Source of the DNA: Treponema sp.
GTDB lineage: Bacteria; Spirochaetota; Spirochaetia; Treponematales; Treponemataceae
Assembly (NCBI GenBank): GCA_024695475.1
Contig: JAILIC010000026.1
Location: 23,953 to 87,952 of the forward strand
Direction of reading: 5' to 3'
Length of the DNA: 64,000 bases
Part shown: positions 1-64,000 of the stretch, one piece after another
How positions within the stretch are numbered: the stretch's first letter is position 1
How the letters are laid out: every line of letters starts with the position of its first letter
The notes under the pieces: generated by a model
The model's input: the letters and a program-made list of their open reading frames with translations, nothing else
What the model was told of the DNA's origin: nothing
Database searches by the model: none
Position numbers and translations under genes: made by a program

Positions 1-3
1 TTC

Positions 4-390
4 TTAATGTTCACGATAGGCAAAGGTACACAGACCAAAAAGTAAAAATGATACTAACAGGACAGGAATACACAGTATCCGGTGTCCTGCAAAAACACAG
101 GCAACACAAGCTGTTAGTGTTGCAATAAGTATAAGTATTTGGAAGATACGGCGTAATAAAACTGCTTTTGGTGTTTTTTTACAGATACGATACAAGCGAT
201 ATCCACAAAAAAGTGTTATAAGAATAAAAACAACGGTGGTATATACTGAGGGAGCTTTTGTCGCAAAGTACCAGAGTGGTAAGACGATGATACTGCCAAT
301 TACGAGGCAGAGTGCAAGAAGCATGAGTATTTTAAAAATAAAATAGAGTAAGTTTTTATAGCCATTGATAATTTGTTGTAGTTTTGTCAT
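4..390 (-). CDS. small multi-TM membrane protein, hypothetical
   Basis: ORF 4..432; the internal Met at 390 (MTKLQQIINGYK...) is more plausible because the upstream Met lies inside a terminator hairpin; several hydrophobic segments. Confidence 0.5.
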   Translation of the reverse strand: MTKLQQIINGYKNLLYFIFKILMLLALCLVIGSIIVLPLWYFATKAPSVYTTVVFILITLFCGYRLYRICKKTPKAVLLRRIFQILILIATLTACVACVFAGHRILCIPVLLVSFLLFGLCTFAYREH

Positions 391-414
391 AGATATATGT
401 AAAACAGTACAAAT

Positions 415-450
415 AAAAAAAGACTTTTGCAAGATGCAAAAGTCTTTTTT
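415..450. terminator. bidirectional intrinsic terminator
   Basis: AAAAAAGACTTTTGCA-AGA-TGCAAAAGTCTTTTTT, perfect stem with A/T tracts on both sides. Confidence 0.85.
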
Positions 451-476
451 CTAAGCAATAGCCATATAGCTATAAT

Positions 477-647
477 TTATGCTTCAACGATAGCTTCTGC
501 TGGGCATTCTGATGCACATGTACCGCAGCTGATGCATTTGTCAGCATCAATCTGGCGTGCATTACCTGCATCACTGATTGCTCCAACTGGGCAGTCTGGT
601 TCGCATGTTCCGCAATTTACACATTTGTCTGTTACTTTGTAAGCCAT
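477..647 (-). CDS. 2[4Fe-4S] ferredoxin, 56 aa
   Basis: Reverse-strand translation MAYKVTDKCVNCGTCEPDCPVGAISDAGNARQIDADKCISCGTCASECPAEAIVEA; two CxxCxxCxxxCP motifs; absent from the ORF track because it is short. Confidence 0.95.
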   Translation of the reverse strand: MAYKVTDKCVNCGTCEPDCPVGAISDAGNARQIDADKCISCGTCASECPAEAIVEA

Positions 648-733
648 ATCGTTCTCCTTTAAAGAATAATCTACCTTTAATAAACTATATAGTAATATTT
701 TGTTGACAGCAAGGTAAAAATTGTTACGGTATG

Positions 734-1675
734 CTAATATCGTTTCCAGTAAAATACATTATCGATAATCTCAAAGTATATCCGACCGCATTTATACAGA
801 TATACGAGATAGGAGCGGAGTGTTGTTCCTATCAATACATATTGCGTCAGCTTTAAATTGATGTTGTATTGATTGGCAATAAGCGTGAGGACTTGTTCCG
901 TAGTATGAGGAGTATCAAGAAGATCGATAATGCTTTGTTCTATAGTATGAATGGCAAACAGATTTAGCTCCACAAGACTTTCGACTGCAGTAGTTACTAT
1001 GCCATGACTGGGAAGGTAATAGTCTGCTTTGATTGTAGCAATCCGTTTAAGAGATTGTTTTTCTTTACCTATGTCCAGCATAAATGGTATCCAGTATTTG
1101 CTCATGTGCTCTTTGCCAAATAGGGCGTCACCGGCAAAAAAGACCTTTTTATGATCTGGGGCAGAGACTAACATCGCAATCATGTCAAAGTGGTGTCCAG
1201 GCATAGGAATACATTGTATCGTGGTACCTTGTGGCAATGTAATGGTCTCTGTGGCTGTAAGCAGTCGATCCGGATGTGTTGGTGGTGCTGAAAAATATGG
1301 ATTTTTTATTTGCGGAAAAGGGGTGCCACCGCAAATAAGAAACTGTTCAAATTCTGGAAAGGCGAGCGTTGCCTCTTCTTCTGCGGTAATCCAGATTTTG
1401 CAACCTGTTGTCTGTTTTAGATATGCGTTGCCACTGACATGGTCGCTGTGCCCATGAGTACAGAGTATGGCTTCCAATGTATATGTTCCAAAATACTCTT
1501 TGAGTGCCTGAGTGATTAACGTACCATTTTCTGGTCTAAGACCGCTGTCTACTAACCAGATATGAGTTGTCTGTACATCTTTTTCTGTAATGATTCCTAT
1601 GTTTGAACTGTCAGGAATATAAAATATGGTATCAGTAAGTTGTTTGATATGTAGTTTTTTTACTGGCTGTGGCAT
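734..1675 (-). CDS. MBL-fold metallo-hydrolase
   Basis: CTHGHSDHVSGN (HxHxDH) motif, PGHHFD, FFAGDALF, PSHG motifs. Confidence 0.9.
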   Translation of the reverse strand: MPQPVKKLHIKQLTDTIFYIPDSSNIGIITEKDVQTTHIWLVDSGLRPENGTLITQALKEYFGTYTLEAILCTHGHSDHVSGNAYLKQTTGCKIWITAEEEATLAFPEFEQFLICGGTPFPQIKNPYFSAPPTHPDRLLTATETITLPQGTTIQCIPMPGHHFDMIAMLVSAPDHKKVFFAGDALFGKEHMSKYWIPFMLDIGKEKQSLKRIATIKADYYLPSHGIVTTAVESLVELNLFAIHTIEQSIIDLLDTPHTTEQVLTLIANQYNINLKLTQYVLIGTTLRSYLVYLYKCGRIYFEIIDNVFYWKRY

Positions 1676-1746
1676 AGCAAGATATAGTGTAACACAGTTT
1701 TGCTTTTATGGACATGGGCGAGCAGTCTGTGATACAGTAGCAACAA

Positions 1747-3090
1747 ATGTATAATCAAAAATCAAAACACTGTATCCTCGCTGGAATCGGAATGGGCAAT
1801 CCTGATATGCTTACTATTAAAACTTTACATACGTTGGAAAAAGCCCCTGTTATTGCCGGTGAACAACGTTTGCTGTCACATCTCCCGTCTTCTATTAGTG
1901 CTAAAAAAGTGTCCTGTGATGATTATACGCAGTTGCCAGCTCTTTTTGATCAGTGGTATGAGCATGAGCAAGCTCATGTGATTGCCCAAGGGCAAGAAAA
2001 ACAGCAAGAAAATGTTTGTGGAACAGCTGTTCCTTGTGCGGTATTTAGTGGTGATACTGGTTTTTATAGTGATGCATCAAATATTGTTCCCTTGCTTGAA
2101 CAAAATGGATATCAGGTAACGGTTATCCCTGGTATTACCACACCGCAGTATCTGGCTTCAAAGTTGCGCCGTTCATGGAATGACTGGCGTATTGTCTGTG
2201 ATACTCCCAGCATGCAAACACTTGGTGCCGAAATCGGACGGAGCCGTGAGACATTGTTTTTTACTGGAGCAGAGTTAACCCCACAGTCGATTATTCAGTT
2301 TTTGGTAGAGCACGGTGCTGGTAACGCGATGGTAACCGTTGCTGAAAATTTGTCTTATGAAAATGAAAAAATTACTACCGCTCGGGCGATAGATTTTTCG
2401 ATGCGCTTAAAGGCTCACACTATTGATTTTTCAATATTGTCAGTATTACTTGTCGAGCGCAATTTACCAGACGGGCAGTTTGGTACTAGCAAGCTGCAGC
2501 AGACGTGTGGATTTCCTGATGATTTTTTTGTGCGCGCTGCAGCTGGCGAAAGAAATATTCCCTTGACCCGTCAGGAAGAACGCGCTGTTATTATGGCAAA
2601 ACTTGCGTTGTGTGATGGTGAAGTCTTTTATGATGTAGGATCAGGAACTGGTTCTATAAGTGTCGAAGCAGCTCTTTCGTGTCACTGCTCGGTATTTGCA
2701 ATAGAACAAAATGCCGCTGCTTGTGCATTAATACAAAAAAATAGGGCAAAAGCTGCTGCGTCAAATATCGAGATTATTCAAAATTCGGCTCCTCAAGCCT
2801 TTGCAACGTTGCCCGCTCCTGATGCCGTATTTATTGGCGGCTCACATAATGACTCTGGTGCTAATCTTTCTGCCATAGTCAGTGCAGTCCGTAAAAAAAA
2901 TCCACGTAGCCGCATTATTATTTCAGCACTCACATTGGAGACGCTTACGCTTGCATCAAATCTTGCAGGAAAAGGTGTGGAAGCGGAGATACTGGAACTT
3001 TCTGTCAATCGAACTCGAAAGGCTGGTAGGGTACATGTCTTTAGTCCTTTAAGTCCTCTTTTTTTGGTATATCTGCCACCACTTATATAG
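1747..3090 (+). CDS. cbiET: bifunctional precorrin-6Y C5,15-methyltransferase (CbiE + CbiT domains)
   Basis: N-terminal tetrapyrrole methylase (GIGMGNPDMLTIKTLHTLEKAPVIAGEQRLL), C-terminal SAM domain (FYDVGSGTGSISVEAAL). Confidence 0.85.
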   Translation: MYNQKSKHCILAGIGMGNPDMLTIKTLHTLEKAPVIAGEQRLLSHLPSSISAKKVSCDDYTQLPALFDQWYEHEQAHVIAQGQEKQQENVCGTAVPCAVFSGDTGFYSDASNIVPLLEQNGYQVTVIPGITTPQYLASKLRRSWNDWRIVCDTPSMQTLGAEIGRSRETLFFTGAELTPQSIIQFLVEHGAGNAMVTVAENLSYENEKITTARAIDFSMRLKAHTIDFSILSVLLVERNLPDGQFGTSKLQQTCGFPDDFFVRAAAGERNIPLTRQEERAVIMAKLALCDGEVFYDVGSGTGSISVEAALSCHCSVFAIEQNAAACALIQKNRAKAAASNIEIIQNSAPQAFATLPAPDAVFIGGSHNDSGANLSAIVSAVRKKNPRSRIIISALTLETLTLASNLAGKGVEAEILELSVNRTRKAGRVHVFSPLSPLFLVYLPPLI

Positions 3091-5530
3091 GTGCTGATTC
3101 AAAAACAAGTTTTTTGTGTGCACCTTTACGTGCACCTTCCATAACCCAGATACGGATCGTGTTACCGTCCTTTTCAAAAATACCAGGTTTGGATGTAAGT
3201 TTTTTAACGCTAGGGCTTTGCTTTTCTTTTTTAGGCGTTCCTGCAAATGTGATAAATACTATGTCGCTTGTAAATGACTCTGTTTGCTTTTCTATAAGAT
3301 CAGTAAGGATGTTTGGTAACTCGATACGAATGATTGTACCACTTGTATCGTTATCAATGGAAAGCTCCCATAAGGGGGTAAGCGGAAATACCGTCACTTG
3401 CGAAAGGGTTGCCTTTGATTTTGTATTTGCAGAGTATCCTTTATAGGTAGTCCGTATGCCAGCTGCCTTCATGTATGCAGTATAGTCTGCTTGAAGCGCA
3501 GCATTGAGCTTGCTTGGCTCTTGAGTACGTACAATGGTTTCAAGTAATTCCTGATAAAAATCAAGACGCTTTTGTACTAACTCCACAATGTAGGGATATG
3601 ACATTGCTTGGAATGCGAGTAAGTATTTATACTTTTCTGCATTCTTTTGGATTATGGTTCCTCCAAAATGAGTCAGTGTCTTTATTTTAGGAAAGTCTAC
3701 AATCTTGTTTATCAAAGTGATGGTTGTCAATACGTCAACGGTCTTAAATCCCCAGTGGAATAGGAATGCGCCGTGGTAGTATTTTTTATAGACTTCCATT
3801 TCGTTATGCAGGCTTTCTATGTATTTGATATTTGCCTGTATCTTTTGATGAATTTCAGATGTGTCATCAATGGTATATGTCCGTTCTGGAGACAATACTA
3901 ATGAGTCATCACTATAGTACTGTATCAGCGGTTGCGTATAAATAGAGGTGATTTTAAAAAACTGTGGCGTCAGTGCAGTGTTATACTTGGTTAAAAACAA
4001 GGTGTATATATCGTTTTCTTTGGTACTGGTAATTTCGACATACTGATCAGTTGCTTCTGCAACAAGGCTGTATATTTCCTTGTTTTTGTTACCAAACAGG
4101 GTGTGCAATATATGAGATAACTCTTTGTTTGTAGTATCCAGTTGTTTTTCTTCAAACACAGGGGTTGCAAAAAAATTGTTTGGCGTACCATCAAGACCAG
4201 GCTTGTTGCGGGTTATGTATGTCCACACTTCCAGCAGGTAGAGAGGTATCTCGGTATGAGCGTCACTGGTGTCAAAATGGAGCGTGCAGCTGCCTTCAGT
4301 GGTAAGCGTAAAGTCAGGAATGGAACAGGTGATACCTGCAACTGGCTGTCCGTTTTTTAAGACATGACCAGTATAGGAATACTCATGTGGCTTGCCATGT
4401 AATAGCTTTGGCTGTGCGTCTTTGCCTGGAATAAAGTCTTGTTCCTGGATAGAAAGGCGTGCAGGAGTAAAAGACCATGTTTGTCCGCGTAGTGATTTAT
4501 GGTAATAGCCGATAGTACCTTCAGAATCTGTACCTGCTACCCGTAACTCTCTGGCATAGTTGCCTTGTCCGTTTTGAAATATACAGATAAAGCGGCTTAA
4601 GCGGGCTTTGCCTTCTAACGGTATAGAAGGCTGCCTGTGCCAGTCTTCATTAGGAAGTCCCCATTCTGTGTAATTTGAGAGATAGTCTTTGCCGGACAGA
4701 TTTTGCTTATATGCTTTGTAGGTGTATTTAAACCACATAGGATCGGCACCCATGGTGTCAAAGTCTATAAGCCGGGTGTACATCTCGCCAGCATCATTGA
4801 TGAGAAAAATGGTATCTGCACTGACACTCATATTGCGGGCAATAAAGCTGCCACGCTCTGGTCCTAAAATACTGCGGCTTAAATCGGTTGGCAGACCAGA
4901 ATCGGTAAAACGTATTTCCTGACCGTTTTCGCAAAGAAAATATAACGTCTCCAGCCCCATGGTACCATAGTGGTGTTGATTGCCAAAAATGTCTTCATGG
5001 TAGAGTACACTTTGTCGTCTGACTCCCATTGCCCATGCACGTTTATTTGCGACACTGGGCAATTGATAAAAGGTGTCTTTTGCGGGCCAGCCAAATCCGT
5101 TTGTCCAGACAAAGGGTTTTTCGGGGGTAGTATCTTTGATGTAACAACGATACATTGCACCGTTTGTATCAAATGCCATCAGGGTATCGTCGTCACAGGC
5201 AATTTCACAGATTGCTTGCGGTGGGTCAAACCACTTATCTTTTGCAAAATGTTTTGATCCCTTATAAAACGGAAGTCCTGTTGATAAAAAAAGTTCCCAC
5301 TGGGTACTGTCGTCAGTTTTTACCCAAATTCTTCCATTATGTAAGCAAAAACTATACCCAGTACAAAATGCCTGTGTAAGAGTTGATATATGAACTTCTT
5401 CTGGTAATTGACCGCTTATATTTGTAGTTTCTGTAGTATCGTACAAGGTGATGGCATAAACAGGTGCCATGCACAACGCAATAGAACAAAGAATACGATA
5501 CGCTCGTTTGATTTTGAACATGCCGTTCAT
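3083..5530 (-). CDS. large exported protein of unknown function
   Basis: 815 aa ORF with signal-peptide-like N-terminus (MNGMFKIKRAYRILCSIALCMAPVYA). Confidence 0.6.
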   Translation of the reverse strand: MNGMFKIKRAYRILCSIALCMAPVYAITLYDTTETTNISGQLPEEVHISTLTQAFCTGYSFCLHNGRIWVKTDDSTQWELFLSTGLPFYKGSKHFAKDKWFDPPQAICEIACDDDTLMAFDTNGAMYRCYIKDTTPEKPFVWTNGFGWPAKDTFYQLPSVANKRAWAMGVRRQSVLYHEDIFGNQHHYGTMGLETLYFLCENGQEIRFTDSGLPTDLSRSILGPERGSFIARNMSVSADTIFLINDAGEMYTRLIDFDTMGADPMWFKYTYKAYKQNLSGKDYLSNYTEWGLPNEDWHRQPSIPLEGKARLSRFICIFQNGQGNYARELRVAGTDSEGTIGYYHKSLRGQTWSFTPARLSIQEQDFIPGKDAQPKLLHGKPHEYSYTGHVLKNGQPVAGITCSIPDFTLTTEGSCTLHFDTSDAHTEIPLYLLEVWTYITRNKPGLDGTPNNFFATPVFEEKQLDTTNKELSHILHTLFGNKNKEIYSLVAEATDQYVEITSTKENDIYTLFLTKYNTALTPQFFKITSIYTQPLIQYYSDDSLVLSPERTYTIDDTSEIHQKIQANIKYIESLHNEMEVYKKYYHGAFLFHWGFKTVDVLTTITLINKIVDFPKIKTLTHFGGTIIQKNAEKYKYLLAFQAMSYPYIVELVQKRLDFYQELLETIVRTQEPSKLNAALQADYTAYMKAAGIRTTYKGYSANTKSKATLSQVTVFPLTPLWELSIDNDTSGTIIRIELPNILTDLIEKQTESFTSDIVFITFAGTPKKEKQSPSVKKLTSKPGIFEKDGNTIRIWVMEGARKGAHKKLVFESAPI

Positions 5531-5540
5531 TGTATCTGAA

Positions 5541-6356
5541 TCATCTATGCTTCACAATAGCCGAAATGAGGCATAGTAAAAACAGGAGTGCATTAATTAA
5601 AACGATGGTGGCTCCCGATGCGGAACCAATATAGTAGGAAAGTATAAGCCCGATTATACCAGAAATAAACGAAATGATGATAGAAAATAAGAGGTATTGA
5701 CGTGAGTTTTTACTGATAAGACGGCTTGCCGCAGCTGGAAGTACCAGCAGGGAGTTAATTACCAATAATCCTGTCCACCTGATGGAAACAGTAACGATAG
5801 CTGCTGTTACGAGTGCAAAGAGTTGTTCTATCCAAAAGGTAGGAACTCCGCGACTTTTTGCAAAAGTTGCATGCAGGTTAACAAGTAGCATCTTATTATA
5901 AAAGATGACCCAGAGTAAGATCAGCAAAATCGTACATGCTATAAGCATTCCTATCTCTGAAGGTGTAATGCTTAAGATGTCGCCTACCAGATAGCGTTGA
6001 TATTTACTAAAGTTGCCACCGGCACTCAGGAGGACAATACCTAAGGCAATTGCTGTTGATGAAAAAACACCGATGATTGTGTCGGTACTGGTTTTGCCCT
6101 TAAGTTTTACGGTGATGATTGAAAAGCCAAGTAACATGCTAAAACCTACCATGGCAATGGTGGGATCGTGAATACCTAATATGACACCCAAGGCAACGCC
6201 TGTAAGTACGGAGTGGCCAATGGCATCACTAAAAAATGCCATACGATTGGCAACAACGACACTGCCCAATATACCAAATAATGGACCGGCAAAAATGATT
6301 GCCAAAAGTGCGTTTTTCATAAAAGTAGGTTCAAGCCAGGTAAAAAGGTATTGCAT
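5541..6356 (-). CDS. metal ABC transporter permease (ZnuB/TroC-like, ABC-3 family)
   Basis: hydrophobic ORF with ABC-3 signatures (AIGHSVLTGVALG, NSLLVLPAAASRLI); operon with ATPase and SBP. Confidence 0.88.
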   Translation of the reverse strand: MQYLFTWLEPTFMKNALLAIIFAGPLFGILGSVVVANRMAFFSDAIGHSVLTGVALGVILGIHDPTIAMVGFSMLLGFSIITVKLKGKTSTDTIIGVFSSTAIALGIVLLSAGGNFSKYQRYLVGDILSITPSEIGMLIACTILLILLWVIFYNKMLLVNLHATFAKSRGVPTFWIEQLFALVTAAIVTVSIRWTGLLVINSLLVLPAAASRLISKNSRQYLLFSIIISFISGIIGLILSYYIGSASGATIVLINALLFLLCLISAIVKHR

Positions 6357-7117
6357 TAAAAATGCTCCGTTTTGTTAAAGACGATATGCCCAAAGGTTTC
6401 GATAAAAGGTGCTGAGTTATACACTTCTTCAACGGTACCATTTGCGGCAACACCATGATTGATAAGTACAACTCGGTCAGCATGGCGTGCTATGATATCT
6501 AAGTCATGGCTTATGAGTAAGATGGTAATGTCATATTCATGACGTAGTTTTGAGACGAGCTCGTAAAAAAGTTTGAGACCGCTCCTGTCTACACCAGAAA
6601 CAGGCTCGTCCAACAACAAAATGTCAGGAACAGGATGAATAGCCAGGGCAAGCATGACTCGTTGCAATTCTCCCCCAGATAAATCACCGATGCGGCGGTT
6701 GATGAGCTTTTCTGTGTGAGTCTGCGATAAAACGTTTTGTACTAGCTCCCTGTCCTTTTTGCGGGGCGGTAGCCATACGGGGTATTTACTTAAGCAGGCT
6801 CGTATCACATCTTCAACGGTAACAGGACTCCCCGGTTCTACAAACAGTTTTTGAGGAACATATCCAAAGCGAGGATGTGTCGTTGGTTTTTTGCCGTTTT
6901 CGCCTTCAAAAATGATTGTGCCTGTATGAGGAATTTCATTAAGAAGTGCCTTTAAAAAGGTTGTTTTGCCAGCTCCGTTGCGTCCGACAATTGCGGTAAG
7001 CTCGCCACAGTGTAGATGCAGGTTGACGTCTTCCAGTATAGGAAGATTGCCTGCACGGACACCGAGATGCTCGATGCGTGTGAGACAGACGTTTTCTTTA
7101 CATATCTGACAGGCCAC
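6356..7117 (-). CDS. metal ABC transporter ATP-binding protein (ZnuC-like)
   Basis: Walker A GRNGAGKTT, LSGGELQRVMLA, Walker B ILLLDEPVSGVD. Confidence 0.92.
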   Translation of the reverse strand: MACQICKENVCLTRIEHLGVRAGNLPILEDVNLHLHCGELTAIVGRNGAGKTTFLKALLNEIPHTGTIIFEGENGKKPTTHPRFGYVPQKLFVEPGSPVTVEDVIRACLSKYPVWLPPRKKDRELVQNVLSQTHTEKLINRRIGDLSGGELQRVMLALAIHPVPDILLLDEPVSGVDRSGLKLFYELVSKLRHEYDITILLISHDLDIIARHADRVVLINHGVAANGTVEEVYNSAPFIETFGHIVFNKTEHF

Positions 7118-8016
7118 TAGTGTGTTCCTCCAGTGGTGAGTGCTTCCTGTAATACTTTGGTATTTGATTCCATGGCTGCAATGTAGGCGTCTTTATGTAT
7201 ATCTCCTGTAACACCAGGATCAAGTTCATAGACGGAAAGTCCTGTCTCGGCAGCAATGACACGTGCTGATTCTGACGAGTACTGTTCTTCTGCAAACAGG
7301 GCAATCTGAGCATGTGCTTTGAGTTGTGTTTTTATAATGCCGATAATCTCGGCCATTTCTTTTGCGCTGGGAATGGTACCTGGTTCACGTTCAATGACGG
7401 CAACGGTTTTGAGGTTAAACTCCTGAGCAAAATACGGAAATGCTTCATGGAATGTAATGATGTTGCCTTGTGCCAGTGGGTCAAGTGCCGTGTGCATGGT
7501 CTGTGACAGCTGTGTTAGTTTTTGTATGTATGCTTGTCCGTTTTTACGGTAGTCAGCAGCATAGTCTGGATCGAGTCGGGCAAGTCCCTCGGTAATGCGT
7601 TCTACTTCGTAGATGGCACCTGCAACGGAAACCCATACGTGTGCGTTGTCGTCGATGAGCGGGTAGCCGTCAGCTGCGACTATCATGGCGTCTTTTTTTT
7701 GTGCAAGTGCCTTTTCCAGAAAGTCTTCCATTCCGGCTCCGTTGGCAACAAGTATGTCACAGTTGCTTATTGTCTGCATGTCTTTTGTTGTTAACTGATA
7801 GTCATGCAGGCAGCCGGTGTCCTTTGGTGCCAGCATGGATAGCTGGATGCCTGGTATGTTCTCCGTGCAGTTGAGTAACATGATATATAAAGGATAAAAA
7901 GTTGCTGTGATGGTAAGTCGAGGGGTGTCTTTTGTTTGTGGGGCTGTCTGTTGCTTTGAGCAGCCGGCAGCGAAAAGTATACAGAATAGGCTGCATACGG
8001 TAAAAAATCTTTTCAT
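7117..8016 (-). CDS. metal ABC transporter substrate-binding lipoprotein (ZnuA/TroA-like)
   Basis: lipobox FAAGCSK; HDYQLTTKDM, DDNAHVWVS, TFHEAFPYFAQEF motifs. Confidence 0.9.
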   Translation of the reverse strand: MKRFFTVCSLFCILFAAGCSKQQTAPQTKDTPRLTITATFYPLYIMLLNCTENIPGIQLSMLAPKDTGCLHDYQLTTKDMQTISNCDILVANGAGMEDFLEKALAQKKDAMIVAADGYPLIDDNAHVWVSVAGAIYEVERITEGLARLDPDYAADYRKNGQAYIQKLTQLSQTMHTALDPLAQGNIITFHEAFPYFAQEFNLKTVAVIEREPGTIPSAKEMAEIIGIIKTQLKAHAQIALFAEEQYSSESARVIAAETGLSVYELDPGVTGDIHKDAYIAAMESNTKVLQEALTTGGTH

Positions 8017-8067
8017 GCTACCATAATAATGGAAATGAAACCAAAGGGGAATAGTTTTGACTCTGCA

Positions 8068-8403
8068 TTAGAGTAAATCTTTTAGAGCCTCTTTTATATC
8101 ATTTTTTAATTCCTTCTTGATACGGGAATAAAGAATATCAGAGACTTTATTTGCGATGTCGTCGGAATATTTTATGATTGCTTGATGGGGATTTTGAGAT
8201 TCATCGAATAACTGTATGGGAGAAATATGCAGTGCCTGCGCAATTCGTTCAATTACTTCAGGTTTAGGAAAAAAGGCTCCCTGTTCAACTCCATTGATAT
8301 AGTTTAATCCCATATCAATTTCAAGAGTTAGCTCGTTTTGTGTCATTTTATTTTGTTTTCGATAATATTTGAGATTTGCAATAAAGGTTTCCTGTAATGA
8401 CAT
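8068..8403 (-). CDS. XRE-family transcriptional regulator
   Basis: LKYYRKQNKMTQNELTLEIDMGLNYINGVEQGAFFPKPEVIERIAQALHI helix-turn-helix. Confidence 0.88.
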   Translation of the reverse strand: MSLQETFIANLKYYRKQNKMTQNELTLEIDMGLNYINGVEQGAFFPKPEVIERIAQALHISPIQLFDESQNPHQAIIKYSDDIANKVSDILYSRIKKELKNDIKEALKDLL

Positions 8404-8499
8404 ATTACTAACTATGAAGTATCTCTGTTATTATGAAACAGAGTTATTAACTGTACAATGTATAAAAATTATTGACATACTGTTAAATACACTGTAAAA

Positions 8500-8522
8500 A
8501 TAACAGTATAACAAACTGTTAT
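8500..8522. promoter_or_regulatory. inverted-repeat operator candidate
   Basis: ATAACAGT-N7-ACTGTTAT, perfect 8-bp arms, between divergent xre and beta-barrel genes. Confidence 0.55.
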
Positions 8523-8558
8523 TATTGCTTTATGTATAATAAAACAGAGTATTACTAG

Positions 8559-9290
8559 GTGGTGTTGCGTATGAAAAAAAGTATTTTAGGGTTGCTGTGT
8601 ACAGTTGTCTGTCTGTTCTCAGTGAATGCAGAGATGATGTGGGGCATACGGGGCTCTGTAAATGGTACCGCGTCAGATTTTGATGATGAGGCAAAAGAGT
8701 CTATACGGAAGGCTCTTGTGCAAATAGGTTATAGTGATGTTTCTATAAAAAATGGAAGTTCTGTTGCAGGCGGTGGTATCAGTGCCTTTTTTTACTGGCC
8801 GATTGATTCTGTTCCTGGATTAGGTTTCCAAATTGAGCCTGGATTTATATTTAATAATGGCTACAAAATGGATATAAATACAAAAGTGAGTGGTGTACCT
8901 GTTAAGGGTGACGTTTCTGTTGTATATAATTCATTTGAATTGCCTTTTATGGTTACTTATACGTTTAGAAGGCACAAATTTGTTGAACTGATTCCACGAG
9001 GTGGACTGTATCTCTCAATACCTTACAATCAAAAAACGAAGACGAATTTATCAGTTCCTTCTACAGGTTATTCTATTTCAAGTACAAAAACATTCGAAAA
9101 GTCAGGAATAGGACATATAGGTATGATTCTTGGATTTGATGTAGCTCTTAATGTGAGCGATAAATCTGCTGTTTTGCTTGGATTGCATGATTTAAATGAT
9201 TTTACAACTTTACGAGATTCAGATGATGCGAAAATAGGTAGACGATCTGTATTTGGCATTACTGCTGGATATCGTCACACCGTAGAATAG
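8559..9290 (+). CDS. outer-membrane beta-barrel-like exported protein
   Basis: signal peptide (MKKSILGLLCTVVCLFSVNAEM) followed by alternating beta-strand pattern; probable start at the MKKS Met (8571). Confidence 0.7.
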   Translation: MVLRMKKSILGLLCTVVCLFSVNAEMMWGIRGSVNGTASDFDDEAKESIRKALVQIGYSDVSIKNGSSVAGGGISAFFYWPIDSVPGLGFQIEPGFIFNNGYKMDINTKVSGVPVKGDVSVVYNSFELPFMVTYTFRRHKFVELIPRGGLYLSIPYNQKTKTNLSVPSTGYSISSTKTFEKSGIGHIGMILGFDVALNVSDKSAVLLGLHDLNDFTTLRDSDDAKIGRRSVFGITAGYRHTVE

Positions 9291-9327
9291 CTCGCCACAA
9301 GTTGGTACATCCGGTGAGCTTTTTTTA
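9289..9327 (+). terminator. intrinsic terminator
   Basis: AGCTCGCC...GGTGAGCTTTTTTT. Confidence 0.75.
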
Positions 9328-9377
9328 TGCTCTTACGTCAACTTTGACTTGATACTATAAAGAAGGACTTTAAATCC

Positions 9378-9445
9378 CTAGTAAACAACCTCTTTACTAG
9401 TGAATAAACACCTTGTTTACACATGAGAATACAAGGTGTTTATTC
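9378..9445. repeat. two adjacent perfect inverted repeats
   Basis: CTAGTAAA-N7-TTTACTAG (9378-9400) then GAATAAACACCTTG-N16-CAAGGTGTTTATTC (9402-9445). Confidence 0.85.
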
Positions 9446-9664
9446 AGGAGATGACATGTTGCTGTCAGTGGCTTGTTATGTTTTGAAAAACATGATAGAG
9501 TGGGAGATGTAAACTAAAGATTATCTAAAGAAAAGTTACAAACAAGCCGATGCATAGTAAAAGAGATGGATAAAATCCATTGGCATCAATTAATTAGAAA
9601 TTGACTTAAAACTTTCTTTATGTTATTATCTTAAAATAATGAAAATGTTTTTTGCAGGTCGTAT

Positions 9665-11155
9665 ATGAAATTACAATCTTTTATGACTACAATGGTATTG
9701 GGCATTGTAAGTCTCGGTTTGTTATCTTGTTCCAATGTCTTTTCAGACAACTTTGATTCTGATTCGACATCAGCACGCGCTGCTGCTTACGTAGTTGGTT
9801 CTGATGTTACCTTTGAAGGTGGCAATTACCGTGTTATTTCTAATGATTTTGCTTCTAGTGAAAGTCGTGCCGTAAGTACTTCTGAGGTAGAAAGCGGTAT
9901 TACTCGTTTTAAAAATGATAGTGCCATGAGTGCTATCTTGAGCGAATATGCTGGCATCAACAATAAAGTAGTACTTTTTAACCGTGATACAAAAGGTATC
10001 GGGAAAGATGGTTACGCATACATCATTGATGAATATCTGATTCTCGATAGAGATGCGGCAAAAGTTGCAAAATTCCGCTACAAATGGCAGTCAACAACTA
10101 TTAAAAACGCTCAACATAAAGATGCTTTTGAAGGAGCTGACATTGGAAGAGTAAACACTGCTGCTGAAACCACAATTCGCAACTCTTATGATCCTGACCA
10201 TGTCCAGCTCTACACCTACAGCGGTGGTGACGAACAGTCATATACACAGTTGACCTACACACGTGATTCCAACAACAAATGCTCTTTTGCAAGTAATACT
10301 ATCAAGTCAACAAGCGTCAACTCAGTCTATGCAACAACTACAGCAGGTATCCGTCGTGCACTTTTAAACACAACCACCTATAACTCAGGAGATGTAAAAG
10401 TACGGTGGAGTCTCAGCGACGTAGACAGCAAGGCTTTTTTTGCCTTTGTCGAGCAAAAAACAGATGGGTCTTACAGTCTCACTTGCCGTGGTGATGGATT
10501 AGTTAAAGGCTCTGCTAATGCAGACGTCTACTACTGCACTGCAAACATTACTTCATTTGTAGAAAAAAATAATCTTGGCGTTAGCTTTACACGAAAGAAA
10601 AACAATGGGTCAATATCCATTGACAGCTCTCAATATATCCAAGCTGTTGACAAAGGATCTGACGGTACTATCACACAGATAATGGTTATTTGTCCTTTTG
10701 AAGATACAAGTGCAACACTCAATGCTTACTCTCGTACCATTTTCAAATGGAACGGCAGCAGCTACGTCTGGGAAGGTGCAGAAAGTTTTGCCAATCGGTA
10801 TGCTAAAAACTATACTGATTTGTCTACAGTAAATTACACATGGGAAAGTGTAAGCGAAACCTATACTGCGGATATAACAGAGCTGTATGGAGCAGCAAAT
10901 AGTCTTTATAATGAAGTAGCAGGCGATAAAACCTTATCTCAACAAGAGGTTCTGAAATATGCGCAAGATGTAGGCCAACTTCACAGCCGAGCAAATGACA
11001 TTGCAAATAAATTCTGGAGCCTGCCTTGCACTGACGGTAAGTGGGCTAAGTGGACTGAACAAGGAATGAAGCTTGTTGCTGCTGCCCAAAAACTTGCACT
11101 AGTACGGGCAAAGCTTGATGCCGAAGCGGTAACCCGACCTTGGATATTATTCTAA
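9665..11155 (+). CDS. lipoprotein, hypothetical
   Basis: 496 aa, lipobox SLGLLSCSN. Confidence 0.7.
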   Translation: MKLQSFMTTMVLGIVSLGLLSCSNVFSDNFDSDSTSARAAAYVVGSDVTFEGGNYRVISNDFASSESRAVSTSEVESGITRFKNDSAMSAILSEYAGINNKVVLFNRDTKGIGKDGYAYIIDEYLILDRDAAKVAKFRYKWQSTTIKNAQHKDAFEGADIGRVNTAAETTIRNSYDPDHVQLYTYSGGDEQSYTQLTYTRDSNNKCSFASNTIKSTSVNSVYATTTAGIRRALLNTTTYNSGDVKVRWSLSDVDSKAFFAFVEQKTDGSYSLTCRGDGLVKGSANADVYYCTANITSFVEKNNLGVSFTRKKNNGSISIDSSQYIQAVDKGSDGTITQIMVICPFEDTSATLNAYSRTIFKWNGSSYVWEGAESFANRYAKNYTDLSTVNYTWESVSETYTADITELYGAANSLYNEVAGDKTLSQQEVLKYAQDVGQLHSRANDIANKFWSLPCTDGKWAKWTEQGMKLVAAAQKLALVRAKLDAEAVTRPWILF

Positions 11156-11179
11156 CATCCTTATAACATCGTTCATTTC

Positions 11180-11212
11180 AAACAGGCTTCCGATTGGAAG
11201 CCTGTTTTTTTT
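11180..11212 (+). terminator. intrinsic terminator
   Basis: AAACAGGCTTCCGATTGGAAGCCTGTTTTTTTT. Confidence 0.9.
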
Positions 11213-11270
11213 CTGCATAAATATTCATTTTTCTGTATGCTGATTGATATAAACTCCTCTTTTTAGTAAG

Positions 11271-13784
11271 ATGGTATCCATGCTAACTCTTAAGTTTGGT
11301 GGCACTTCAATGGGAAGTGCCAGACGTATTCTGGATTCTGCCGACATCATTGTCGGACGCGCTGCACAAGAGCGTGTAAGTGTTGTTGTATCGGCTGTAG
11401 CCGGTGTCTCAAATAGTTTGCAGGCGGCAATCGATGCTTGTATGACAGGAAAACCTGCTACCGAATTTGTTGACGGACTGCGTACAACGCATAGCGCTAT
11501 TTGTTCTGAAATTCAATCAAAACTTCCAGGTTTTGAAGCTGCTCCAGTAATGAAAAAACTGGAACCAATTTTTACAGAATGTGAACACTTACTTACGGGT
11601 ACGGCTGCATTTGGAGAATGCCCTGATACCGTTCATTGTCGTATCATGGGAATGGGCGAGCTTTTGAGTTCCCCGATTATGGAAGCTGTTCTCCTTGCAA
11701 AAAAACAAAGCATTATCCTGCTTGATTCTCGAAAATATATCTATACTACTGGCAACCAAAAAGAGGGTGACCCTGATTATGCTCGGACAGCCGAACAGCT
11801 GCTTCCCTTCCGCGATGGAGAGTATAAGTCACAGACTCGTATTCTTCTGTTTCCTGGTTTTGTCTGTTCATGGACAGGTGGTACAGGGCAGAGTACCCGT
11901 ATGGGCTTGCTGGGGCGTAATGGTTCTGATTTTTCTGCAGCGATTATCGGTGCTTGTCTGGGATCAAAAAAAGTCGAGTTCTGGACTGATGTAGACGGTA
12001 TCTATACTGCAGATCCTCGCATTGTAAAAGATGCATTGCTGGTAAAGGACATGACCTATGAAGAAGCAATGGAACTGTCATTCTTTGGGTCAAAGGTACT
12101 GCATCCAAAAACACTTGCTCCACTTGCAGCAAAAGGAATTGAAGCCTGGAGCCTTAACAGTATGCGTCCGGAAGTACGAGGAACACGTATCGGTAAGGGA
12201 CCATTTGCTTCTAATGTAGGACCTGTCTGTGGTATTTCCTGCCTAAAAAATACAGCAATCATCAGCATAAGCGGTTCCGGCATGAAAGGTCGTACTGGTA
12301 TGGCAAGCCGTGTGTTTGCCGCTGTTTCACGTATAAATGTTTCTGTATTGTTGATTACTCAGTCATCTTCTGAGTATACAATTTCATTCTGTGTCCGTGA
12401 CGCATATGCAGATATGGTAAATGATGCCCTGCAGCAGGAATTTGGACTTGAAATCAGAGATGGCGTTGTAGATCCTGTCGAAGTACATAAAAACTGTGCC
12501 ATCGTTTCAATTGTTGGTGACAACATGATTAAACAACGTGGTGTAGCTGGCAAATTCTTTGATGCATTGGCTTCATATGGTGTTAATGTCCTTGCTATTG
12601 CACAAGGCTCGTCAGAGCGTTGTACCAGTGCTGTTATCCACGGTGAGTATGGTGATTTGGCAGTACGCGCCGTACATATGTTCTTTTTTCAGACTTCGCA
12701 GTCTATTCAAGTATTTCTGTTTGGAGCAGGTACTATTGGCAGTGTATTGCTTGATCAGATTAAGGAACAGCAGCAAAAACTCTTGCGTACCAATGTAAAC
12801 ATTTCGGTAGTAGCCATTGCAAAGACAAATCGTCTCTTGCTTAATCCAGAAGGTATTGATTTGACCAACTGGAGGGAAGATATTCAAAAGTCTAATCTTC
12901 GTTCTTCTGTAGATGAGGTATTGGGTTTTGTCAAAAAAACTCGCCCGATGAATCCTGTCTTTGTTGACTGTACAGCTTCGTATGATTTACCGGAGCGCTA
13001 TTTGGATATTCTTAATGCAGGTATGCATATCGTTACACCAAACAAGCGTGCTAATTCAATGAGCATAGACTATTACCGCCAGTTGCGACGTACCGCAAAC
13101 TCTATGCATCGCCGTTTCTTGTATGAAACCAACGTCGGTGCTGGCTTGCCGATTATCGACAACTTGCAGAACCTGTTTAAGAGTGGTGACCATCTTACTG
13201 GATTTACCGGTATCATGTCTGGATCTCTGTCATACATTTTTGGTCGTCTTGATGAAGGTGTGTCATTTAGTAAGGCTGTCCTTGAAGCAAAGGAAAAAGG
13301 CTTTACCGAGCCAGATCCTCGTGATGACTTAAACGGCATGGATGTAGCCCGAAAGACATTGATTATTGCCCGTGAGGCAGGAATGGATTTGGAGCTTGAC
13401 CAGATCGAGATCAAGAAAGTATTCCCTGATGATTTTGATACAGAAGGCTCTACAGAGGAATTCCTAAAACGTCTGCCTCAAATCGATACCTACTTTGCCA
13501 ACAAAATGGCAGAACTGCAAAAGCAACATAAAGTACTACGTATGGGAGCTTCCATACAGAATAATACTTGTAGCGTGGGGTTGCTTGAAGTCGGACAAGA
13601 TGATCCGTTGTATGCGGTAAAAGGCGGCGAAAACGCGTTTGTATTCCATACAGAACGCTATAGTCCTATTCCATTGACTGTCAGAGGATATGGAGCTGGA
13701 GCTGCAGTTACTGCTGCCGGCGTATTTGGTGATATTTTGCGTACGGTTAGTTTTAATCCAGAGGCACCGGTAACTAATATGTAA
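11271..13784 (+). CDS. thrA: bifunctional aspartate kinase / homoserine dehydrogenase I
   Basis: LKFGGTSMG, ACT domains, C-terminal homoserine dehydrogenase with VTPNKRANS and GYGAGAAVTAAGVFGDI. Confidence 0.95.
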   Translation: MVSMLTLKFGGTSMGSARRILDSADIIVGRAAQERVSVVVSAVAGVSNSLQAAIDACMTGKPATEFVDGLRTTHSAICSEIQSKLPGFEAAPVMKKLEPIFTECEHLLTGTAAFGECPDTVHCRIMGMGELLSSPIMEAVLLAKKQSIILLDSRKYIYTTGNQKEGDPDYARTAEQLLPFRDGEYKSQTRILLFPGFVCSWTGGTGQSTRMGLLGRNGSDFSAAIIGACLGSKKVEFWTDVDGIYTADPRIVKDALLVKDMTYEEAMELSFFGSKVLHPKTLAPLAAKGIEAWSLNSMRPEVRGTRIGKGPFASNVGPVCGISCLKNTAIISISGSGMKGRTGMASRVFAAVSRINVSVLLITQSSSEYTISFCVRDAYADMVNDALQQEFGLEIRDGVVDPVEVHKNCAIVSIVGDNMIKQRGVAGKFFDALASYGVNVLAIAQGSSERCTSAVIHGEYGDLAVRAVHMFFFQTSQSIQVFLFGAGTIGSVLLDQIKEQQQKLLRTNVNISVVAIAKTNRLLLNPEGIDLTNWREDIQKSNLRSSVDEVLGFVKKTRPMNPVFVDCTASYDLPERYLDILNAGMHIVTPNKRANSMSIDYYRQLRRTANSMHRRFLYETNVGAGLPIIDNLQNLFKSGDHLTGFTGIMSGSLSYIFGRLDEGVSFSKAVLEAKEKGFTEPDPRDDLNGMDVARKTLIIAREAGMDLELDQIEIKKVFPDDFDTEGSTEEFLKRLPQIDTYFANKMAELQKQHKVLRMGASIQNNTCSVGLLEVGQDDPLYAVKGGENAFVFHTERYSPIPLTVRGYGAGAAVTAAGVFGDILRTVSFNPEAPVTNM

Positions 13785-13812
13785 AAATCATATATCGGAG
13801 GAGTTTTTCTAC

Positions 13813-15783
13813 ATGGTAATCGTATTAAAAAAAAGTATTTCGCCTGAAGAAAAGGCACGGCTTTCCCAATTTTTAGGGGAACAGAATTTTAAGACGAATG
13901 AAATTGCTGGCGAAGAAGCAACTATTATTGCTGCAGTCGGTAAGCTTAATCTTGACCCGCGTGAAGTTGCTATACTTCCTGGGGTTGAACGGGTTATTCC
14001 TATCAGCAAGCCATACAAGATGGCAAGCCGTGAGTTTAAGCCTGAAAACACCATTGTAGAAATTCCTAACAACCGAGGACAAAAGGTCCGTGTTGGCGGA
14101 CAACGAGTTGTTGCGATAGCAGGTCCCTGTGCAGTCGAGAGCAGGGAACAGATGATGGCCGTAGCAGAGCGTGTCGCTTCTAGCGGTGCGGTCATGCTAC
14201 GTGGTGGAGCATATAAACCACGTACTTCTCCTTATTCATTTCAGGGATTAGGGGAAGAAGGCCTTAAGATATTAAAGGAAGCTGGCGAAAAATATGGGCT
14301 TCCTATTGTTACAGAAATTATTGCTGCTGAATATATTCCTGTCATGAAAGACTATGTTGATGTGTATCAGGTTGGTGCACGCAACATGCAAAATTTTGAT
14401 ATGCTCAAACGCTTAGGCAAGCTCAATAAGCCTGTCATTTTAAAGCGAGGACTTTCTGCCACTATCGAAGAGTGGCTTATGTCAGCAGAGTATTTGCTTT
14501 CATCTGGTACCGATCGTGTTATTTTATGTGAGCGCGGTATCCGCACATACGAGCGTGCAACACGCAATACACTTGATTTAAGTGCAATTCCTATTTTACG
14601 CAGCCTTACCCATCTGCCTGTCATTGTCGATCCGAGCCATGCAGTTGGTATTCGTGATAAGGTTGCCCCTATGGGATTGGCAGCTATTGCTGCTGGTGCT
14701 GATGGTATCATTGTCGAAGTACACTGCAATCCTGATAAGGCATTGTCCGATGGTCCACAATCCTTGTATCCACAGCAGTTTGATAAACTGATGCGTGATA
14801 TCGAAGCGCTTTCGCCTGTCGTTGGTAAGGAAGTTGCTCATATCAGGCAGGACCCTATTGTTGTCCATACTGCTGAAAAAAAGATTGATGCACAACATAT
14901 TGTCTGTGCATATAGTGGTAAACGAGGAGCCTATGCAGAACAAGCTATCGGCAAATATTTTGATGCTGGTACCAGTGCTGTTGCCGTTAATTCCTTCCGT
15001 GATATCTTTCAGTCAGTTATTGACGGTAAAGTCGATTATGGTATGGTTCCTATCGAAAATAGCCTGGCAGGATCAGTCTATGAAAACTACGATAACCTTG
15101 CTCAGTTTGAAGATGTAAATATCGTTGGATCGCTGACCTTGCGTATTCAGCATGCGCTGCTTGGCATAAAAGGTGCGTCAATTGATGGAATTAAAAACAT
15201 TTATTCCCATCCACAGGCGTTGGCACAGTGTTCGCAGTTTTTGCTCGATCATCGAGAATGGAATAAAGTTGATGCTGTTTCAACGGCAACTGCTGCAAAA
15301 CTGGTAAGCGAAAAAGGCGAAAAGGAGAATGCAGCTATTGCAAGTGCCGTCAATGCTGAGTATTATGGTTTGGATATTTTGAAAGAGAGTATCGAAAATG
15401 ATCCACGCAATTATACCCGCTTTGTGATAATTGCCGCAAATCATGTCGGTGCACGTTCTGATAATGTCGTTGAGAATGCTTTTAATTGTCAGCGTTTAGC
15501 AGGGGTGCATCCAAACATGGCATCATTTGTATTCTCTGTAAAAAATGAACCGGGAGCTTTGTTTAATTGTCTGAGAATCTTTCAGGACTTCCAGATAAAC
15601 TTAACTCGATTGGAGTCCCGGCCTATTTTAGGAAAACCATGGAAATACTGGTTCTATGCTGATGCGGAACTGGTTTCTGAAAATATGGAGTCTGTTGCCT
15701 ATGTAACAAAATTACTGGACGCCCTCAAGGCCAAAACTGAGGATGTTCGTTTGCTTGGTGTGTATGCTGAAGGAGGAAAGTAA
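13813..15783 (+). CDS. fusion: class I-beta DAHP synthase + prephenate dehydratase + ACT
   Basis: N-terminal DAHPS (VVAIAGPCAVESREQMM, RGGAYKPRTSPYSFQG, VDPSHAVG), C-terminal PDT (YSGKRGAYAEQA, VPIENSLAGSV, NYTRFVII) and ACT (NLTRLESRP). Confidence 0.93.
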   Translation: MVIVLKKSISPEEKARLSQFLGEQNFKTNEIAGEEATIIAAVGKLNLDPREVAILPGVERVIPISKPYKMASREFKPENTIVEIPNNRGQKVRVGGQRVVAIAGPCAVESREQMMAVAERVASSGAVMLRGGAYKPRTSPYSFQGLGEEGLKILKEAGEKYGLPIVTEIIAAEYIPVMKDYVDVYQVGARNMQNFDMLKRLGKLNKPVILKRGLSATIEEWLMSAEYLLSSGTDRVILCERGIRTYERATRNTLDLSAIPILRSLTHLPVIVDPSHAVGIRDKVAPMGLAAIAAGADGIIVEVHCNPDKALSDGPQSLYPQQFDKLMRDIEALSPVVGKEVAHIRQDPIVVHTAEKKIDAQHIVCAYSGKRGAYAEQAIGKYFDAGTSAVAVNSFRDIFQSVIDGKVDYGMVPIENSLAGSVYENYDNLAQFEDVNIVGSLTLRIQHALLGIKGASIDGIKNIYSHPQALAQCSQFLLDHREWNKVDAVSTATAAKLVSEKGEKENAAIASAVNAEYYGLDILKESIENDPRNYTRFVIIAANHVGARSDNVVENAFNCQRLAGVHPNMASFVFSVKNEPGALFNCLRIFQDFQINLTRLESRPILGKPWKYWFYADAELVSENMESVAYVTKLLDALKAKTEDVRLLGVYAEGGK

Positions 15784-16298
15784 TGGCTGAGGAAGCTCAT
15801 AAAAAGATCGAAACATATGTTTTGTCGGTATTGGTAGAAAACCACGCTGGTGTTTTGAGCCGTGTATCTGGTTTGTTCAGTAGACGCGGTTACAATATCG
15901 ATAGTTTGACCGTTTGTGAAACTCATAACCCAGGTCAGTCACGTATGACCATTGTGGTAAAGGGGGATGAGTACATACTCGAACAGATTGAAAAACAGCT
16001 TTCAAAGCTCATTGAAGTTATTTCTATAACACATTGTATCACTGCGCAAACCTGCGAGCGCGAAATGGCTTTGATAAAAGTAAAAGCCAGTGGTGGAGAC
16101 CGTGCTGTTGTTATTGAAACTTGCAATATCTACCGTGCGCACATCGTTGATGTTTCCATAGGTTCTGTTATTGTTGAGGCAACTGGTAGTGAAGAAAAGA
16201 TCAGCAGTCTTATCCGACTGTTGGAACCATTTGGTATACTTGAACTGGTAAAAACTGGTTTAACAGCTATGGGACGTGGGGACGAAGTAATGCAATAA
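15783..16298 (+). CDS. ilvN: acetolactate synthase small subunit
   Basis: VLVENHAGVLSRVSGLFSRRGYNIDSLTV ACT signature. Confidence 0.93.
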   Translation: MAEEAHKKIETYVLSVLVENHAGVLSRVSGLFSRRGYNIDSLTVCETHNPGQSRMTIVVKGDEYILEQIEKQLSKLIEVISITHCITAQTCEREMALIKVKASGGDRAVVIETCNIYRAHIVDVSIGSVIVEATGSEEKISSLIRLLEPFGILELVKTGLTAMGRGDEVMQ

Positions 16299-16327
16299 TG
16301 CATTTACATGCATTGTGAGGTACCCAT

Positions 16328-16930
16328 ATGATTATTGAGCTGATAGGTTATTTTGGCTCGTTTTTAATTCTTATTTCCATGTTGATGACATCTGTTGTAA
16401 AACTTCGTATCATCAACATGGTCGGTAGTTTGATTTTTACGGGATATGCAGTGGCAATTCACTCATATCCAACCGCCATAATGAATGGCTGTCTTGTTAT
16501 TATCAATATTTTTAATCTTCTTAAATTACTGCGATATAAAAAGACGTATTCTGTTGTAAAAGTATGTGCAGATGACTATTATCTTAACTTTTTTTGCCGC
16601 TATTATGGGGAAGATATACGGCAGTTCTTTCCGGAATTAGTAAATCCAGTTTCATACTCTTGTACCTATATGATTTGCTGTGACTCAGATCCTATTGGTA
16701 TCTTTTTTGGACACCCATCCTCTGATGAAAGCAAACTGGATATAAAAGTCGACTATACGATTCCTAAGTTCCGTGATTGCTCCGTTGGTAAATACTTATA
16801 TAATCATCTGGCAAATAACGGATACCGGGAACTGTCTTTTGACAATCCTCCTAAAAAACACATTTCGTATTTAAAACGAATGGGCTTTACAAATAACGAT
16901 GACGAAAGTCGTTTTATAAAGCAATTGTAG
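16328..16930 (+). CDS. YgjV-family membrane protein with GNAT-like C-terminal region
   Basis: three N-terminal TM segments; C-terminal VGKYLYNHLANNGYRELSFDNPPKKHISYLKRMGF resembles the end of a GNAT fold. Confidence 0.6.
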   Translation: MIIELIGYFGSFLILISMLMTSVVKLRIINMVGSLIFTGYAVAIHSYPTAIMNGCLVIINIFNLLKLLRYKKTYSVVKVCADDYYLNFFCRYYGEDIRQFFPELVNPVSYSCTYMICCDSDPIGIFFGHPSSDESKLDIKVDYTIPKFRDCSVGKYLYNHLANNGYRELSFDNPPKKHISYLKRMGFTNNDDESRFIKQL

Positions 16931-16933
16931 CAG

Positions 16934-17437
16934 TTAGTGCTGTTCATCAAAAAAGAAGTCACCTGATTTACCACCGCTTTTGCTTACGAGGTGTATGTTT
17001 TTGATAACCATACGTTTATCGACAGCTTTACACATATCGTAAATCGAAAGCAGGGTGACAGATGTCCCTGTTAAGGCTTCCATTTCGACTCCTGTTTTGC
17101 CATCACATGTTGCCGTACAATAGACGGTTATAATGCCAGCATCAGCATTGTTGTCATAGTGTTTTTTGAATTCTATGGAGCAGTTGGTTATAGGTAATGG
17201 ATGGCATAGGGGAATAAGATTGCTTGTCTGTTTGAGACCCATAATACCGGCGATACGTGCAACTCCAAGAACATCGCCTTTTTTGATTGTTCCTTCTTCA
17301 ATCATGTCATATATCTGTTTTGATACCATAATCTCACCTTGGGCAGTTGCCGTACGGTGGGTAATTTGTTTTTGTGATACATCTACAATGATGGCATTAC
17401 CTGCCTGATCAAAATGGGTCAACTGGTCAGTCGGCAT
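16934..17437 (-). CDS. moaC: cyclic pyranopterin monophosphate synthase
   Basis: LTHFDQAGNAIIVDVSQKQITHRTA, LIPLCHPLPIT, GKTGVEMEALTGTSVTLLSIYDMCKA. Confidence 0.95.
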   Translation of the reverse strand: MPTDQLTHFDQAGNAIIVDVSQKQITHRTATAQGEIMVSKQIYDMIEEGTIKKGDVLGVARIAGIMGLKQTSNLIPLCHPLPITNCSIEFKKHYDNNADAGIITVYCTATCDGKTGVEMEALTGTSVTLLSIYDMCKAVDKRMVIKNIHLVSKSGGKSGDFFFDEQH

Positions 17438-17590
17438 AATAACTCCTTTTAACTTTTACGCTATAAAGATACGTGTACTTTGTCAATATGTGTGATATCT
17501 CCTTGTGATATCTCCTAAAATGCACGTTTTGTGCAGATTTGCGCTAAACCCTTGTATGCTTTTGTCTTTCCTGTTATGCTACAAAGTATC

Positions 17591-18808
17591 ATGAAACAAA
17601 TTATTACAAGCTTTCTGGATACAGACCTATATAAATTCAGTATGGGCCAACTTGCTATGCGTAAATATGGGGATGCAAACGTTGAGTGGAAGTTTGTATG
17701 CCGTAATAAAAATATTCACTTTACACCTGAGATGGTTAGTGAGATAAAACATCAAATTGAGTTATACTGTACTTTGAGTTTTACCAAAGAAGAAATCGCC
17801 TATCTATCTTCGTTGACATGGCTTGATAAAGGGTATCTGTCATTTCTTGCTGTTTGGCATCCTATGATTGAGCATTTTATCATAAATGATGATGCTGAAT
17901 GTGGCTTGAACATCCGGACTGTCGGTCCTTGGTTTTTGACAATCTACTACGAGATCCCCGTACTTTCAATTATTAACGAAGTTTATTTTAATTTTCAATA
18001 TAAAGACCGCTATGATGAAGTTGAAAAATCAGCTATAGAGCGAGCTCGTCAAAAAATTGCTGATTTAGGCAGTGGCAAATACTGCATCAGTACTTTTTCG
18101 GAGTTTGGTACTCGCCGTCGTCTTAATGCTGACATTCAAGAAAAAATCATTATGATGTTTAAGGATGCCAACGATAAAAAGCTTTTAGGAGACTCTGTCT
18201 TTGGTGGTACTTCTAATGTTTTGTTTGCGATGAAGCATAACTTAAAGCCTATTGGTACTATGGCACATGAAGTGTTTATGGTTACGGGACAGGGATATCC
18301 TGAGCGTAATCCTGCATATTCCAATAAGTTTGTTATGGACGACTGGCATGATCTGTATGGTGTACAGTTGGGGATTATGCTCACAGATTGTATTACTACT
18401 GATTGCTTTTTATTGGATTTTGATGTAAAAAATGCAACGCTTTTTACAGGCGTACGTAACGATAGTGGAGATCCGATAGAATGGGGCGAAAAGATGATTG
18501 CCCATTACAAACAGTTAGGCATTGATCCAAAACGAAAGACCTTGCTGTTTAGTGATAGTCTTGATTTTGAACGGGCTGATATGATCTATCGCCATTTCAA
18601 GGGTAGAACACGTATCGCTTTTGGTATAGGTACGTTCCTCGTTAATGATACCTGTGTACCACCGCTCAACATCGTTATGAAAACGGTAAAAGCAAATGGT
18701 GTCCCTGTTGTCAAAATCTCTGACTCACCAGGAAAGGGCATTGGCGAAAGCAAGACCTATGAGGAATACTTGCAGCGTGCTATTAACTGGCGTTTGGGAC
18801 GTTACTAG
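17591..18808 (+). CDS. pncB: nicotinate phosphoribosyltransferase
   Basis: ITSFLDTDLYKFSMGQ, STFSEFGTRRRL, GVRNDSGDP; start set at the internal ATG 17591. Confidence 0.92.
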   Translation: MKQIITSFLDTDLYKFSMGQLAMRKYGDANVEWKFVCRNKNIHFTPEMVSEIKHQIELYCTLSFTKEEIAYLSSLTWLDKGYLSFLAVWHPMIEHFIINDDAECGLNIRTVGPWFLTIYYEIPVLSIINEVYFNFQYKDRYDEVEKSAIERARQKIADLGSGKYCISTFSEFGTRRRLNADIQEKIIMMFKDANDKKLLGDSVFGGTSNVLFAMKHNLKPIGTMAHEVFMVTGQGYPERNPAYSNKFVMDDWHDLYGVQLGIMLTDCITTDCFLLDFDVKNATLFTGVRNDSGDPIEWGEKMIAHYKQLGIDPKRKTLLFSDSLDFERADMIYRHFKGRTRIAFGIGTFLVNDTCVPPLNIVMKTVKANGVPVVKISDSPGKGIGESKTYEEYLQRAINWRLGRY

Positions 18809-18828
18809 AACAGGTTAGGGTGTCCACA

Positions 18829-19536
18829 CTAGGGTAAATACTCTTTTTTTATGTTCCTTAAGGAACGGAATAGTTTTTCCTTTTTATCGTTATCTCCACC
18901 AGTCAGAGCTTCAAGTCTACTTCGTGCTTCTTTTCGGCCAGAGTTGTCCTGATAGGTGCATGTGCATGTTGTTGTTATGTAGCCTTCCTGTTTACCATGT
19001 TCTTTGATTATGTCAACAGGTGCATAGCATAACGGCCTAATAATGACAAGCGGATATTTTTCATATTGCAGGCGGGGTGGCATGGTAGCCAGCTCTGCCT
19101 TATTCATCATATTCATTAATAGCGTTTCGAGAATGTCATCAAGGTGATGTCCTAATGCCAACTTTGTATATCCGTTATTAAGTGCATAGCGGAGTAACTC
19201 GGTACGACGTTGGGTGGAACACCACCAGCAGTTCATTTTATGACCGGGCTTTACCCGGTGTAATACATCAACATCAAGTGTTTCAACTGGTACCTTCCAT
19301 TGCTCAAATAGCTGCTGTAATTCAGTGTTGAGAGGAGGCGTAATTTCTGACTGTACATGCAGTGCTGTATAGGTAAAATCTTCCTGGGGTCGCAGTTTAC
19401 GACGTGCAAAGTATTGTATTAACGCAGTAGAATCCTTACCCCCTGATGCACCGACCAGTATTTTATCTCCTTTTTCGATGAGATGGTAATCATAGACTGC
19501 TTTGTCTATCATGCGGAATAGTAATGGTTGTGGCAT
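18829..19536 (-). CDS. TtcA-like tRNA thiolation PP-loop ATPase
   Basis: ILVGASGGKDSTALI (SGGKDS), MNCWWCSTQRR, LGHHLDDILETLLMN. Confidence 0.85.
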   Translation of the reverse strand: MPQPLLFRMIDKAVYDYHLIEKGDKILVGASGGKDSTALIQYFARRKLRPQEDFTYTALHVQSEITPPLNTELQQLFEQWKVPVETLDVDVLHRVKPGHKMNCWWCSTQRRTELLRYALNNGYTKLALGHHLDDILETLLMNMMNKAELATMPPRLQYEKYPLVIIRPLCYAPVDIIKEHGKQEGYITTTCTCTYQDNSGRKEARSRLEALTGGDNDKKEKLFRSLRNIKKEYLP

Positions 19537-19546
19537 GCAGTACTCT

Positions 19547-20347
19547 CTAAAAAGGATTTGACGGACGTTTGCTAAAGAGGTATGTCATGCGGGCTCCAAA
19601 ATAGTGGCTGACAAAACGACTGATAAAGGCATTAAACTTCCATTTTGGAGCCATCATGGCAATATGTTTACCATGTAAGGCTTTTTTGAGGCAATGAGCA
19701 ACTACTTTGTCAGCAGGTTTACCGTGTAATACTTCTTTACGGGCCCCATTTGATGCAACATTTGCAAATTCGGTACTGACTGATCCTGGACACAGAGCAC
19801 AGACAGCTATGCCCTTGTCTTTTACCTCGGCAGCAAGTGCCAGAGTAAAGTTACGGACGTATGCTTTTGTAGCTCCGTAGACTGCAAAATTACCTAATGG
19901 CATGACTGCAGCAAGGCTTGCAACATTAATGATGGTAGATCCTTTTTGCATTAACGGCAGACAAATGCCACAGATACCAGTAACAGTAATACAGTTGAGT
20001 TCTATCATTTCAAGTTGACGTTCGAGTTTTGTAGATTCAAAGGTACCATAGGTACCAAAACCTGCATTATTTATTAGTAGTGATATGGTAAAGTCACTGT
20101 CCTGCTGTTTTTGTGTTTCGATAAAGTTTTTGAATCGCTCAACGCCATCGCGACCGCTGATATCAAGAGAAATGGCACGGGCTGTAATTGCGTGATTGTT
20201 TTGTAGCTCTTGTACTAAGGCGTTAAGTCGGTCAGTACGGCGTGCAATGAGCCATAACTGATCTGCAAGCGTTGTGTGTGCAATTTGGCGGGCAAATTCT
20301 GCTCCCATGCCGGAACTGGCACCGGTAATAATAGCGATTCGTTTCAT
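19547..20347 (-). CDS. short-chain dehydrogenase/reductase
   Basis: ITGASSGMGAEFA, INNAGFGTYG, YGATKAYV; start at MKRIAI. Confidence 0.92.
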   Translation of the reverse strand: MKRIAIITGASSGMGAEFARQIAHTTLADQLWLIARRTDRLNALVQELQNNHAITARAISLDISGRDGVERFKNFIETQKQQDSDFTISLLINNAGFGTYGTFESTKLERQLEMIELNCITVTGICGICLPLMQKGSTIINVASLAAVMPLGNFAVYGATKAYVRNFTLALAAEVKDKGIAVCALCPGSVSTEFANVASNGARKEVLHGKPADKVVAHCLKKALHGKHIAMMAPKWKFNAFISRFVSHYFGARMTYLFSKRPSNPF

Positions 20348-20465
20348 GTCAAAAAGTATAGGAAAAATTGCCAGATGTGGCAATGAGGGGGTGCGGAAAA
20401 GAGGTATGTATTACGGCAAGGACTGTGTAACGTATGAATCGAATATACGGACTTTATACATGTAT

Positions 20466-21260
20466 TTATTTATACATGCACTTGGAACAACCACCTGGAC
20501 AGGCAAGTGTTATAAGGAGATGAGCTCCACCCTCTACTGTGCTTTTACATCGGATAAGTTTTTTTTCAAGGTTATCAAGACCAAAGATAGCGGAACATGA
20601 AACAGATACATCATATTTTGAAAAAGAATTACTGATACCACCATCTTCATACGTGTGTAGCGGTTTTTCAGTAATCGTAAACTTGTATGGAACAAAGCTA
20701 GAACCATATGTATCTGCTTGTTTATCTATCGCAGCATTAAATGTGTCTAAATGGATCTTCTTTTTTTCAAAAAAATCACTAACCTCTCTAAATGAAAGTG
20801 CTCCATCAACACTTTTGCATGTACTGGCTTCTTGTTTTTTTATGGGACAGGGACCTATAAAAACAACTGCGCAGTCATTGCCGTACAAGGTTTTAAGCAT
20901 TGCTGCATGTTGAAGGAGCGGCGAACTTTCTAAAATGATGTTTTCAGCAAATTCTGGAAACTTTTGTCTAATATACACCGCTGCAGCAGGACATGCTGCG
21001 GTAATATAAACTCGACTGGCTCCTGATTTTTTAAGAGTACGATTGTCACGCTCTATTTTTTGGGCAACCAAGGCTGTTACTAAATCAACACCTAAAGCCG
21101 TTTCACTTACACCCCAAAAACCAGCTTTTTTTAGTGCACCAATAAAAGCTTTTTCAGAAATATCTGGAAAATAGTTTTTCCATGCAGGAGCCAGTGAAGC
21201 TATAGAGATTTTACTCTTTTGTAGTATGGAAATAACGTTTTGAATGTGTGTATTAGACAT
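20466..21260 (-). CDS. minimal [FeFe]-hydrogenase H-cluster-domain-like protein (sensory/group D-like)
   Basis: ITAACPAAAVYIRQKFPE (L1-like), FIGPCPIKKQEA (L2-like), LACPGGCSKC (L3-like); no N-terminal FeS or PAS domain. Confidence 0.75.
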   Translation of the reverse strand: MSNTHIQNVISILQKSKISIASLAPAWKNYFPDISEKAFIGALKKAGFWGVSETALGVDLVTALVAQKIERDNRTLKKSGASRVYITAACPAAAVYIRQKFPEFAENIILESSPLLQHAAMLKTLYGNDCAVVFIGPCPIKKQEASTCKSVDGALSFREVSDFFEKKKIHLDTFNAAIDKQADTYGSSFVPYKFTITEKPLHTYEDGGISNSFSKYDVSVSCSAIFGLDNLEKKLIRCKSTVEGGAHLLITLACPGGCSKCMYK

Positions 21261-21410
21261 AATAAATATATGTTAGTTTAACATAACTATTGTGTCAACA
21301 AGTTATGGAAGACGTGTTGACTGTATGTCGTGAATGAGACGTAATTAAAAATGCATCAGGAGATTTTCTTACAGAGAGCATCTGGTGTATAATACGTCAG
21401 AGTATTAGGT

Positions 21411-22268
21411 ATGAACAAACGTATTACAGAAAAAGCATTACAAAAAAGTTATGAATTAGGGCAACAAGCCTCAGATAAAGATATACAAGATTTGGATACC
21501 AAACTCCCAGTCATGAAACGGGGTGTAATTGAAAAAATTTGGGATAAGGTAGTGTTTTTATGGGAACAGGTAAAATCACCAGAAGTACCATTACGCTTAA
21601 AAATGGTTATTGGCGGTGCTTTGTTGTATTTGATACTACCCATCGATGTGCTTCCAGATACATTCCCTGGCATTGGACTGCTCGATGATATGGCGGTGAT
21701 ACTTGCTGTGGTAAGGGAAGTATCGCGTTTTGCAGTTCCTAAACTCGAAAAAAAGCTTGAACAAAAGTTTTATGAAAAAAGCTTTCAAAAAATCGATGCA
21801 ACATTATCTTTGTTGTTTAAGTCTTTTTTACTGCATACGCTCATCGGATTCCTGCTTAACGCAATGGGGTGTGTCATACTCATTACCAAGCCTTTTGGGG
21901 ACGTGTATTCGCGTCCTGTTGCTTACTGTTTTTTTGCTGGCGTTTTTATATATGCGGTTATCAGGTGGGTTCGGTATGGTAAACAATATGGCAAGATGAC
22001 GTTGCTGATTGCGAGACATATACTGCAAGCAAAAAGCATTTCAAAAGGAACCGCTGCTTTTGTTATATCGGAGTATCCCTATATCGCGCATGTGTTTGCA
22101 GGAATAAAAATACTTAATGATTTTGTTCCAGAACTGCAAATACCAGATCTTCCTGATATTATAAAAGTCTTTGAGCGGTATTATAGGAAAAATGCTATCC
22201 TGTTTGCTGCTATCATGACATTGTATGCATTGTTGATAGCAGGCACTAAGTATGTACTTCTAAAGTAA
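21411..22268 (+). CDS. YkvA/DUF1232 family membrane protein
   Basis: ALLYLILPIDVLPDTFPGIGLLDDMAVI. Confidence 0.8.
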   Translation: MNKRITEKALQKSYELGQQASDKDIQDLDTKLPVMKRGVIEKIWDKVVFLWEQVKSPEVPLRLKMVIGGALLYLILPIDVLPDTFPGIGLLDDMAVILAVVREVSRFAVPKLEKKLEQKFYEKSFQKIDATLSLLFKSFLLHTLIGFLLNAMGCVILITKPFGDVYSRPVAYCFFAGVFIYAVIRWVRYGKQYGKMTLLIARHILQAKSISKGTAAFVISEYPYIAHVFAGIKILNDFVPELQIPDLPDIIKVFERYYRKNAILFAAIMTLYALLIAGTKYVLLK

Positions 22269-22280
22269 AAGCGACCGGCA

Positions 22281-23144
22281 TTAGTTTAATGCTGCTACTG
22301 CTTGTAAATCTGCTTTGGTGATGTGACAATAACCTGACGGATTTTTTAAGAGATAGTCCTGATGGTATTCTTCTGCCTCATAAAAACATTCAAGCGGTTT
22401 TAATTCTGTGTAAAACACGTTGTGCTTTTTCTTTTCTTCATCAACTGCTGCGGCAAGTTCTGCAAACATAGTTGGATCTTTATAATAAATGCCCGTTTGG
22501 TATTGGCTTCCAATATCTTCTTTTTGGCCGTCCGCTTGTTCTGGATCGATACAGAGGAAATAAGCTTTAAGCACTTTTTCGGTAGGGGTAATCAGAGGAT
22601 CATACGTAACACGGACTGTTTCCTTAAAACCTGTTTCCATACGGCATATTTGCTCATAGGTTGGGTTTTGTGTGTGTCCGTTTGCATACCCTGTTGCTGT
22701 AGCGGTAACACCAGTGAGCATCTTAAAGACACGTTCTGTTCCCCAAAAACAGCCGCCAGCTACATAAAGTACTTTTTGCCCAGTCGGAACTATATAATTG
22801 TCATCAGCTCTTGTTTCTAGGATACGATGTTCATAGTAGATTTTGTTGTCAGTACGTGTAAGTATGGAGTATCCGTTATGTTCTAAAACGTGCCGTGCCA
22901 TTTCGTTACTGGTATCTACGGCTGCATGTATAAGCGGTTCATGTAGTGTTTGATGTGCTAGTATTGTAAAATCATATATGGCACTAGCTGCTATGTGCTT
23001 ACCTTGAAAAGCCGGTTTGACTTCAAAGTAGAGCTCTGCTTTGTCCGATAGACGTAGAGTACCAACTATCGTTTCGTTATATATGATGTTGTAGACTTTG
23101 TCTTCCTGTTGTTCCAATGTTATTTTTACATATTTGTTTTGCAT
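22281..23144 (-). CDS. msrA: fusion: GNAT acetyltransferase-like + peptide methionine sulfoxide reductase A
   Basis: C-terminal VLYVAGGCFWGTERVFKMLTGV, YHQDYL; N-terminal ~105 aa GNAT-like (VKPAFQGKHIAASAIYDF...VDTSNEMARHVLEHNGY). Confidence 0.88.
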   Translation of the reverse strand: MQNKYVKITLEQQEDKVYNIIYNETIVGTLRLSDKAELYFEVKPAFQGKHIAASAIYDFTILAHQTLHEPLIHAAVDTSNEMARHVLEHNGYSILTRTDNKIYYEHRILETRADDNYIVPTGQKVLYVAGGCFWGTERVFKMLTGVTATATGYANGHTQNPTYEQICRMETGFKETVRVTYDPLITPTEKVLKAYFLCIDPEQADGQKEDIGSQYQTGIYYKDPTMFAELAAAVDEEKKKHNVFYTELKPLECFYEAEEYHQDYLLKNPSGYCHITKADLQAVAALN

Positions 23145-23266
23145 ATATCGATTCCTTGCTTTGTGATTGTCCTATGCTTAGTGTACCTGTATGCGGTATT
23201 GTCTGTATGCAGCAGATACCATAGCTGCTATCACACAAACATACCGCATGTATTGCTATAAAACTA

Positions 23267-24193
23267 TCACGGAAGTTTTTTACCTGATGAAAGGTAAATC
23301 TTGTACCACTCATTGTGTGTTAATTCAAATGTTGTGGCATCACAGATGTCTTTTAAGTGATCAGGATTCATTGTGCCAGCAAGTACCTGCATTTTTGCAG
23401 GATGGCGTAAGATCCATGCGATTGCTACTGCTGTTTTGGAAACTCCATATTTTTGACCAACCTCTGCTAGCGCTTTGTTTATTTCAGGAAATTCTGGGCT
23501 GTCGACAAAGCAACCTTTGAAAAATCCATATTGAAGTGGAGACCATGCTTGTATGGTAATGTTGTTCAAACGGCAATAATCGAGAGTACCGTTGTCTCTG
23601 TCAATTGAACGATCAGAGGTAAGATTGTTAAGGAACAAGGCCTGGTCAATAAGTTGTGACTGCTCAAGAGAAAGTTGTAACTGATTAAAAATGAGTGGTT
23701 GCTTTACGCAACGTTTTAATAGTTCAATTTGTAGTGGGGGTACATTGCTTACACCAAAGTGACGGACCTTACCGTTTTTATAGAGGGTGTCAAATGCTTC
23801 TGCAACTTGTTCTGGCTCAAAAATCAAATCAGGACGGTGCAAGAGTAATACATCAAGATAATCGAGCTTCATGCGGGTGAGACTTTCATCAACACTGACT
23901 AAAATATTTTCCTTAGTCCAGTCAAATTCATTGCGCTCAAAACGAAGTCCGCATTTGGTCTGAATAAAAACATCCTCACGTTTAATACCGGACTGCTTGA
24001 ATGCGTCTCCAAAACGTTTTTCGGCTTCGCCATTTCCGTAACAGGTTGCGTTATCAAAAAAATTGATACCGAGATCAATTGATGTATGAATCATTTTTTC
24101 TGCTTGATCAACCGTCAGGGCTGGCATACGCATGCAACCCAAAATAATCGATGAGGCATTTGCCGGTCCATTTTGTACACTAATCGTTTTCAT
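23267..24193 (-). CDS. aldo/keto reductase
   Basis: LGINFFDNATCYGNGEAEKRFG, YLDVLLLHRPD, VRHFGVSN. Confidence 0.92.
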   Translation of the reverse strand: MKTISVQNGPANASSIILGCMRMPALTVDQAEKMIHTSIDLGINFFDNATCYGNGEAEKRFGDAFKQSGIKREDVFIQTKCGLRFERNEFDWTKENILVSVDESLTRMKLDYLDVLLLHRPDLIFEPEQVAEAFDTLYKNGKVRHFGVSNVPPLQIELLKRCVKQPLIFNQLQLSLEQSQLIDQALFLNNLTSDRSIDRDNGTLDYCRLNNITIQAWSPLQYGFFKGCFVDSPEFPEINKALAEVGQKYGVSKTAVAIAWILRHPAKMQVLAGTMNPDHLKDICDATTFELTHNEWYKIYLSSGKKLP

Positions 24194-24283
24194 TACAAAC
24201 TCCTTTGGGTAATATACTTTTTTTCTATTTAATATAGTACCACCAGTAATTGTATCAGTTGAAATGGAATAACGCTAGTTTTT

Positions 24284-25414
24284 TTATCTGGCTATGTGTA
24301 ACAGAATATGCAATCCTGTAAGGAATACAAGGAATACAATGTTGTATACACTAAAAGTAGCCAAGTATCTTCCTCCTGACGGTAGGGCTCGTTTTTCACG
24401 ATTGGCAGCATATATCTTAAAGGATATTAAACTGGCAAGAGAGGCAACGAGCGTTCCTAATCCGCCTGCATTGACACCAATAAGTAATTCTTGTGTGCCT
24501 GCGCTGGTAAATGGGTAAAGCAGGAGTGTTGCAGGTACATTGCTGATAATCTGACTTGAAATAACAGCTGCTGTGTATTCATTTCCCTGTACGATGTTCA
24601 TTAAAAAGGATTTAATTGGGGTAATTGCAGCAATATTCCCTGTAAAGATAAAGAAAGCCATAAACGTGAGTAAAAGCATGTAATCAATGTGGGCTAAAAC
24701 CTTTCTATCTAGAATGCTAAGAACTGTCAACACACAGAGTGCACATACCCATTTTGGAATAAGACGAACGACTGCAAGCAGGCACAATACAAACAGACAA
24801 AAATAGATTACAGTTTTTAATCGAGATGCACCAGCTGTATTCCGTGCAGTGGCTGGTTGTATCTGTTTTTTTGCAGGGATACGAACCAGACAGACGCATA
24901 GACCAATAAAGCACAAAATAGAATAGGGGAGAATAATCTTAATAAAGTCAAAAACGGGGAGACCCATTTTTTCAAACAAGAAGAGATTTTGAGGATTGCC
25001 CAGTGGAGTGAGCATGCTGCCAGTATTGGCTGCAATAGTTTGGAGTATGACTGTCAGCATGACGATGTTTGGAATACCTGCTCCACCTAATAACTCGATA
25101 GTGAGGGGAATAAAGGTTAGCAGGGCGACATCGTTGGTAATAAACATGCTTGAAAAAAAGCAGAGGAAAATAAGTACAAAACTGAGTGCTCTGATAGATG
25201 AGACCTTGCCGCAAAGAAAAACTCCAGCCTTTTCAAATAAGCCGCAGGCACGAAATGCGCCAACAACGCCCATGAGGGCAAAGAGAATACACAGAGTATT
25301 CCAGTCTATATATGTAAGGTATTGTTGTGTTGGTGGTACAAAAAAGCTGCTCAGAAGTGCACAGGTAAAGGCAGCAAAAAAGACAGCTTCTTTTTTAATA
25401 AATTGTAAAATCAT
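24284..25414 (-). CDS. SLC13/ArsB-like anion or citrate transporter
   Basis: polytopic; TNDVALLTFIPL, NTGSMLTPLGNPQNLFLF signatures. Confidence 0.85.
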   Translation of the reverse strand: MILQFIKKEAVFFAAFTCALLSSFFVPPTQQYLTYIDWNTLCILFALMGVVGAFRACGLFEKAGVFLCGKVSSIRALSFVLIFLCFFSSMFITNDVALLTFIPLTIELLGGAGIPNIVMLTVILQTIAANTGSMLTPLGNPQNLFLFEKMGLPVFDFIKIILPYSILCFIGLCVCLVRIPAKKQIQPATARNTAGASRLKTVIYFCLFVLCLLAVVRLIPKWVCALCVLTVLSILDRKVLAHIDYMLLLTFMAFFIFTGNIAAITPIKSFLMNIVQGNEYTAAVISSQIISNVPATLLLYPFTSAGTQELLIGVNAGGLGTLVASLASLISFKIYAANREKRALPSGGRYLATFSVYNIVFLVFLTGLHILLHIAR

Positions 25415-25500
25415 AATATAAAGAGCATAGTACTTTATAGACAGTTAGCATATAGCAAAATCATTTTTTTTGCTGTGGTTTTGTTGTTATGACAAAAATA

Positions 25501-25544
25501 GCAGTATGAAAACCCAGTCTCTGGTATTTTCATACTGCCTTACT
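25501..25544 (-). terminator. intrinsic terminator for metY
   Basis: GCAGTATGAAAA...TTTTCATACTGC, 12-bp perfect stem with nested CCAG/CTGG, T-rich flank on the minus strand. Confidence 0.65.
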
Positions 25545-25602
25545 CTCTCTTTTTCTCTCCGATGTTGTCTATAGCGTTCTGGAGAAAAACGCTAAAACTT
25601 TT

Positions 25603-26883
25603 TTATATTGCTGCAAATCCATTTTCCAAATCCGCGATGATGTCGTCGATATGTTCTGTACCGATTGACAGGCGGATAGTACTTTGGGTAATGCCTTGAT
25701 CTGCAAGCTCTGCATCACTAAGCTGACTGTGTGTTGTACTTGCCGGATGGATGACAAGCGATTTTACATCAGCAACGTTAGCAAGGAGGCTGAATATCTT
25801 TAGGTTGTCAATAAACTTCCATGCTTCGTCACGACCTCCTTTAATCTCAAAGGTAAAGATGGAACCGGCACCATTGGGGAAGTACTTTTGATATAGCGCA
25901 TGATCTGGATGATCTGATAGTGACGGATGGTTGACTTTTGAAACTTTAGGATGGTTTTTCAAAAACTCAATTACCTTTTTGGTATTTTCGACATGGCGAT
26001 CCAATCTTAATGAGAGGGTTTCAACCCCTTGGAGCAATAAGAATGCATTGAATGGCGAAATGGTTGCACCAGTGTCTCTGAGTAAGATAGCCCGGATGTA
26101 TGTTACAAAGGCAGCTGGTCCTACTGCATCATAAAAAGAAATACCGTGGTAGCTCGGATTAGGATCTGCAATGTTTTTGTATTTACCGCTCTTTTTCCAG
26201 TTAAACTTGCCACTATCAACTATGATGCCACCGAGTGTTGTGCCGTGTCCTCCAATAAACTTTGTTGCAGAGTGAACAACGATATCTGCACCGTGCTCGA
26301 TTGGACGAATGAGGTATGGTGTACCAAATGTGTTGTCTATTACGAGTGGAATACCATGTTTGTGTGCAATATTTGCAATGGCATCGATGTCTGGAATATC
26401 AGAGTTTGGATTACCTAATGTTTCAAGATAGATTGCACGAGTATTTTCTTTGATGGCTTCTTCGACTTCAGTCAAATTATGTGCATTAACAAAAGTGGTG
26501 CTGATACCATATTGAGGAAGTGTGTGTGCTAATAGGTTATAGCTGCCTCCATAGATTGTCTTTTGTGCGACAATGTGACCGCCATTTGCAGCCAAGGCTT
26601 GGATGGTGTAAGAGATAGCTGCGGCACCAGATGCAGTTGCAAGGGCTGCAACACCGCCTTCAAGGGCGGCAAGTCGTTTTTCAAGAACATCCTGTGTTGA
26701 GTTTGTAAGACGACCGTAAATATTACCTGCATCGGCTAAACCAAAACGATCTGCTGCATGCTTTGCATTGTGAAAAACATACGAGGTTGTCTGATAAATG
26801 GGAACCGCACGAGAATCTGTTGCTGGATCTGCCTGTTCTTGTCCTACGTGTAATTGCAATGTTTCAAATTTATATTGTGCCAT
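25603..26883 (-). CDS. metY: O-acetylhomoserine (thiol)-lyase / aminocarboxypropyltransferase
   Basis: LQLHVGQEQADPATDSRAVPIYQTTSYVF, VVHSATKFIGGHG PLP lysine motif. Confidence 0.93.
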   Translation of the reverse strand: MAQYKFETLQLHVGQEQADPATDSRAVPIYQTTSYVFHNAKHAADRFGLADAGNIYGRLTNSTQDVLEKRLAALEGGVAALATASGAAAISYTIQALAANGGHIVAQKTIYGGSYNLLAHTLPQYGISTTFVNAHNLTEVEEAIKENTRAIYLETLGNPNSDIPDIDAIANIAHKHGIPLVIDNTFGTPYLIRPIEHGADIVVHSATKFIGGHGTTLGGIIVDSGKFNWKKSGKYKNIADPNPSYHGISFYDAVGPAAFVTYIRAILLRDTGATISPFNAFLLLQGVETLSLRLDRHVENTKKVIEFLKNHPKVSKVNHPSLSDHPDHALYQKYFPNGAGSIFTFEIKGGRDEAWKFIDNLKIFSLLANVADVKSLVIHPASTTHSQLSDAELADQGITQSTIRLSIGTEHIDDIIADLENGFAAI

Positions 26884-26922
26884 ACTGTTGTCTCCTGTAT
26901 ATGCCTCTCCCTCTGGTTATGT

Positions 26923-26957
26923 AAAATCTATGGGTATACAATAAGCCCATGATTTTT
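26923..26957 (-). promoter_or_regulatory. candidate attenuator hairpin upstream of metY
   Basis: minus strand AAAATCATGGGCTTATTGTATACCCATAGATTTT; arms AAAATCATGGG / CCCATaGATTTT. Confidence 0.4.
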
Positions 26958-27097
26958 ATAGGGTAGAGAATAATAAAATAATAGTGTGATACGTACAGAA
27001 CGGTGTGATACACTAACAGCTTTATAAAAACCGTACGCATACACTCCGACTGTTATATCGTTTTTAATGTTGATTTTTGGCTGAAGAAATTACAGCC

Positions 27098-27175
27098 TTA
27101 TTTGGAAAGACAACAGAGGCACATACGACCATTGCGGAAATTTTCACGGACAAGCTTTTCAAAGTAAATAACCAT
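27098..27175 (-). CDS. 25-aa Cys-rich leader peptide candidate
   Basis: minus strand AAGGAGGTACAATATG then MVIYFEKLVRENFRNGRMCLCCLSK-stop; strong RBS, promoter upstream, metY ~215 nt downstream. Confidence 0.65.
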   Translation of the reverse strand: MVIYFEKLVRENFRNGRMCLCCLSK

Positions 27176-27214
27176 ATTGTACCTCCTTAATAAAATCCGC
27201 CTTAGCGGTATTGT

Positions 27215-27237
27215 ATACCTAGTATTGCGCTAGGTAT
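27215..27237. promoter_or_regulatory. palindromic operator candidate 1 (metY leader)
   Basis: ATACCTAG-N7-CTAGGTAT perfect. Confidence 0.7.
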
Positions 27238-27249
27238 ATCTTATACTTA

Positions 27250-27283
27250 TTTATATTTTATATTACCTATTTAGTCAATAGGT
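27250..27283 (-). promoter_or_regulatory. sigma70-like promoter overlapped by operator candidate 2
   Basis: minus strand TTGACT-N17-TATAAA (27278 to 27250); ACCTAT-N7-ATAGGT at 27265-27283 covers the -35. Confidence 0.7.
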
Positions 27284-27319
27284 TTAATGAAAAAAATAAA
27301 AAAAAACACTTGAGCAAGG

Positions 27320-27333
27320 CTTAATTAACCTTT
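27320..27333 (-). promoter_or_regulatory. candidate response-regulator box
   Basis: AAAGGTTAATTAAG (minus strand), identical 14-mer at 29197-29210 (plus strand). Confidence 0.5.
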
Positions 27334-27395
27334 CTGCAACATTAATTCTTTATTGCATGAATTGACCACAGAAAAAAGCCTATTATAATGATTTT

Positions 27396-28097
27396 ATGGC
27401 ATACAAAATTCTCATAGCTGATGATGAAAACGAAGTTATTGAACTGTTAAAGCTGTATCTTGAAAAAGATGGCCATATTGTGTATGGCGCAAATGATGGT
27501 ATGACAGCGTTAGGAATTGTTTCTACTGAACAGTTGGATTGTGCTCTTTTGGACGTTATGATGCCGGAACTTAATGGATTTCAGCTACTAAAGAAAATAC
27601 GTGAAAAAAGTGCCATTCCTGTGCTCATGCTTACTGCCCGTGTAGCTTCCTCTGATAAAGTTTTAGGACTTGAATTGGGCGCAGATGATTATGTTACTAA
27701 ACCTTTTGATCCTCTTGAAGTGGTCGCCCGCATAAAAGCACATGTACGTAGATACATAGGTTCATATGATAGTGTATCCAGTACCGAGTCAAAGCAAAAA
27801 CAGACTATAGTATATGGGAACTTTACCCTTGATACTGACAGTTGTTCATTACAAAAGAATGGAACAGCAATCGAAGTTACTTCGACAGAATTTAAATTAC
27901 TAAAACTGTTTTTTTCGTCGCCTGGTAGAGTATTTACTAAGGAACAACTTACGGCTGCTGGCTGGGAACAGAATTCCTATGTTGAAGATAATAGTTTGAT
28001 GGTTGCTTTGAGTAAGCTTCGCAGTAAGATGGGAGAAGAAATCTGTATAAAGAATATCAGAGGTTTGGGCTATCGGCTGGAGAAAAAGAATGAGTAA
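27396..28097 (+). CDS. OmpR-family response regulator
   Basis: ILIADDENEVIELL, LLDVMMPELNGF, KPFDPLEVVARI; winged-helix C-terminus. Confidence 0.95.
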   Translation: MAYKILIADDENEVIELLKLYLEKDGHIVYGANDGMTALGIVSTEQLDCALLDVMMPELNGFQLLKKIREKSAIPVLMLTARVASSDKVLGLELGADDYVTKPFDPLEVVARIKAHVRRYIGSYDSVSSTESKQKQTIVYGNFTLDTDSCSLQKNGTAIEVTSTEFKLLKLFFSSPGRVFTKEQLTAAGWEQNSYVEDNSLMVALSKLRSKMGEEICIKNIRGLGYRLEKKNE

Positions 28098-29166
28098 GCT
28101 TAAACATATCGTAGCATGGCAAACATTAAAATATCAGTTTGGTTTTTATTGTGCAGTCTTTACGCTTATATGGTTTGTTGTCAGTTCTTTTTGCTGGTTG
28201 CTCATAGATATTATTATAAAAGGTACGACTCTTGAGGAGTCTAACGAATTATTACCGTTATATATTGTGGGGTCGTTGATTATCTTGGTGTTATGTATAC
28301 TGCCGTTTATGTATGTCATTAATCGGACAATCAGCAAACCCATGAAAAAGATTGTACAGGCAATAAATGAGCTGGGACCAGACAATTATCATATACATAT
28401 TGATGTTCCGACACCTCATGAGTTTGCCGAGATTGCACAGGCATTAAACTATATGTCCGCTAAATGGGAAGAAGCCGAACAAATCAAGGAAAGCACTGCA
28501 AAAGAGCGCACGCTCCTTTTTGCAAACATGGCACATGACCTTAAGACTCCTATTACCAGCATTATCGGGTATTCGAAAGCGCTCAAAGATGGCATGGTCA
28601 CTGATCCGGTAAAACAGAGTGAGTATCTTGATACGATTAACAAAAAGGCTGTCCGTATGAACGAACTTATTGATAGACTTTTTGAGTATGTCAAATTGGA
28701 AAGCCCTGAAAATATACTCCACAAAACTAATACAGATATTGCTGAACTTTTACGCACTTCTGTTGCAGATATATACACTGATTTTGAAAGGAATGGTATT
28801 ACACTTGATATCGATATTCCTGAAACTCCTGTCATTAAATGCGTTGATTCCCTTGAAATAGAAAGGGTATTTATAAATATTATGAACAATGCCATTAAAC
28901 ATAATCCGAGAGGAATTACTGTACGGGTGTCTATGGATCATAATGGCAAAGTTGTGATTGCTGATACAGGTACTCCTGTGGAGGATGACCTGCAAAAACA
29001 ATTGTTTAAGCCCTTTGTTTCGGGAGATGCTTCTCGGATGTCTAAGAATGGCAGTGGGTTGGGACTTGCCTTGTCCTATAAGATAATGAAAAAACACAAC
29101 GGCGATCTTGTTTTTGAGTCTCCCTATAATGAATATACAAAAGCATTTATTATTTGTTTTGCATAA
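28090..29166 (+). CDS. sensor histidine kinase (HAMP, HisKA, HATPase)
   Basis: FANMAHDLKTPITSIIGYSKAL H-box; NAIKHNPRG; SGLGLALSYKI. Confidence 0.95.
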   Translation: MSKLKHIVAWQTLKYQFGFYCAVFTLIWFVVSSFCWLLIDIIIKGTTLEESNELLPLYIVGSLIILVLCILPFMYVINRTISKPMKKIVQAINELGPDNYHIHIDVPTPHEFAEIAQALNYMSAKWEEAEQIKESTAKERTLLFANMAHDLKTPITSIIGYSKALKDGMVTDPVKQSEYLDTINKKAVRMNELIDRLFEYVKLESPENILHKTNTDIAELLRTSVADIYTDFERNGITLDIDIPETPVIKCVDSLEIERVFINIMNNAIKHNPRGITVRVSMDHNGKVVIADTGTPVEDDLQKQLFKPFVSGDASRMSKNGSGLGLALSYKIMKKHNGDLVFESPYNEYTKAFIICFA

Positions 29167-29196
29167 GGGTGCGCTTGGTAACTGTTAAGTGGGTAT

Positions 29197-29230
29197 AAAG
29201 GTTAATTAAGGTTTCGAAAAGGTTTATTAA
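29197..29230 (+). promoter_or_regulatory. candidate response-regulator direct repeats
   Basis: AAAGGTTAATTAAG (29197) and AAAGGTTTATTAA (29218), 21 bp start to start. Confidence 0.55.
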
Positions 29231-29248
29231 AATATAAGAAAGACTGAT

Positions 29249-29330
29249 CCTGTATTGTTTTAGTGTCAACTGACATATGAGCCTATACAGGCTGGTAAAA
29301 ACCTCCTGTATGACAACAGGAGGTTTTTTT
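29249..29330 (+). promoter_or_regulatory. candidate attenuator with RBS-sequestering terminator hairpin
   Basis: CCTGTAT (29249-29255), ATACAGG (29285-29291), CCTGTAT (29305-29311); terminator stem 29297-29308 / 29317-29328 with T7 tract ending directly at the ATG (29331). Confidence 0.65.
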
Positions 29331-30251
29331 ATGATGAAAAAGAATAGTCATGCTACAAGCATACTTTTTTGTGGGCTGTTGTGCGTACTTATTTTATCGG
29401 GGTGTTCTCATAATACCCAATCTCAAGCACCTGTAGATGCTGAGCCTCAAAAAGTTACCGTTTTGACGGAACAGGTAAAGGCGACAACAATGTATACCTA
29501 TTTGGATTTAAATGGCGGCATAGAGGCAAAAAATTCTGTAACTGTGTATCCTAATATTGCAGGGAAGATAGCTGGCAATGCCGTAGTTTTGGGTTCGTAT
29601 GTCCGTAAAGGTGATCCTCTCGTATACGTTGATCCCTCATTACCAGGAAGCAGGTATGAACTAAGCCCTATCACAGCTTCCATAAGCGGCTGTGTTATTT
29701 CGATACCACCTAAACCTGGCATGAAGGTAAGTACAGATTCTGCAGTGGTAACTATCGGAGATCTGTCTCAGCTGGAAATAAAAACCTATGTTCCCGAAAA
29801 GTATTTTTCTCAGTTACAGGAAGGTTTGCAGGCGCACATAAAAGTTGAGTCATATCCTGACACGTATTTTGAAGGAAGGGTAAAAAGTGTCTCTCCAGTT
29901 GTTGATGAAAGCAGTAGAACGGTAGAAGTTGTTATTGTTCTCAAAGAAAAAGACAGCCGGATTACTGCTGGTATGTATGCAAAAATAAAACTGTATCTCA
30001 AGGAATATAAAGCAGCAATTTCTGTTCCAGAAAAGGCTGTTGTACACAGAAATGGTACAAATATGATTTTTACGGTTACCGATGGCAAAGCTGTTGCAAA
30101 ACCAGTAGAGCTTGGTGTGCTCATTGACGCTCGTTATCAGATACTGTCTGGATTAAGCGAGGGAGAAACACTCATTATCGATGGTCTTACCGCCATACAA
30201 GACGGAAGCGAAGTGCAAGTGGTAACAAGCAACAGCGAGGATAACGAATGA
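29331..30251 (+). CDS. RND efflux periplasmic adaptor lipoprotein
   Basis: lipobox LILSGCSH; barrel-sandwich/lipoyl-like motifs; start taken at ATG 29331 after AGGAGG. Confidence 0.88.
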   Translation: MMKKNSHATSILFCGLLCVLILSGCSHNTQSQAPVDAEPQKVTVLTEQVKATTMYTYLDLNGGIEAKNSVTVYPNIAGKIAGNAVVLGSYVRKGDPLVYVDPSLPGSRYELSPITASISGCVISIPPKPGMKVSTDSAVVTIGDLSQLEIKTYVPEKYFSQLQEGLQAHIKVESYPDTYFEGRVKSVSPVVDESSRTVEVVIVLKEKDSRITAGMYAKIKLYLKEYKAAISVPEKAVVHRNGTNMIFTVTDGKAVAKPVELGVLIDARYQILSGLSEGETLIIDGLTAIQDGSEVQVVTSNSEDNE

Positions 30252-33200
30252 ACATTTCAAAGAAAACCCTTTCAAATCCCGTCCTCATGATTGTTATTTT
30301 TAGCCTCATAGCAATCATGGGGGTGTTTACAGTAAATAAGGTCGAAATTAATCTGTGGCCAGAAATGAATGATCCAAGCCTTATGGTGTATGCAACATAT
30401 GAGAATGCTGGACCTCAATCTGTAGAAACTTCTGTGACAAAGATTATTGAAGATGGTCTTGTCAGCGTCAGTAATTTAAAAAAAATGACCTCAATTTCTG
30501 CAGAAGGCAGCTCCATGATAACAATGCAGTTTACCTATGGAACAAATCTTGACGTTGCCACTAACGAGGTTCGTGATGCAATTGACTCAATAAAAGACTC
30601 ACTGCCAAAGGTTGTAAAGACTCCGAGCATTATGAAGTTTACTTCTAGCTCCATGCCTATTATGACTATTGCAGTCCGAGGCAATCGTACTGCAGAAGAA
30701 TTGCGATATATCGCTGATAACGAAGTAAAGAATGTACTGAAACAGGCTGGTGGTGTAGGTCAGGCTTCTGTCAGTGGTGGTAGAACTCAGATTGTAAGAG
30801 TTGAGCTTTCTCAAAATCGCCTTGTTGCCTTTGGACTGACTGTTGCTGATATTTCTGCAAAGCTTGCTCTCGAAAACCTTGATTTAGGCGGTGGCAAGAT
30901 TAAAGAAAATGCCAGCAATTTTACCATTAGAACAAATGGCGAATACAAAAGTCTTAAAGAGATAAATGATACAGTCCTTAAAACAGTGAATGGCTACAAT
31001 GTCAAGCTCAGTGATGTTGGTAAGGCGTTTATGGGCTATAAAGACAAGAGCGAGAGTGTCTTTATCAACGGAACTGCCGGTGTATACATTTCTGTTACCA
31101 AGCAGTCACGTACTAACTCGGTAAAAGTTGCAGATGCCTTGTATGAAAAACTTGCAGAACTAAAACAATCGCTCCCTGATGACATCAAGCTGGAAATTAT
31201 TTCTGACGACTCCATTACCATCAGAGAAACGCTTCATACTTTGTACGAAACTGCAATACAGGGCATATTGCTCGCCGTCATTGTCTTGTTCATTTTTCTT
31301 AAGAGCTTTAAGAGCACGTTTATTATTTCAATCTCAATACCGCTTTCAATTGTGATGACGCTGCTGTTGATGTATGTGTCTGGTATTACGTTAAATATCA
31401 TGACGCTTACAGGATTGATTTTGGGTGTCGGTATGGTAGTAGATGCCTCTATTGTTATGATCGACAACATCTATGCATATCGGGTGCGGGGTACACGAGC
31501 CAAAACTGCAGCTATTTTGGGCAGTCAGGAAATGATTAGTTCCGTATTGTCTGGCAACTTGACGACGATCGTTGTCTTTATACCGTTCCTGTTTTATATG
31601 AAGGAACTTGACTGGATAGGCCAGATTGCAAAAGACATGATATTTACGATCGTCATGGCAATTGTCTCCAGTTTGTTTGTGGCAATCTTTCTTGTACCGG
31701 TTCTTGCGGGGCAGTATATGCCGTTGAGTAACCGAACAGAAACTCCTGTTCGTAATCCTGTTCTTAAAATACTCTACGCTTTTTTTGACAGTATGTTAAC
31801 AACTTGTACAGCCGTGTACAAGAAACTGCTCTCAGCAGCGCTTATGTATCGCAAAACCACCGTTATTACAAGTGTAGGCGCATTGTTGCTCTCGTTTGCA
31901 CTGGTACCGTTTTTGCACTTTGAACTTATGGAAGAAGATAATACAGGAGCAGTCGTGCTCAATATCGTAGAACCAGTCGGTACCTCTCTTAACGTAACAG
32001 AGTCTGTCGTACAGTATTTTGCCACTGTGGTAGAAAAAGAAGTGTCACACTATAAAAATGTGGTGGCTTCTACTGGTACAAGCCTTATGGAAGGTTCTGC
32101 AACCGAAAATAAAGGTAGCGTAACAGTGTATGTGCCTTTAACTGATACACAGGCGGATAGCATTGCTGACGTTAAGAAAAAACTGTCAGCACATTTTTCA
32201 CACTTTCCGAGTGTACAGTTTACGTTTAGTCAGGGCGATATGGAAAGCATTGCTGGATATGACATCGATATTCTTGTGCGCAGTAGTGACTTAGAGGCAG
32301 CTTCTAAAGTATCCAAACAGCTGATGGCAGTAATGAAGAACATGGGCAACCTTGGTAATATTCATCGCGATTTGGATGAAGGACTGCCACAGGTTGAGAT
32401 TGAAATTGACAGACAACGTGCGGCTCTTTTTGGTATTAACGTTAATACTGCTGCTACAGAAATTAACAACAGTATTGCAGGTGTTACTTCTACAAAGTTT
32501 CGCAGTAATGGCAATGAGTATGATGTTATCCTCATGTACCAGGGGGATGATAAACAGAACGTAATTGATTTGGATAGTATTACTGTAGAAGGAACAAACG
32601 GATTGGTAAGCCTGTCAAACTTTGCCAGTGTCAAAAAATCTCTGGGACCAGTAGAAGTAAAACGCCAAAATCGTGTACGTGCTATCCATGTGCAGGCTCA
32701 GATTACCGATGGCGAAAATGCAGCAGTCGTAGAAAACCAGATAAAGGCACTAGTAAAAGAAAACTGCATCATTCCTTCGAGTGTATCTGTTACCTATGAA
32801 GGCTCATGGCAAACCATGCAAAAACAGGGATCGGTATTTGGCCAGATTATAGCACTTGCCGTTATCTTGGTATTTGGTGTTATGGCTGGTACGTATGGTA
32901 GCTTTAAGGCACCGTTGATCAATATGATGACCATTCCCTTTATGTTTATCGGAGTAATCGTAGCATACCTGTTAAAAGGTCAGGCAATATCACTTATGAC
33001 TATGCTTGGCTTGGTTATGCTCGTCGGTATTGTTGTCAATAATGGTATTATCCTTGTTGATTACACCAATTTGCTTATGGCACGAGGTAAAAAGCTTAAG
33101 GAAGCATGTCTTGAAGCTGGAACCAGCCGTTTTAGACCGGTACTTATGACAACACTGACTACTGTATTAGGTATGTTGCCGATGAGTTTTAATACACAGG

Positions 33201-33676
33201 GTAGTGCAGCTATGATACAGCCCATAGGCTTGAGCGTACTTGGCGGTCTTATTTCAAGTACCTTTGTAACTCTCTTGCTTATACCAGTCTTGTATTCATT
33301 GGTTATGAGCGAAAAAACAGCAGCAAAGAATACGTATGTACTTACCACGGGTAAAAAAGATGTGGCTGAGTGCAACGAGTATAATGGCAAAACTGCTGCC
33401 TACCGTTGCGAGATAGTAGCAAACCAGTCAGTCGAGGATGATATTATCGATGCACTTGAGCAGGAATTGAGTGACTTTCAGTATACGCTTGCGGAGCAAG
33501 TCTATGGTAAGGGCTTGCGTGCTCGAAAATTGGGAAATGCGACATGGCCACAAATGAATTTTGTTTTGATGGCCTATATTACAGAGGAACAGCTTGAGAC
33601 TGTTACTGCAATTGTCGAGCTGACACGACAAAAGTTTGCTGGCGAAGGTATACAATTGTTTGTGATGAAAATATAG
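30248..33676 (+). CDS. RND efflux permease with extra C-terminal PII-like domain
   Basis: 1142 aa; AcrB-type TM pattern (GLILGVGMVVDASIVMIDNI, LVMLVGIVVNNGIILVDY); ~90-aa soluble tail after last TM. Confidence 0.9.
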   Translation: MNISKKTLSNPVLMIVIFSLIAIMGVFTVNKVEINLWPEMNDPSLMVYATYENAGPQSVETSVTKIIEDGLVSVSNLKKMTSISAEGSSMITMQFTYGTNLDVATNEVRDAIDSIKDSLPKVVKTPSIMKFTSSSMPIMTIAVRGNRTAEELRYIADNEVKNVLKQAGGVGQASVSGGRTQIVRVELSQNRLVAFGLTVADISAKLALENLDLGGGKIKENASNFTIRTNGEYKSLKEINDTVLKTVNGYNVKLSDVGKAFMGYKDKSESVFINGTAGVYISVTKQSRTNSVKVADALYEKLAELKQSLPDDIKLEIISDDSITIRETLHTLYETAIQGILLAVIVLFIFLKSFKSTFIISISIPLSIVMTLLLMYVSGITLNIMTLTGLILGVGMVVDASIVMIDNIYAYRVRGTRAKTAAILGSQEMISSVLSGNLTTIVVFIPFLFYMKELDWIGQIAKDMIFTIVMAIVSSLFVAIFLVPVLAGQYMPLSNRTETPVRNPVLKILYAFFDSMLTTCTAVYKKLLSAALMYRKTTVITSVGALLLSFALVPFLHFELMEEDNTGAVVLNIVEPVGTSLNVTESVVQYFATVVEKEVSHYKNVVASTGTSLMEGSATENKGSVTVYVPLTDTQADSIADVKKKLSAHFSHFPSVQFTFSQGDMESIAGYDIDILVRSSDLEAASKVSKQLMAVMKNMGNLGNIHRDLDEGLPQVEIEIDRQRAALFGINVNTAATEINNSIAGVTSTKFRSNGNEYDVILMYQGDDKQNVIDLDSITVEGTNGLVSLSNFASVKKSLGPVEVKRQNRVRAIHVQAQITDGENAAVVENQIKALVKENCIIPSSVSVTYEGSWQTMQKQGSVFGQIIALAVILVFGVMAGTYGSFKAPLINMMTIPFMFIGVIVAYLLKGQAISLMTMLGLVMLVGIVVNNGIILVDYTNLLMARGKKLKEACLEAGTSRFRPVLMTTLTTVLGMLPMSFNTQGSAAMIQPIGLSVLGGLISSTFVTLLLIPVLYSLVMSEKTAAKNTYVLTTGKKDVAECNEYNGKTAAYRCEIVANQSVEDDIIDALEQELSDFQYTLAEQVYGKGLRARKLGNATWPQMNFVLMAYITEEQLETVTAIVELTRQKFAGEGIQLFVMKI

Positions 33677-33745
33677 AAGATAAAATCAACTAGAAAAAAA
33701 GGCTGCCCTTGTTCCTCCTGCATCGTCTGCAATCATCAATTATTA

Positions 33746-33804
33746 TTGACATAAGTCAAAAACATATGTATCTTATTAGTATAGTTATTGACATAAGTCA
33801 ATAA
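33746..33804 (+). promoter_or_regulatory. twin palindromic operators with promoter
   Basis: TTGAC-ATAA-GTCAA at 33746-33759 and TTATTGACATAAGTCAATAA at 33785-33804; TTGACA-N17-TATCTT promoter starting at 33746. Confidence 0.75.
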
Positions 33805-33848
33805 TGTTGCTTTTGCAAACCCAATGCGGATATTAGTAAGGAGTTTTC

Positions 33849-34580
33849 ATGCCAAGACCAATACGCTGTCGTGAAATTTGCTCACTTCCTGAGTTTTACA
33901 GTTTTATTCCTGAAGAAGGATGGAACGGTGAAACAGTCACTATGACCATTGATGAGTTTGAAACAATCAGACTTATGGATTGTGCAGGACTCACCCAGGA
34001 AGAAGCCAGTACACAAATGAATGTAGCTCGAACAACAGTGACATCTGTATACGAGTCTGCCCGCAGAAAAATTGCCGATTGTCTTTTAAACGGCAAGCGT
34101 CTGGCAATTTCTGGAGGAGCATGGCATATCCGCGATGGACAGGAAAACCCTTTAAAACTCAGTCAGAAAGGAGAAAAAACGATGAGAGTAGCAGTTACAC
34201 ATGAAAATGGTCAGGTATTTCAGCACTTTGGCCACACCGAAGAATTTAAAGTGTATGATATTGAAGACGGTAAAGTTATCAAGTCAGAAGTAGTTAACAC
34301 AAACGGTCAGGGACACGGAGCCCTTGCAGGATTTTTGAAAAATGCCGGTGTTGATACCCTTATTTGTGGTGGTATCGGTGGCGGTGCACAAAATGCATTA
34401 AAAGAAGCTGGCATCACTCTCTTTGGTGGTGTTACCGGCAATACCGATATCGTTATCGCCGATTACCTTGCAAACAAACTTGCCTACAATCCTAATGTAA
34501 AGTGCGATCATCATGGCGAAGGTCATGACCACGAACATGGCGAAGGACACTCCTGCGGTACCTGCGGAAAGCACGAGTAA
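33849..34580 (+). CDS. DUF134 DNA-binding protein fused to NifX/NafY-like domain with His/Cys-rich tail
   Basis: MPRPIRCREICSLPEFYSFIP, LTQEEASTQMNVARTTV HTH; MRVAVTHENGQVFQHFGHTEEFKVYDIEDG; CDHHGEGHDHEHGEGHSCGTCGKHE. Confidence 0.92.
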   Translation: MPRPIRCREICSLPEFYSFIPEEGWNGETVTMTIDEFETIRLMDCAGLTQEEASTQMNVARTTVTSVYESARRKIADCLLNGKRLAISGGAWHIRDGQENPLKLSQKGEKTMRVAVTHENGQVFQHFGHTEEFKVYDIEDGKVIKSEVVNTNGQGHGALAGFLKNAGVDTLICGGIGGGAQNALKEAGITLFGGVTGNTDIVIADYLANKLAYNPNVKCDHHGEGHDHEHGEGHSCGTCGKHE

Positions 34581-34601
34581 TCATTATACAAAGGATATAT
34601 C

Positions 34602-34994
34602 ATGACAATTGAAGAACGTGCTGAAACAGCAGCAAACTTAAAAAAGGCAGGAGCTTGTAATTGTTGTCAGGCAGTTACTAAAGTCTTTGCAGATACTGTA
34701 CCTATCGACGAAAACATCCTTATGAACCTGTCTTCAGGATTTGGTGTGGGCATGGGCTGCATGGAAGCAACCTGCGGATCCCTCATTGGAGCCTGTATGA
34801 TTGCAGGCTTCAAAGTACAGGGAAATGGAACTCCTAAAATTGCACGAGAGATTCTTACCAAATTCAAGCAAAAAAGTGGTGCTACCATTTGTAAAGAATT
34901 AAAAGGCATTGAGACAGGTAAAGTACTGTGCGCCTGTGATGACTGCGTCAGAAATGCAGTATACTCACTGGCAGAAGTCCTCGGCGAAAAGTAA
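34602..34994 (+). CDS. C_GCAxxG_C_C family redox protein
   Basis: CNCCQAVTKVFAD, GFGVGMGCMEATCGSLIGACMIAG. Confidence 0.85.
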   Translation: MTIEERAETAANLKKAGACNCCQAVTKVFADTVPIDENILMNLSSGFGVGMGCMEATCGSLIGACMIAGFKVQGNGTPKIAREILTKFKQKSGATICKELKGIETGKVLCACDDCVRNAVYSLAEVLGEK

Positions 34995-35027
34995 CCGTAA
35001 ATATCAAGAAGTATCTTTATTTCGTGA

Positions 35028-35041
35028 TGTGTATATACACA
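35028..35041. repeat. 14-bp perfect palindrome
   Basis: TGTGTATATACACA. Confidence 0.7.
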
Positions 35042-35050
35042 CAAGAATCA

Positions 35051-35182
35051 ATATGTACGCAATTGAAAACTAATATGTAAACAATTGATACTCGATATGT
35101 ACGCAATTGAGAACCAATATATAAACGATTCAAGCTCAAAATGTACGCAAATGATTTTCAATATGTAAACGATTGATACAAA
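35051..35182. repeat. six 22-bp degenerate tandem repeats
   Basis: unit starts 35051, 35073, 35095, 35117, 35139, 35161; consensus ATATGTAMRCAATTGAnnnnCA, alternating TACGCAA and TAAACRA types. Confidence 0.85.
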
Positions 35183-35219
35183 ATTACAATTGTTTGTGAT
35201 GCAAATCTAGAATATGTCG

Positions 35220-36029
35220 TTACGGGGCTTGTGTGCCTAATACGTTTAAAAAGGTTTTGTAATTTTCGGTTTCATAGTCTTTGCAATAAATGGCAAAGAC
35301 TATGGATTTAAACGCATGAGTATACTCGACAAGCACCTGTTTATATACTTTTGCAACAATTTCTGGTGGATTTTGAAATGCACCACAACCAAAAGCTCCT
35401 AACACGAGGACATCGACTTCGTGGTTACAGGCACAGTCCAGTATATGCCGTGCTCTGGAATCATGTAGCTGTCGCAATTTTTCTTTAGTTATGGGAGCTT
35501 GATTCCAGCTGATGCAGGGGGCTGCACAGGTCAAAACGTCTGCATAAAACCATTCTTCTTTTGGTCGTAGTGCAGGCTGTTCTGTATCAGATTTAAAAAC
35601 GACAACTTTTGGAGTGTAAATAATATCATCATTTGCAAGGTCATCATTACCTTTGCAATGAGGATCATAAAAGTATTCCTTCATTTTTGGATCGCTGATA
35701 GCATCATATAATGTAGATATTCTACAAAGGCACTCTTCCTGAGCACGTGCGCCGTGACGTACGCCTCCACCAGGATGATAGCTGTTTGCAAAATTCAGTA
35801 CGGCTACTTTTTCGCCAGCTTTTGCAAAGTGTTCAGCGGCTTCAAATGATCTCTGTTTTGAAATATATAAGTCGGCTTCGGATGCAAATCGGTTGAGATT
35901 GCAAGCTATTTTTTCAGATGCAGGAATAAATGATTGATTTTTACGTGAATACGTACAGGCTGCGACTAAGTCTGTATTTGTCATATAGAGATTTTGAGTA
36001 TCTAAAAAAACTTGGATTAAATTGCCCAT
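35220..36029 (-). CDS. TIGR02452/microbial-type PARG-like macrodomain protein
   Basis: VLNFANSYHPGGGVRHGARAQEECLCR, VLGAFGCGAFQNPP. Confidence 0.88.
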   Translation of the reverse strand: MGNLIQVFLDTQNLYMTNTDLVAACTYSRKNQSFIPASEKIACNLNRFASEADLYISKQRSFEAAEHFAKAGEKVAVLNFANSYHPGGGVRHGARAQEECLCRISTLYDAISDPKMKEYFYDPHCKGNDDLANDDIIYTPKVVVFKSDTEQPALRPKEEWFYADVLTCAAPCISWNQAPITKEKLRQLHDSRARHILDCACNHEVDVLVLGAFGCGAFQNPPEIVAKVYKQVLVEYTHAFKSIVFAIYCKDYETENYKTFLNVLGTQAP

Positions 36030-36171
36030 ACTGATAATATAGCATAACTAATGTCGTTGCGGTAATAAAATTCCGCTAGGGTGTGCTGACATTTTTGGTC
36101 TATTATTTATTGACTGTTACAAATGTTCCATTGTATCTTGCAGGCAGGAAAAACAAAATGAGAGTTGAAAA

Positions 36172-36666
36172 ATGAGTGAGAGTGAAGTTATTTTCCAGAT
36201 CTTAAAAGAATTGCATATTCGGTTTGAATTGCAGGAACATAAAGCTATATTTTCTGAAGAAGATTCAAAGGATGTGGTTATTACTCTGGAAGGAACGGAT
36301 GTAAAGAATCTGTTTGTCAAAGATAAAAACAAAAACTATGGGCTTGTCAGTATGGATTTGCATAAAAGGGCTGATCTTAAAAAGATTGCGGAGCAGTTTG
36401 GTTTTGCCCGCTTGAGTTTTTGTAATCCTGATGAACTTATGCAGTATCTGAATATTACTCCAGGGGCTGTAACGCCGCTTTGCATTATGTTTGATACTGA
36501 AAAAAAAGTAAAAGTCTTGTTTGATCAGAATTTTGAAGGACACAAGGTGATAATCCATCCTTTGAGGAATACGGCATCAATCAGCATCAGTTTTGAAGAT
36601 TTAAAGCGCTTCACGGAACATTTTGGCCATACATGGCAGCTTGGTGATGTGTATAAAGCAGAATAA
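36172..36666 (+). CDS. YbaK/ProX-type prolyl-tRNA deacylase
   Basis: KNLFVKDKNKNYGLVSMDLHKRADLKKIAEQFGFARLSF, TPGAVTPLCIMFD. Confidence 0.85.
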   Translation: MSESEVIFQILKELHIRFELQEHKAIFSEEDSKDVVITLEGTDVKNLFVKDKNKNYGLVSMDLHKRADLKKIAEQFGFARLSFCNPDELMQYLNITPGAVTPLCIMFDTEKKVKVLFDQNFEGHKVIIHPLRNTASISISFEDLKRFTEHFGHTWQLGDVYKAE

Positions 36667-36680
36667 ATGATAGTATAATA

Positions 36681-37250
36681 ATGATGAAGCAAAAGTATTT
36701 TACACAGCAGACGCATTTTATTGGGGTTCTTCTTCCAGAAGACATAACTCTTACTCTGGAAGACTGCCGCCGTTATATGAGGGAAGCTTATGGCTGCAAA
36801 AGCGGGCATGGAACTCCTATTCACGTTACTTTAGTTCCGCCTTTCAGACTGCAGGATGAATATGCAACAGAAGATCTGGCCCATGCGATTGAAAAAGAAG
36901 TATTACCAAAAGGCTTAGGCTTTACGGCTCATATCGATAATTTTAACGCCTTTGGAGACAGAACTCTTTTTGCAAATGTAGTAGCCGGAAATGACTGGAC
37001 TCGCTTGCGCGATGAAACAGTAAAGGCAGTTTTGAATGCCTGCCCGGGATGTACAAAGAAAGACCAGAGACCTTTCCAACCGCATGGCACGGTAGCCAAC
37101 CGAGATATTCCAGCGGGTGTTATGACAGATGCGCTTGAAGTGATGAATGAAGTGAAACTGGTGGAAGATTTTCCCGTGGATAATATCACGATTTTTGAGA
37201 GACAGGGGAACCGGTGGGTTGCTGCAGTAACGCTGGCACTGAAAATTTGA
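36681..37250 (+). CDS. 2H phosphoesterase / 2'-5' RNA ligase family
   Basis: HVTLVPPFR and PHGTVANRD paired HxT motifs. Confidence 0.82.
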   Translation: MMKQKYFTQQTHFIGVLLPEDITLTLEDCRRYMREAYGCKSGHGTPIHVTLVPPFRLQDEYATEDLAHAIEKEVLPKGLGFTAHIDNFNAFGDRTLFANVVAGNDWTRLRDETVKAVLNACPGCTKKDQRPFQPHGTVANRDIPAGVMTDALEVMNEVKLVEDFPVDNITIFERQGNRWVAAVTLALKI

Positions 37251-37269
37251 AGAAACTGGAGACAATGTA

Positions 37270-37518
37270 ATGGAAGAACGAGACGTAAAAATACACGGAA
37301 TATATAAGCATTTTAAGAACAGGTACTACATTGTTGAAGATGTGGCTTTTCATTCGGAGACTAAGGAAGCATATGTGGTGTACCGTAAGCTGTATGGGGA
37401 TAACTCGCTTTGGATTAGGGAAAAGAAAATGTTTTTGAGCGAGGTAGATCATGAGAAGTATCCTGATGTAAAGCAGAAATGGCGTTTTGAGTTGGTGGAT
37501 GAACTTGTAAAAATATGA
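37270..37518 (+). CDS. DUF1653 protein
   Basis: HGIYKHFKNRYYIVEDVAFHSETKEAYVVYRKLYG. Confidence 0.85.
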   Translation: MEERDVKIHGIYKHFKNRYYIVEDVAFHSETKEAYVVYRKLYGDNSLWIREKKMFLSEVDHEKYPDVKQKWRFELVDELVKI

Positions 37519-37652
37519 ATTCTCAAAATTATGACTGAGAGTTTTTTTATCCAAATTGACAAAAACGTTACAAATACGAAAACTTTATGTCACAATTGAC
37601 AAGAAAATATGGAAGAAATAGTCTTGAGAGTCCACAATATAAGGAGAAAAAA

Positions 37653-38168
37653 ATGAAACTTTTAATCGTTATTGACATGCAGAATGATTTTATTGACGGG
37701 TCACTTGGCACAAAAGAAGCTGTGGCAATCGTACCAACTGTCGCAAAAAAAATTGCCACTGCCCGGGCAACGGGTGAGACTGTTGTATTTACCCGCGATA
37801 CTCATCAGAAAAACTATCTTGAAACCCAGGAAGGCAAGAATCTTCCGGTATTACACTGCGTTGAAGGAAGTAATGGCTGGCAGATTTCTAATAAGCTTGA
37901 AGTAGGGGACAGCCGTATCTTTAATAAGCCATCTTTTGGTTCAATGGAACTTGCTGACTATGTTGCCAGCTTGAATGACCTTGAAGAAATTGAACTTGTC
38001 GGTCTTTGCACTGGAATTTGTGTTATCAGCAATGCCTTTATCCTTAAAGCTAAACTTCCAGAAGTAAAGATTACAGTTGATGCAAACTGCTGTGCCTGTG
38101 TAAGTCCTGAAAGTCATAAGACAGCACTCTCTGCTATGAAGCTTTGCCAGATTAATGTGATTGAGTAA
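37653..38168 (+). CDS. isochorismatase-family cysteine hydrolase (nicotinamidase-like)
   Basis: LLIVIDMQNDFIDGSLG, LVGLCTGICVISNA. Confidence 0.85.
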   Translation: MKLLIVIDMQNDFIDGSLGTKEAVAIVPTVAKKIATARATGETVVFTRDTHQKNYLETQEGKNLPVLHCVEGSNGWQISNKLEVGDSRIFNKPSFGSMELADYVASLNDLEEIELVGLCTGICVISNAFILKAKLPEVKITVDANCCACVSPESHKTALSAMKLCQINVIE

Positions 38169-38228
38169 AACCGACTGTTAATTTGCTCTGGATGATGTTA
38201 TAATGAATATAATCTTTAATCTAGTGGA

Positions 38229-40037
38229 GTGCCAGTGAAGCAGTACCGTTATGTGTTGACTAATCAATCAGAGATTACTGATTTTATTACTGCAGTTAAG
38301 CAGTTACTCAAAGAAAATCCTGCTGCAAAGGCTTTGCTGCAGGTAATTGAACCAAAAGATTCCTATGAGGCAATTGCAAAAGAGCTGAATACCTTAGTAT
38401 GTTCTTTACCAGATGTAATGATTTATGGGATGACCTCTGCTTCTGCAACTACTTCTAATATAACGGTGCCTGATAAGACAGTTTGTACACTTATTCTGTT
38501 TGAAAAAAGCAATTATAAAATATTCCACTATAATTGCCACGTGCAGACAACGCTAACTGCAGGTAAAAAATTCCTGACTGATATACATGATTTGCCGGAT
38601 TTAAAAGGCGTGCTTATGATGTCGTCTGATATCATGCTCGGCCCTGATGATTTTATTGGTGAATTTGAGCATAGCTATCCTGATGTTCCTATTTTTGGAG
38701 CTGTTGCAGCTTCGTATAGTTCCAATGGTGATACTTCGGCTGTTTTTATTGGTGATGCGGTCTATGATAGGGAAATTCTTACGATTGCGTTTTATGGTAA
38801 AGAGCTTCATATTGATACCACTTATGACTTAGGATGGAAGGCGGTCGGCAAAGAATTTGTGGTTACTAAATCTGATGCTCATGGGATTGTTGAGACTATA
38901 GATAACCAGCCTGCTGTCAGTATTTATGTAGATTATCTTGGAGTTGAGACTAATACACATTTTTTTGGTAATGTTGTTTCGTTTCCGTTTATTTATAAAA
39001 TTGGTACAAAACAAGTGGCGCGCATTCCTTTTAATTATGAGGGAACTAAACTTATTTTTGGACAGCAGATCCCAGAAGGAACCAAAGCAAGCCTTTCGTA
39101 TGCCAAGTCAGAATACTTGTTAAAAGAAACTCTCAAAAGTGCAAATGGGATGTTGTCATTTGCTCCTGATGCAATATTGATATTTTGTTGTCTGTCGCGA
39201 CGTATCCTTATGGGAGACAGGCTTGCGGACAGAGAATGTGAGTATTTTCAAAATGTAAACGAAAATGCCTCATGGGTATATGGATACAGCGAAATCTTGT
39301 GTAATCATGAGGCTCCTGGATTGCTCAATGGTGCCTTTATTGCTGTAGCGTTTAGAGAAGGACCTGTAAAAGTCGATCCTCATAAAATACCATATGTTGA
39401 TTCTGCCTTAGGTAATGCAAAACCGGTATTGTCTTCAAATGATCGTCTTATTTCCTTTTTGGAAAAAACATCTGCTGATTTGCGTCGTAGTGTTGATGAG
39501 TTGTCTTATCTGGCAAGTCATGACCAGCTGACTGGTATTTTAAATAGAACATTTTTTAACGGAGTATTTAAGAAAAACATTGAACATATGTCTGACAAAG
39601 ATGCTATGGGTGTCCTGATGCTTGATATCGATCACTTTAAGCACATAAATGATACGTATGGTCATAATATTGGTGATGTTGTTTTAAAACAAATGGTAGG
39701 AGTTGTTTCACAAAATCTTCCTCAGAGTGCTGCGTTTTCACGATGGGGTGGAGAAGAGTTTATGTGTATTGTTCCGTCCAGCTCAAAGGAAGATATCTTA
39801 GCGCTTGCTCAAAAACTACTAACTGCAGTAAGTTCTGCTGACTATACTCCTGTTCCTATGGTAACGGTAAGTATTGGTGTGACTTTGGCAAATCATCAGT
39901 CGATCCGAGCAAGTGTTTTTCGAGTGGTCGATGAGGCTTTGTATGAGGCTAAAAATACGGGGCGTAACAGAGTAGTTTTTTTAGAACCGGAAGATACCAA
40001 TTTGAAGGAATTGCAGATTTATAGTACACTGAGCTAA
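38229..40037 (+). CDS. FIST-domain sensor with GGDEF diguanylate cyclase
   Basis: FIST_N/FIST_C-like N-terminus; DQLTGILNR...SRWGGEEFMCIV. Confidence 0.88.
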   Translation: MPVKQYRYVLTNQSEITDFITAVKQLLKENPAAKALLQVIEPKDSYEAIAKELNTLVCSLPDVMIYGMTSASATTSNITVPDKTVCTLILFEKSNYKIFHYNCHVQTTLTAGKKFLTDIHDLPDLKGVLMMSSDIMLGPDDFIGEFEHSYPDVPIFGAVAASYSSNGDTSAVFIGDAVYDREILTIAFYGKELHIDTTYDLGWKAVGKEFVVTKSDAHGIVETIDNQPAVSIYVDYLGVETNTHFFGNVVSFPFIYKIGTKQVARIPFNYEGTKLIFGQQIPEGTKASLSYAKSEYLLKETLKSANGMLSFAPDAILIFCCLSRRILMGDRLADRECEYFQNVNENASWVYGYSEILCNHEAPGLLNGAFIAVAFREGPVKVDPHKIPYVDSALGNAKPVLSSNDRLISFLEKTSADLRRSVDELSYLASHDQLTGILNRTFFNGVFKKNIEHMSDKDAMGVLMLDIDHFKHINDTYGHNIGDVVLKQMVGVVSQNLPQSAAFSRWGGEEFMCIVPSSSKEDILALAQKLLTAVSSADYTPVPMVTVSIGVTLANHQSIRASVFRVVDEALYEAKNTGRNRVVFLEPEDTNLKELQIYSTLS

Positions 40038-40834
40038 TGACTGTTAAAGAATTTTCGGCCTTGATAGGGATTCCTTCTAGTAAAATTCGTTTTTATGATC
40101 GTTTGAAAATAGTAGAAGGTGATAGAGAAATCCTAAATAATTATCGCTCGTTTTGTAATGACGATGTACTTAGTATATATCATGCTCAGATGCTTCGCAG
40201 TTTTAATTTTTCGCTGCAAGAAGTTCAGGAAGCTAAAACAGAAGAATTACATCAAATAGATAGTCGACTTCATGAACGTATTGATGCTTTGGAGCGGTCA
40301 ATACGTGAGCAAGAAATGCGTCTTAAGCGTATGAAGGAGATGACGGTCTATTTTTCAAAAATCGAAAGGAACATTTCAAAGTGTTCGTATCATGAACTTG
40401 ATGACAGTTATAATATTTTTACTATTAATTGTGACTCAACTCCAGATGAGCGTGCTGCAGTAAAATTGCTTGCAGAAGTAATGCCATTTTCTTATATTTG
40501 TGTACGCATCAGCAAAGACAGCATCTTGCATAATGAAAGTCCGCTTAAAGTTTCTTTGGGACTAGGTATCCTTGAGTCAAATAGGCAAAAAATAGGTTTA
40601 TCGTTCCCTCCATCGATTAAAATTGATCATAAAGGAATGAAAGTTGGAATGTTTATGGAGTGTAATGATCTTTTTAACATACAATGTTCTGACATAGCTC
40701 CCTTATTAGATGAGTTTAAAGAAAAGCAGATTCCCCTAAGTGAAGACCTTACTGGCCGTGTGTTTATCAGTTATCGCCATAAAGGTGAAACGGTACATGG
40801 TATTGGTTTTGGTATAAAAACACTTGACCTGTAA
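40037..40834 (+). CDS. MerR-family regulator with GyrI-like effector region
   Basis: MTVKEFSALIGIPSSKIRFYDRLKIVEGDREILNNYRSF; TAATG overlap with the preceding gene. Confidence 0.88.
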   Translation: MTVKEFSALIGIPSSKIRFYDRLKIVEGDREILNNYRSFCNDDVLSIYHAQMLRSFNFSLQEVQEAKTEELHQIDSRLHERIDALERSIREQEMRLKRMKEMTVYFSKIERNISKCSYHELDDSYNIFTINCDSTPDERAAVKLLAEVMPFSYICVRISKDSILHNESPLKVSLGLGILESNRQKIGLSFPPSIKIDHKGMKVGMFMECNDLFNIQCSDIAPLLDEFKEKQIPLSEDLTGRVFISYRHKGETVHGIGFGIKTLDL

Positions 40835-40887
40835 GTTGCTGACAGGTTTATTCTTTAAAGCAGGTATAAATTCTTAAAGGGGATAAT

Positions 40888-42927
40888 ATGAAAAAATCAT
40901 TGTTTTTGCTTTTATCAGCTTGTGCTCTTATTGCATTTTCAAGCTGTTCAAAAGTAAAAGATGGAACTTATAAAGGTTCCTCTGTTGGTATGCAGGGTCC
41001 TGTAGCTGTCGAGCTTACAGTTGCAAAGGGTAAAATTGCTGACGTAAAAATTACACAGTGTAAAGAGACTCCGTCAGTTGCTACAGTTGCTATGGATCGT
41101 ATTCCAAAAGAAATTGTAGCGCATCAGACTCCCTATGTTGATGTTGCTACTGGTGCTTCTCTTGCAAGCCGCGCAATCATGAATGCAGCTGCAAATGCTG
41201 CTAAAGAGGCTGGTTTTAACCTTGACAAGTTTGAAAAGTATCATGCAAAAGCAAGTGCTGCTGAAAGCTATGATACCGATGTTGTTGTAGTTGGTGGTGG
41301 TGGTGCAGGTCTTTCTGCTGCTATTTCTGCTGCTCAGCAGGGGGCAAAAGTTGTTCTTATTGAAAAGAGCTCTTTCCTCGGTGGTAACACAATCGTTGCT
41401 GGTGGTGCATTCAATGCTGTAGACCCAGAGGCTCAGGAAGAAACAATACTTTCTGTTGCTCAGAAAAAAACATTGGATTCTTACTTGGCTTTGTCTGTAA
41501 ATGATCCAGCTCTTCATTTTGATCAGTTTGCAGAATGGGCAGAAGTTCTTTCTGACTTGCAGAAGTCAATTAAGGCTCATTATGCTAAGTATGCTGGTAA
41601 AACAGCTGGTAAAGATATGCCTGGTTATGATTCTATCGCTTTGCACATGTGGCACATCTATACTGGTGGTCTTCGCCAGATGGATAACGGCAAGTGGATT
41701 TGCTCTGATATCAAACTTGCTCGCACTTTAGCAGAAAATGCACTTGGTTCTTATGACTGGACGGGATCTTTGGGTGTAAAATCTTCTTCTCACAAAGGTG
41801 CTGGCAGTACATTAGGAACAGTTCTTGGTGCTATGTGGCCACGAACCCATGTTTATTCAAACGGTATTCCTCTGATCAACACATTGAAAGAAGCTGCTGA
41901 AAAAGCAGGCGTAAAAATCATGACTGAAACAGCTGGTAAGTCATTGATCATGAAAGATGGAAAGGTTGCTGGTGTTAATGCTGTTAAGGCTGATGGAACT
42001 AAGGTTACTTTGAATGCTACAAAGGGTGTTGTTCTTGCTTGCGGTGGTTATTGTGCAAATCCTGCAATGGTTAAAAAGTATGATGAATACTGGGGCAATG
42101 ATCTTACAGACAGAACTTTGACCACAAATGTTGGTACAAACACTGGTGACGGTATAAACATGGCTATGGAAATTGGTGCTGATACTGTTGATCTTGGTGT
42201 AGCTCAGATGATGCCATCTTCTTCTCCAATTAAGGGAACAATGACTGATGGTTGCTGGGGTGATGCTTCAGAACAGATTTGGATTGATGGTAAAGGTAAC
42301 CGCTTTGTAAATGAATATGCAGAACGTGATGTTCTTGCAAAGGCTTCTCTCCGTCTTGAGGATGGTATTTTCTATATCATCTATGCAGGTAGTGCTGTAC
42401 GTGGAAAGGGAGAAAAGACTGTTAAAGGTGTCAATATCGATGAAAATCAGTTTGGTACAACAATTCGTGAAAAAGTTGATAACGGACACGTTTTCTTTGG
42501 TTCAACACTGAAAGAACTTGCTGAAGCTTCTAAAAAATCAGCTGGTGGTGCAGCTCCTGCTTTCACAGAAGAAGCTCTCCGCAAGTGTATCGAAAAGTAT
42601 AACTCTTATGTAGCAAATCAGAATGACCCAGAATTTGGTAAAGAAGTACTTGCTGGTGCTATTGATCTTGACTACATTGAAAGTCATCCAGAAGTTGGTA
42701 TTGTTATCAGCCCTCGTAAAGCTTCATTGCATCACACTATGGGTGGTGTAAAGATCAATACAAAAGCTGAAGTTCTTGGCAAAGACGGAAATACTATAAA
42801 AGGCTTGTGGGCTGCTGGTGAAGTAACTGGTGGTGTACATGCTGGTAACCGCCTTGGTGGTAATGCTATTGCTGATATCTTTACTTTTGGTCGCATTGCT
42901 GGTAAAAATGCTGGTTCTGCTAACTAA
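40888..42927 (+). CDS. flavocytochrome c/fumarate-urocanate reductase-like lipoprotein (FMN-bind + FAD-binding)
   Basis: lipobox AFSSCSK; FMN_bind-like N-terminus; DVVVVGGGGAGLSAAISAAQQGAKVVLIEK; GGVHAGNRLGGNAIADIFTFGRIAG. Confidence 0.92.
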   Translation: MKKSLFLLLSACALIAFSSCSKVKDGTYKGSSVGMQGPVAVELTVAKGKIADVKITQCKETPSVATVAMDRIPKEIVAHQTPYVDVATGASLASRAIMNAAANAAKEAGFNLDKFEKYHAKASAAESYDTDVVVVGGGGAGLSAAISAAQQGAKVVLIEKSSFLGGNTIVAGGAFNAVDPEAQEETILSVAQKKTLDSYLALSVNDPALHFDQFAEWAEVLSDLQKSIKAHYAKYAGKTAGKDMPGYDSIALHMWHIYTGGLRQMDNGKWICSDIKLARTLAENALGSYDWTGSLGVKSSSHKGAGSTLGTVLGAMWPRTHVYSNGIPLINTLKEAAEKAGVKIMTETAGKSLIMKDGKVAGVNAVKADGTKVTLNATKGVVLACGGYCANPAMVKKYDEYWGNDLTDRTLTTNVGTNTGDGINMAMEIGADTVDLGVAQMMPSSSPIKGTMTDGCWGDASEQIWIDGKGNRFVNEYAERDVLAKASLRLEDGIFYIIYAGSAVRGKGEKTVKGVNIDENQFGTTIREKVDNGHVFFGSTLKELAEASKKSAGGAAPAFTEEALRKCIEKYNSYVANQNDPEFGKEVLAGAIDLDYIESHPEVGIVISPRKASLHHTMGGVKINTKAEVLGKDGNTIKGLWAAGEVTGGVHAGNRLGGNAIADIFTFGRIAGKNAGSAN

Positions 42928-42947
42928 GTAAAAGGTACTAGTTAGAT

Positions 42948-42978
42948 AAAAGGCTCCGATATATTCGGAGCCTTTTTT
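42948..42978 (+). terminator. intrinsic terminator
   Basis: AAAGGCTCCGATATATTCGGAGCCTTTTTTT. Confidence 0.9.
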
Positions 42979-43011
42979 TATGCATGTATAGTAATCTGAA
43001 TATACTTTTAA

Positions 43012-43040
43012 TAGACAGCTTAAAAAAAGCTTGTTATAAT
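43012..43040 (+). promoter_or_regulatory. sigma70-like promoter of the 43.1-52.6 kb operon
   Basis: TAGACA-N17-TATAAT; spacer contains AGCTT-AAAAA-AAGCT inverted repeat. Confidence 0.65.
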
Positions 43041-43095
43041 TATATTAGTTTCTGCAAAATGGTTGGGTGGCTGCGGCATGTCCTAGTATATTTAT

Positions 43096-44193
43096 ATGGC
43101 ATATATTGTTTTAAAAAAGAAAAAGTTTCTTGATAATTACCATGCAATTTTGCACATGATGCATGGAAAAATTCCTGTAAATGTGGTGACCAAATTTTGT
43201 TTGAGTAATCCTGATGTTATTGCTGTTCTTAACTCAGAACCTCGTGGTTCACGTCCTGTGTGTATTTCTGACAGCAATATGGTAAACTTTGTCCATCTAG
43301 CTCCTGAAATTGCCCGTTCATTTATAAAATGTGTAATAAAAACCAGATTATCAGATATACAAAAAATTCCTGAGTTACCTGAATATGCCCGTCCTGATAG
43401 GCTTTTTGTCTCTGATGAGCGTTTACTTGATGCTGTTTTAAAGCTTCCAAAAAGCATGCGACCACAAATTGTTATTATTGCAGAAACAGGGGATATGAAA
43501 GATGGCGTTGTATTATCTCGTATAGTTCCCCTTGTACAAAAGTGGAAAGAGCTTTCGATTATCGGTATATCGGTTAACTTTGCCTGCTTGTCAGGTATTC
43601 TTCCTGATGAGTCTTGTATACGTAAACTTGCTGCGGTGGCAGAAGAAGTGTGTCGGGTACGGAAATTGGAAAGCCCGTTTCTTTCGATTGGCGGTACAGT
43701 AAGTTGTGAGCTGGCAGCCTCTGGTGTTATTGATGGTTTAATACAAGAAATCCGTATGGGTGAAGGAATATTCTTTGGATATGACTCTTCTGGAGGTAAG
43801 CCAATCCCTGATATGCATCATGATGTTATCGAATTAGCTGGTGAAATTTTAGAAGTGTCTGAAAAAGATTTTTCGATTCAAAAAGGTCATCAAGCTGGTT
43901 TTACGGCAATTGGTGAGCATGGTGGTGCAGGTTCCTCTGCTCCTTGTACAGGAGTACGAAAACGAGCTGTACTTGACTTTGGTGTGCTTGCAGCCAATGC
44001 AAATGATCTTGTTCCTTTTGATACATCGTTGCTTTTTGCTGGTCAGACTTTTGATTTTACGGTTACGGATATCACTGATTCTTCTGTTCCGTATGTGGCT
44101 GGTGATTTTATACGATTTAATACAAATTATTCGTCAGCTTCGTTTAGCATGATGAACCGTTACATACAGTGTACAGTTTCAGAGGAGGAGTGA
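43096..44193 (+). CDS. fold-III PLP enzyme, alanine/ornithine racemase-like
   Basis: NVVTKFCLSNPDVIAVL (PLP Lys-like), SIGGTVSCELAASGVIDGLIQEIRMGEGIFFGYDSS. Confidence 0.8.
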   Translation: MAYIVLKKKKFLDNYHAILHMMHGKIPVNVVTKFCLSNPDVIAVLNSEPRGSRPVCISDSNMVNFVHLAPEIARSFIKCVIKTRLSDIQKIPELPEYARPDRLFVSDERLLDAVLKLPKSMRPQIVIIAETGDMKDGVVLSRIVPLVQKWKELSIIGISVNFACLSGILPDESCIRKLAAVAEEVCRVRKLESPFLSIGGTVSCELAASGVIDGLIQEIRMGEGIFFGYDSSGGKPIPDMHHDVIELAGEILEVSEKDFSIQKGHQAGFTAIGEHGGAGSSAPCTGVRKRAVLDFGVLAANANDLVPFDTSLLFAGQTFDFTVTDITDSSVPYVAGDFIRFNTNYSSASFSMMNRYIQCTVSEEE

Positions 44194-44194
44194 G

Positions 44195-46600
44195 GTGTCA
44201 GGAAAGCGGGCTGTCAATATAAAAGCAAGTGTCCTTGTTTTTGCCATTGTTCTCATTATTGCACTTGTAGTCAACGGAGTGCTCGGAATTTCTGGTTTTG
44301 AAGGTGTATACAGGGATGCTCTGGTCTCGCGTTACAATATCGATGGTGAGTATATCAAAGGAAAAGTTGAGGCTGCCCTTGATTTGGGTAAAAAGTTGCC
44401 ACTGTTGGAAAGTACGGTTGATCCTTTGTTTTCTGACGTATTACAAACTTCTTCTGGGCTTGATCATTTATATATCACCGATACGTCAGATAAAGTTTTG
44501 TATACGACACGACGAGTGTTAACACAAACATCTATGCCTTTTTCGTATGCTGCAACACGTGATGAGGGCGTTGATGGTATTGGTCCGTATGTGTGTGAAT
44601 TTCTTGACTCCTGGTTTATCTGTATTCCGTTGTACTTTCATGGTGATGTACATACAGGAACATTGTATATGGAGTTTTCCAAACGGACTGTGGCTACTTT
44701 TATAGCCGAGTTTGAGTCCAAAACATTGCATAGTGCATTAGCGATATTTGCTTGTTCATTTTTGCTGTATATTATCCTTGCGCTTTTGTATGCCAGCAAG
44801 TCTCGGATGGAAAACCTGATTACTATCGGTTTGTTATTGGTATCACAAGTATTTTTTGCGATAAATAATAACAGGCTGTACAATGCAGCGGTATCTGAAG
44901 TTTTTAATATGAACATGTCAAAGCTGGCGCAGTCCATTTCTTCTGATTTGCGGCAACCGCTTAAGTACATGGAGCTAGAAAATATTGGAGATGTTGACAG
45001 CTATCTTGCTGCAAGGATCTCAGGAAGCAAGCAGTGCTCTGATATTTATATTATTGATGATAATCTGACGATAGTACATCAGGCTGGTCAACAGCCAGTT
45101 GCTGTAGGTACGGCTCCCGATTACGAAAATAATGATATTACGATAAAAAGTCTTCCAGATGTAAAGGGAGCCACGATGTCACTTGCATTACGGACAAACC
45201 GCGGTTTGATTAATAGTATTTTGCGTGATATGGCTCTGGATTCTGCAACTATTATCATTGTTGCACTGTTGTTTGCCTTTATGCTCAAAAACTTCTGGAT
45301 GCTTAGCGAGTGGAAAGAAGATCTTTTGGTTGCTCCAGAAAGTATGGATACAGACCAAGAATCTACAGCTTTACGGCTTATTCAAATCAGTACGTTTGTA
45401 TTTATGTTTGCAGCGTACGAAACCTTGTCATTTATCCCATTATATATAAAGAAAGTCTATGATAGCTCCGGCGGGGATTTTTTTGGTCTTACAGCAGAAA
45501 CTGCCCAGAGTATCCCTGTCAGTGCGTATATGGTCGGTATTATGATTGCTATGTTCATCACGTTATTTGCGATGAAACACCTGTCAGTACGCCGCCGATA
45601 CATCATAATGTCTTTAGTCTTTGTTCTTGGATCAGTCCTGACAATTATTTCTCCAGAATTGGGATTGTTTTCACTGGCACGTTTAATTTGTGGTTTTGGT
45701 TTTGGCGGAATTCTGCTGAGCACGTCATCGCTTGTCATTGAATATACGAGTGCACGTTCCCGAAGTGCAGGATTTGGTACTAATGCTGCAGCCTTCGCTT
45801 CGGCTTCAATTGCTTCGATTCCAGTCGGAGGTGTTATCGTTAATAAATTTGGGTATGCAGCTGGTATCGGAGTATCTATTGCATTTGCCGTACTGTTCCT
45901 GTTATTTGCTTTGTTCTGTATACCTGAAGCTCAACAGAAGAACCGTAGTGAAAATCTCGAAGACAAGAGTGATGTCAAGAATGTCTCAATTGCAGAATTT
46001 ACTAAGGTGTTTTTTTCACGGCACATTCTTGTCTATATTGCTAGTATCAATATCCCGTTTCAGATTATCTATTGGGGACTATTCCAGTTCCTGTTGCCTC
46101 TGTATATGAGTGATACTATGAAACTGTCTCAAGGTAATATAGGTCGTATACTTGGTATATTTAGTATTGTCAGTCTCTTTGCGGTAAATGCAAGTAGGCT
46201 TGCTGATAGAATCAAAAATGATAAATTGCTTATTTCTATTGGGGCTGGAGTTGCGGGCTTAATTATGGTTGCCTCTGGTTTGACTGGTGGTGGATTGTTA
46301 CTGTTCCTTGCCGTAATGATAGCTATGGGATTGGACAATTTGTTTATAGATTCAATCGAGGAAGTATATCTTGAGTCTGGAGAGGTACATGGAGTTTCGG
46401 AAGAAAATCTATTGCAGTGTTATAAAGTTATAGAAAAGGTTCTTTCTGTTTTTATACCGTCACTGACAAGTCTTATTATTGCTTTTTCTGGTTTTAACAA
46501 GAGTTTGATGTTGATCGGATTGTATTCGCTGGCAGGAGCAGTACTGTTCTCAATTCTTGGAGTTAACGGAAGATGGAGGAAGTCACATGAAAAAGACTAA
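44195..46600 (+). CDS. MFS transporter with N-terminal tandem extracytoplasmic sensor-like regions
   Basis: 801 aa; TM-periplasmic-TM-TM-periplasmic-TM N-half; MFS C-half (LARLICGFGFGGILLSTSSLVIEY). Confidence 0.78.
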   Translation: MSGKRAVNIKASVLVFAIVLIIALVVNGVLGISGFEGVYRDALVSRYNIDGEYIKGKVEAALDLGKKLPLLESTVDPLFSDVLQTSSGLDHLYITDTSDKVLYTTRRVLTQTSMPFSYAATRDEGVDGIGPYVCEFLDSWFICIPLYFHGDVHTGTLYMEFSKRTVATFIAEFESKTLHSALAIFACSFLLYIILALLYASKSRMENLITIGLLLVSQVFFAINNNRLYNAAVSEVFNMNMSKLAQSISSDLRQPLKYMELENIGDVDSYLAARISGSKQCSDIYIIDDNLTIVHQAGQQPVAVGTAPDYENNDITIKSLPDVKGATMSLALRTNRGLINSILRDMALDSATIIIVALLFAFMLKNFWMLSEWKEDLLVAPESMDTDQESTALRLIQISTFVFMFAAYETLSFIPLYIKKVYDSSGGDFFGLTAETAQSIPVSAYMVGIMIAMFITLFAMKHLSVRRRYIIMSLVFVLGSVLTIISPELGLFSLARLICGFGFGGILLSTSSLVIEYTSARSRSAGFGTNAAAFASASIASIPVGGVIVNKFGYAAGIGVSIAFAVLFLLFALFCIPEAQQKNRSENLEDKSDVKNVSIAEFTKVFFSRHILVYIASINIPFQIIYWGLFQFLLPLYMSDTMKLSQGNIGRILGIFSIVSLFAVNASRLADRIKNDKLLISIGAGVAGLIMVASGLTGGGLLLFLAVMIAMGLDNLFIDSIEEVYLESGEVHGVSEENLLQCYKVIEKVLSVFIPSLTSLIIAFSGFNKSLMLIGLYSLAGAVLFSILGVNGRWRKSHEKD

Positions 46601-47963
46601 GTTTTTGCTGTTTTTGATTGGCTTGTGGCTATCACTGGTATGTATTGGTTGCTCAAATACGCTGTCTTCATCACGTTATTGGAAGGGGGAGGAAAAAGAA
46701 ACTTCTTGGGTACGTAAGCATTATGCTAAAAAACAGAATGTAACAGATGTTGGTGCTGACAGTGATGTTACCATACAAGCTTTTAGCCATGAGGATGGTA
46801 AGAAATTTCGTATCGGTATTGTTATATCAGGTGATTATTGGGAGTTCTTTGAAAACTTTAAGGGGCTTGTCGAAGGTTTTGCTGAAATAGACTGGGCAAA
46901 ACATCTGTCTGTTCCTATTACATTTTCACATTGTGATGAGCTTGTTTCATGGGTAAACAGCAAAAAGTACAGCGATTATATTGAGATTGTTCCTGATTAT
47001 TTTGTTAATTTGCAATGGGGTGATAATGAAGCTGAACTACAACAAAAGTATTTTGGCCGTAAAGCTCCTGAGGTTGATGCAATTATCGCATATGGGGGAA
47101 TGGCTGCAAAAGCCTTTTATAATGTTGAAAATTATCCTGTTCCTGTCTTGTCAGATGCTATTACCGATTGTATTGAAGCTGGTGTAACAAAAAGTATCGA
47201 TGATTCTGGACGAGATTTTTTTACGAATAAGATTGATCCTGATATTTATATGCAGCAGGTGCGACTGTTTCATGATATTGTAGGTTTTTCTAAATTAGGA
47301 ATTATCTACGGTGATGATGAATATGGTTTGTTGTATGGTGCTGTTGGTGCTGTAGAAGCGGTTGCCAAAGAACGTTCTTTTGAAATTGTACGAAATACGA
47401 ATGTAAAAGAATATATGGATGACGATACTGAAGAACTGTATCTTGCAGCTCTTCGTGACTTAGTAGGCAAAGTAGATGCTGTTTATATCGGAGCATCTAC
47501 AGCAGTTACTGAGTATAATATCATGCCTGATATAGTTAAGATTTTGAACGATGCAAAAATACCTTCGTTTTCTTTGGAGGGAACGGTACGTGTAAAAGAC
47601 GGTGTTCTTTTTAGTCTGTCAACATTAAGTGGTATGAAACGTTCTGGAATCTGGATGGCAAACAAGCTTACTCATATTCTTTCTGGTGAAAGTGCCCGTG
47701 CTCAAAGTCAGCGATTTGAGAGTGTTTCATCTTTGGCTATAAATATCGATACCGCAAGAAAAATCGGTTATAAGATTCCGATGGATTTGCTTGTCAACTC
47801 TGATGAAATTTATGTAGATACTTCTGGAACTCGTGTGGGTGATGAAACGAGTGGTGTGTCTGCTGCTCATCAAATCTTGTTGCCGTCAAAACGTCCTGAT
47901 GGTAAAAATTCCGTATTGCTGTTGTTGCCAGTGGAGATTACTGGGAGTTTACAGAACACTTAA
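46587..47963 (+). CDS. substrate-binding lipoprotein, domain 1 (open frame ends after an apparent frameshift)
   Basis: lipobox LVCIGCSN; KKFRIGIVISGDYWEFFENFKGLVEGF...YIGASTAVTEYNIMPDIVKILNDAKIPSFSLEG. Confidence 0.82.
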   Translation: MKKTKFLLFLIGLWLSLVCIGCSNTLSSSRYWKGEEKETSWVRKHYAKKQNVTDVGADSDVTIQAFSHEDGKKFRIGIVISGDYWEFFENFKGLVEGFAEIDWAKHLSVPITFSHCDELVSWVNSKKYSDYIEIVPDYFVNLQWGDNEAELQQKYFGRKAPEVDAIIAYGGMAAKAFYNVENYPVPVLSDAITDCIEAGVTKSIDDSGRDFFTNKIDPDIYMQQVRLFHDIVGFSKLGIIYGDDEYGLLYGAVGAVEAVAKERSFEIVRNTNVKEYMDDDTEELYLAALRDLVGKVDAVYIGASTAVTEYNIMPDIVKILNDAKIPSFSLEGTVRVKDGVLFSLSTLSGMKRSGIWMANKLTHILSGESARAQSQRFESVSSLAINIDTARKIGYKIPMDLLVNSDEIYVDTSGTRVGDETSGVSAAHQILLPSKRPDGKNSVLLLLPVEITGSLQNT

Positions 47964-48928
47964 AGGGTATCCTGAATGGATTAACAACAAATGGTTGGAT
48001 AAAAGCTTCGTGTGATGTTTCTGATGCAAAATCTATAAAAGATATTTATCGAGTGTTGCGGCAAGTCGATTATAGTAACTATATAGAATTCCCTGATGCC
48101 TATTATGTAAATCTTGAGTGGGGGGATGATATTCATAAGGCTGATTTCTTGTTTGCAAGAAACATGCCTGATGTAGATTTAATCATTGGATTTGGTGGTG
48201 TTGCAGGTAAGTTATTTGCCCGTAAAACCAATTATAAAATACCTGTTTTATTGGAAGGTATTACGGATCCTGTTGGATCTGGTATCGTGTATTCTGTCAG
48301 TGATTCTGGTCGTGATTTTATGACCTGTCGTGTTGATCAGACACAGTATCAGCGTCAGGTAGTTTTGTTTCATGATCTGACAGGTTTTAAAAAACTGGGT
48401 ATTGTTTATGGTGATGATGAGTATGGTCGCTTATATGGAGCTGTCAATGATGTCGAACTTACGGCTCTCAAACTTGGTTTTGATATTGTCCGTAATACAC
48501 ATGTTAAGGAATCTATGTCTCGCGATACCGTCTCTCTTTATCTCGCTGCATTAAAAGATGTGTGTGCACGTAGTGATGCGGTGTATATTGGAGCATCTAC
48601 GGCACTTACTGAATATGATATTATGCCGCAGGTACGTAAGATTCTTGAAGATGCCAAAATTCCGTCTTTTGCACTTGAAGGTGATATTCGTGTTAAAGAG
48701 GGAGTCATGCTTGGTGTTTCTTCGTTGGAGACCGAAAAAATAGGTTTATATAATGCTGACAAGATAGCTGCGATTTTTTATGGAGAAGTACCTCGCTTGT
48801 TATCACAAGATTTTGTTGGAGTCCCTTCTATAGCTATGAATATTGATATGGCAGAAAAAATCGGATATGAGTATTCATTATCAACCTTGGCGACGATGGA
48901 TCAGCTTTACGGGGAGAAACTAAAATGA
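47906..48928 (+). pseudogene. substrate-binding domain 2, frameshifted relative to domain 1
   Basis: the open frame after the A5 run (47904-47908) reads KFRIAVVASGDYWEFTEHLKGILNGL...YIGASTALTEYDIMPQVRKILEDAKIPSFALEG, paralogous to domain 1; no conventional start at the domain N-terminus. Confidence 0.72.
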
Positions 48929-50556
48929 TATATGAGTTGAAGGGAAAGGGCTTTTGGCTTGATGAAACCTGTGATGCATTGCTTGCATATCTTAAAGATA
49001 ATGGCATGGATAAGCAGACTGTAGTGTGTGCAGCAGGAATGACACCTTCTGCACCGATACATTTTGGTATTCTTAGAGAAATTGCGATTAGTTCGTTTGT
49101 CGTTGAAGAATTAATCCGTCGTCATATAAAGGCATGCCTTGTTTATTATTGGGATGATTATGATCACTTTTGTAAGATACCGTATTATACCACTCGCGAA
49201 GTTGTTGAAGAACATATAGGTAAGACATTACGTGAAGTTCCTGATTTTGATGGTACCTATCAGTCGTATGGCGAGCACTATATGCATGATTTTGAACGTT
49301 GCCTGCATACCTGTGGTTTTTTTCCTACTTACAACTATCAAGCTGATTTATATACGTCTGGCTATTATGCTGAGTATATACGTATTGCAATTCGTCGTCG
49401 AAAAGAAATCTTTGACATGGTGCATCACTCTAAAGACTCTTCTTCAGAGGAGTATAAAAGCGAGCGTGAAAAGTATTTTCCCTTAGAGATTTATTGTAGT
49501 GAATGTGGTAAAGATAATACTCGTACTGATTCTTGGAATGAGACTACTGATACGGTTTCATATACATGCAAAAAATGTGGTCATAAAGGTTCATATGTTA
49601 TTGGAAAGGATTTTAAGGGGAAACTTACTTGGAAAGTAAATTGGGCGACTCGTTGGTGTGATGATAAGGTATGTTACGAAAGTTCCGGTGAAAACCAGCT
49701 GACTGACACGGGTAGTTATTCTGTTTCAAGTAAGATTGCTACAGAGATTTTTGGTGGTAAGGTTCCTTTTTCTTTATTGTATCGATTTATAGGAATACCT
49801 GGCATTTCAAAGGTTTCACGTGCCCAAGGTGAACGTACGCTTGCAAGTCGATTTGTGGCGGTTCTGGAGCCATCTATTATTCGATGGTTGTTACTCAAAA
49901 ATGCACCAAATAAGCCTTTTTCAGTGGATATTGAAAAAGGAATTTTCCGTATCTATCATGAGTGGGATGAGTTTTGTGATAAGGTTGAAAGTGGTCAAGG
50001 AACAGAGCTTGATAAACGTATGCATAGTATGTGCATTCATGGTGTACGCACTTCAAAAGTACGTATACCGTTTAGGGTAATGACGACTGCGCTTGCCATC
50101 GGTGGCGGTAATCGCAATGCTGCTGTAGATATGTTGCCTCGTATTGTACAGTTTGATGGGTCTCCACGGGAGCTTCTTGCTGCAGTACAACCGCGGATTT
50201 GGGCTGCAGAAGCATGGCTGCGATATTCATCTGCTGAGGAGTTACCTAAGCTTCGTACTGAGTTTAATACGGAAGCATGGGATAGTTTTACAGATGTAAT
50301 AAAACGGATGGTCAAGAGTTTGATTGTCAGTCTTGATACTTGTATTGGCGAAGAGCAGGTAAAGCAGGTTTTGTATGCATTGCCTGAACAGGAACCAGAG
50401 TGTCAAAATGATGTTGATGCTGCACGAAAAGAATTGTTCCGTGCATTGTATCTGCTTTTGTTAGGAAATGAAAAAGGCCCGAGGCTTACAACGCTTTTGT
50501 GTCTCGTTAAAAAAGAAAAACTGTTGCTGCTGCTGCAGGGGGTAACTAATGAGTGA
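48925..50556 (+). CDS. class I lysyl-tRNA synthetase-like protein, divergent
   Basis: AAGMTPSAPIHFGILREI, YYWDDYDHFCKIP, zinc-binding CSECGKD...CKKCGHKG, EPSIIRWLLLKNAPNKPFSVD. Confidence 0.82.
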   Translation: MIYELKGKGFWLDETCDALLAYLKDNGMDKQTVVCAAGMTPSAPIHFGILREIAISSFVVEELIRRHIKACLVYYWDDYDHFCKIPYYTTREVVEEHIGKTLREVPDFDGTYQSYGEHYMHDFERCLHTCGFFPTYNYQADLYTSGYYAEYIRIAIRRRKEIFDMVHHSKDSSSEEYKSEREKYFPLEIYCSECGKDNTRTDSWNETTDTVSYTCKKCGHKGSYVIGKDFKGKLTWKVNWATRWCDDKVCYESSGENQLTDTGSYSVSSKIATEIFGGKVPFSLLYRFIGIPGISKVSRAQGERTLASRFVAVLEPSIIRWLLLKNAPNKPFSVDIEKGIFRIYHEWDEFCDKVESGQGTELDKRMHSMCIHGVRTSKVRIPFRVMTTALAIGGGNRNAAVDMLPRIVQFDGSPRELLAAVQPRIWAAEAWLRYSSAEELPKLRTEFNTEAWDSFTDVIKRMVKSLIVSLDTCIGEEQVKQVLYALPEQEPECQNDVDAARKELFRALYLLLLGNEKGPRLTTLLCLVKKEKLLLLLQGVTNE

Positions 50557-52588
50557 ACAGAAAGAAGTTATGAATTTTATGGAAGTGAGTAAAAAGCAAT
50601 CGATAAAAACCAGATTGCAGAACTACTTTTTATTGGTCTCACTTTCAATTCTACTCCTTATGAGTGTGTTTTCGCTCGTGTACTTTTATAATACTACAAA
50701 AAAAGAAAGTACGACCATGATACGTAATAAACTTTCCCTTGCGGAAATTTTCATGGATGGTAAAAAAAAGGAGACTGAAGAGTATGCAAAAAATCTTGCA
50801 TCTCAGCGAAGTATTCAGTTGGGACTTGAACTCGAAAGTGGAATAAAAATCAGTGAGTTTATTGAAAGCCTGGAAAATGAATCGTCGGTGTTTAAGATAT
50901 CTGTTTTTGATGCTGATGGTGGTATGCTGACAGAGAATATGTCTTTATCGTCTAGTGACACTGCATTGTTACAATCTGCTTTGAGTGGTACGGTATCGAC
51001 TTCTCCTTGTCAAGTGAATAACCTAACAGGTAAAACACCTGCCTATGTTTCTGCGGTGCCCGTCATGTATAATGATGAGATTATCGGTGTTGTTATGGTT
51101 TATTTTGTCTTTGTCGAGAATCAGGATTTCTTTCAGGAACTTTCTCATAATCTCGAATGTGAGATGGCTATCTATACTGAAAATAGCACTGTTGTTTCGA
51201 CAGGGGAATTACCCATTGTTCCGTCTTTGTATAAGAATGTTGCCTATTCTAGTAAGCCTTATGAAGATATAAGTCTTGCTTCCTCCGGATTAAATGAATA
51301 TAAAGCTCTTGTTGATGGAACTGATTTTCCTGTGGCAGTATATCGTATTTATTTGTCATCGGATCAATATCGCAAGGTATTTATAACTGCTTTGGTTGTG
51401 TATATCGTAATAGCAACATTAGTAACGATTATTGTCATTTCGCTTATTTTGCAAATATCAGCCAGTATTTTGAATCCGATCGATCAGCTACTTAACAGCG
51501 TTAATATTGTACGCAGTGGAGATTTGAGTCATGAAATCTCTCTTGTTGAGCAGGACGAAATTGGTCGTCTTGGATATGCCTTTAATGAATTACGCTCACA
51601 GTTGTCTGATAAGATTGGAACTATTCAGGATATGAATTCTTCTTTGGAGCGTACGGTGAGTGAGCGAACAGCTACTATAAATACACTTAATGAAAAGATG
51701 AAGCATTATTTGTCTCCTCAATTGTATGCGTCTATTGTTGGTGGTAAACGTGATACATCTGTAGATAAGCATTACAGAAAGCGATTGACGATATTCTTTT
51801 CTGATGTCGTAAACTTCACTAAAACAACAGAATCTTTGGAACCTGAAGATTTGTCTAACTTGCTTAATTCGTACCTTGATAGTATGGCTAATATAGCTAT
51901 GAAATATGGTGGTACAATCGATAAATACGTTGGTGATGCTATCATGGTATTTTTTGGTGATCCTGAATTTACCTCGGATAAGGATCATGCAATACGGGCA
52001 GTTGAGATGGCAATGGAAATGCAGGAAAGCATGATAAGTTTCCGTGAAAAATGGCGAAAGAATGGTATTGAAAATCCGTTCCATGTGCGTGTTGGTATTA
52101 ATACGGGGTATTGTACGATCGGTAATTTTGGATCAGAAACTAAGATGGATTATACGATTATCGGTAACAACGTAAATATGGCTGCTCGTTTTGAGGCTGC
52201 TGCTGAGCCTGATACTATTTTGATGAGTCCAGAAACATTTATGCTGGTAAGTGATGAAATAGACTGTGTTGTTGCTGGTGAGTATACACTTAAAGGTGTA
52301 TCTGGAACAATAAAAGGGTATCGGCCGGTAAGAATAAAAGATGCTGCTTCTAAGGTTGAGTTTGCTAAGGTTACTTCTCGTGGTGAACTTATTTATCCAG
52401 AAAAACCTATTGATTTGAAGTTGCTTTCTCCTAAGGATCGCCATAACTTATTGCGTGCTATCAAGGAGACCTTTGAGGAAATTCGTGATAATAAGCTCAG
52501 TGCCGTTATTAAGCCGGTAAAAAAAGATCTTGATGGAGATGAAGGTAAGGCAAAAAAAGTAGAGTCTGAAAGTACCAACGATGCATGA
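50549..52588 (+). CDS. membrane adenylate/guanylate cyclase with extracytoplasmic sensor and HAMP
   Basis: LTIFFSDVVNFTKTTESLEPED, GGTIDKYVGDAIMVFFGDP, MDYTIIGNNVNMAARFEAAA. Confidence 0.93.
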   Translation: MSEQKEVMNFMEVSKKQSIKTRLQNYFLLVSLSILLLMSVFSLVYFYNTTKKESTTMIRNKLSLAEIFMDGKKKETEEYAKNLASQRSIQLGLELESGIKISEFIESLENESSVFKISVFDADGGMLTENMSLSSSDTALLQSALSGTVSTSPCQVNNLTGKTPAYVSAVPVMYNDEIIGVVMVYFVFVENQDFFQELSHNLECEMAIYTENSTVVSTGELPIVPSLYKNVAYSSKPYEDISLASSGLNEYKALVDGTDFPVAVYRIYLSSDQYRKVFITALVVYIVIATLVTIIVISLILQISASILNPIDQLLNSVNIVRSGDLSHEISLVEQDEIGRLGYAFNELRSQLSDKIGTIQDMNSSLERTVSERTATINTLNEKMKHYLSPQLYASIVGGKRDTSVDKHYRKRLTIFFSDVVNFTKTTESLEPEDLSNLLNSYLDSMANIAMKYGGTIDKYVGDAIMVFFGDPEFTSDKDHAIRAVEMAMEMQESMISFREKWRKNGIENPFHVRVGINTGYCTIGNFGSETKMDYTIIGNNVNMAARFEAAAEPDTILMSPETFMLVSDEIDCVVAGEYTLKGVSGTIKGYRPVRIKDAASKVEFAKVTSRGELIYPEKPIDLKLLSPKDRHNLLRAIKETFEEIRDNKLSAVIKPVKKDLDGDEGKAKKVESESTNDA

Positions 52589-52612
52589 TCTTTGATGGTA
52601 TGACTCGAAAAC

Positions 52613-52638
52613 TGCGGACGAGAGTAATCTCGTCCGCA
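52613..52638. terminator. 11-bp perfect hairpin after the cyclase operon
   Basis: TGCGGACGAGA-GTAA-TCTCGTCCGCA; weak downstream U tract (CGTATTTT). Confidence 0.6.
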
Positions 52639-52731
52639 CGTATTTTAAAATAGGTACCTTGTAAGAGCTTACTCTTATCTTTATAATAGCATAGTGATTT
52701 TATAGGTAAATACTAAAGGATACGTTTTTAT

Positions 52732-53517
52732 ATGAATACATACCAGTTTGCAAGAACAAGGCTTACATTTGGAAAAGAGAACATGGAAAAAATCTTTAAC
52801 GCCAGGGTAATCGTTTTTGGTATCGGTGGTGTAGGAAGCTATGTTGTCGAAGCTTTGGTTCGATCTGGCATTGGTGCAATCGATATTGTTGATGATGATA
52901 AAATATGTCTTACCAATTTAAATCGTCAACTCTATGCATTGCGTTCTACAATTGGTAAAGATAAGGTTGATGTTGCCGAAGAACGTATTCATGATATCAA
53001 TCCTGACTGTAAAGTAACAAAATGGAAAACGTTTTATATGCCTGAAACTGCCGATCAGTTTGATTTTTCTCAATATGATTACATTGTTGACTGTATTGAT
53101 ACGGTTACTGGAAAACTGGAAATTATAACGCGAGCTAAGGCACTTAAGAAGCCGGTTATCAGTTGTATGGGTGCTGGCAATAAAGTAGATCCTACTAAAC
53201 TGAAGGTGGCAGATATTACGAGGACTTCTGTTTGTCCGCTTGCTCGTGTGATGAGGAATGAATTAAAAAAACGTCATATAAAGCGTTTAAAGGTTGTTTT
53301 TTCAACAGAAAATATAATCCCACCTCATGATGAGGATATGGATGTTAGTTGTAAAGTAAACTGTGTCTGCCCACCAGGAACAAAACGTACTTGTACGGTC
53401 AGAAATCAAGTTCCTGGTAGTAATGCCTTTGTTCCCCCTGCAGCAGGCATGATGATTGCTGCAGAAGTAATAAAGGATTTGACTCAGTTTCATGTAACTG
53501 ATTTGTTTAAAGAATAG
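52732..53517 (+). CDS. tcdA: tRNA threonylcarbamoyladenosine dehydratase (HesA/YgdL family)
   Basis: VIVFGIGGVGSYVVEALVRSGIGAIDIVDDDKICLTNLNRQLYA. Confidence 0.92.
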   Translation: MNTYQFARTRLTFGKENMEKIFNARVIVFGIGGVGSYVVEALVRSGIGAIDIVDDDKICLTNLNRQLYALRSTIGKDKVDVAEERIHDINPDCKVTKWKTFYMPETADQFDFSQYDYIVDCIDTVTGKLEIITRAKALKKPVISCMGAGNKVDPTKLKVADITRTSVCPLARVMRNELKKRHIKRLKVVFSTENIIPPHDEDMDVSCKVNCVCPPGTKRTCTVRNQVPGSNAFVPPAAGMMIAAEVIKDLTQFHVTDLFKE

Positions 53518-53528
53518 CTCATTTGATG

Positions 53529-54842
53529 TTACAGAATATCGATAACTTCACCACTTAATGCTTTGTTCATAGAACGTACTGCGCAGAATTTACCACACAT
53601 TGAGCATGCTTCTGCATGGTTATCTTCTGGTTTTCTGCTATCGCGTATGTGTTTTGCTGTTTCTGGATCAAGAGCATATTTGAACTGTTCGTCCCAATCC
53701 AGTCGTTTTCTGGCATCTGCCATCTTGTCATCAATGTCCCGAGCTCCAGGAATTCCTTTTGCGATATCTGCTGCGTGGGCTGCAATTTTAGATGCTATGA
53801 TGCCCTGTTTTACATCATCCACATTTGGAAGTGCTAAATGCTCAGCTGGGGTAACATAACAGAGAAATGCTGCTCCTGCGGATGCAGCCATTGCTCCACC
53901 AATTGCTGCAGTAATATGGTCATATCCTGGTGCAATATCGGTTACGAGTGGACCTAATACATAAAAAGGAGCACCTTTACAGATTGTCTGCTGTATCTGC
54001 ATGTTTGCTGCGATTTGATTGAGAGGAACATGACCTGGTCCTTCAACCATTACCTGTACATTATGGTTCCATGCTTTTGTCGTTAATTCTCCGAGACGGA
54101 CGAGTTCTTCGATTTGGCAGACATCAGTAGCATCTGCAAGACAGCCAGGTCTGCAAGCATCACCGAGTGAGATCGTGACGTCGTATTCTTCGCATATATC
54201 GAGAATTTCATCATAGTGTTCATAAAAGGGGTTTTCATTACCAGTCATGACCATCCAAGCAAATACAAGGGAGCCTCCTCGACTAACAATGTTCATCTTT
54301 CGCTTTTGATTTTTGATTTGGTCAATTGTTTTACGAGTTATACCGCAGTGCAGGGTAACAAAATCAACTCCGTCTTGTGCATGGAGCCGGACAACGTCGA
54401 TAAAGTCTTGTGCTGTGAGTGTATTGAGATCTCTCTGGTAATGTATGACACTATCATAAATAGGAACAGTACCAATCATGGCGGGGCACTCTGCCGTAAG
54501 TTTTTGTCTAAATGGTTGGGTATTACCGTGGCTTGAAAGATCCATTATTGCTTCTGCACCCATATTAACGGCACTCATAACTTTTTGCATCTCGATGTTA
54601 TAGTCTTTGCAGTCTCTGCTTATACCGAGATTTACATTTATTTTGGTGCGAAGCATAGATCCAATTCCCTCAGGATTAAGACAGGTATGTCTTTTATTTG
54701 CAGGAATTGCAACTTTACCTTCTGCAACGAGTTTCATAAGTTTTTCGGTTTCAATACCTTCTTTTTTTGCTACTGTCTTTATTTGAGGTGTTAAGATACC
54801 CTTTTTTGCTGCATCCATTTGAGTGGTGTACGTACTTGCCAT
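53529..54842 (-). CDS. thiC: phosphomethylpyrimidine synthase
   Basis: [36 protein letters not shown]. Confidence 0.96.
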
Positions 54843-54908
54843 TTTTATATCTCCTTTTTAGTTTTTGCGACACTGGCATTATTAACTTTGATGTATCGCA
54901 CATTTGAC

Positions 54909-54947
54909 AAAAAAAAATCCGCGTAAACCAAAAGGTTGACGCGGATT
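54909..54947 (-). terminator. riboswitch-associated intrinsic terminator
   Basis: minus strand AATCCGCGTCAACCTTTTGGTTTACGCGGATTTTTTTTT. Confidence 0.9.
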
Positions 54948-54997
54948 ATAATCCAAAATTATTATTCTTATTGTATAGTTACAATACAAAAGAATCA

Positions 54998-55090
54998 GAG
55001 CGCTACCTACGTTGGCATTATCCAAATCAGGTTTCAGGTCGAAATCGCAGTAGATTTCCTCTCAGCCGGATATATCCAGCTCCCTGGTCT
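54998..55090 (-). ncRNA. TPP riboswitch
   Basis: minus strand GGGAGC...GGCTGAGAGG...GACCTGAAACCTGATTTGGATAATGCCAACGTAGGTAGC. Confidence 0.95.
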
Positions 55091-55238
55091 TTTTATTTAT
55101 GGGGTGCCTCAAAAAACTAACGCCCTTTGAGGTACTTTTATGTCTTAATCTAAAATATATCTTTTAACCATTTTTGACAAGGTGGTTGCTATATAAAGGC
55201 TGTTGTTATCAGCTTGTCACCTGTGATAGAACGGCTTT

Positions 55239-57002
55239 TTATAATCTCCAGCTCACCGCTTCTTTACGATCGTTTACAAATCGGGCGTATAAACCTCCAT
55301 TTTGTATAAGCTCTTCATGTTTACCATGTTCAACAATTTTTCCGTTATCTAAGACGATAATTTGATCCGCATGTCGTACGGTTTTGAGTCGATGTGCAAT
55401 CATAATAACTGTTTTTTCTTTAGTAAGTTCTGTGATAGCTGTCATCAATTCTTGCTCATTTTCGGGGTCGACGTTGGCAGTGGCTTCATCTAAGATTATA
55501 ATAGGAGCATCTTTCATGATGGCCCGTGCAATTGAAATGCGTTGTTTTTCACCACCAGAAAGACTTGCTCCACCTTCTCCAATGACGGTGTCATATCCCT
55601 GGGGAAGTGCAGTAATAAAGTCATGACAACACGCTTTTTTTGCTGCTTCTATAACTTTTTCAATAGGTGCGTCTGGTACTCCAAAACGGATGTTGTTTGC
55701 GATAGTGTCTTGAAAAAGATAGACATTTTGGAATACAAAACTAAAGTTTTTCATGAGACTGTCTATGCTATAGTCTTGTATATTTTTATGTCCTAATGTG
55801 ATGGTGCCTGAGTCTGCATCCCAAAATCGAGCAAAAAGATGGCATAGGGTAGTTTTACCGCTACCACTGGGACCAACGACTGCGGTTGTTGTCTTTGCTG
55901 GAATAGTTAAAGAAACATTGTTAATAATTGGTCTGTTGCGTTCTGAATCCTTGTCATAGGAAAAGGAGACATTTTTTACTTCGATATCAGTTGATTGTGG
56001 TATAAATTGACTACCTTCAATTTCCATAGTCGGAAGATCGAGGATCTTTTGTGCTTTATTGACGCTCAAATCGATACTTCGCAATAGTGCGGAATAATTA
56101 CCACCTGCTTCTAATGCATTAAACAGCATGAACGAACATACTTGCATTGTTGCACAATCTGCGAGTGTCATTAGTCCATTGAGATACAGATTTATAGAAT
56201 ATAAGAGTACTGCTATTCCTGTACACTTTGCTATAAGACTTTGTAGATTTGCTAGAGGAATGCAAGAAAACTCCATAGCTATATTTGTCTGCGTAGCTTT
56301 AGCAATTGCTTTATTGAGTTTTTCTGCTTGGCGACCTGTCATATTATATGCTTTTACTTCTGCAATACCCTGAATATACTCCAATACTTGTTCTACTATT
56401 TCAGAATCGGATTTTGACTTTTCAGCTGAAGCTGCTTGTACATTAAGGCGCATAAGGGTATTGATGACAAGAAAGAATATAAAGCCACCTGTTGCAACGA
56501 GTGCGATCCGCCAATTGAAAAATGCAATCATTATGATTATAAGGGTAGTATCAAGTATTCCTTGTGTGATTAGCATAACTGCACGAGTTGCAATATCACC
56601 AAGAAGTTCCATTGTATTTGTGGTAACAGAAGTAATATAGCCTAAACTATTTGCATTAAAATATCCCATTGGCAGGTATCGCAAATGTTCTGCTATTTCG
56701 ATACGCTTTGTGGCACATGTATCGTAACCAGCTTCAGTTTGCAACATGCTCATTATTTTTTTTGTAATGATTGTTCCTGTAATGCTTATAAGCATTACAC
56801 TAAATGATAGCCAGATGGTATGTGCGGTAAATGGACTGCCTTCTTGAAGACTGATAATGATACCACGGAGCATGATGGCAACAGCCCCGATCCTCAGTGC
56901 AATAAATAGAGAATTTATAATTCCTATAAAAATACTGAGATAGAATTTATGTTTGTTTTTTGTACCACAGAAATTGAAAAATCGAGATAAGATTTCTACC
57001 AT
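55239..57002 (-). CDS. ABC exporter half-transporter (TMD-NBD)
   Basis: AVVGPSGSGKTTLCHLF, LSGGEKQRISIARAIM, IIILDEATANVD. Confidence 0.93.
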   Translation of the reverse strand: MVEILSRFFNFCGTKNKHKFYLSIFIGIINSLFIALRIGAVAIMLRGIIISLQEGSPFTAHTIWLSFSVMLISITGTIITKKIMSMLQTEAGYDTCATKRIEIAEHLRYLPMGYFNANSLGYITSVTTNTMELLGDIATRAVMLITQGILDTTLIIIMIAFFNWRIALVATGGFIFFLVINTLMRLNVQAASAEKSKSDSEIVEQVLEYIQGIAEVKAYNMTGRQAEKLNKAIAKATQTNIAMEFSCIPLANLQSLIAKCTGIAVLLYSINLYLNGLMTLADCATMQVCSFMLFNALEAGGNYSALLRSIDLSVNKAQKILDLPTMEIEGSQFIPQSTDIEVKNVSFSYDKDSERNRPIINNVSLTIPAKTTTAVVGPSGSGKTTLCHLFARFWDADSGTITLGHKNIQDYSIDSLMKNFSFVFQNVYLFQDTIANNIRFGVPDAPIEKVIEAAKKACCHDFITALPQGYDTVIGEGGASLSGGEKQRISIARAIMKDAPIIILDEATANVDPENEQELMTAITELTKEKTVIMIAHRLKTVRHADQIIVLDNGKIVEHGKHEELIQNGGLYARFVNDRKEAVSWRL

Positions 57003-58783
57003 TATGCTTCCTCCTCATTGTCTTTTGCAGAAATATGTGCTTCCCACATCCGTGCGTAAAGCCCTTTTTGAGCTAGGAGTTCTTGATGAGTTCCACAAGA
57101 GTCTATTTTGCCGTTTTTAATTACATAGAGTTTGTCTGCATCTGTAACAGTCGACAGACGATGAGCTATGACAATGAGTGTCTTTCCTTTTACCAGTTTT
57201 GCGACACTTTTTTGAATAATCGCTTCATTTTCAGGATCTGTATATGCAGTTGCCTCATCAAGTATGATGATTGGAGCATCTTTCATCATGGCTCGTGCTA
57301 TGGCAATACGTTGTCTTTCACCTCCGCTTAAGTGAGCGCCACTTCCTCCGACTATAGTGTCAAAGCCATGATCAAGACTCATTATAAAGTCATAACATCC
57401 ACTTTCACGGGCAATTGATTCTACTTCTTGATCTGTTGCATCTGGTCGTCCTAATTTTATATTGTCTCTAACGCTCATATCAAACAAAAAATTGTCTTGA
57501 CTGACATATGCAATACGTTTGTTGTATTCTTCAAGACTGAGATTTTTAATGTTTACACCGCCTATTTCGATGGTCCCAGAATCAACGTCCCAAAGCGATG
57601 CAATAAGGCGTGCAATAGTTGATTTACCACTACCGCTGGGACCAACAAGTGCTGTATAACTGCCATGGGGAAGTGACATGCTTATTCCATGTAATATTTC
57701 TTTTTGTTCTTCTCCCTGTTTGTTTTTGTGATAGCTAAAATGTACATCTTTGAGTGTGATGCTACTGTCGACTGGCTTGTAATCGCTTATTTTAGGACGA
57801 TATAATTCTGGTAGATTAAGTATGGAACTTACTTCATCAAAAATAACACCAGCTTTTGCTATATCATCGTGATAGGAAAATACGATAAGGATTGGTTGTA
57901 TCAGACTGACGGATAGAATAATGATAGTGATGAAGGATTCTGGTGTAAGGGTACCATGTAAAACCATAAAACCACCGATAGGTAACACTGAGACGAGTGT
58001 TGCTGGCATAACAACTTGAGCGATAGTAAATGGCCAAATACTGGATTTCATCCACTCAATAAAGCTTGCTGAGTTATCGTGTGCTGCTTTTACAAATTTA
58101 TCATAGGATGTTTTTGATTTTCCGAATGCTTTAATTACTTCGATGCCATTAATATATTCTACGGCAGTATCATTTAATGTTTTGGTTGTGTCTACAGTTC
58201 GTTTGAATTTTTTTTCATAACCGATAAACATTGAAAGCATCGCTATCATACCAATAGGAAAGCAAATAAGTGATGATAATGCCATTCGCCAATCAAGTAT
58301 AAAAAGATATACCAAAAGACTGATTGGTAAAAGTAGGTTTGATGTATATTCGGGCACGATATGAGCAAGGGTAGTTTCCATGCTATCTACACGCTCTACA
58401 ATGATATTTTTTAGTGAGCCTGATGGTAAATCTAATACGGTTCCTAATGGTACGCGAGAGAGCTTATCGCAAAGTCTTTTTCGTATATTTCCGAGTAAAT
58501 AAAATGTTGCTATATGCGAGCATGAAGTTGAAACAGCATGGAAGATGACGTTTCCTGTCCAAAATGCGGCTATGATAAGTGCTTTGTGAAGAAAAACAGA
58601 CCAATCTCGCACACCTTTCAATAGTAATTGAATGATTTGTGCAATAAAAAAATAGGGTGCTATAGCGCATGCTACACTAAGTACGGCTAGTGCCATACTT
58701 ATACAGTATAATACTGTTTTTTCCTGTGCAAAGGTTATGATATGTTGGATAATGGTGCCTTTCTTTTTTTGAGATGTTGACAT
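57002..58783 (-). CDS. ABC exporter half-transporter (TMD-NBD)
   Basis: ALVGPSGSGKSTIARLI, LSGGERQRIAIARAMM; likely start at MSTSQKK (58783). Confidence 0.93.
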   Translation of the reverse strand: MSTSQKKKGTIIQHIITFAQEKTVLYCISMALAVLSVACAIAPYFFIAQIIQLLLKGVRDWSVFLHKALIIAAFWTGNVIFHAVSTSCSHIATFYLLGNIRKRLCDKLSRVPLGTVLDLPSGSLKNIIVERVDSMETTLAHIVPEYTSNLLLPISLLVYLFILDWRMALSSLICFPIGMIAMLSMFIGYEKKFKRTVDTTKTLNDTAVEYINGIEVIKAFGKSKTSYDKFVKAAHDNSASFIEWMKSSIWPFTIAQVVMPATLVSVLPIGGFMVLHGTLTPESFITIIILSVSLIQPILIVFSYHDDIAKAGVIFDEVSSILNLPELYRPKISDYKPVDSSITLKDVHFSYHKNKQGEEQKEILHGISMSLPHGSYTALVGPSGSGKSTIARLIASLWDVDSGTIEIGGVNIKNLSLEEYNKRIAYVSQDNFLFDMSVRDNIKLGRPDATDQEVESIARESGCYDFIMSLDHGFDTIVGGSGAHLSGGERQRIAIARAMMKDAPIIILDEATAYTDPENEAIIQKSVAKLVKGKTLIVIAHRLSTVTDADKLYVIKNGKIDSCGTHQELLAQKGLYARMWEAHISAKDNEEEA

Positions 58784-58830
58784 AGGTTTTCTCCATTGAA
58801 AAAGCGAGTATAAAGTTTTATGAGTATTTA

Positions 58831-59625
58831 TTACCACTCAAATTGCGCCCAACGATCATTGAGATGAGGGAACAATGTGGCAAAAATCTTTGCTCTAATA
58901 GAGTATTTTTTCATTTCTTCATTAAAGCTTCGTTCTTGTATAAGATGGAGTCCACTTACAAGCTTTTCAATTTCTTTTGCTGACGTAGTACCACTTTTAA
59001 ATACCGCATTTGTGTTTTTTACGGTATCATGATGCTTTTGCTGTTTTACCATGAGCGGACTATTTTGTTCTGCAATGATGGTGCCATTTTTAAAATGGTG
59101 CGTAAGGTTTGTAAGTAGTGTCTTGATTTGCTCGATGGTAAGATACATAAACAGTCCTTCGGCAATAAATACGATGGGCACCTGCTTTGTTTGTAAACTT
59201 TGCTGTACCTGCGGAATCCAATCTGTGGTAAGAATATCAGACGGAATAAGTTGTATCCTCGTATTTGCAGGAAATAATTTTTCTCGTAATGTAATACTGT
59301 CAGGATAGTCAATATCAAACCATGTAATTTTTCCATTATCAATTCTCGTAAATCTGCTATCAAAACCTGCTCCAAGATTTACGATGATGGATTCTGGGTT
59401 ATTGGTAAGAAATGATGTAAGCCAACGATCCAACATAATTGTTCGGGCAATGACTCCTTCATGAGACATAAAGGCATCATAGGGCCGTGTGTCAAATTGT
59501 AGATCGGATATGATTTTTACTGCCATATCATCATGAATACGGGGATTTTTACGTGTGGTTTCATTTGCTTTGATTACTAACGGGATAAGTGCCGTTTTTT
59601 GTACATCTCCAAGTTTTATTTGCAT
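58831..59625 (-). CDS. LCMT-like class I SAM methyltransferase
   Basis: IIVNLGAGFDSRFTRI, FIAEGLFMYLTIEQIKTLL. Confidence 0.85.
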   Translation of the reverse strand: MQIKLGDVQKTALIPLVIKANETTRKNPRIHDDMAVKIISDLQFDTRPYDAFMSHEGVIARTIMLDRWLTSFLTNNPESIIVNLGAGFDSRFTRIDNGKITWFDIDYPDSITLREKLFPANTRIQLIPSDILTTDWIPQVQQSLQTKQVPIVFIAEGLFMYLTIEQIKTLLTNLTHHFKNGTIIAEQNSPLMVKQQKHHDTVKNTNAVFKSGTTSAKEIEKLVSGLHLIQERSFNEEMKKYSIRAKIFATLFPHLNDRWAQFEW

Positions 59626-59737
59626 AGACTCTCCTTATTAGAGTTAGATAATGCTAACAAAATGTTAATAATTATTCAAGCTATTTTTAAAGTTTTTTGT
59701 TTGGATGGATAGATTAGTAGCTTATGATTGTAAAAAG

Positions 59738-59809
59738 AAATGCTTTTTTTATGAAAAATAAATAAAATGCATTTTTTATGTTGACAGAAATGCATTTTTG
59801 TTTTATAAA
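59738..59809 (+). promoter_or_regulatory. promoter of fur-like gene with AAATGC repeats
   Basis: TTGACA (59781-59786)-N17-TATAAA (59804-59809); AAATGC at 59738, 59765 and 59788, the last two as AAATGCATTT. Confidence 0.65.
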
Positions 59810-59817
59810 TTGCAACT

Positions 59818-60231
59818 GTGTTGCAAAAGTTATATCACACTAAGACAACTGATTTGATTGCTCAGTTTATCCAGTCCAAAATGGAGCATGGTTTTACAGC
59901 AGGAGAGTTATCGGCATTTCTTGAAGAACATGGTGTACATGTGAATAAAACAACCGTTTACAGAAATCTTGATAAAATGACTGAAAATGGGCAGCTGATA
60001 AAACATAAGTCTATGATTTCTGATGGTTTTGTATACCAAAGCGCAGAAGAAGAAAATCACTGTGCAGAGCATATTCATTTTCAGTGTTGTAAGTGTGGTG
60101 CTGTAATGCATCTCTCTGATGTAAAAACGACAGAGTATCTTAAGTCGCTATCAGAAGAATTGGGTATTCAGATTAATCTGAATCTTTCCTCACTTAATGG
60201 GATTTGTCCAAAATGCAGAGAACAAAAGTAA
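59818..60231 (+). CDS. Fur-family regulator (Zur-like)
   Basis: VHVNKTTVYRNLDKMTENGQL; HIHFQCCKCGAVMHL; CPKCREQ. Confidence 0.9.
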   Translation: MLQKLYHTKTTDLIAQFIQSKMEHGFTAGELSAFLEEHGVHVNKTTVYRNLDKMTENGQLIKHKSMISDGFVYQSAEEENHCAEHIHFQCCKCGAVMHLSDVKTTEYLKSLSEELGIQINLNLSSLNGICPKCREQK

Positions 60232-60515
60232 TACATCTTCATATATTCTTTTCGATTTTGCTTTTGCTATTTACATTGTCATCAATCTATTACAAGGTTC
60301 ATGAGAGTTATCATGAATGCAGTGGTGAAGACTGTCCTATATGTTATGTTATTGCAATTTCAGAACGGAATATACAGCTTCTCAGTTTTGCTTTTTCGTT
60401 TATTATTCTTGTTTCTTTTTTTCTTTCCAGTAATAAAATACAAACTAAACAGCTTGGTATAGCAGTTTTCAAAGCTCAGACGCTTGTCTCTCAGAAAATA
60501 AGGCTTAATGACTAG
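60204..60515 (+). CDS. small membrane protein with HxCxxxxCxxC motif
   Basis: YHECSGEDCPICYVIAISERN between two TM helices; overlaps fur. Confidence 0.65.
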   Translation: MSKMQRTKVIHLHIFFSILLLLFTLSSIYYKVHESYHECSGEDCPICYVIAISERNIQLLSFAFSFIILVSFFLSSNKIQTKQLGIAVFKAQTLVSQKIRLND

Positions 60516-60569
60516 TTTTCCTGATTCTTCTTTTGTTTTTTGTAACATTTTAGAATAGGAATACTTTAC

Positions 60570-61682
60570 ATGAATAAAAAACCAGTGACTCTTATTACAG
60601 GGTATTTAGGTTCTGGTAAGACAACTCTTTTGAATGAAATTTTACGTCAAGAAAAAAGAAAAGTTGCACTTATTGTGAACGATATGGGCAGCATAAACAT
60701 CGATGCTGCTATTATAAAGAAAAATGGTTCTGCCGTAGCACAGAGTGAAATGTATGAAATGCAAAATGGATGCATCTGCTGTACTTTGCGAGAGGAATTT
60801 ATAAAACAGGTAGAAAAGATTTCGGATAATGACTCTATAGAAACTGTATTTGTGGAGGCATCTGGAATTAGTGATCCAGGAGCGATCGCAGCTTCGTTTT
60901 TGGCATATGAAGAAGATCAGCCTGATACGAATGTATATCTTTCAAATATTGTTACTGTTGTTGATGCAGATCGTATTTACCGTGAGTTTTTGACAGATTT
61001 GCAACAATATGATGAAAAAGATGAAAATAATCTTTCATCTAACGATATTACAACACTCATTGTTGATCAAATCGAGTTCTGTAATACAATTGTCTTAAAT
61101 AAGCTTGATCTTCTTGATGACAATCAGATTGAGCAGGTAATAAAAATTATACGTGATTTTCAACCGAAGGCTGAAATTATCAAGACAATACAGGGAAAAG
61201 TTGAGATTGATCGTATTACATCAACTCAAAAGTTTAATTACGAAATGGTAGATTCTTCATCTGCAATTCAGAAGGCGATTAATTCACTTTCTGATACAAA
61301 TCGAGGATTTACTGATGAATACGGTATTTCGAGTTTTTCATACGAGTTTAAAAAGCCGTTTGATCAGAAAAAATTCATGAGTTTTATTAATGAAGATTTT
61401 CCAAAAGAGCTTATCCGTGCAAAAGGCTATATCTGGTTTAAAGATAGACCTCAAGACGTTCTCTTGTTTGAACAAGCTGGAAGAAATGCTTCTGTTATGG
61501 CAGTTGCATATTGGATTGCAGCTTTAGATGAAGCAACTCAGAAAGAATGCCTTGCTGATGACGAAGAATTACGAAACTCATGGGATCCGGAATATGGTGA
61601 TAGAATCAATCAAATCGTATTTATCGGAAAAAATTATAATAAGGCAAAGATTGTTTCTCGATTGGAACAGTGCCTTGCATAA
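60570..61682 (+). CDS. CobW/COG0523 metal-chaperone GTPase
   Basis: LITGYLGSGKTTLLNEIL, GCICCTLREEF, VFVEASGISDPG. Confidence 0.93.
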   Translation: MNKKPVTLITGYLGSGKTTLLNEILRQEKRKVALIVNDMGSINIDAAIIKKNGSAVAQSEMYEMQNGCICCTLREEFIKQVEKISDNDSIETVFVEASGISDPGAIAASFLAYEEDQPDTNVYLSNIVTVVDADRIYREFLTDLQQYDEKDENNLSSNDITTLIVDQIEFCNTIVLNKLDLLDDNQIEQVIKIIRDFQPKAEIIKTIQGKVEIDRITSTQKFNYEMVDSSSAIQKAINSLSDTNRGFTDEYGISSFSYEFKKPFDQKKFMSFINEDFPKELIRAKGYIWFKDRPQDVLLFEQAGRNASVMAVAYWIAALDEATQKECLADDEELRNSWDPEYGDRINQIVFIGKNYNKAKIVSRLEQCLA

Positions 61683-61714
61683 ATTACACTATATCAGTAG
61701 TAAAGGAAAACAAT

Positions 61715-63241
61715 ATGAATAAGACAATAAAAACACTTTTGTGTGCTATTTTTTGTACACTGACGGTAGGAGCTTTTGCAGCTTCTAAAAAGTCAATTAT
61801 TTGTGTTACTTATCCAGAATATGATTGGGTAATGAATATTCTTGGTGATAAAGCATCTGATTTTGATGTCACACTGCTTCAGAATAATGGTACTGATCTT
61901 CACAGTTATCAGCCGACAGTAAAAGATATTGCAAAGATTTCAACCTGTGACATGCTTGTTTATGTTGGTGGCGAAAGTGATGCTTGGGTAGAAAGAGCGA
62001 TTGAAACTGCCAAGAACAAAAATATGGTGGTTGTCAACATGATGGAAGTCTTGGGTGACCAAGTAAAAGAAGAAGTAGTAGTCGAAGGCATGCAAGTCGA
62101 AGAACATCACCATCATGATGGTGATCATGATCATGACCATGATCACAGCAAAGAGGTTTCAACCTTCCATGATCATGATGTAAAAGATAGAAGTCTTGCA
62201 GATTGGGCGGGTGAATGGCAGTCTCCATATCCATTTGTACTCGATGGCACACTTGATGAAGCATTTGAAGAAAAAGCTGAATCCGGTACTATGACTGCAG
62301 CAGAGTACAAAGAATACTATAAAACTGGTTACAAAACTGATATTGCAGCTCTGACTATTAAGGGAAACAAAATCACTTATACCTATGAAAATGGTAAAAA
62401 AGTCAGCGCTAAATATAAGTATGTTGGTTATTATATTCAGGAATGGTCTGGTGGTACCAAGGCTGCAATGTATCGCTTTACCACAACGAGCAAAAAAGCA
62501 GGAATTCCACGCTTTATTGAAATTAATGATCATATGATTGAACCAGCAAAAGCCGAACATTTTCACCTGCGAATGAGTAACGAAAGCTTTGAAGCTATCG
62601 AAGATCCAGAAAAGTATTGGCCAACATTCTTCCCAGCAGAAATGTCTGGACATGATATAGCAGAACATTTAGGTGGACACCACCATCATGATGAAGAAGA
62701 AGTTGAATATGATGAACACGTTTGGCTTTCAGTTAAAAAGGCTATAATTATTACAAAAGCACTTTCTGCAGAAATCCAGAAAATTGATAGCGTAAATGCA
62801 AGTGTATATCAAGCAAATACAGCATCCTATGTAAAACAACTTTCAGACCTTGATGCAGAGTATACAAAGGTTGTTGCATCTTCTCCAAAAAAGACCGTTC
62901 TTTTTGGAGACCGCTTCCCATTCCGCTATCTGACTGATGATTATAATCTGGAATATTTTGCAGCTTTTGTTGGATGTAGCGCTGAATCTGAAGCAAGTTT
63001 TGCAACAATTGTATTCTTGGCAAATAAAGTTGACGAGCTTGGTTTGAATGCAATTCTTACTATAGAAAAGAGCGATAAAAAAATTGCTAAAACAATAATT
63101 TCTAATTGTAAGAGCAAAAATCAGGCAATTCTTGAAATGGATTCATTGCAGTCTGTGACTCAAAATGAAATAGACTCTGGAAGAAATTATCTTTCAGCAA
63201 TGAAAAATAATCTTGAAGTGTTAAAGAAGGCTTTACAATAA
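61715..63241 (+). CDS. zinc substrate-binding protein with internal ZinT domain
   Basis: ZnuA halves (DLHSYQPTVKDIAKIS...; YDEHVWLSVKKA...) flanking His-rich HHHHDGDHDHDHDH - ZinT (SLADWAGEWQSPYPFVLDGTLDEAFEEKA...) - HHHHDEEE. Confidence 0.9.
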   Translation: MNKTIKTLLCAIFCTLTVGAFAASKKSIICVTYPEYDWVMNILGDKASDFDVTLLQNNGTDLHSYQPTVKDIAKISTCDMLVYVGGESDAWVERAIETAKNKNMVVVNMMEVLGDQVKEEVVVEGMQVEEHHHHDGDHDHDHDHSKEVSTFHDHDVKDRSLADWAGEWQSPYPFVLDGTLDEAFEEKAESGTMTAAEYKEYYKTGYKTDIAALTIKGNKITYTYENGKKVSAKYKYVGYYIQEWSGGTKAAMYRFTTTSKKAGIPRFIEINDHMIEPAKAEHFHLRMSNESFEAIEDPEKYWPTFFPAEMSGHDIAEHLGGHHHHDEEEVEYDEHVWLSVKKAIIITKALSAEIQKIDSVNASVYQANTASYVKQLSDLDAEYTKVVASSPKKTVLFGDRFPFRYLTDDYNLEYFAAFVGCSAESEASFATIVFLANKVDELGLNAILTIEKSDKKIAKTIISNCKSKNQAILEMDSLQSVTQNEIDSGRNYLSAMKNNLEVLKKALQ

Positions 63242-63249
63242 CATTTCAT

Positions 63250-63302
63250 GGCGGAGGGGTAAATACTCTATTTCCTCCTAGAGTATTAACCTCCGCCTTT
63301 TT
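63250..63302. terminator. bidirectional terminator
   Basis: GGCGGAGG...AATACTCTA...TAGAGTATT...CCTCCGCCTTTTT. Confidence 0.8.
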
Positions 63303-63987
63303 ACGATTCAATCATTTCTAAAATCGTATGTTTTAATGCGCAATGACTCTGTTCTGAGCTTGTACAGGAAGCAATAGAAAAGTGTGCCATCACAGAGCAA
63401 GGGTCTTTACTCAGAACAAAAATAGTGTCGGCAATTTTCATTGCTTCTTCTAAATCATGGGTTACAAAAAGAATTGTTGTACCTTCTGTTTTGCTGATTT
63501 CAAGAGTATCCGAAATTAATTTTTGTCTAATTATATAATCAAGAGAACTAAATGGTTCGTCCATCAAAAGAAAATCACTCCCATAATATAGTGCCCGCGC
63601 AATGGCACAACGTTGTCTCATGCCTCCGCTGAGTTCTGAAGGATAGTAGTTTTCAAAACCTTCTAATCCAACAGCCTTTAAATAGTGAAGCACTCGTTCA
63701 TCGTTGCCAAAACTATCTACTGCCTTTATATTTTGACCTACCGTAAACCAGGGAAGTAGGCGATCTTCTTGGAACACATATCCTATTTTATCAGGTGGAG
63801 TATGTGTCCAACATAGCGTTCCAGTATCGATTTCTTCAAGACCGGCAATAATATTTAATAATGTAGATTTTCCACATCCTGATGGACCAATAAGTACGGA
63901 GATTTTTCCCCTTTCAATGGAAAGAGAAAAATCTTTAAGAACTGTTCTGTTGTTATACTTTTTTGTTACATTTTGTATGGTTACCAT
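63301..63987 (-). CDS. nitrate/sulfonate/taurine-type ABC ATPase
   Basis: LIGPSGCGKSTLLNIIAGLEE, LSGGMRQRCAIARALY, FLLMDEPFSSLD. Confidence 0.9.
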   Translation of the reverse strand: MVTIQNVTKKYNNRTVLKDFSLSIERGKISVLIGPSGCGKSTLLNIIAGLEEIDTGTLCWTHTPPDKIGYVFQEDRLLPWFTVGQNIKAVDSFGNDERVLHYLKAVGLEGFENYYPSELSGGMRQRCAIARALYYGSDFLLMDEPFSSLDYIIRQKLISDTLEISKTEGTTILFVTHDLEEAMKIADTIFVLSKDPCSVMAHFSIASCTSSEQSHCALKHTILEMIES

Positions 63988-64000
63988 TATTACTTTGTCT

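Follow-up and report, generated by a model that had tools for sequence, protein, structure and literature searches.

In erm and cat leaders (e.g., ErmBL and ErmCL), leader RNA masks the ribosome-binding site (RBS) of the next gene, and a ribosome halted in the leader unmasks it. A halt before a stop codon is known from TnaC, which arrests at Pro24 followed by UGA (PMC8429421). Short ORFs with Cys codons have also been described, i.e., the Cys-run leaders that precede cys operons in Actinobacteria (PMC1262725) and the polycysteine uORFs of mycobacteria, which are leaderless (Canestrari et al. 2020, cited in PMC9094748).

Here we describe a leader ORF upstream of metY in a 64,000-nt stretch of Treponema sp. 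DNA (the window), together with its relatives in other genomes. As in TnaC and SpeFL, this is a short leader ORF whose last conserved residue is encoded by the codon before the proposed arrest, and the proposed clostridial arrest codon is followed by UGA, as in TnaC. The leader sequence is different, however, the genes concerned serve sulfur assimilation and uptake, RBS masking takes the place of an exposed Rho site, and the arrest and its ligand are putative. With the erm/cat leaders it shares leader RNA predicted to mask the RBS of the next gene, which a halted ribosome would unmask, but no antibiotic is involved, the ORF's own last codons would do the masking, and in Treponema the leader end would also mask the leader's own Shine-Dalgarno (SD) sequence. 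By analogy, a halt before UGA is best modeled on TnaC, and RBS unmasking on the erm/cat leaders. The mycobacterial and actinobacterial Cys leaders resemble the present one in being small ORFs with Cys codons close to the stop, in preceding sulfur genes, and in lacking an intrinsic terminator, whereas the strong SD, the long near-invariant core, the dispensable Cys residues, and the occurrence in other phyla set it apart. Nor is its start leaderless like that of the mycobacterial uORFs: an AAGGAGG SD and a 5' UTR precede it in the window, and most Treponema loci have a GGAGG-type SD.

The metY leader in the window

The initial annotation had reported a Cys-rich mini-ORF with an AAGGAGG SD, two hairpins, and metY downstream. 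For the mini-ORF, coordinates, SD, peptide, and stop proved exact when read from the window sequence, and both hairpins are present (Table 1). The identity of metY was confirmed by Pfam PF01053 (E 3e-136), and the metY cluster from related loci matches TIGR01326, O-acetylhomoserine aminocarboxypropyltransferase (E 1e-189). The probable promoter was missing from the output of the promoter scan, which accepts a second hexamer only if its sixth base is T. Divergent response regulator and sensor kinase genes (27396-29166, plus strand) begin about 220 nt from the leader. The window also contains a TPP riboswitch (54987-55096, minus strand), with a score barely over the Rfam gathering threshold; a tRNA scan of the whole window found none.

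TABLE 1 Features of the metY leader locus (positions in the window)
Feature	Position	Strand	Basis or remark
Inverted repeat ACCTATTGACTAAATAGGT over -35, candidate Rrf2/CymR-like operator	27265..27283	-	CCTA-N3-9-TAGG pattern
Probable promoter TTGACT-17-TATAAA	27250..27278	-	Read off sequence
Second inverted repeat ATACCTAGCGCAATACTAGGTAT	27215..27237	-	Operator candidate or 5'-UTR hairpin; stem found on other strand
Leader SD AAGGAGG, partner of tail in pairing	27182..27188	-	Sequence and pairing tests
Leader ORF, MVIYFEKLVRENFRNGRMCLCCLSK, 25 aa	27098..27175	-	TAA stop included; relatives found in other genomes
Conserved peptide core FEKLVRENFRNGRM, F5 to M18	27122..27163	-	Codon table over 169 loci
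Tail ATGTGCCTCTGTTGTCTTTCCAAA (MCLCCLSK)	27101..27124	-	Complementary to leader's own SD and metY RBS
Post-stop hairpin GGCTGTAATTTCTTCAGCC (GGCTG..CAGCC), directly 3' of stop	27079..27097	-	Minority of leaders have one
AAAATCATGGG..CCCATAGATTTT hairpin, upstream of metY	26923..26957	-	Sequence and fold
metY RBS and start AGGAGACAACAGTATGGCACAAT	26874..26896	-	Predicted masking by leader tail; duplex -25.1 kcal/mol; MFE fold
metY, O-acetylhomoserine sulfhydrylase, 426 aa	25603..26883	-	Proposed regulated gene

On the minus strand, the terminator scan picked out neither of the two hairpins as intrinsic terminators. An intrinsic terminator between leader and gene, as in attenuators of the trpL/hisL type, was found in only 3 of 104 Treponema-group and 1 of 43 clostridial loci and nowhere on the leader strand of the window. 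The intrinsic-terminator model was rejected on these counts, and such termination is unlikely. A post-stop hairpin of -5 kcal/mol or lower occurs in 35 of 118 Treponema leaders (12.6 expected from shuffles) and is far from universal. Post-stop windows permuted against the downstream SD or the tail showed no consistent pairing, some of it in the wrong direction. Rfam covariance models, covering riboswitches and T-boxes, gave no relevant match to the leader at either gathering or relaxed thresholds.

Distribution and conserved core of the leader peptide

The bare CxCC codon pattern is frequent in this genome (942 matches versus 249 for a reversed control), so that the Cys run alone is weak evidence and conservation becomes the decisive test. 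Conservation of the mini-ORF, set beforehand as that test, was borne out. A loose cutoff gave matches to the peptide in 17 of 40 relatives. It is present at E <= 0.1 in 90 of 200 same-genus Treponema genomes, 82 of them with a best E < 1e-3, and at E <= 1e-4 in 60 of 396 genomes of a single order of Clostridia, that of assembly L202. Named carriers are rumen and gut Treponema, including T. bryantii, T. porcinum, T. zioleckii, and T. saccharophilum, plus three clostridial assemblies. Other genera of Treponema's family and one genome from another family of the phylum also have the peptide, although most of the matches above 1e-3 in this outside-genus search are due to chance. Weak outside matches (L013 to L017, L022, L024, and L026) were rejected as lacking the leader. 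An even sample of the phylum of the Angelakisella metagenome-assembled genome (MAG), 398 genomes, yielded the peptide in no genome except this MAG, indicating that the clostridial spread is limited to part of the phylum.

For comparison we assembled 169 distinct loci, 118 from the Treponema group and 51 clostridial. These loci are related to one another, and since metagenome assemblies supplied most of them, an isolated odd placement may reflect a binning error. With F5 of the window peptide taken as position 0, the core reads F-E-K-L-[VL]-R-x-N-[FY]-R-[NFY]-G-x-M. All 169 loci keep R5, N7, R9, and G11, and 168 keep M13 (Met18 of the window peptide), the last conserved residue. The sole loss of this Met is in a clostridial leader before a MetQ-type gene (L245), which has ACG for ATG and reads FRFGRT-TGA. 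R5 and R9 draw on the full or almost full set of Arg codons (CGN and AGR), and Leu on CTN and TTR. The comparison shows that the core residues are selected as amino acids, and this sixfold Arg codon variation argues that the leader ORF is translated. Residues conserved at the amino acid level (F, R, N, R, G, and M) lie immediately upstream of the proposed arrest codon.

Chance does not account for the conservation of the whole peptide. Searches of Pfam and NCBIfam with the peptide found nothing relevant, and a literature search with the core motif strings retrieved no paper containing them and no description of this peptide family. We therefore regard it as a previously unnamed family common to gut Treponema and Clostridia.

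Conservation this high might be expected of a small protein that works in trans, for instance on a transporter or on MetY. Genomes contain up to five matches, however, several of them full copies before different genes; in the Treponema genome studied here, a second copy, 87% identical over 23 residues, precedes an amino acid (cystine-like) ABC binding protein. In addition, forms of 18 residues exist and the codons are selected for pairing with local SDs (see below), which makes a trans-acting protein highly improbable.

The variable tail and its pairing with Shine-Dalgarno sequences

Beyond M13 the leaders vary. Positions 14, 16, and 17 often hold Cys in both phyla, with at least one Cys in the tail of 109 of 118 Treponema-group leaders and of 31 of the 34 clostridial leaders having a tail. 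Consecutive Cys codons near the stop are found in most Treponema leaders and in few clostridial ones. Leaders without any Cys after the core number 9 of 118 in the Treponema group and 20 of 51 in Clostridia; in 17 of these clostridial leaders the stop, always TGA, comes directly after the Met (ATG-TGA). In Treponema, the own-SD base and the first base of codon 14 facing it occur as A/U 38, A/C 13, G/U 4, and G/C 15 times, so that the choice of Cys UGC or Arg CGC covaries with the SD base (Fisher p = 8e-5; p = 4e-3 after strict dereplication).

The initial annotation had proposed a Cys-responsive attenuator, in which shortage of Cys-tRNA would cause pausing at the Cys codons and alter the RNA structure before metY, the core only tuning translation. 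Cys enrichment at the three tail positions and the sulfur genes downstream are in line with this, as are the actinobacterial Cys-run leaders before cys operons (PMC1262725). The conserved run of codons for the regulated residue that marks trpL/hisL-type attenuators is missing, however: the invariant FEKLVRxNFRxGxM sits upstream of the Cys codons, the Cys run is not the conserved part, and some leaders in both groups have no Cys there. Moreover, the first Cys codon turns into Arg according to the facing SD base, RNA pairing governs codon choice, and a near-invariant core of about 12 residues would be superfluous. Across the leaders compared, Cys-tRNA sensing cannot be the general mechanism, and we consider a Cys-codon attenuator unlikely; since Cys is overrepresented at positions 14, 16, and 17 in both phyla, Cys-tRNA may nonetheless contribute to control in Treponema. 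What stands of the original proposal is a translated, conserved, cis-acting leader before metY and other, mostly sulfur-linked genes; sensing of Cys-tRNA by the Cys codons is not supported in the form proposed.

The tail in the window has two possible partners, the leader's own SD (-17.5 kcal/mol, a value reached by 13 of 7998 random 24-mers) and the metY RBS (-25.1 kcal/mol, reached by 4 of 7998); the control 24-mers were drawn at random from the window because dinucleotide shuffles of a 24-nt tail are too few to inform. As both pairings use the same tail, they are mutually exclusive. The probability that the metY SD is paired with the leader is 0.79, and the MFE fold also pairs the leader with the metY RBS.

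Among Treponema loci, pairing of the tail with its own SD averages -13.0 kcal/mol, versus -11.2 with swapped partners (0 of 1000 permutations as good, N = 93; z = -8.1 and -8.3 for two window choices). The natural tail codons out-pair synonymous recodings in 86 of 100 loci (p = 1.5e-15), with no such advantage for core codons 0 to 6. Pairing with the downstream SD is weaker and uneven in this group: z is -1.7 or -4.4 depending on the window, recoding gives p = 1.6e-3, and swapping gives p = 0.21.

In Clostridia, the 3' half of the leader pairs with the stretch that immediately precedes the start of the next gene, AAUUUCCG and CGAAUGUG facing CACAUUCG..AAAGGAAAU. Pairing of the leader end with the downstream SD gave z = -7.0 and -4.5, part of which reflects base composition, as a control segment gave -2.95. 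Natural codons were again favored over synonymous ones (p = 1e-4), and the probability of the downstream SD being paired with the leader is 0.48, versus 0.23 with swapped leaders (p = 2.8e-5). All 51 clostridial leaders have CGA as the Arg codon preceding the invariant Met, while R5 and R9 there use all six codons. CGAATGTG is nearly fixed in these leaders (e.g., L249, L253, and L309). Pairing with CACATTCG accounts for only part of the CGA/CGAATGTG constancy, and neither peptide nor pairing alone explains the invariant CGA codon.

The permutations treat related loci as independent and many windows were compared, some control windows reaching |z| values up to 3.8; we put most weight on the synonymous-codon tests because these hold ancestry and peptide fixed. 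On this comparative evidence, the codons at the leader end are additionally selected for SD pairing, with the leader's own SD in Treponema and that of the next gene in Clostridia. Pairing of leader RNA with the RBS, as in erm/cat-type translational attenuators, and with it the proposed unmasking are well supported for the window and for Clostridia but not for every Treponema locus, since downstream-SD pairing is weak there overall.

Two further readings bear on these pairings. One is an RNA-only switch, i.e., an unrecognized riboswitch or thermosensor in which the end of an incidental ORF masks the SD, as the strong RNA-level selection at codons 12 to 17 and the invariance of CGAAUGUG in Clostridia might suggest. 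An aptamer would not, however, keep the amino acid while Arg and Leu codons vary at first and third positions, and even the relaxed threshold gave no Rfam family match; we rate such a switch very improbable. The other is a Rho-dependent, TnaC-type leader, with a ribosome halted at the leader stop shielding a Rho-loading site. It would fit the scarcity of intrinsic terminators, and all 17 tail-less clostridial leaders end in UGA, like TnaC (PMC8429421), but the pairing need for UG also explains UGA, and selection for RBS masking is direct in Clostridia, where the median gap from leader to gene is only 56 nt. Moreover, TnaC halts with the substrate of a catabolic operon, whereas the genes here are biosynthetic or for uptake. 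This reading is quite unlikely, somewhat less so than the RNA-only switch.

Genomic context and proposed mechanism

The genes downstream of the leader (n = 157) are metY (110), MetQ/NlpA lipoproteins (21), URO-D/methylcobamide methyltransferase-like proteins (9), LanC-like proteins (6), cysK (4), and MetN (4), with others seen once or twice, among them a sulfonate/taurine-type permease, cystine-type binding proteins, and NifH-like and radical-SAM proteins. The URO-D/methylcobamide methyltransferase-like neighbors (L003, L030, L031, L042, L050, L052, L054, and L057, among others) possibly belong to a methyl-sulfur pathway. The LanC-like protein, of about 476 aa, was seen in Treponema L089, L018, L041, L071, L110, and L224. 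Because a conserved cis-acting leader precedes metY and other mostly sulfur-linked genes, regulation of sulfur metabolism via the leader appears very likely from the comparison.

A CCTA-N3-9-TAGG repeat lies within 150 nt upstream of 97 of 108 Treponema-group leaders (0.8 expected) and of 15 of 47 clostridial ones. At the promoter of the window (27283-27215, minus strand) and of most Treponema leaders these repeats are paired, one over the -35 and the second often downstream of the -10. They resemble Rrf2/CymR operators, and as in Rrf2/CymR sulfur regulons an inverted repeat covers the -35 upstream of almost all Treponema leaders; the paired repeats probably mark an Rrf2-type sulfur regulon. 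The leader is present in 10 of 17 same-genus metY orthologues; in several of the remaining ones this operator is present and the metY RBS comes next, with nothing in between. The stretch from operator to gene can thus carry the leader as an optional module. In the metY tree, Treponema and Clostridia are interleaved, and supported branches require at least four changes. This fits exchange among gut bacteria, subject to possible binning errors in the metagenomes and to one aberrantly long branch.

On balance, we lean slightly toward the peptide being a cis-acting, nascent-chain-arrest leader, i.e., a translational attenuator of sulfur genes. The nascent chain would halt the ribosome with the invariant Met (Met18 in the window) in the P site, as suggested by the conserved stretch ending at this Met, where it would fill the upper exit tunnel; the A-site codon would then be UGA, Cys, or Arg. 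The free leader end would mask the downstream RBS, in the window by pairing of the tail with GGAGACAACAGTATGGCAC of metY, and the halted ribosome, by covering the leader 3' end, would leave this RBS uncovered. In Treponema, the competing helix between tail and own SD would limit leader translation and compete for the tail. A sulfur metabolite would set or release the arrest, candidates being methionine, SAM, cysteine, O-acetylhomoserine, and O-acetylserine. Leader control would form a second layer beneath the Rrf2/CymR-like operator.

Few natural arrest peptides that sense small molecules are known, and to our knowledge none has been established for sulfur amino acids in bacteria. The more than 160 distinct loci from two phyla provide a ready alignment for toeprinting and cryo-EM, and they illustrate how a Cys run can mislead toward classical attenuation. 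Selection would act on the leader twice, on the peptide within the tunnel and on the mRNA as an anti-SD. The chances appear even that F-x-x-L-[VL]-R-x-N-F-R-x-G-x-M defines a new family of sulfur-metabolite-sensing ribosome arrest peptides, shared and exchanged by gut Treponema and Clostridia, whose last codons would be both arrest site and anti-Shine-Dalgarno sequence for the leader or the controlled gene.
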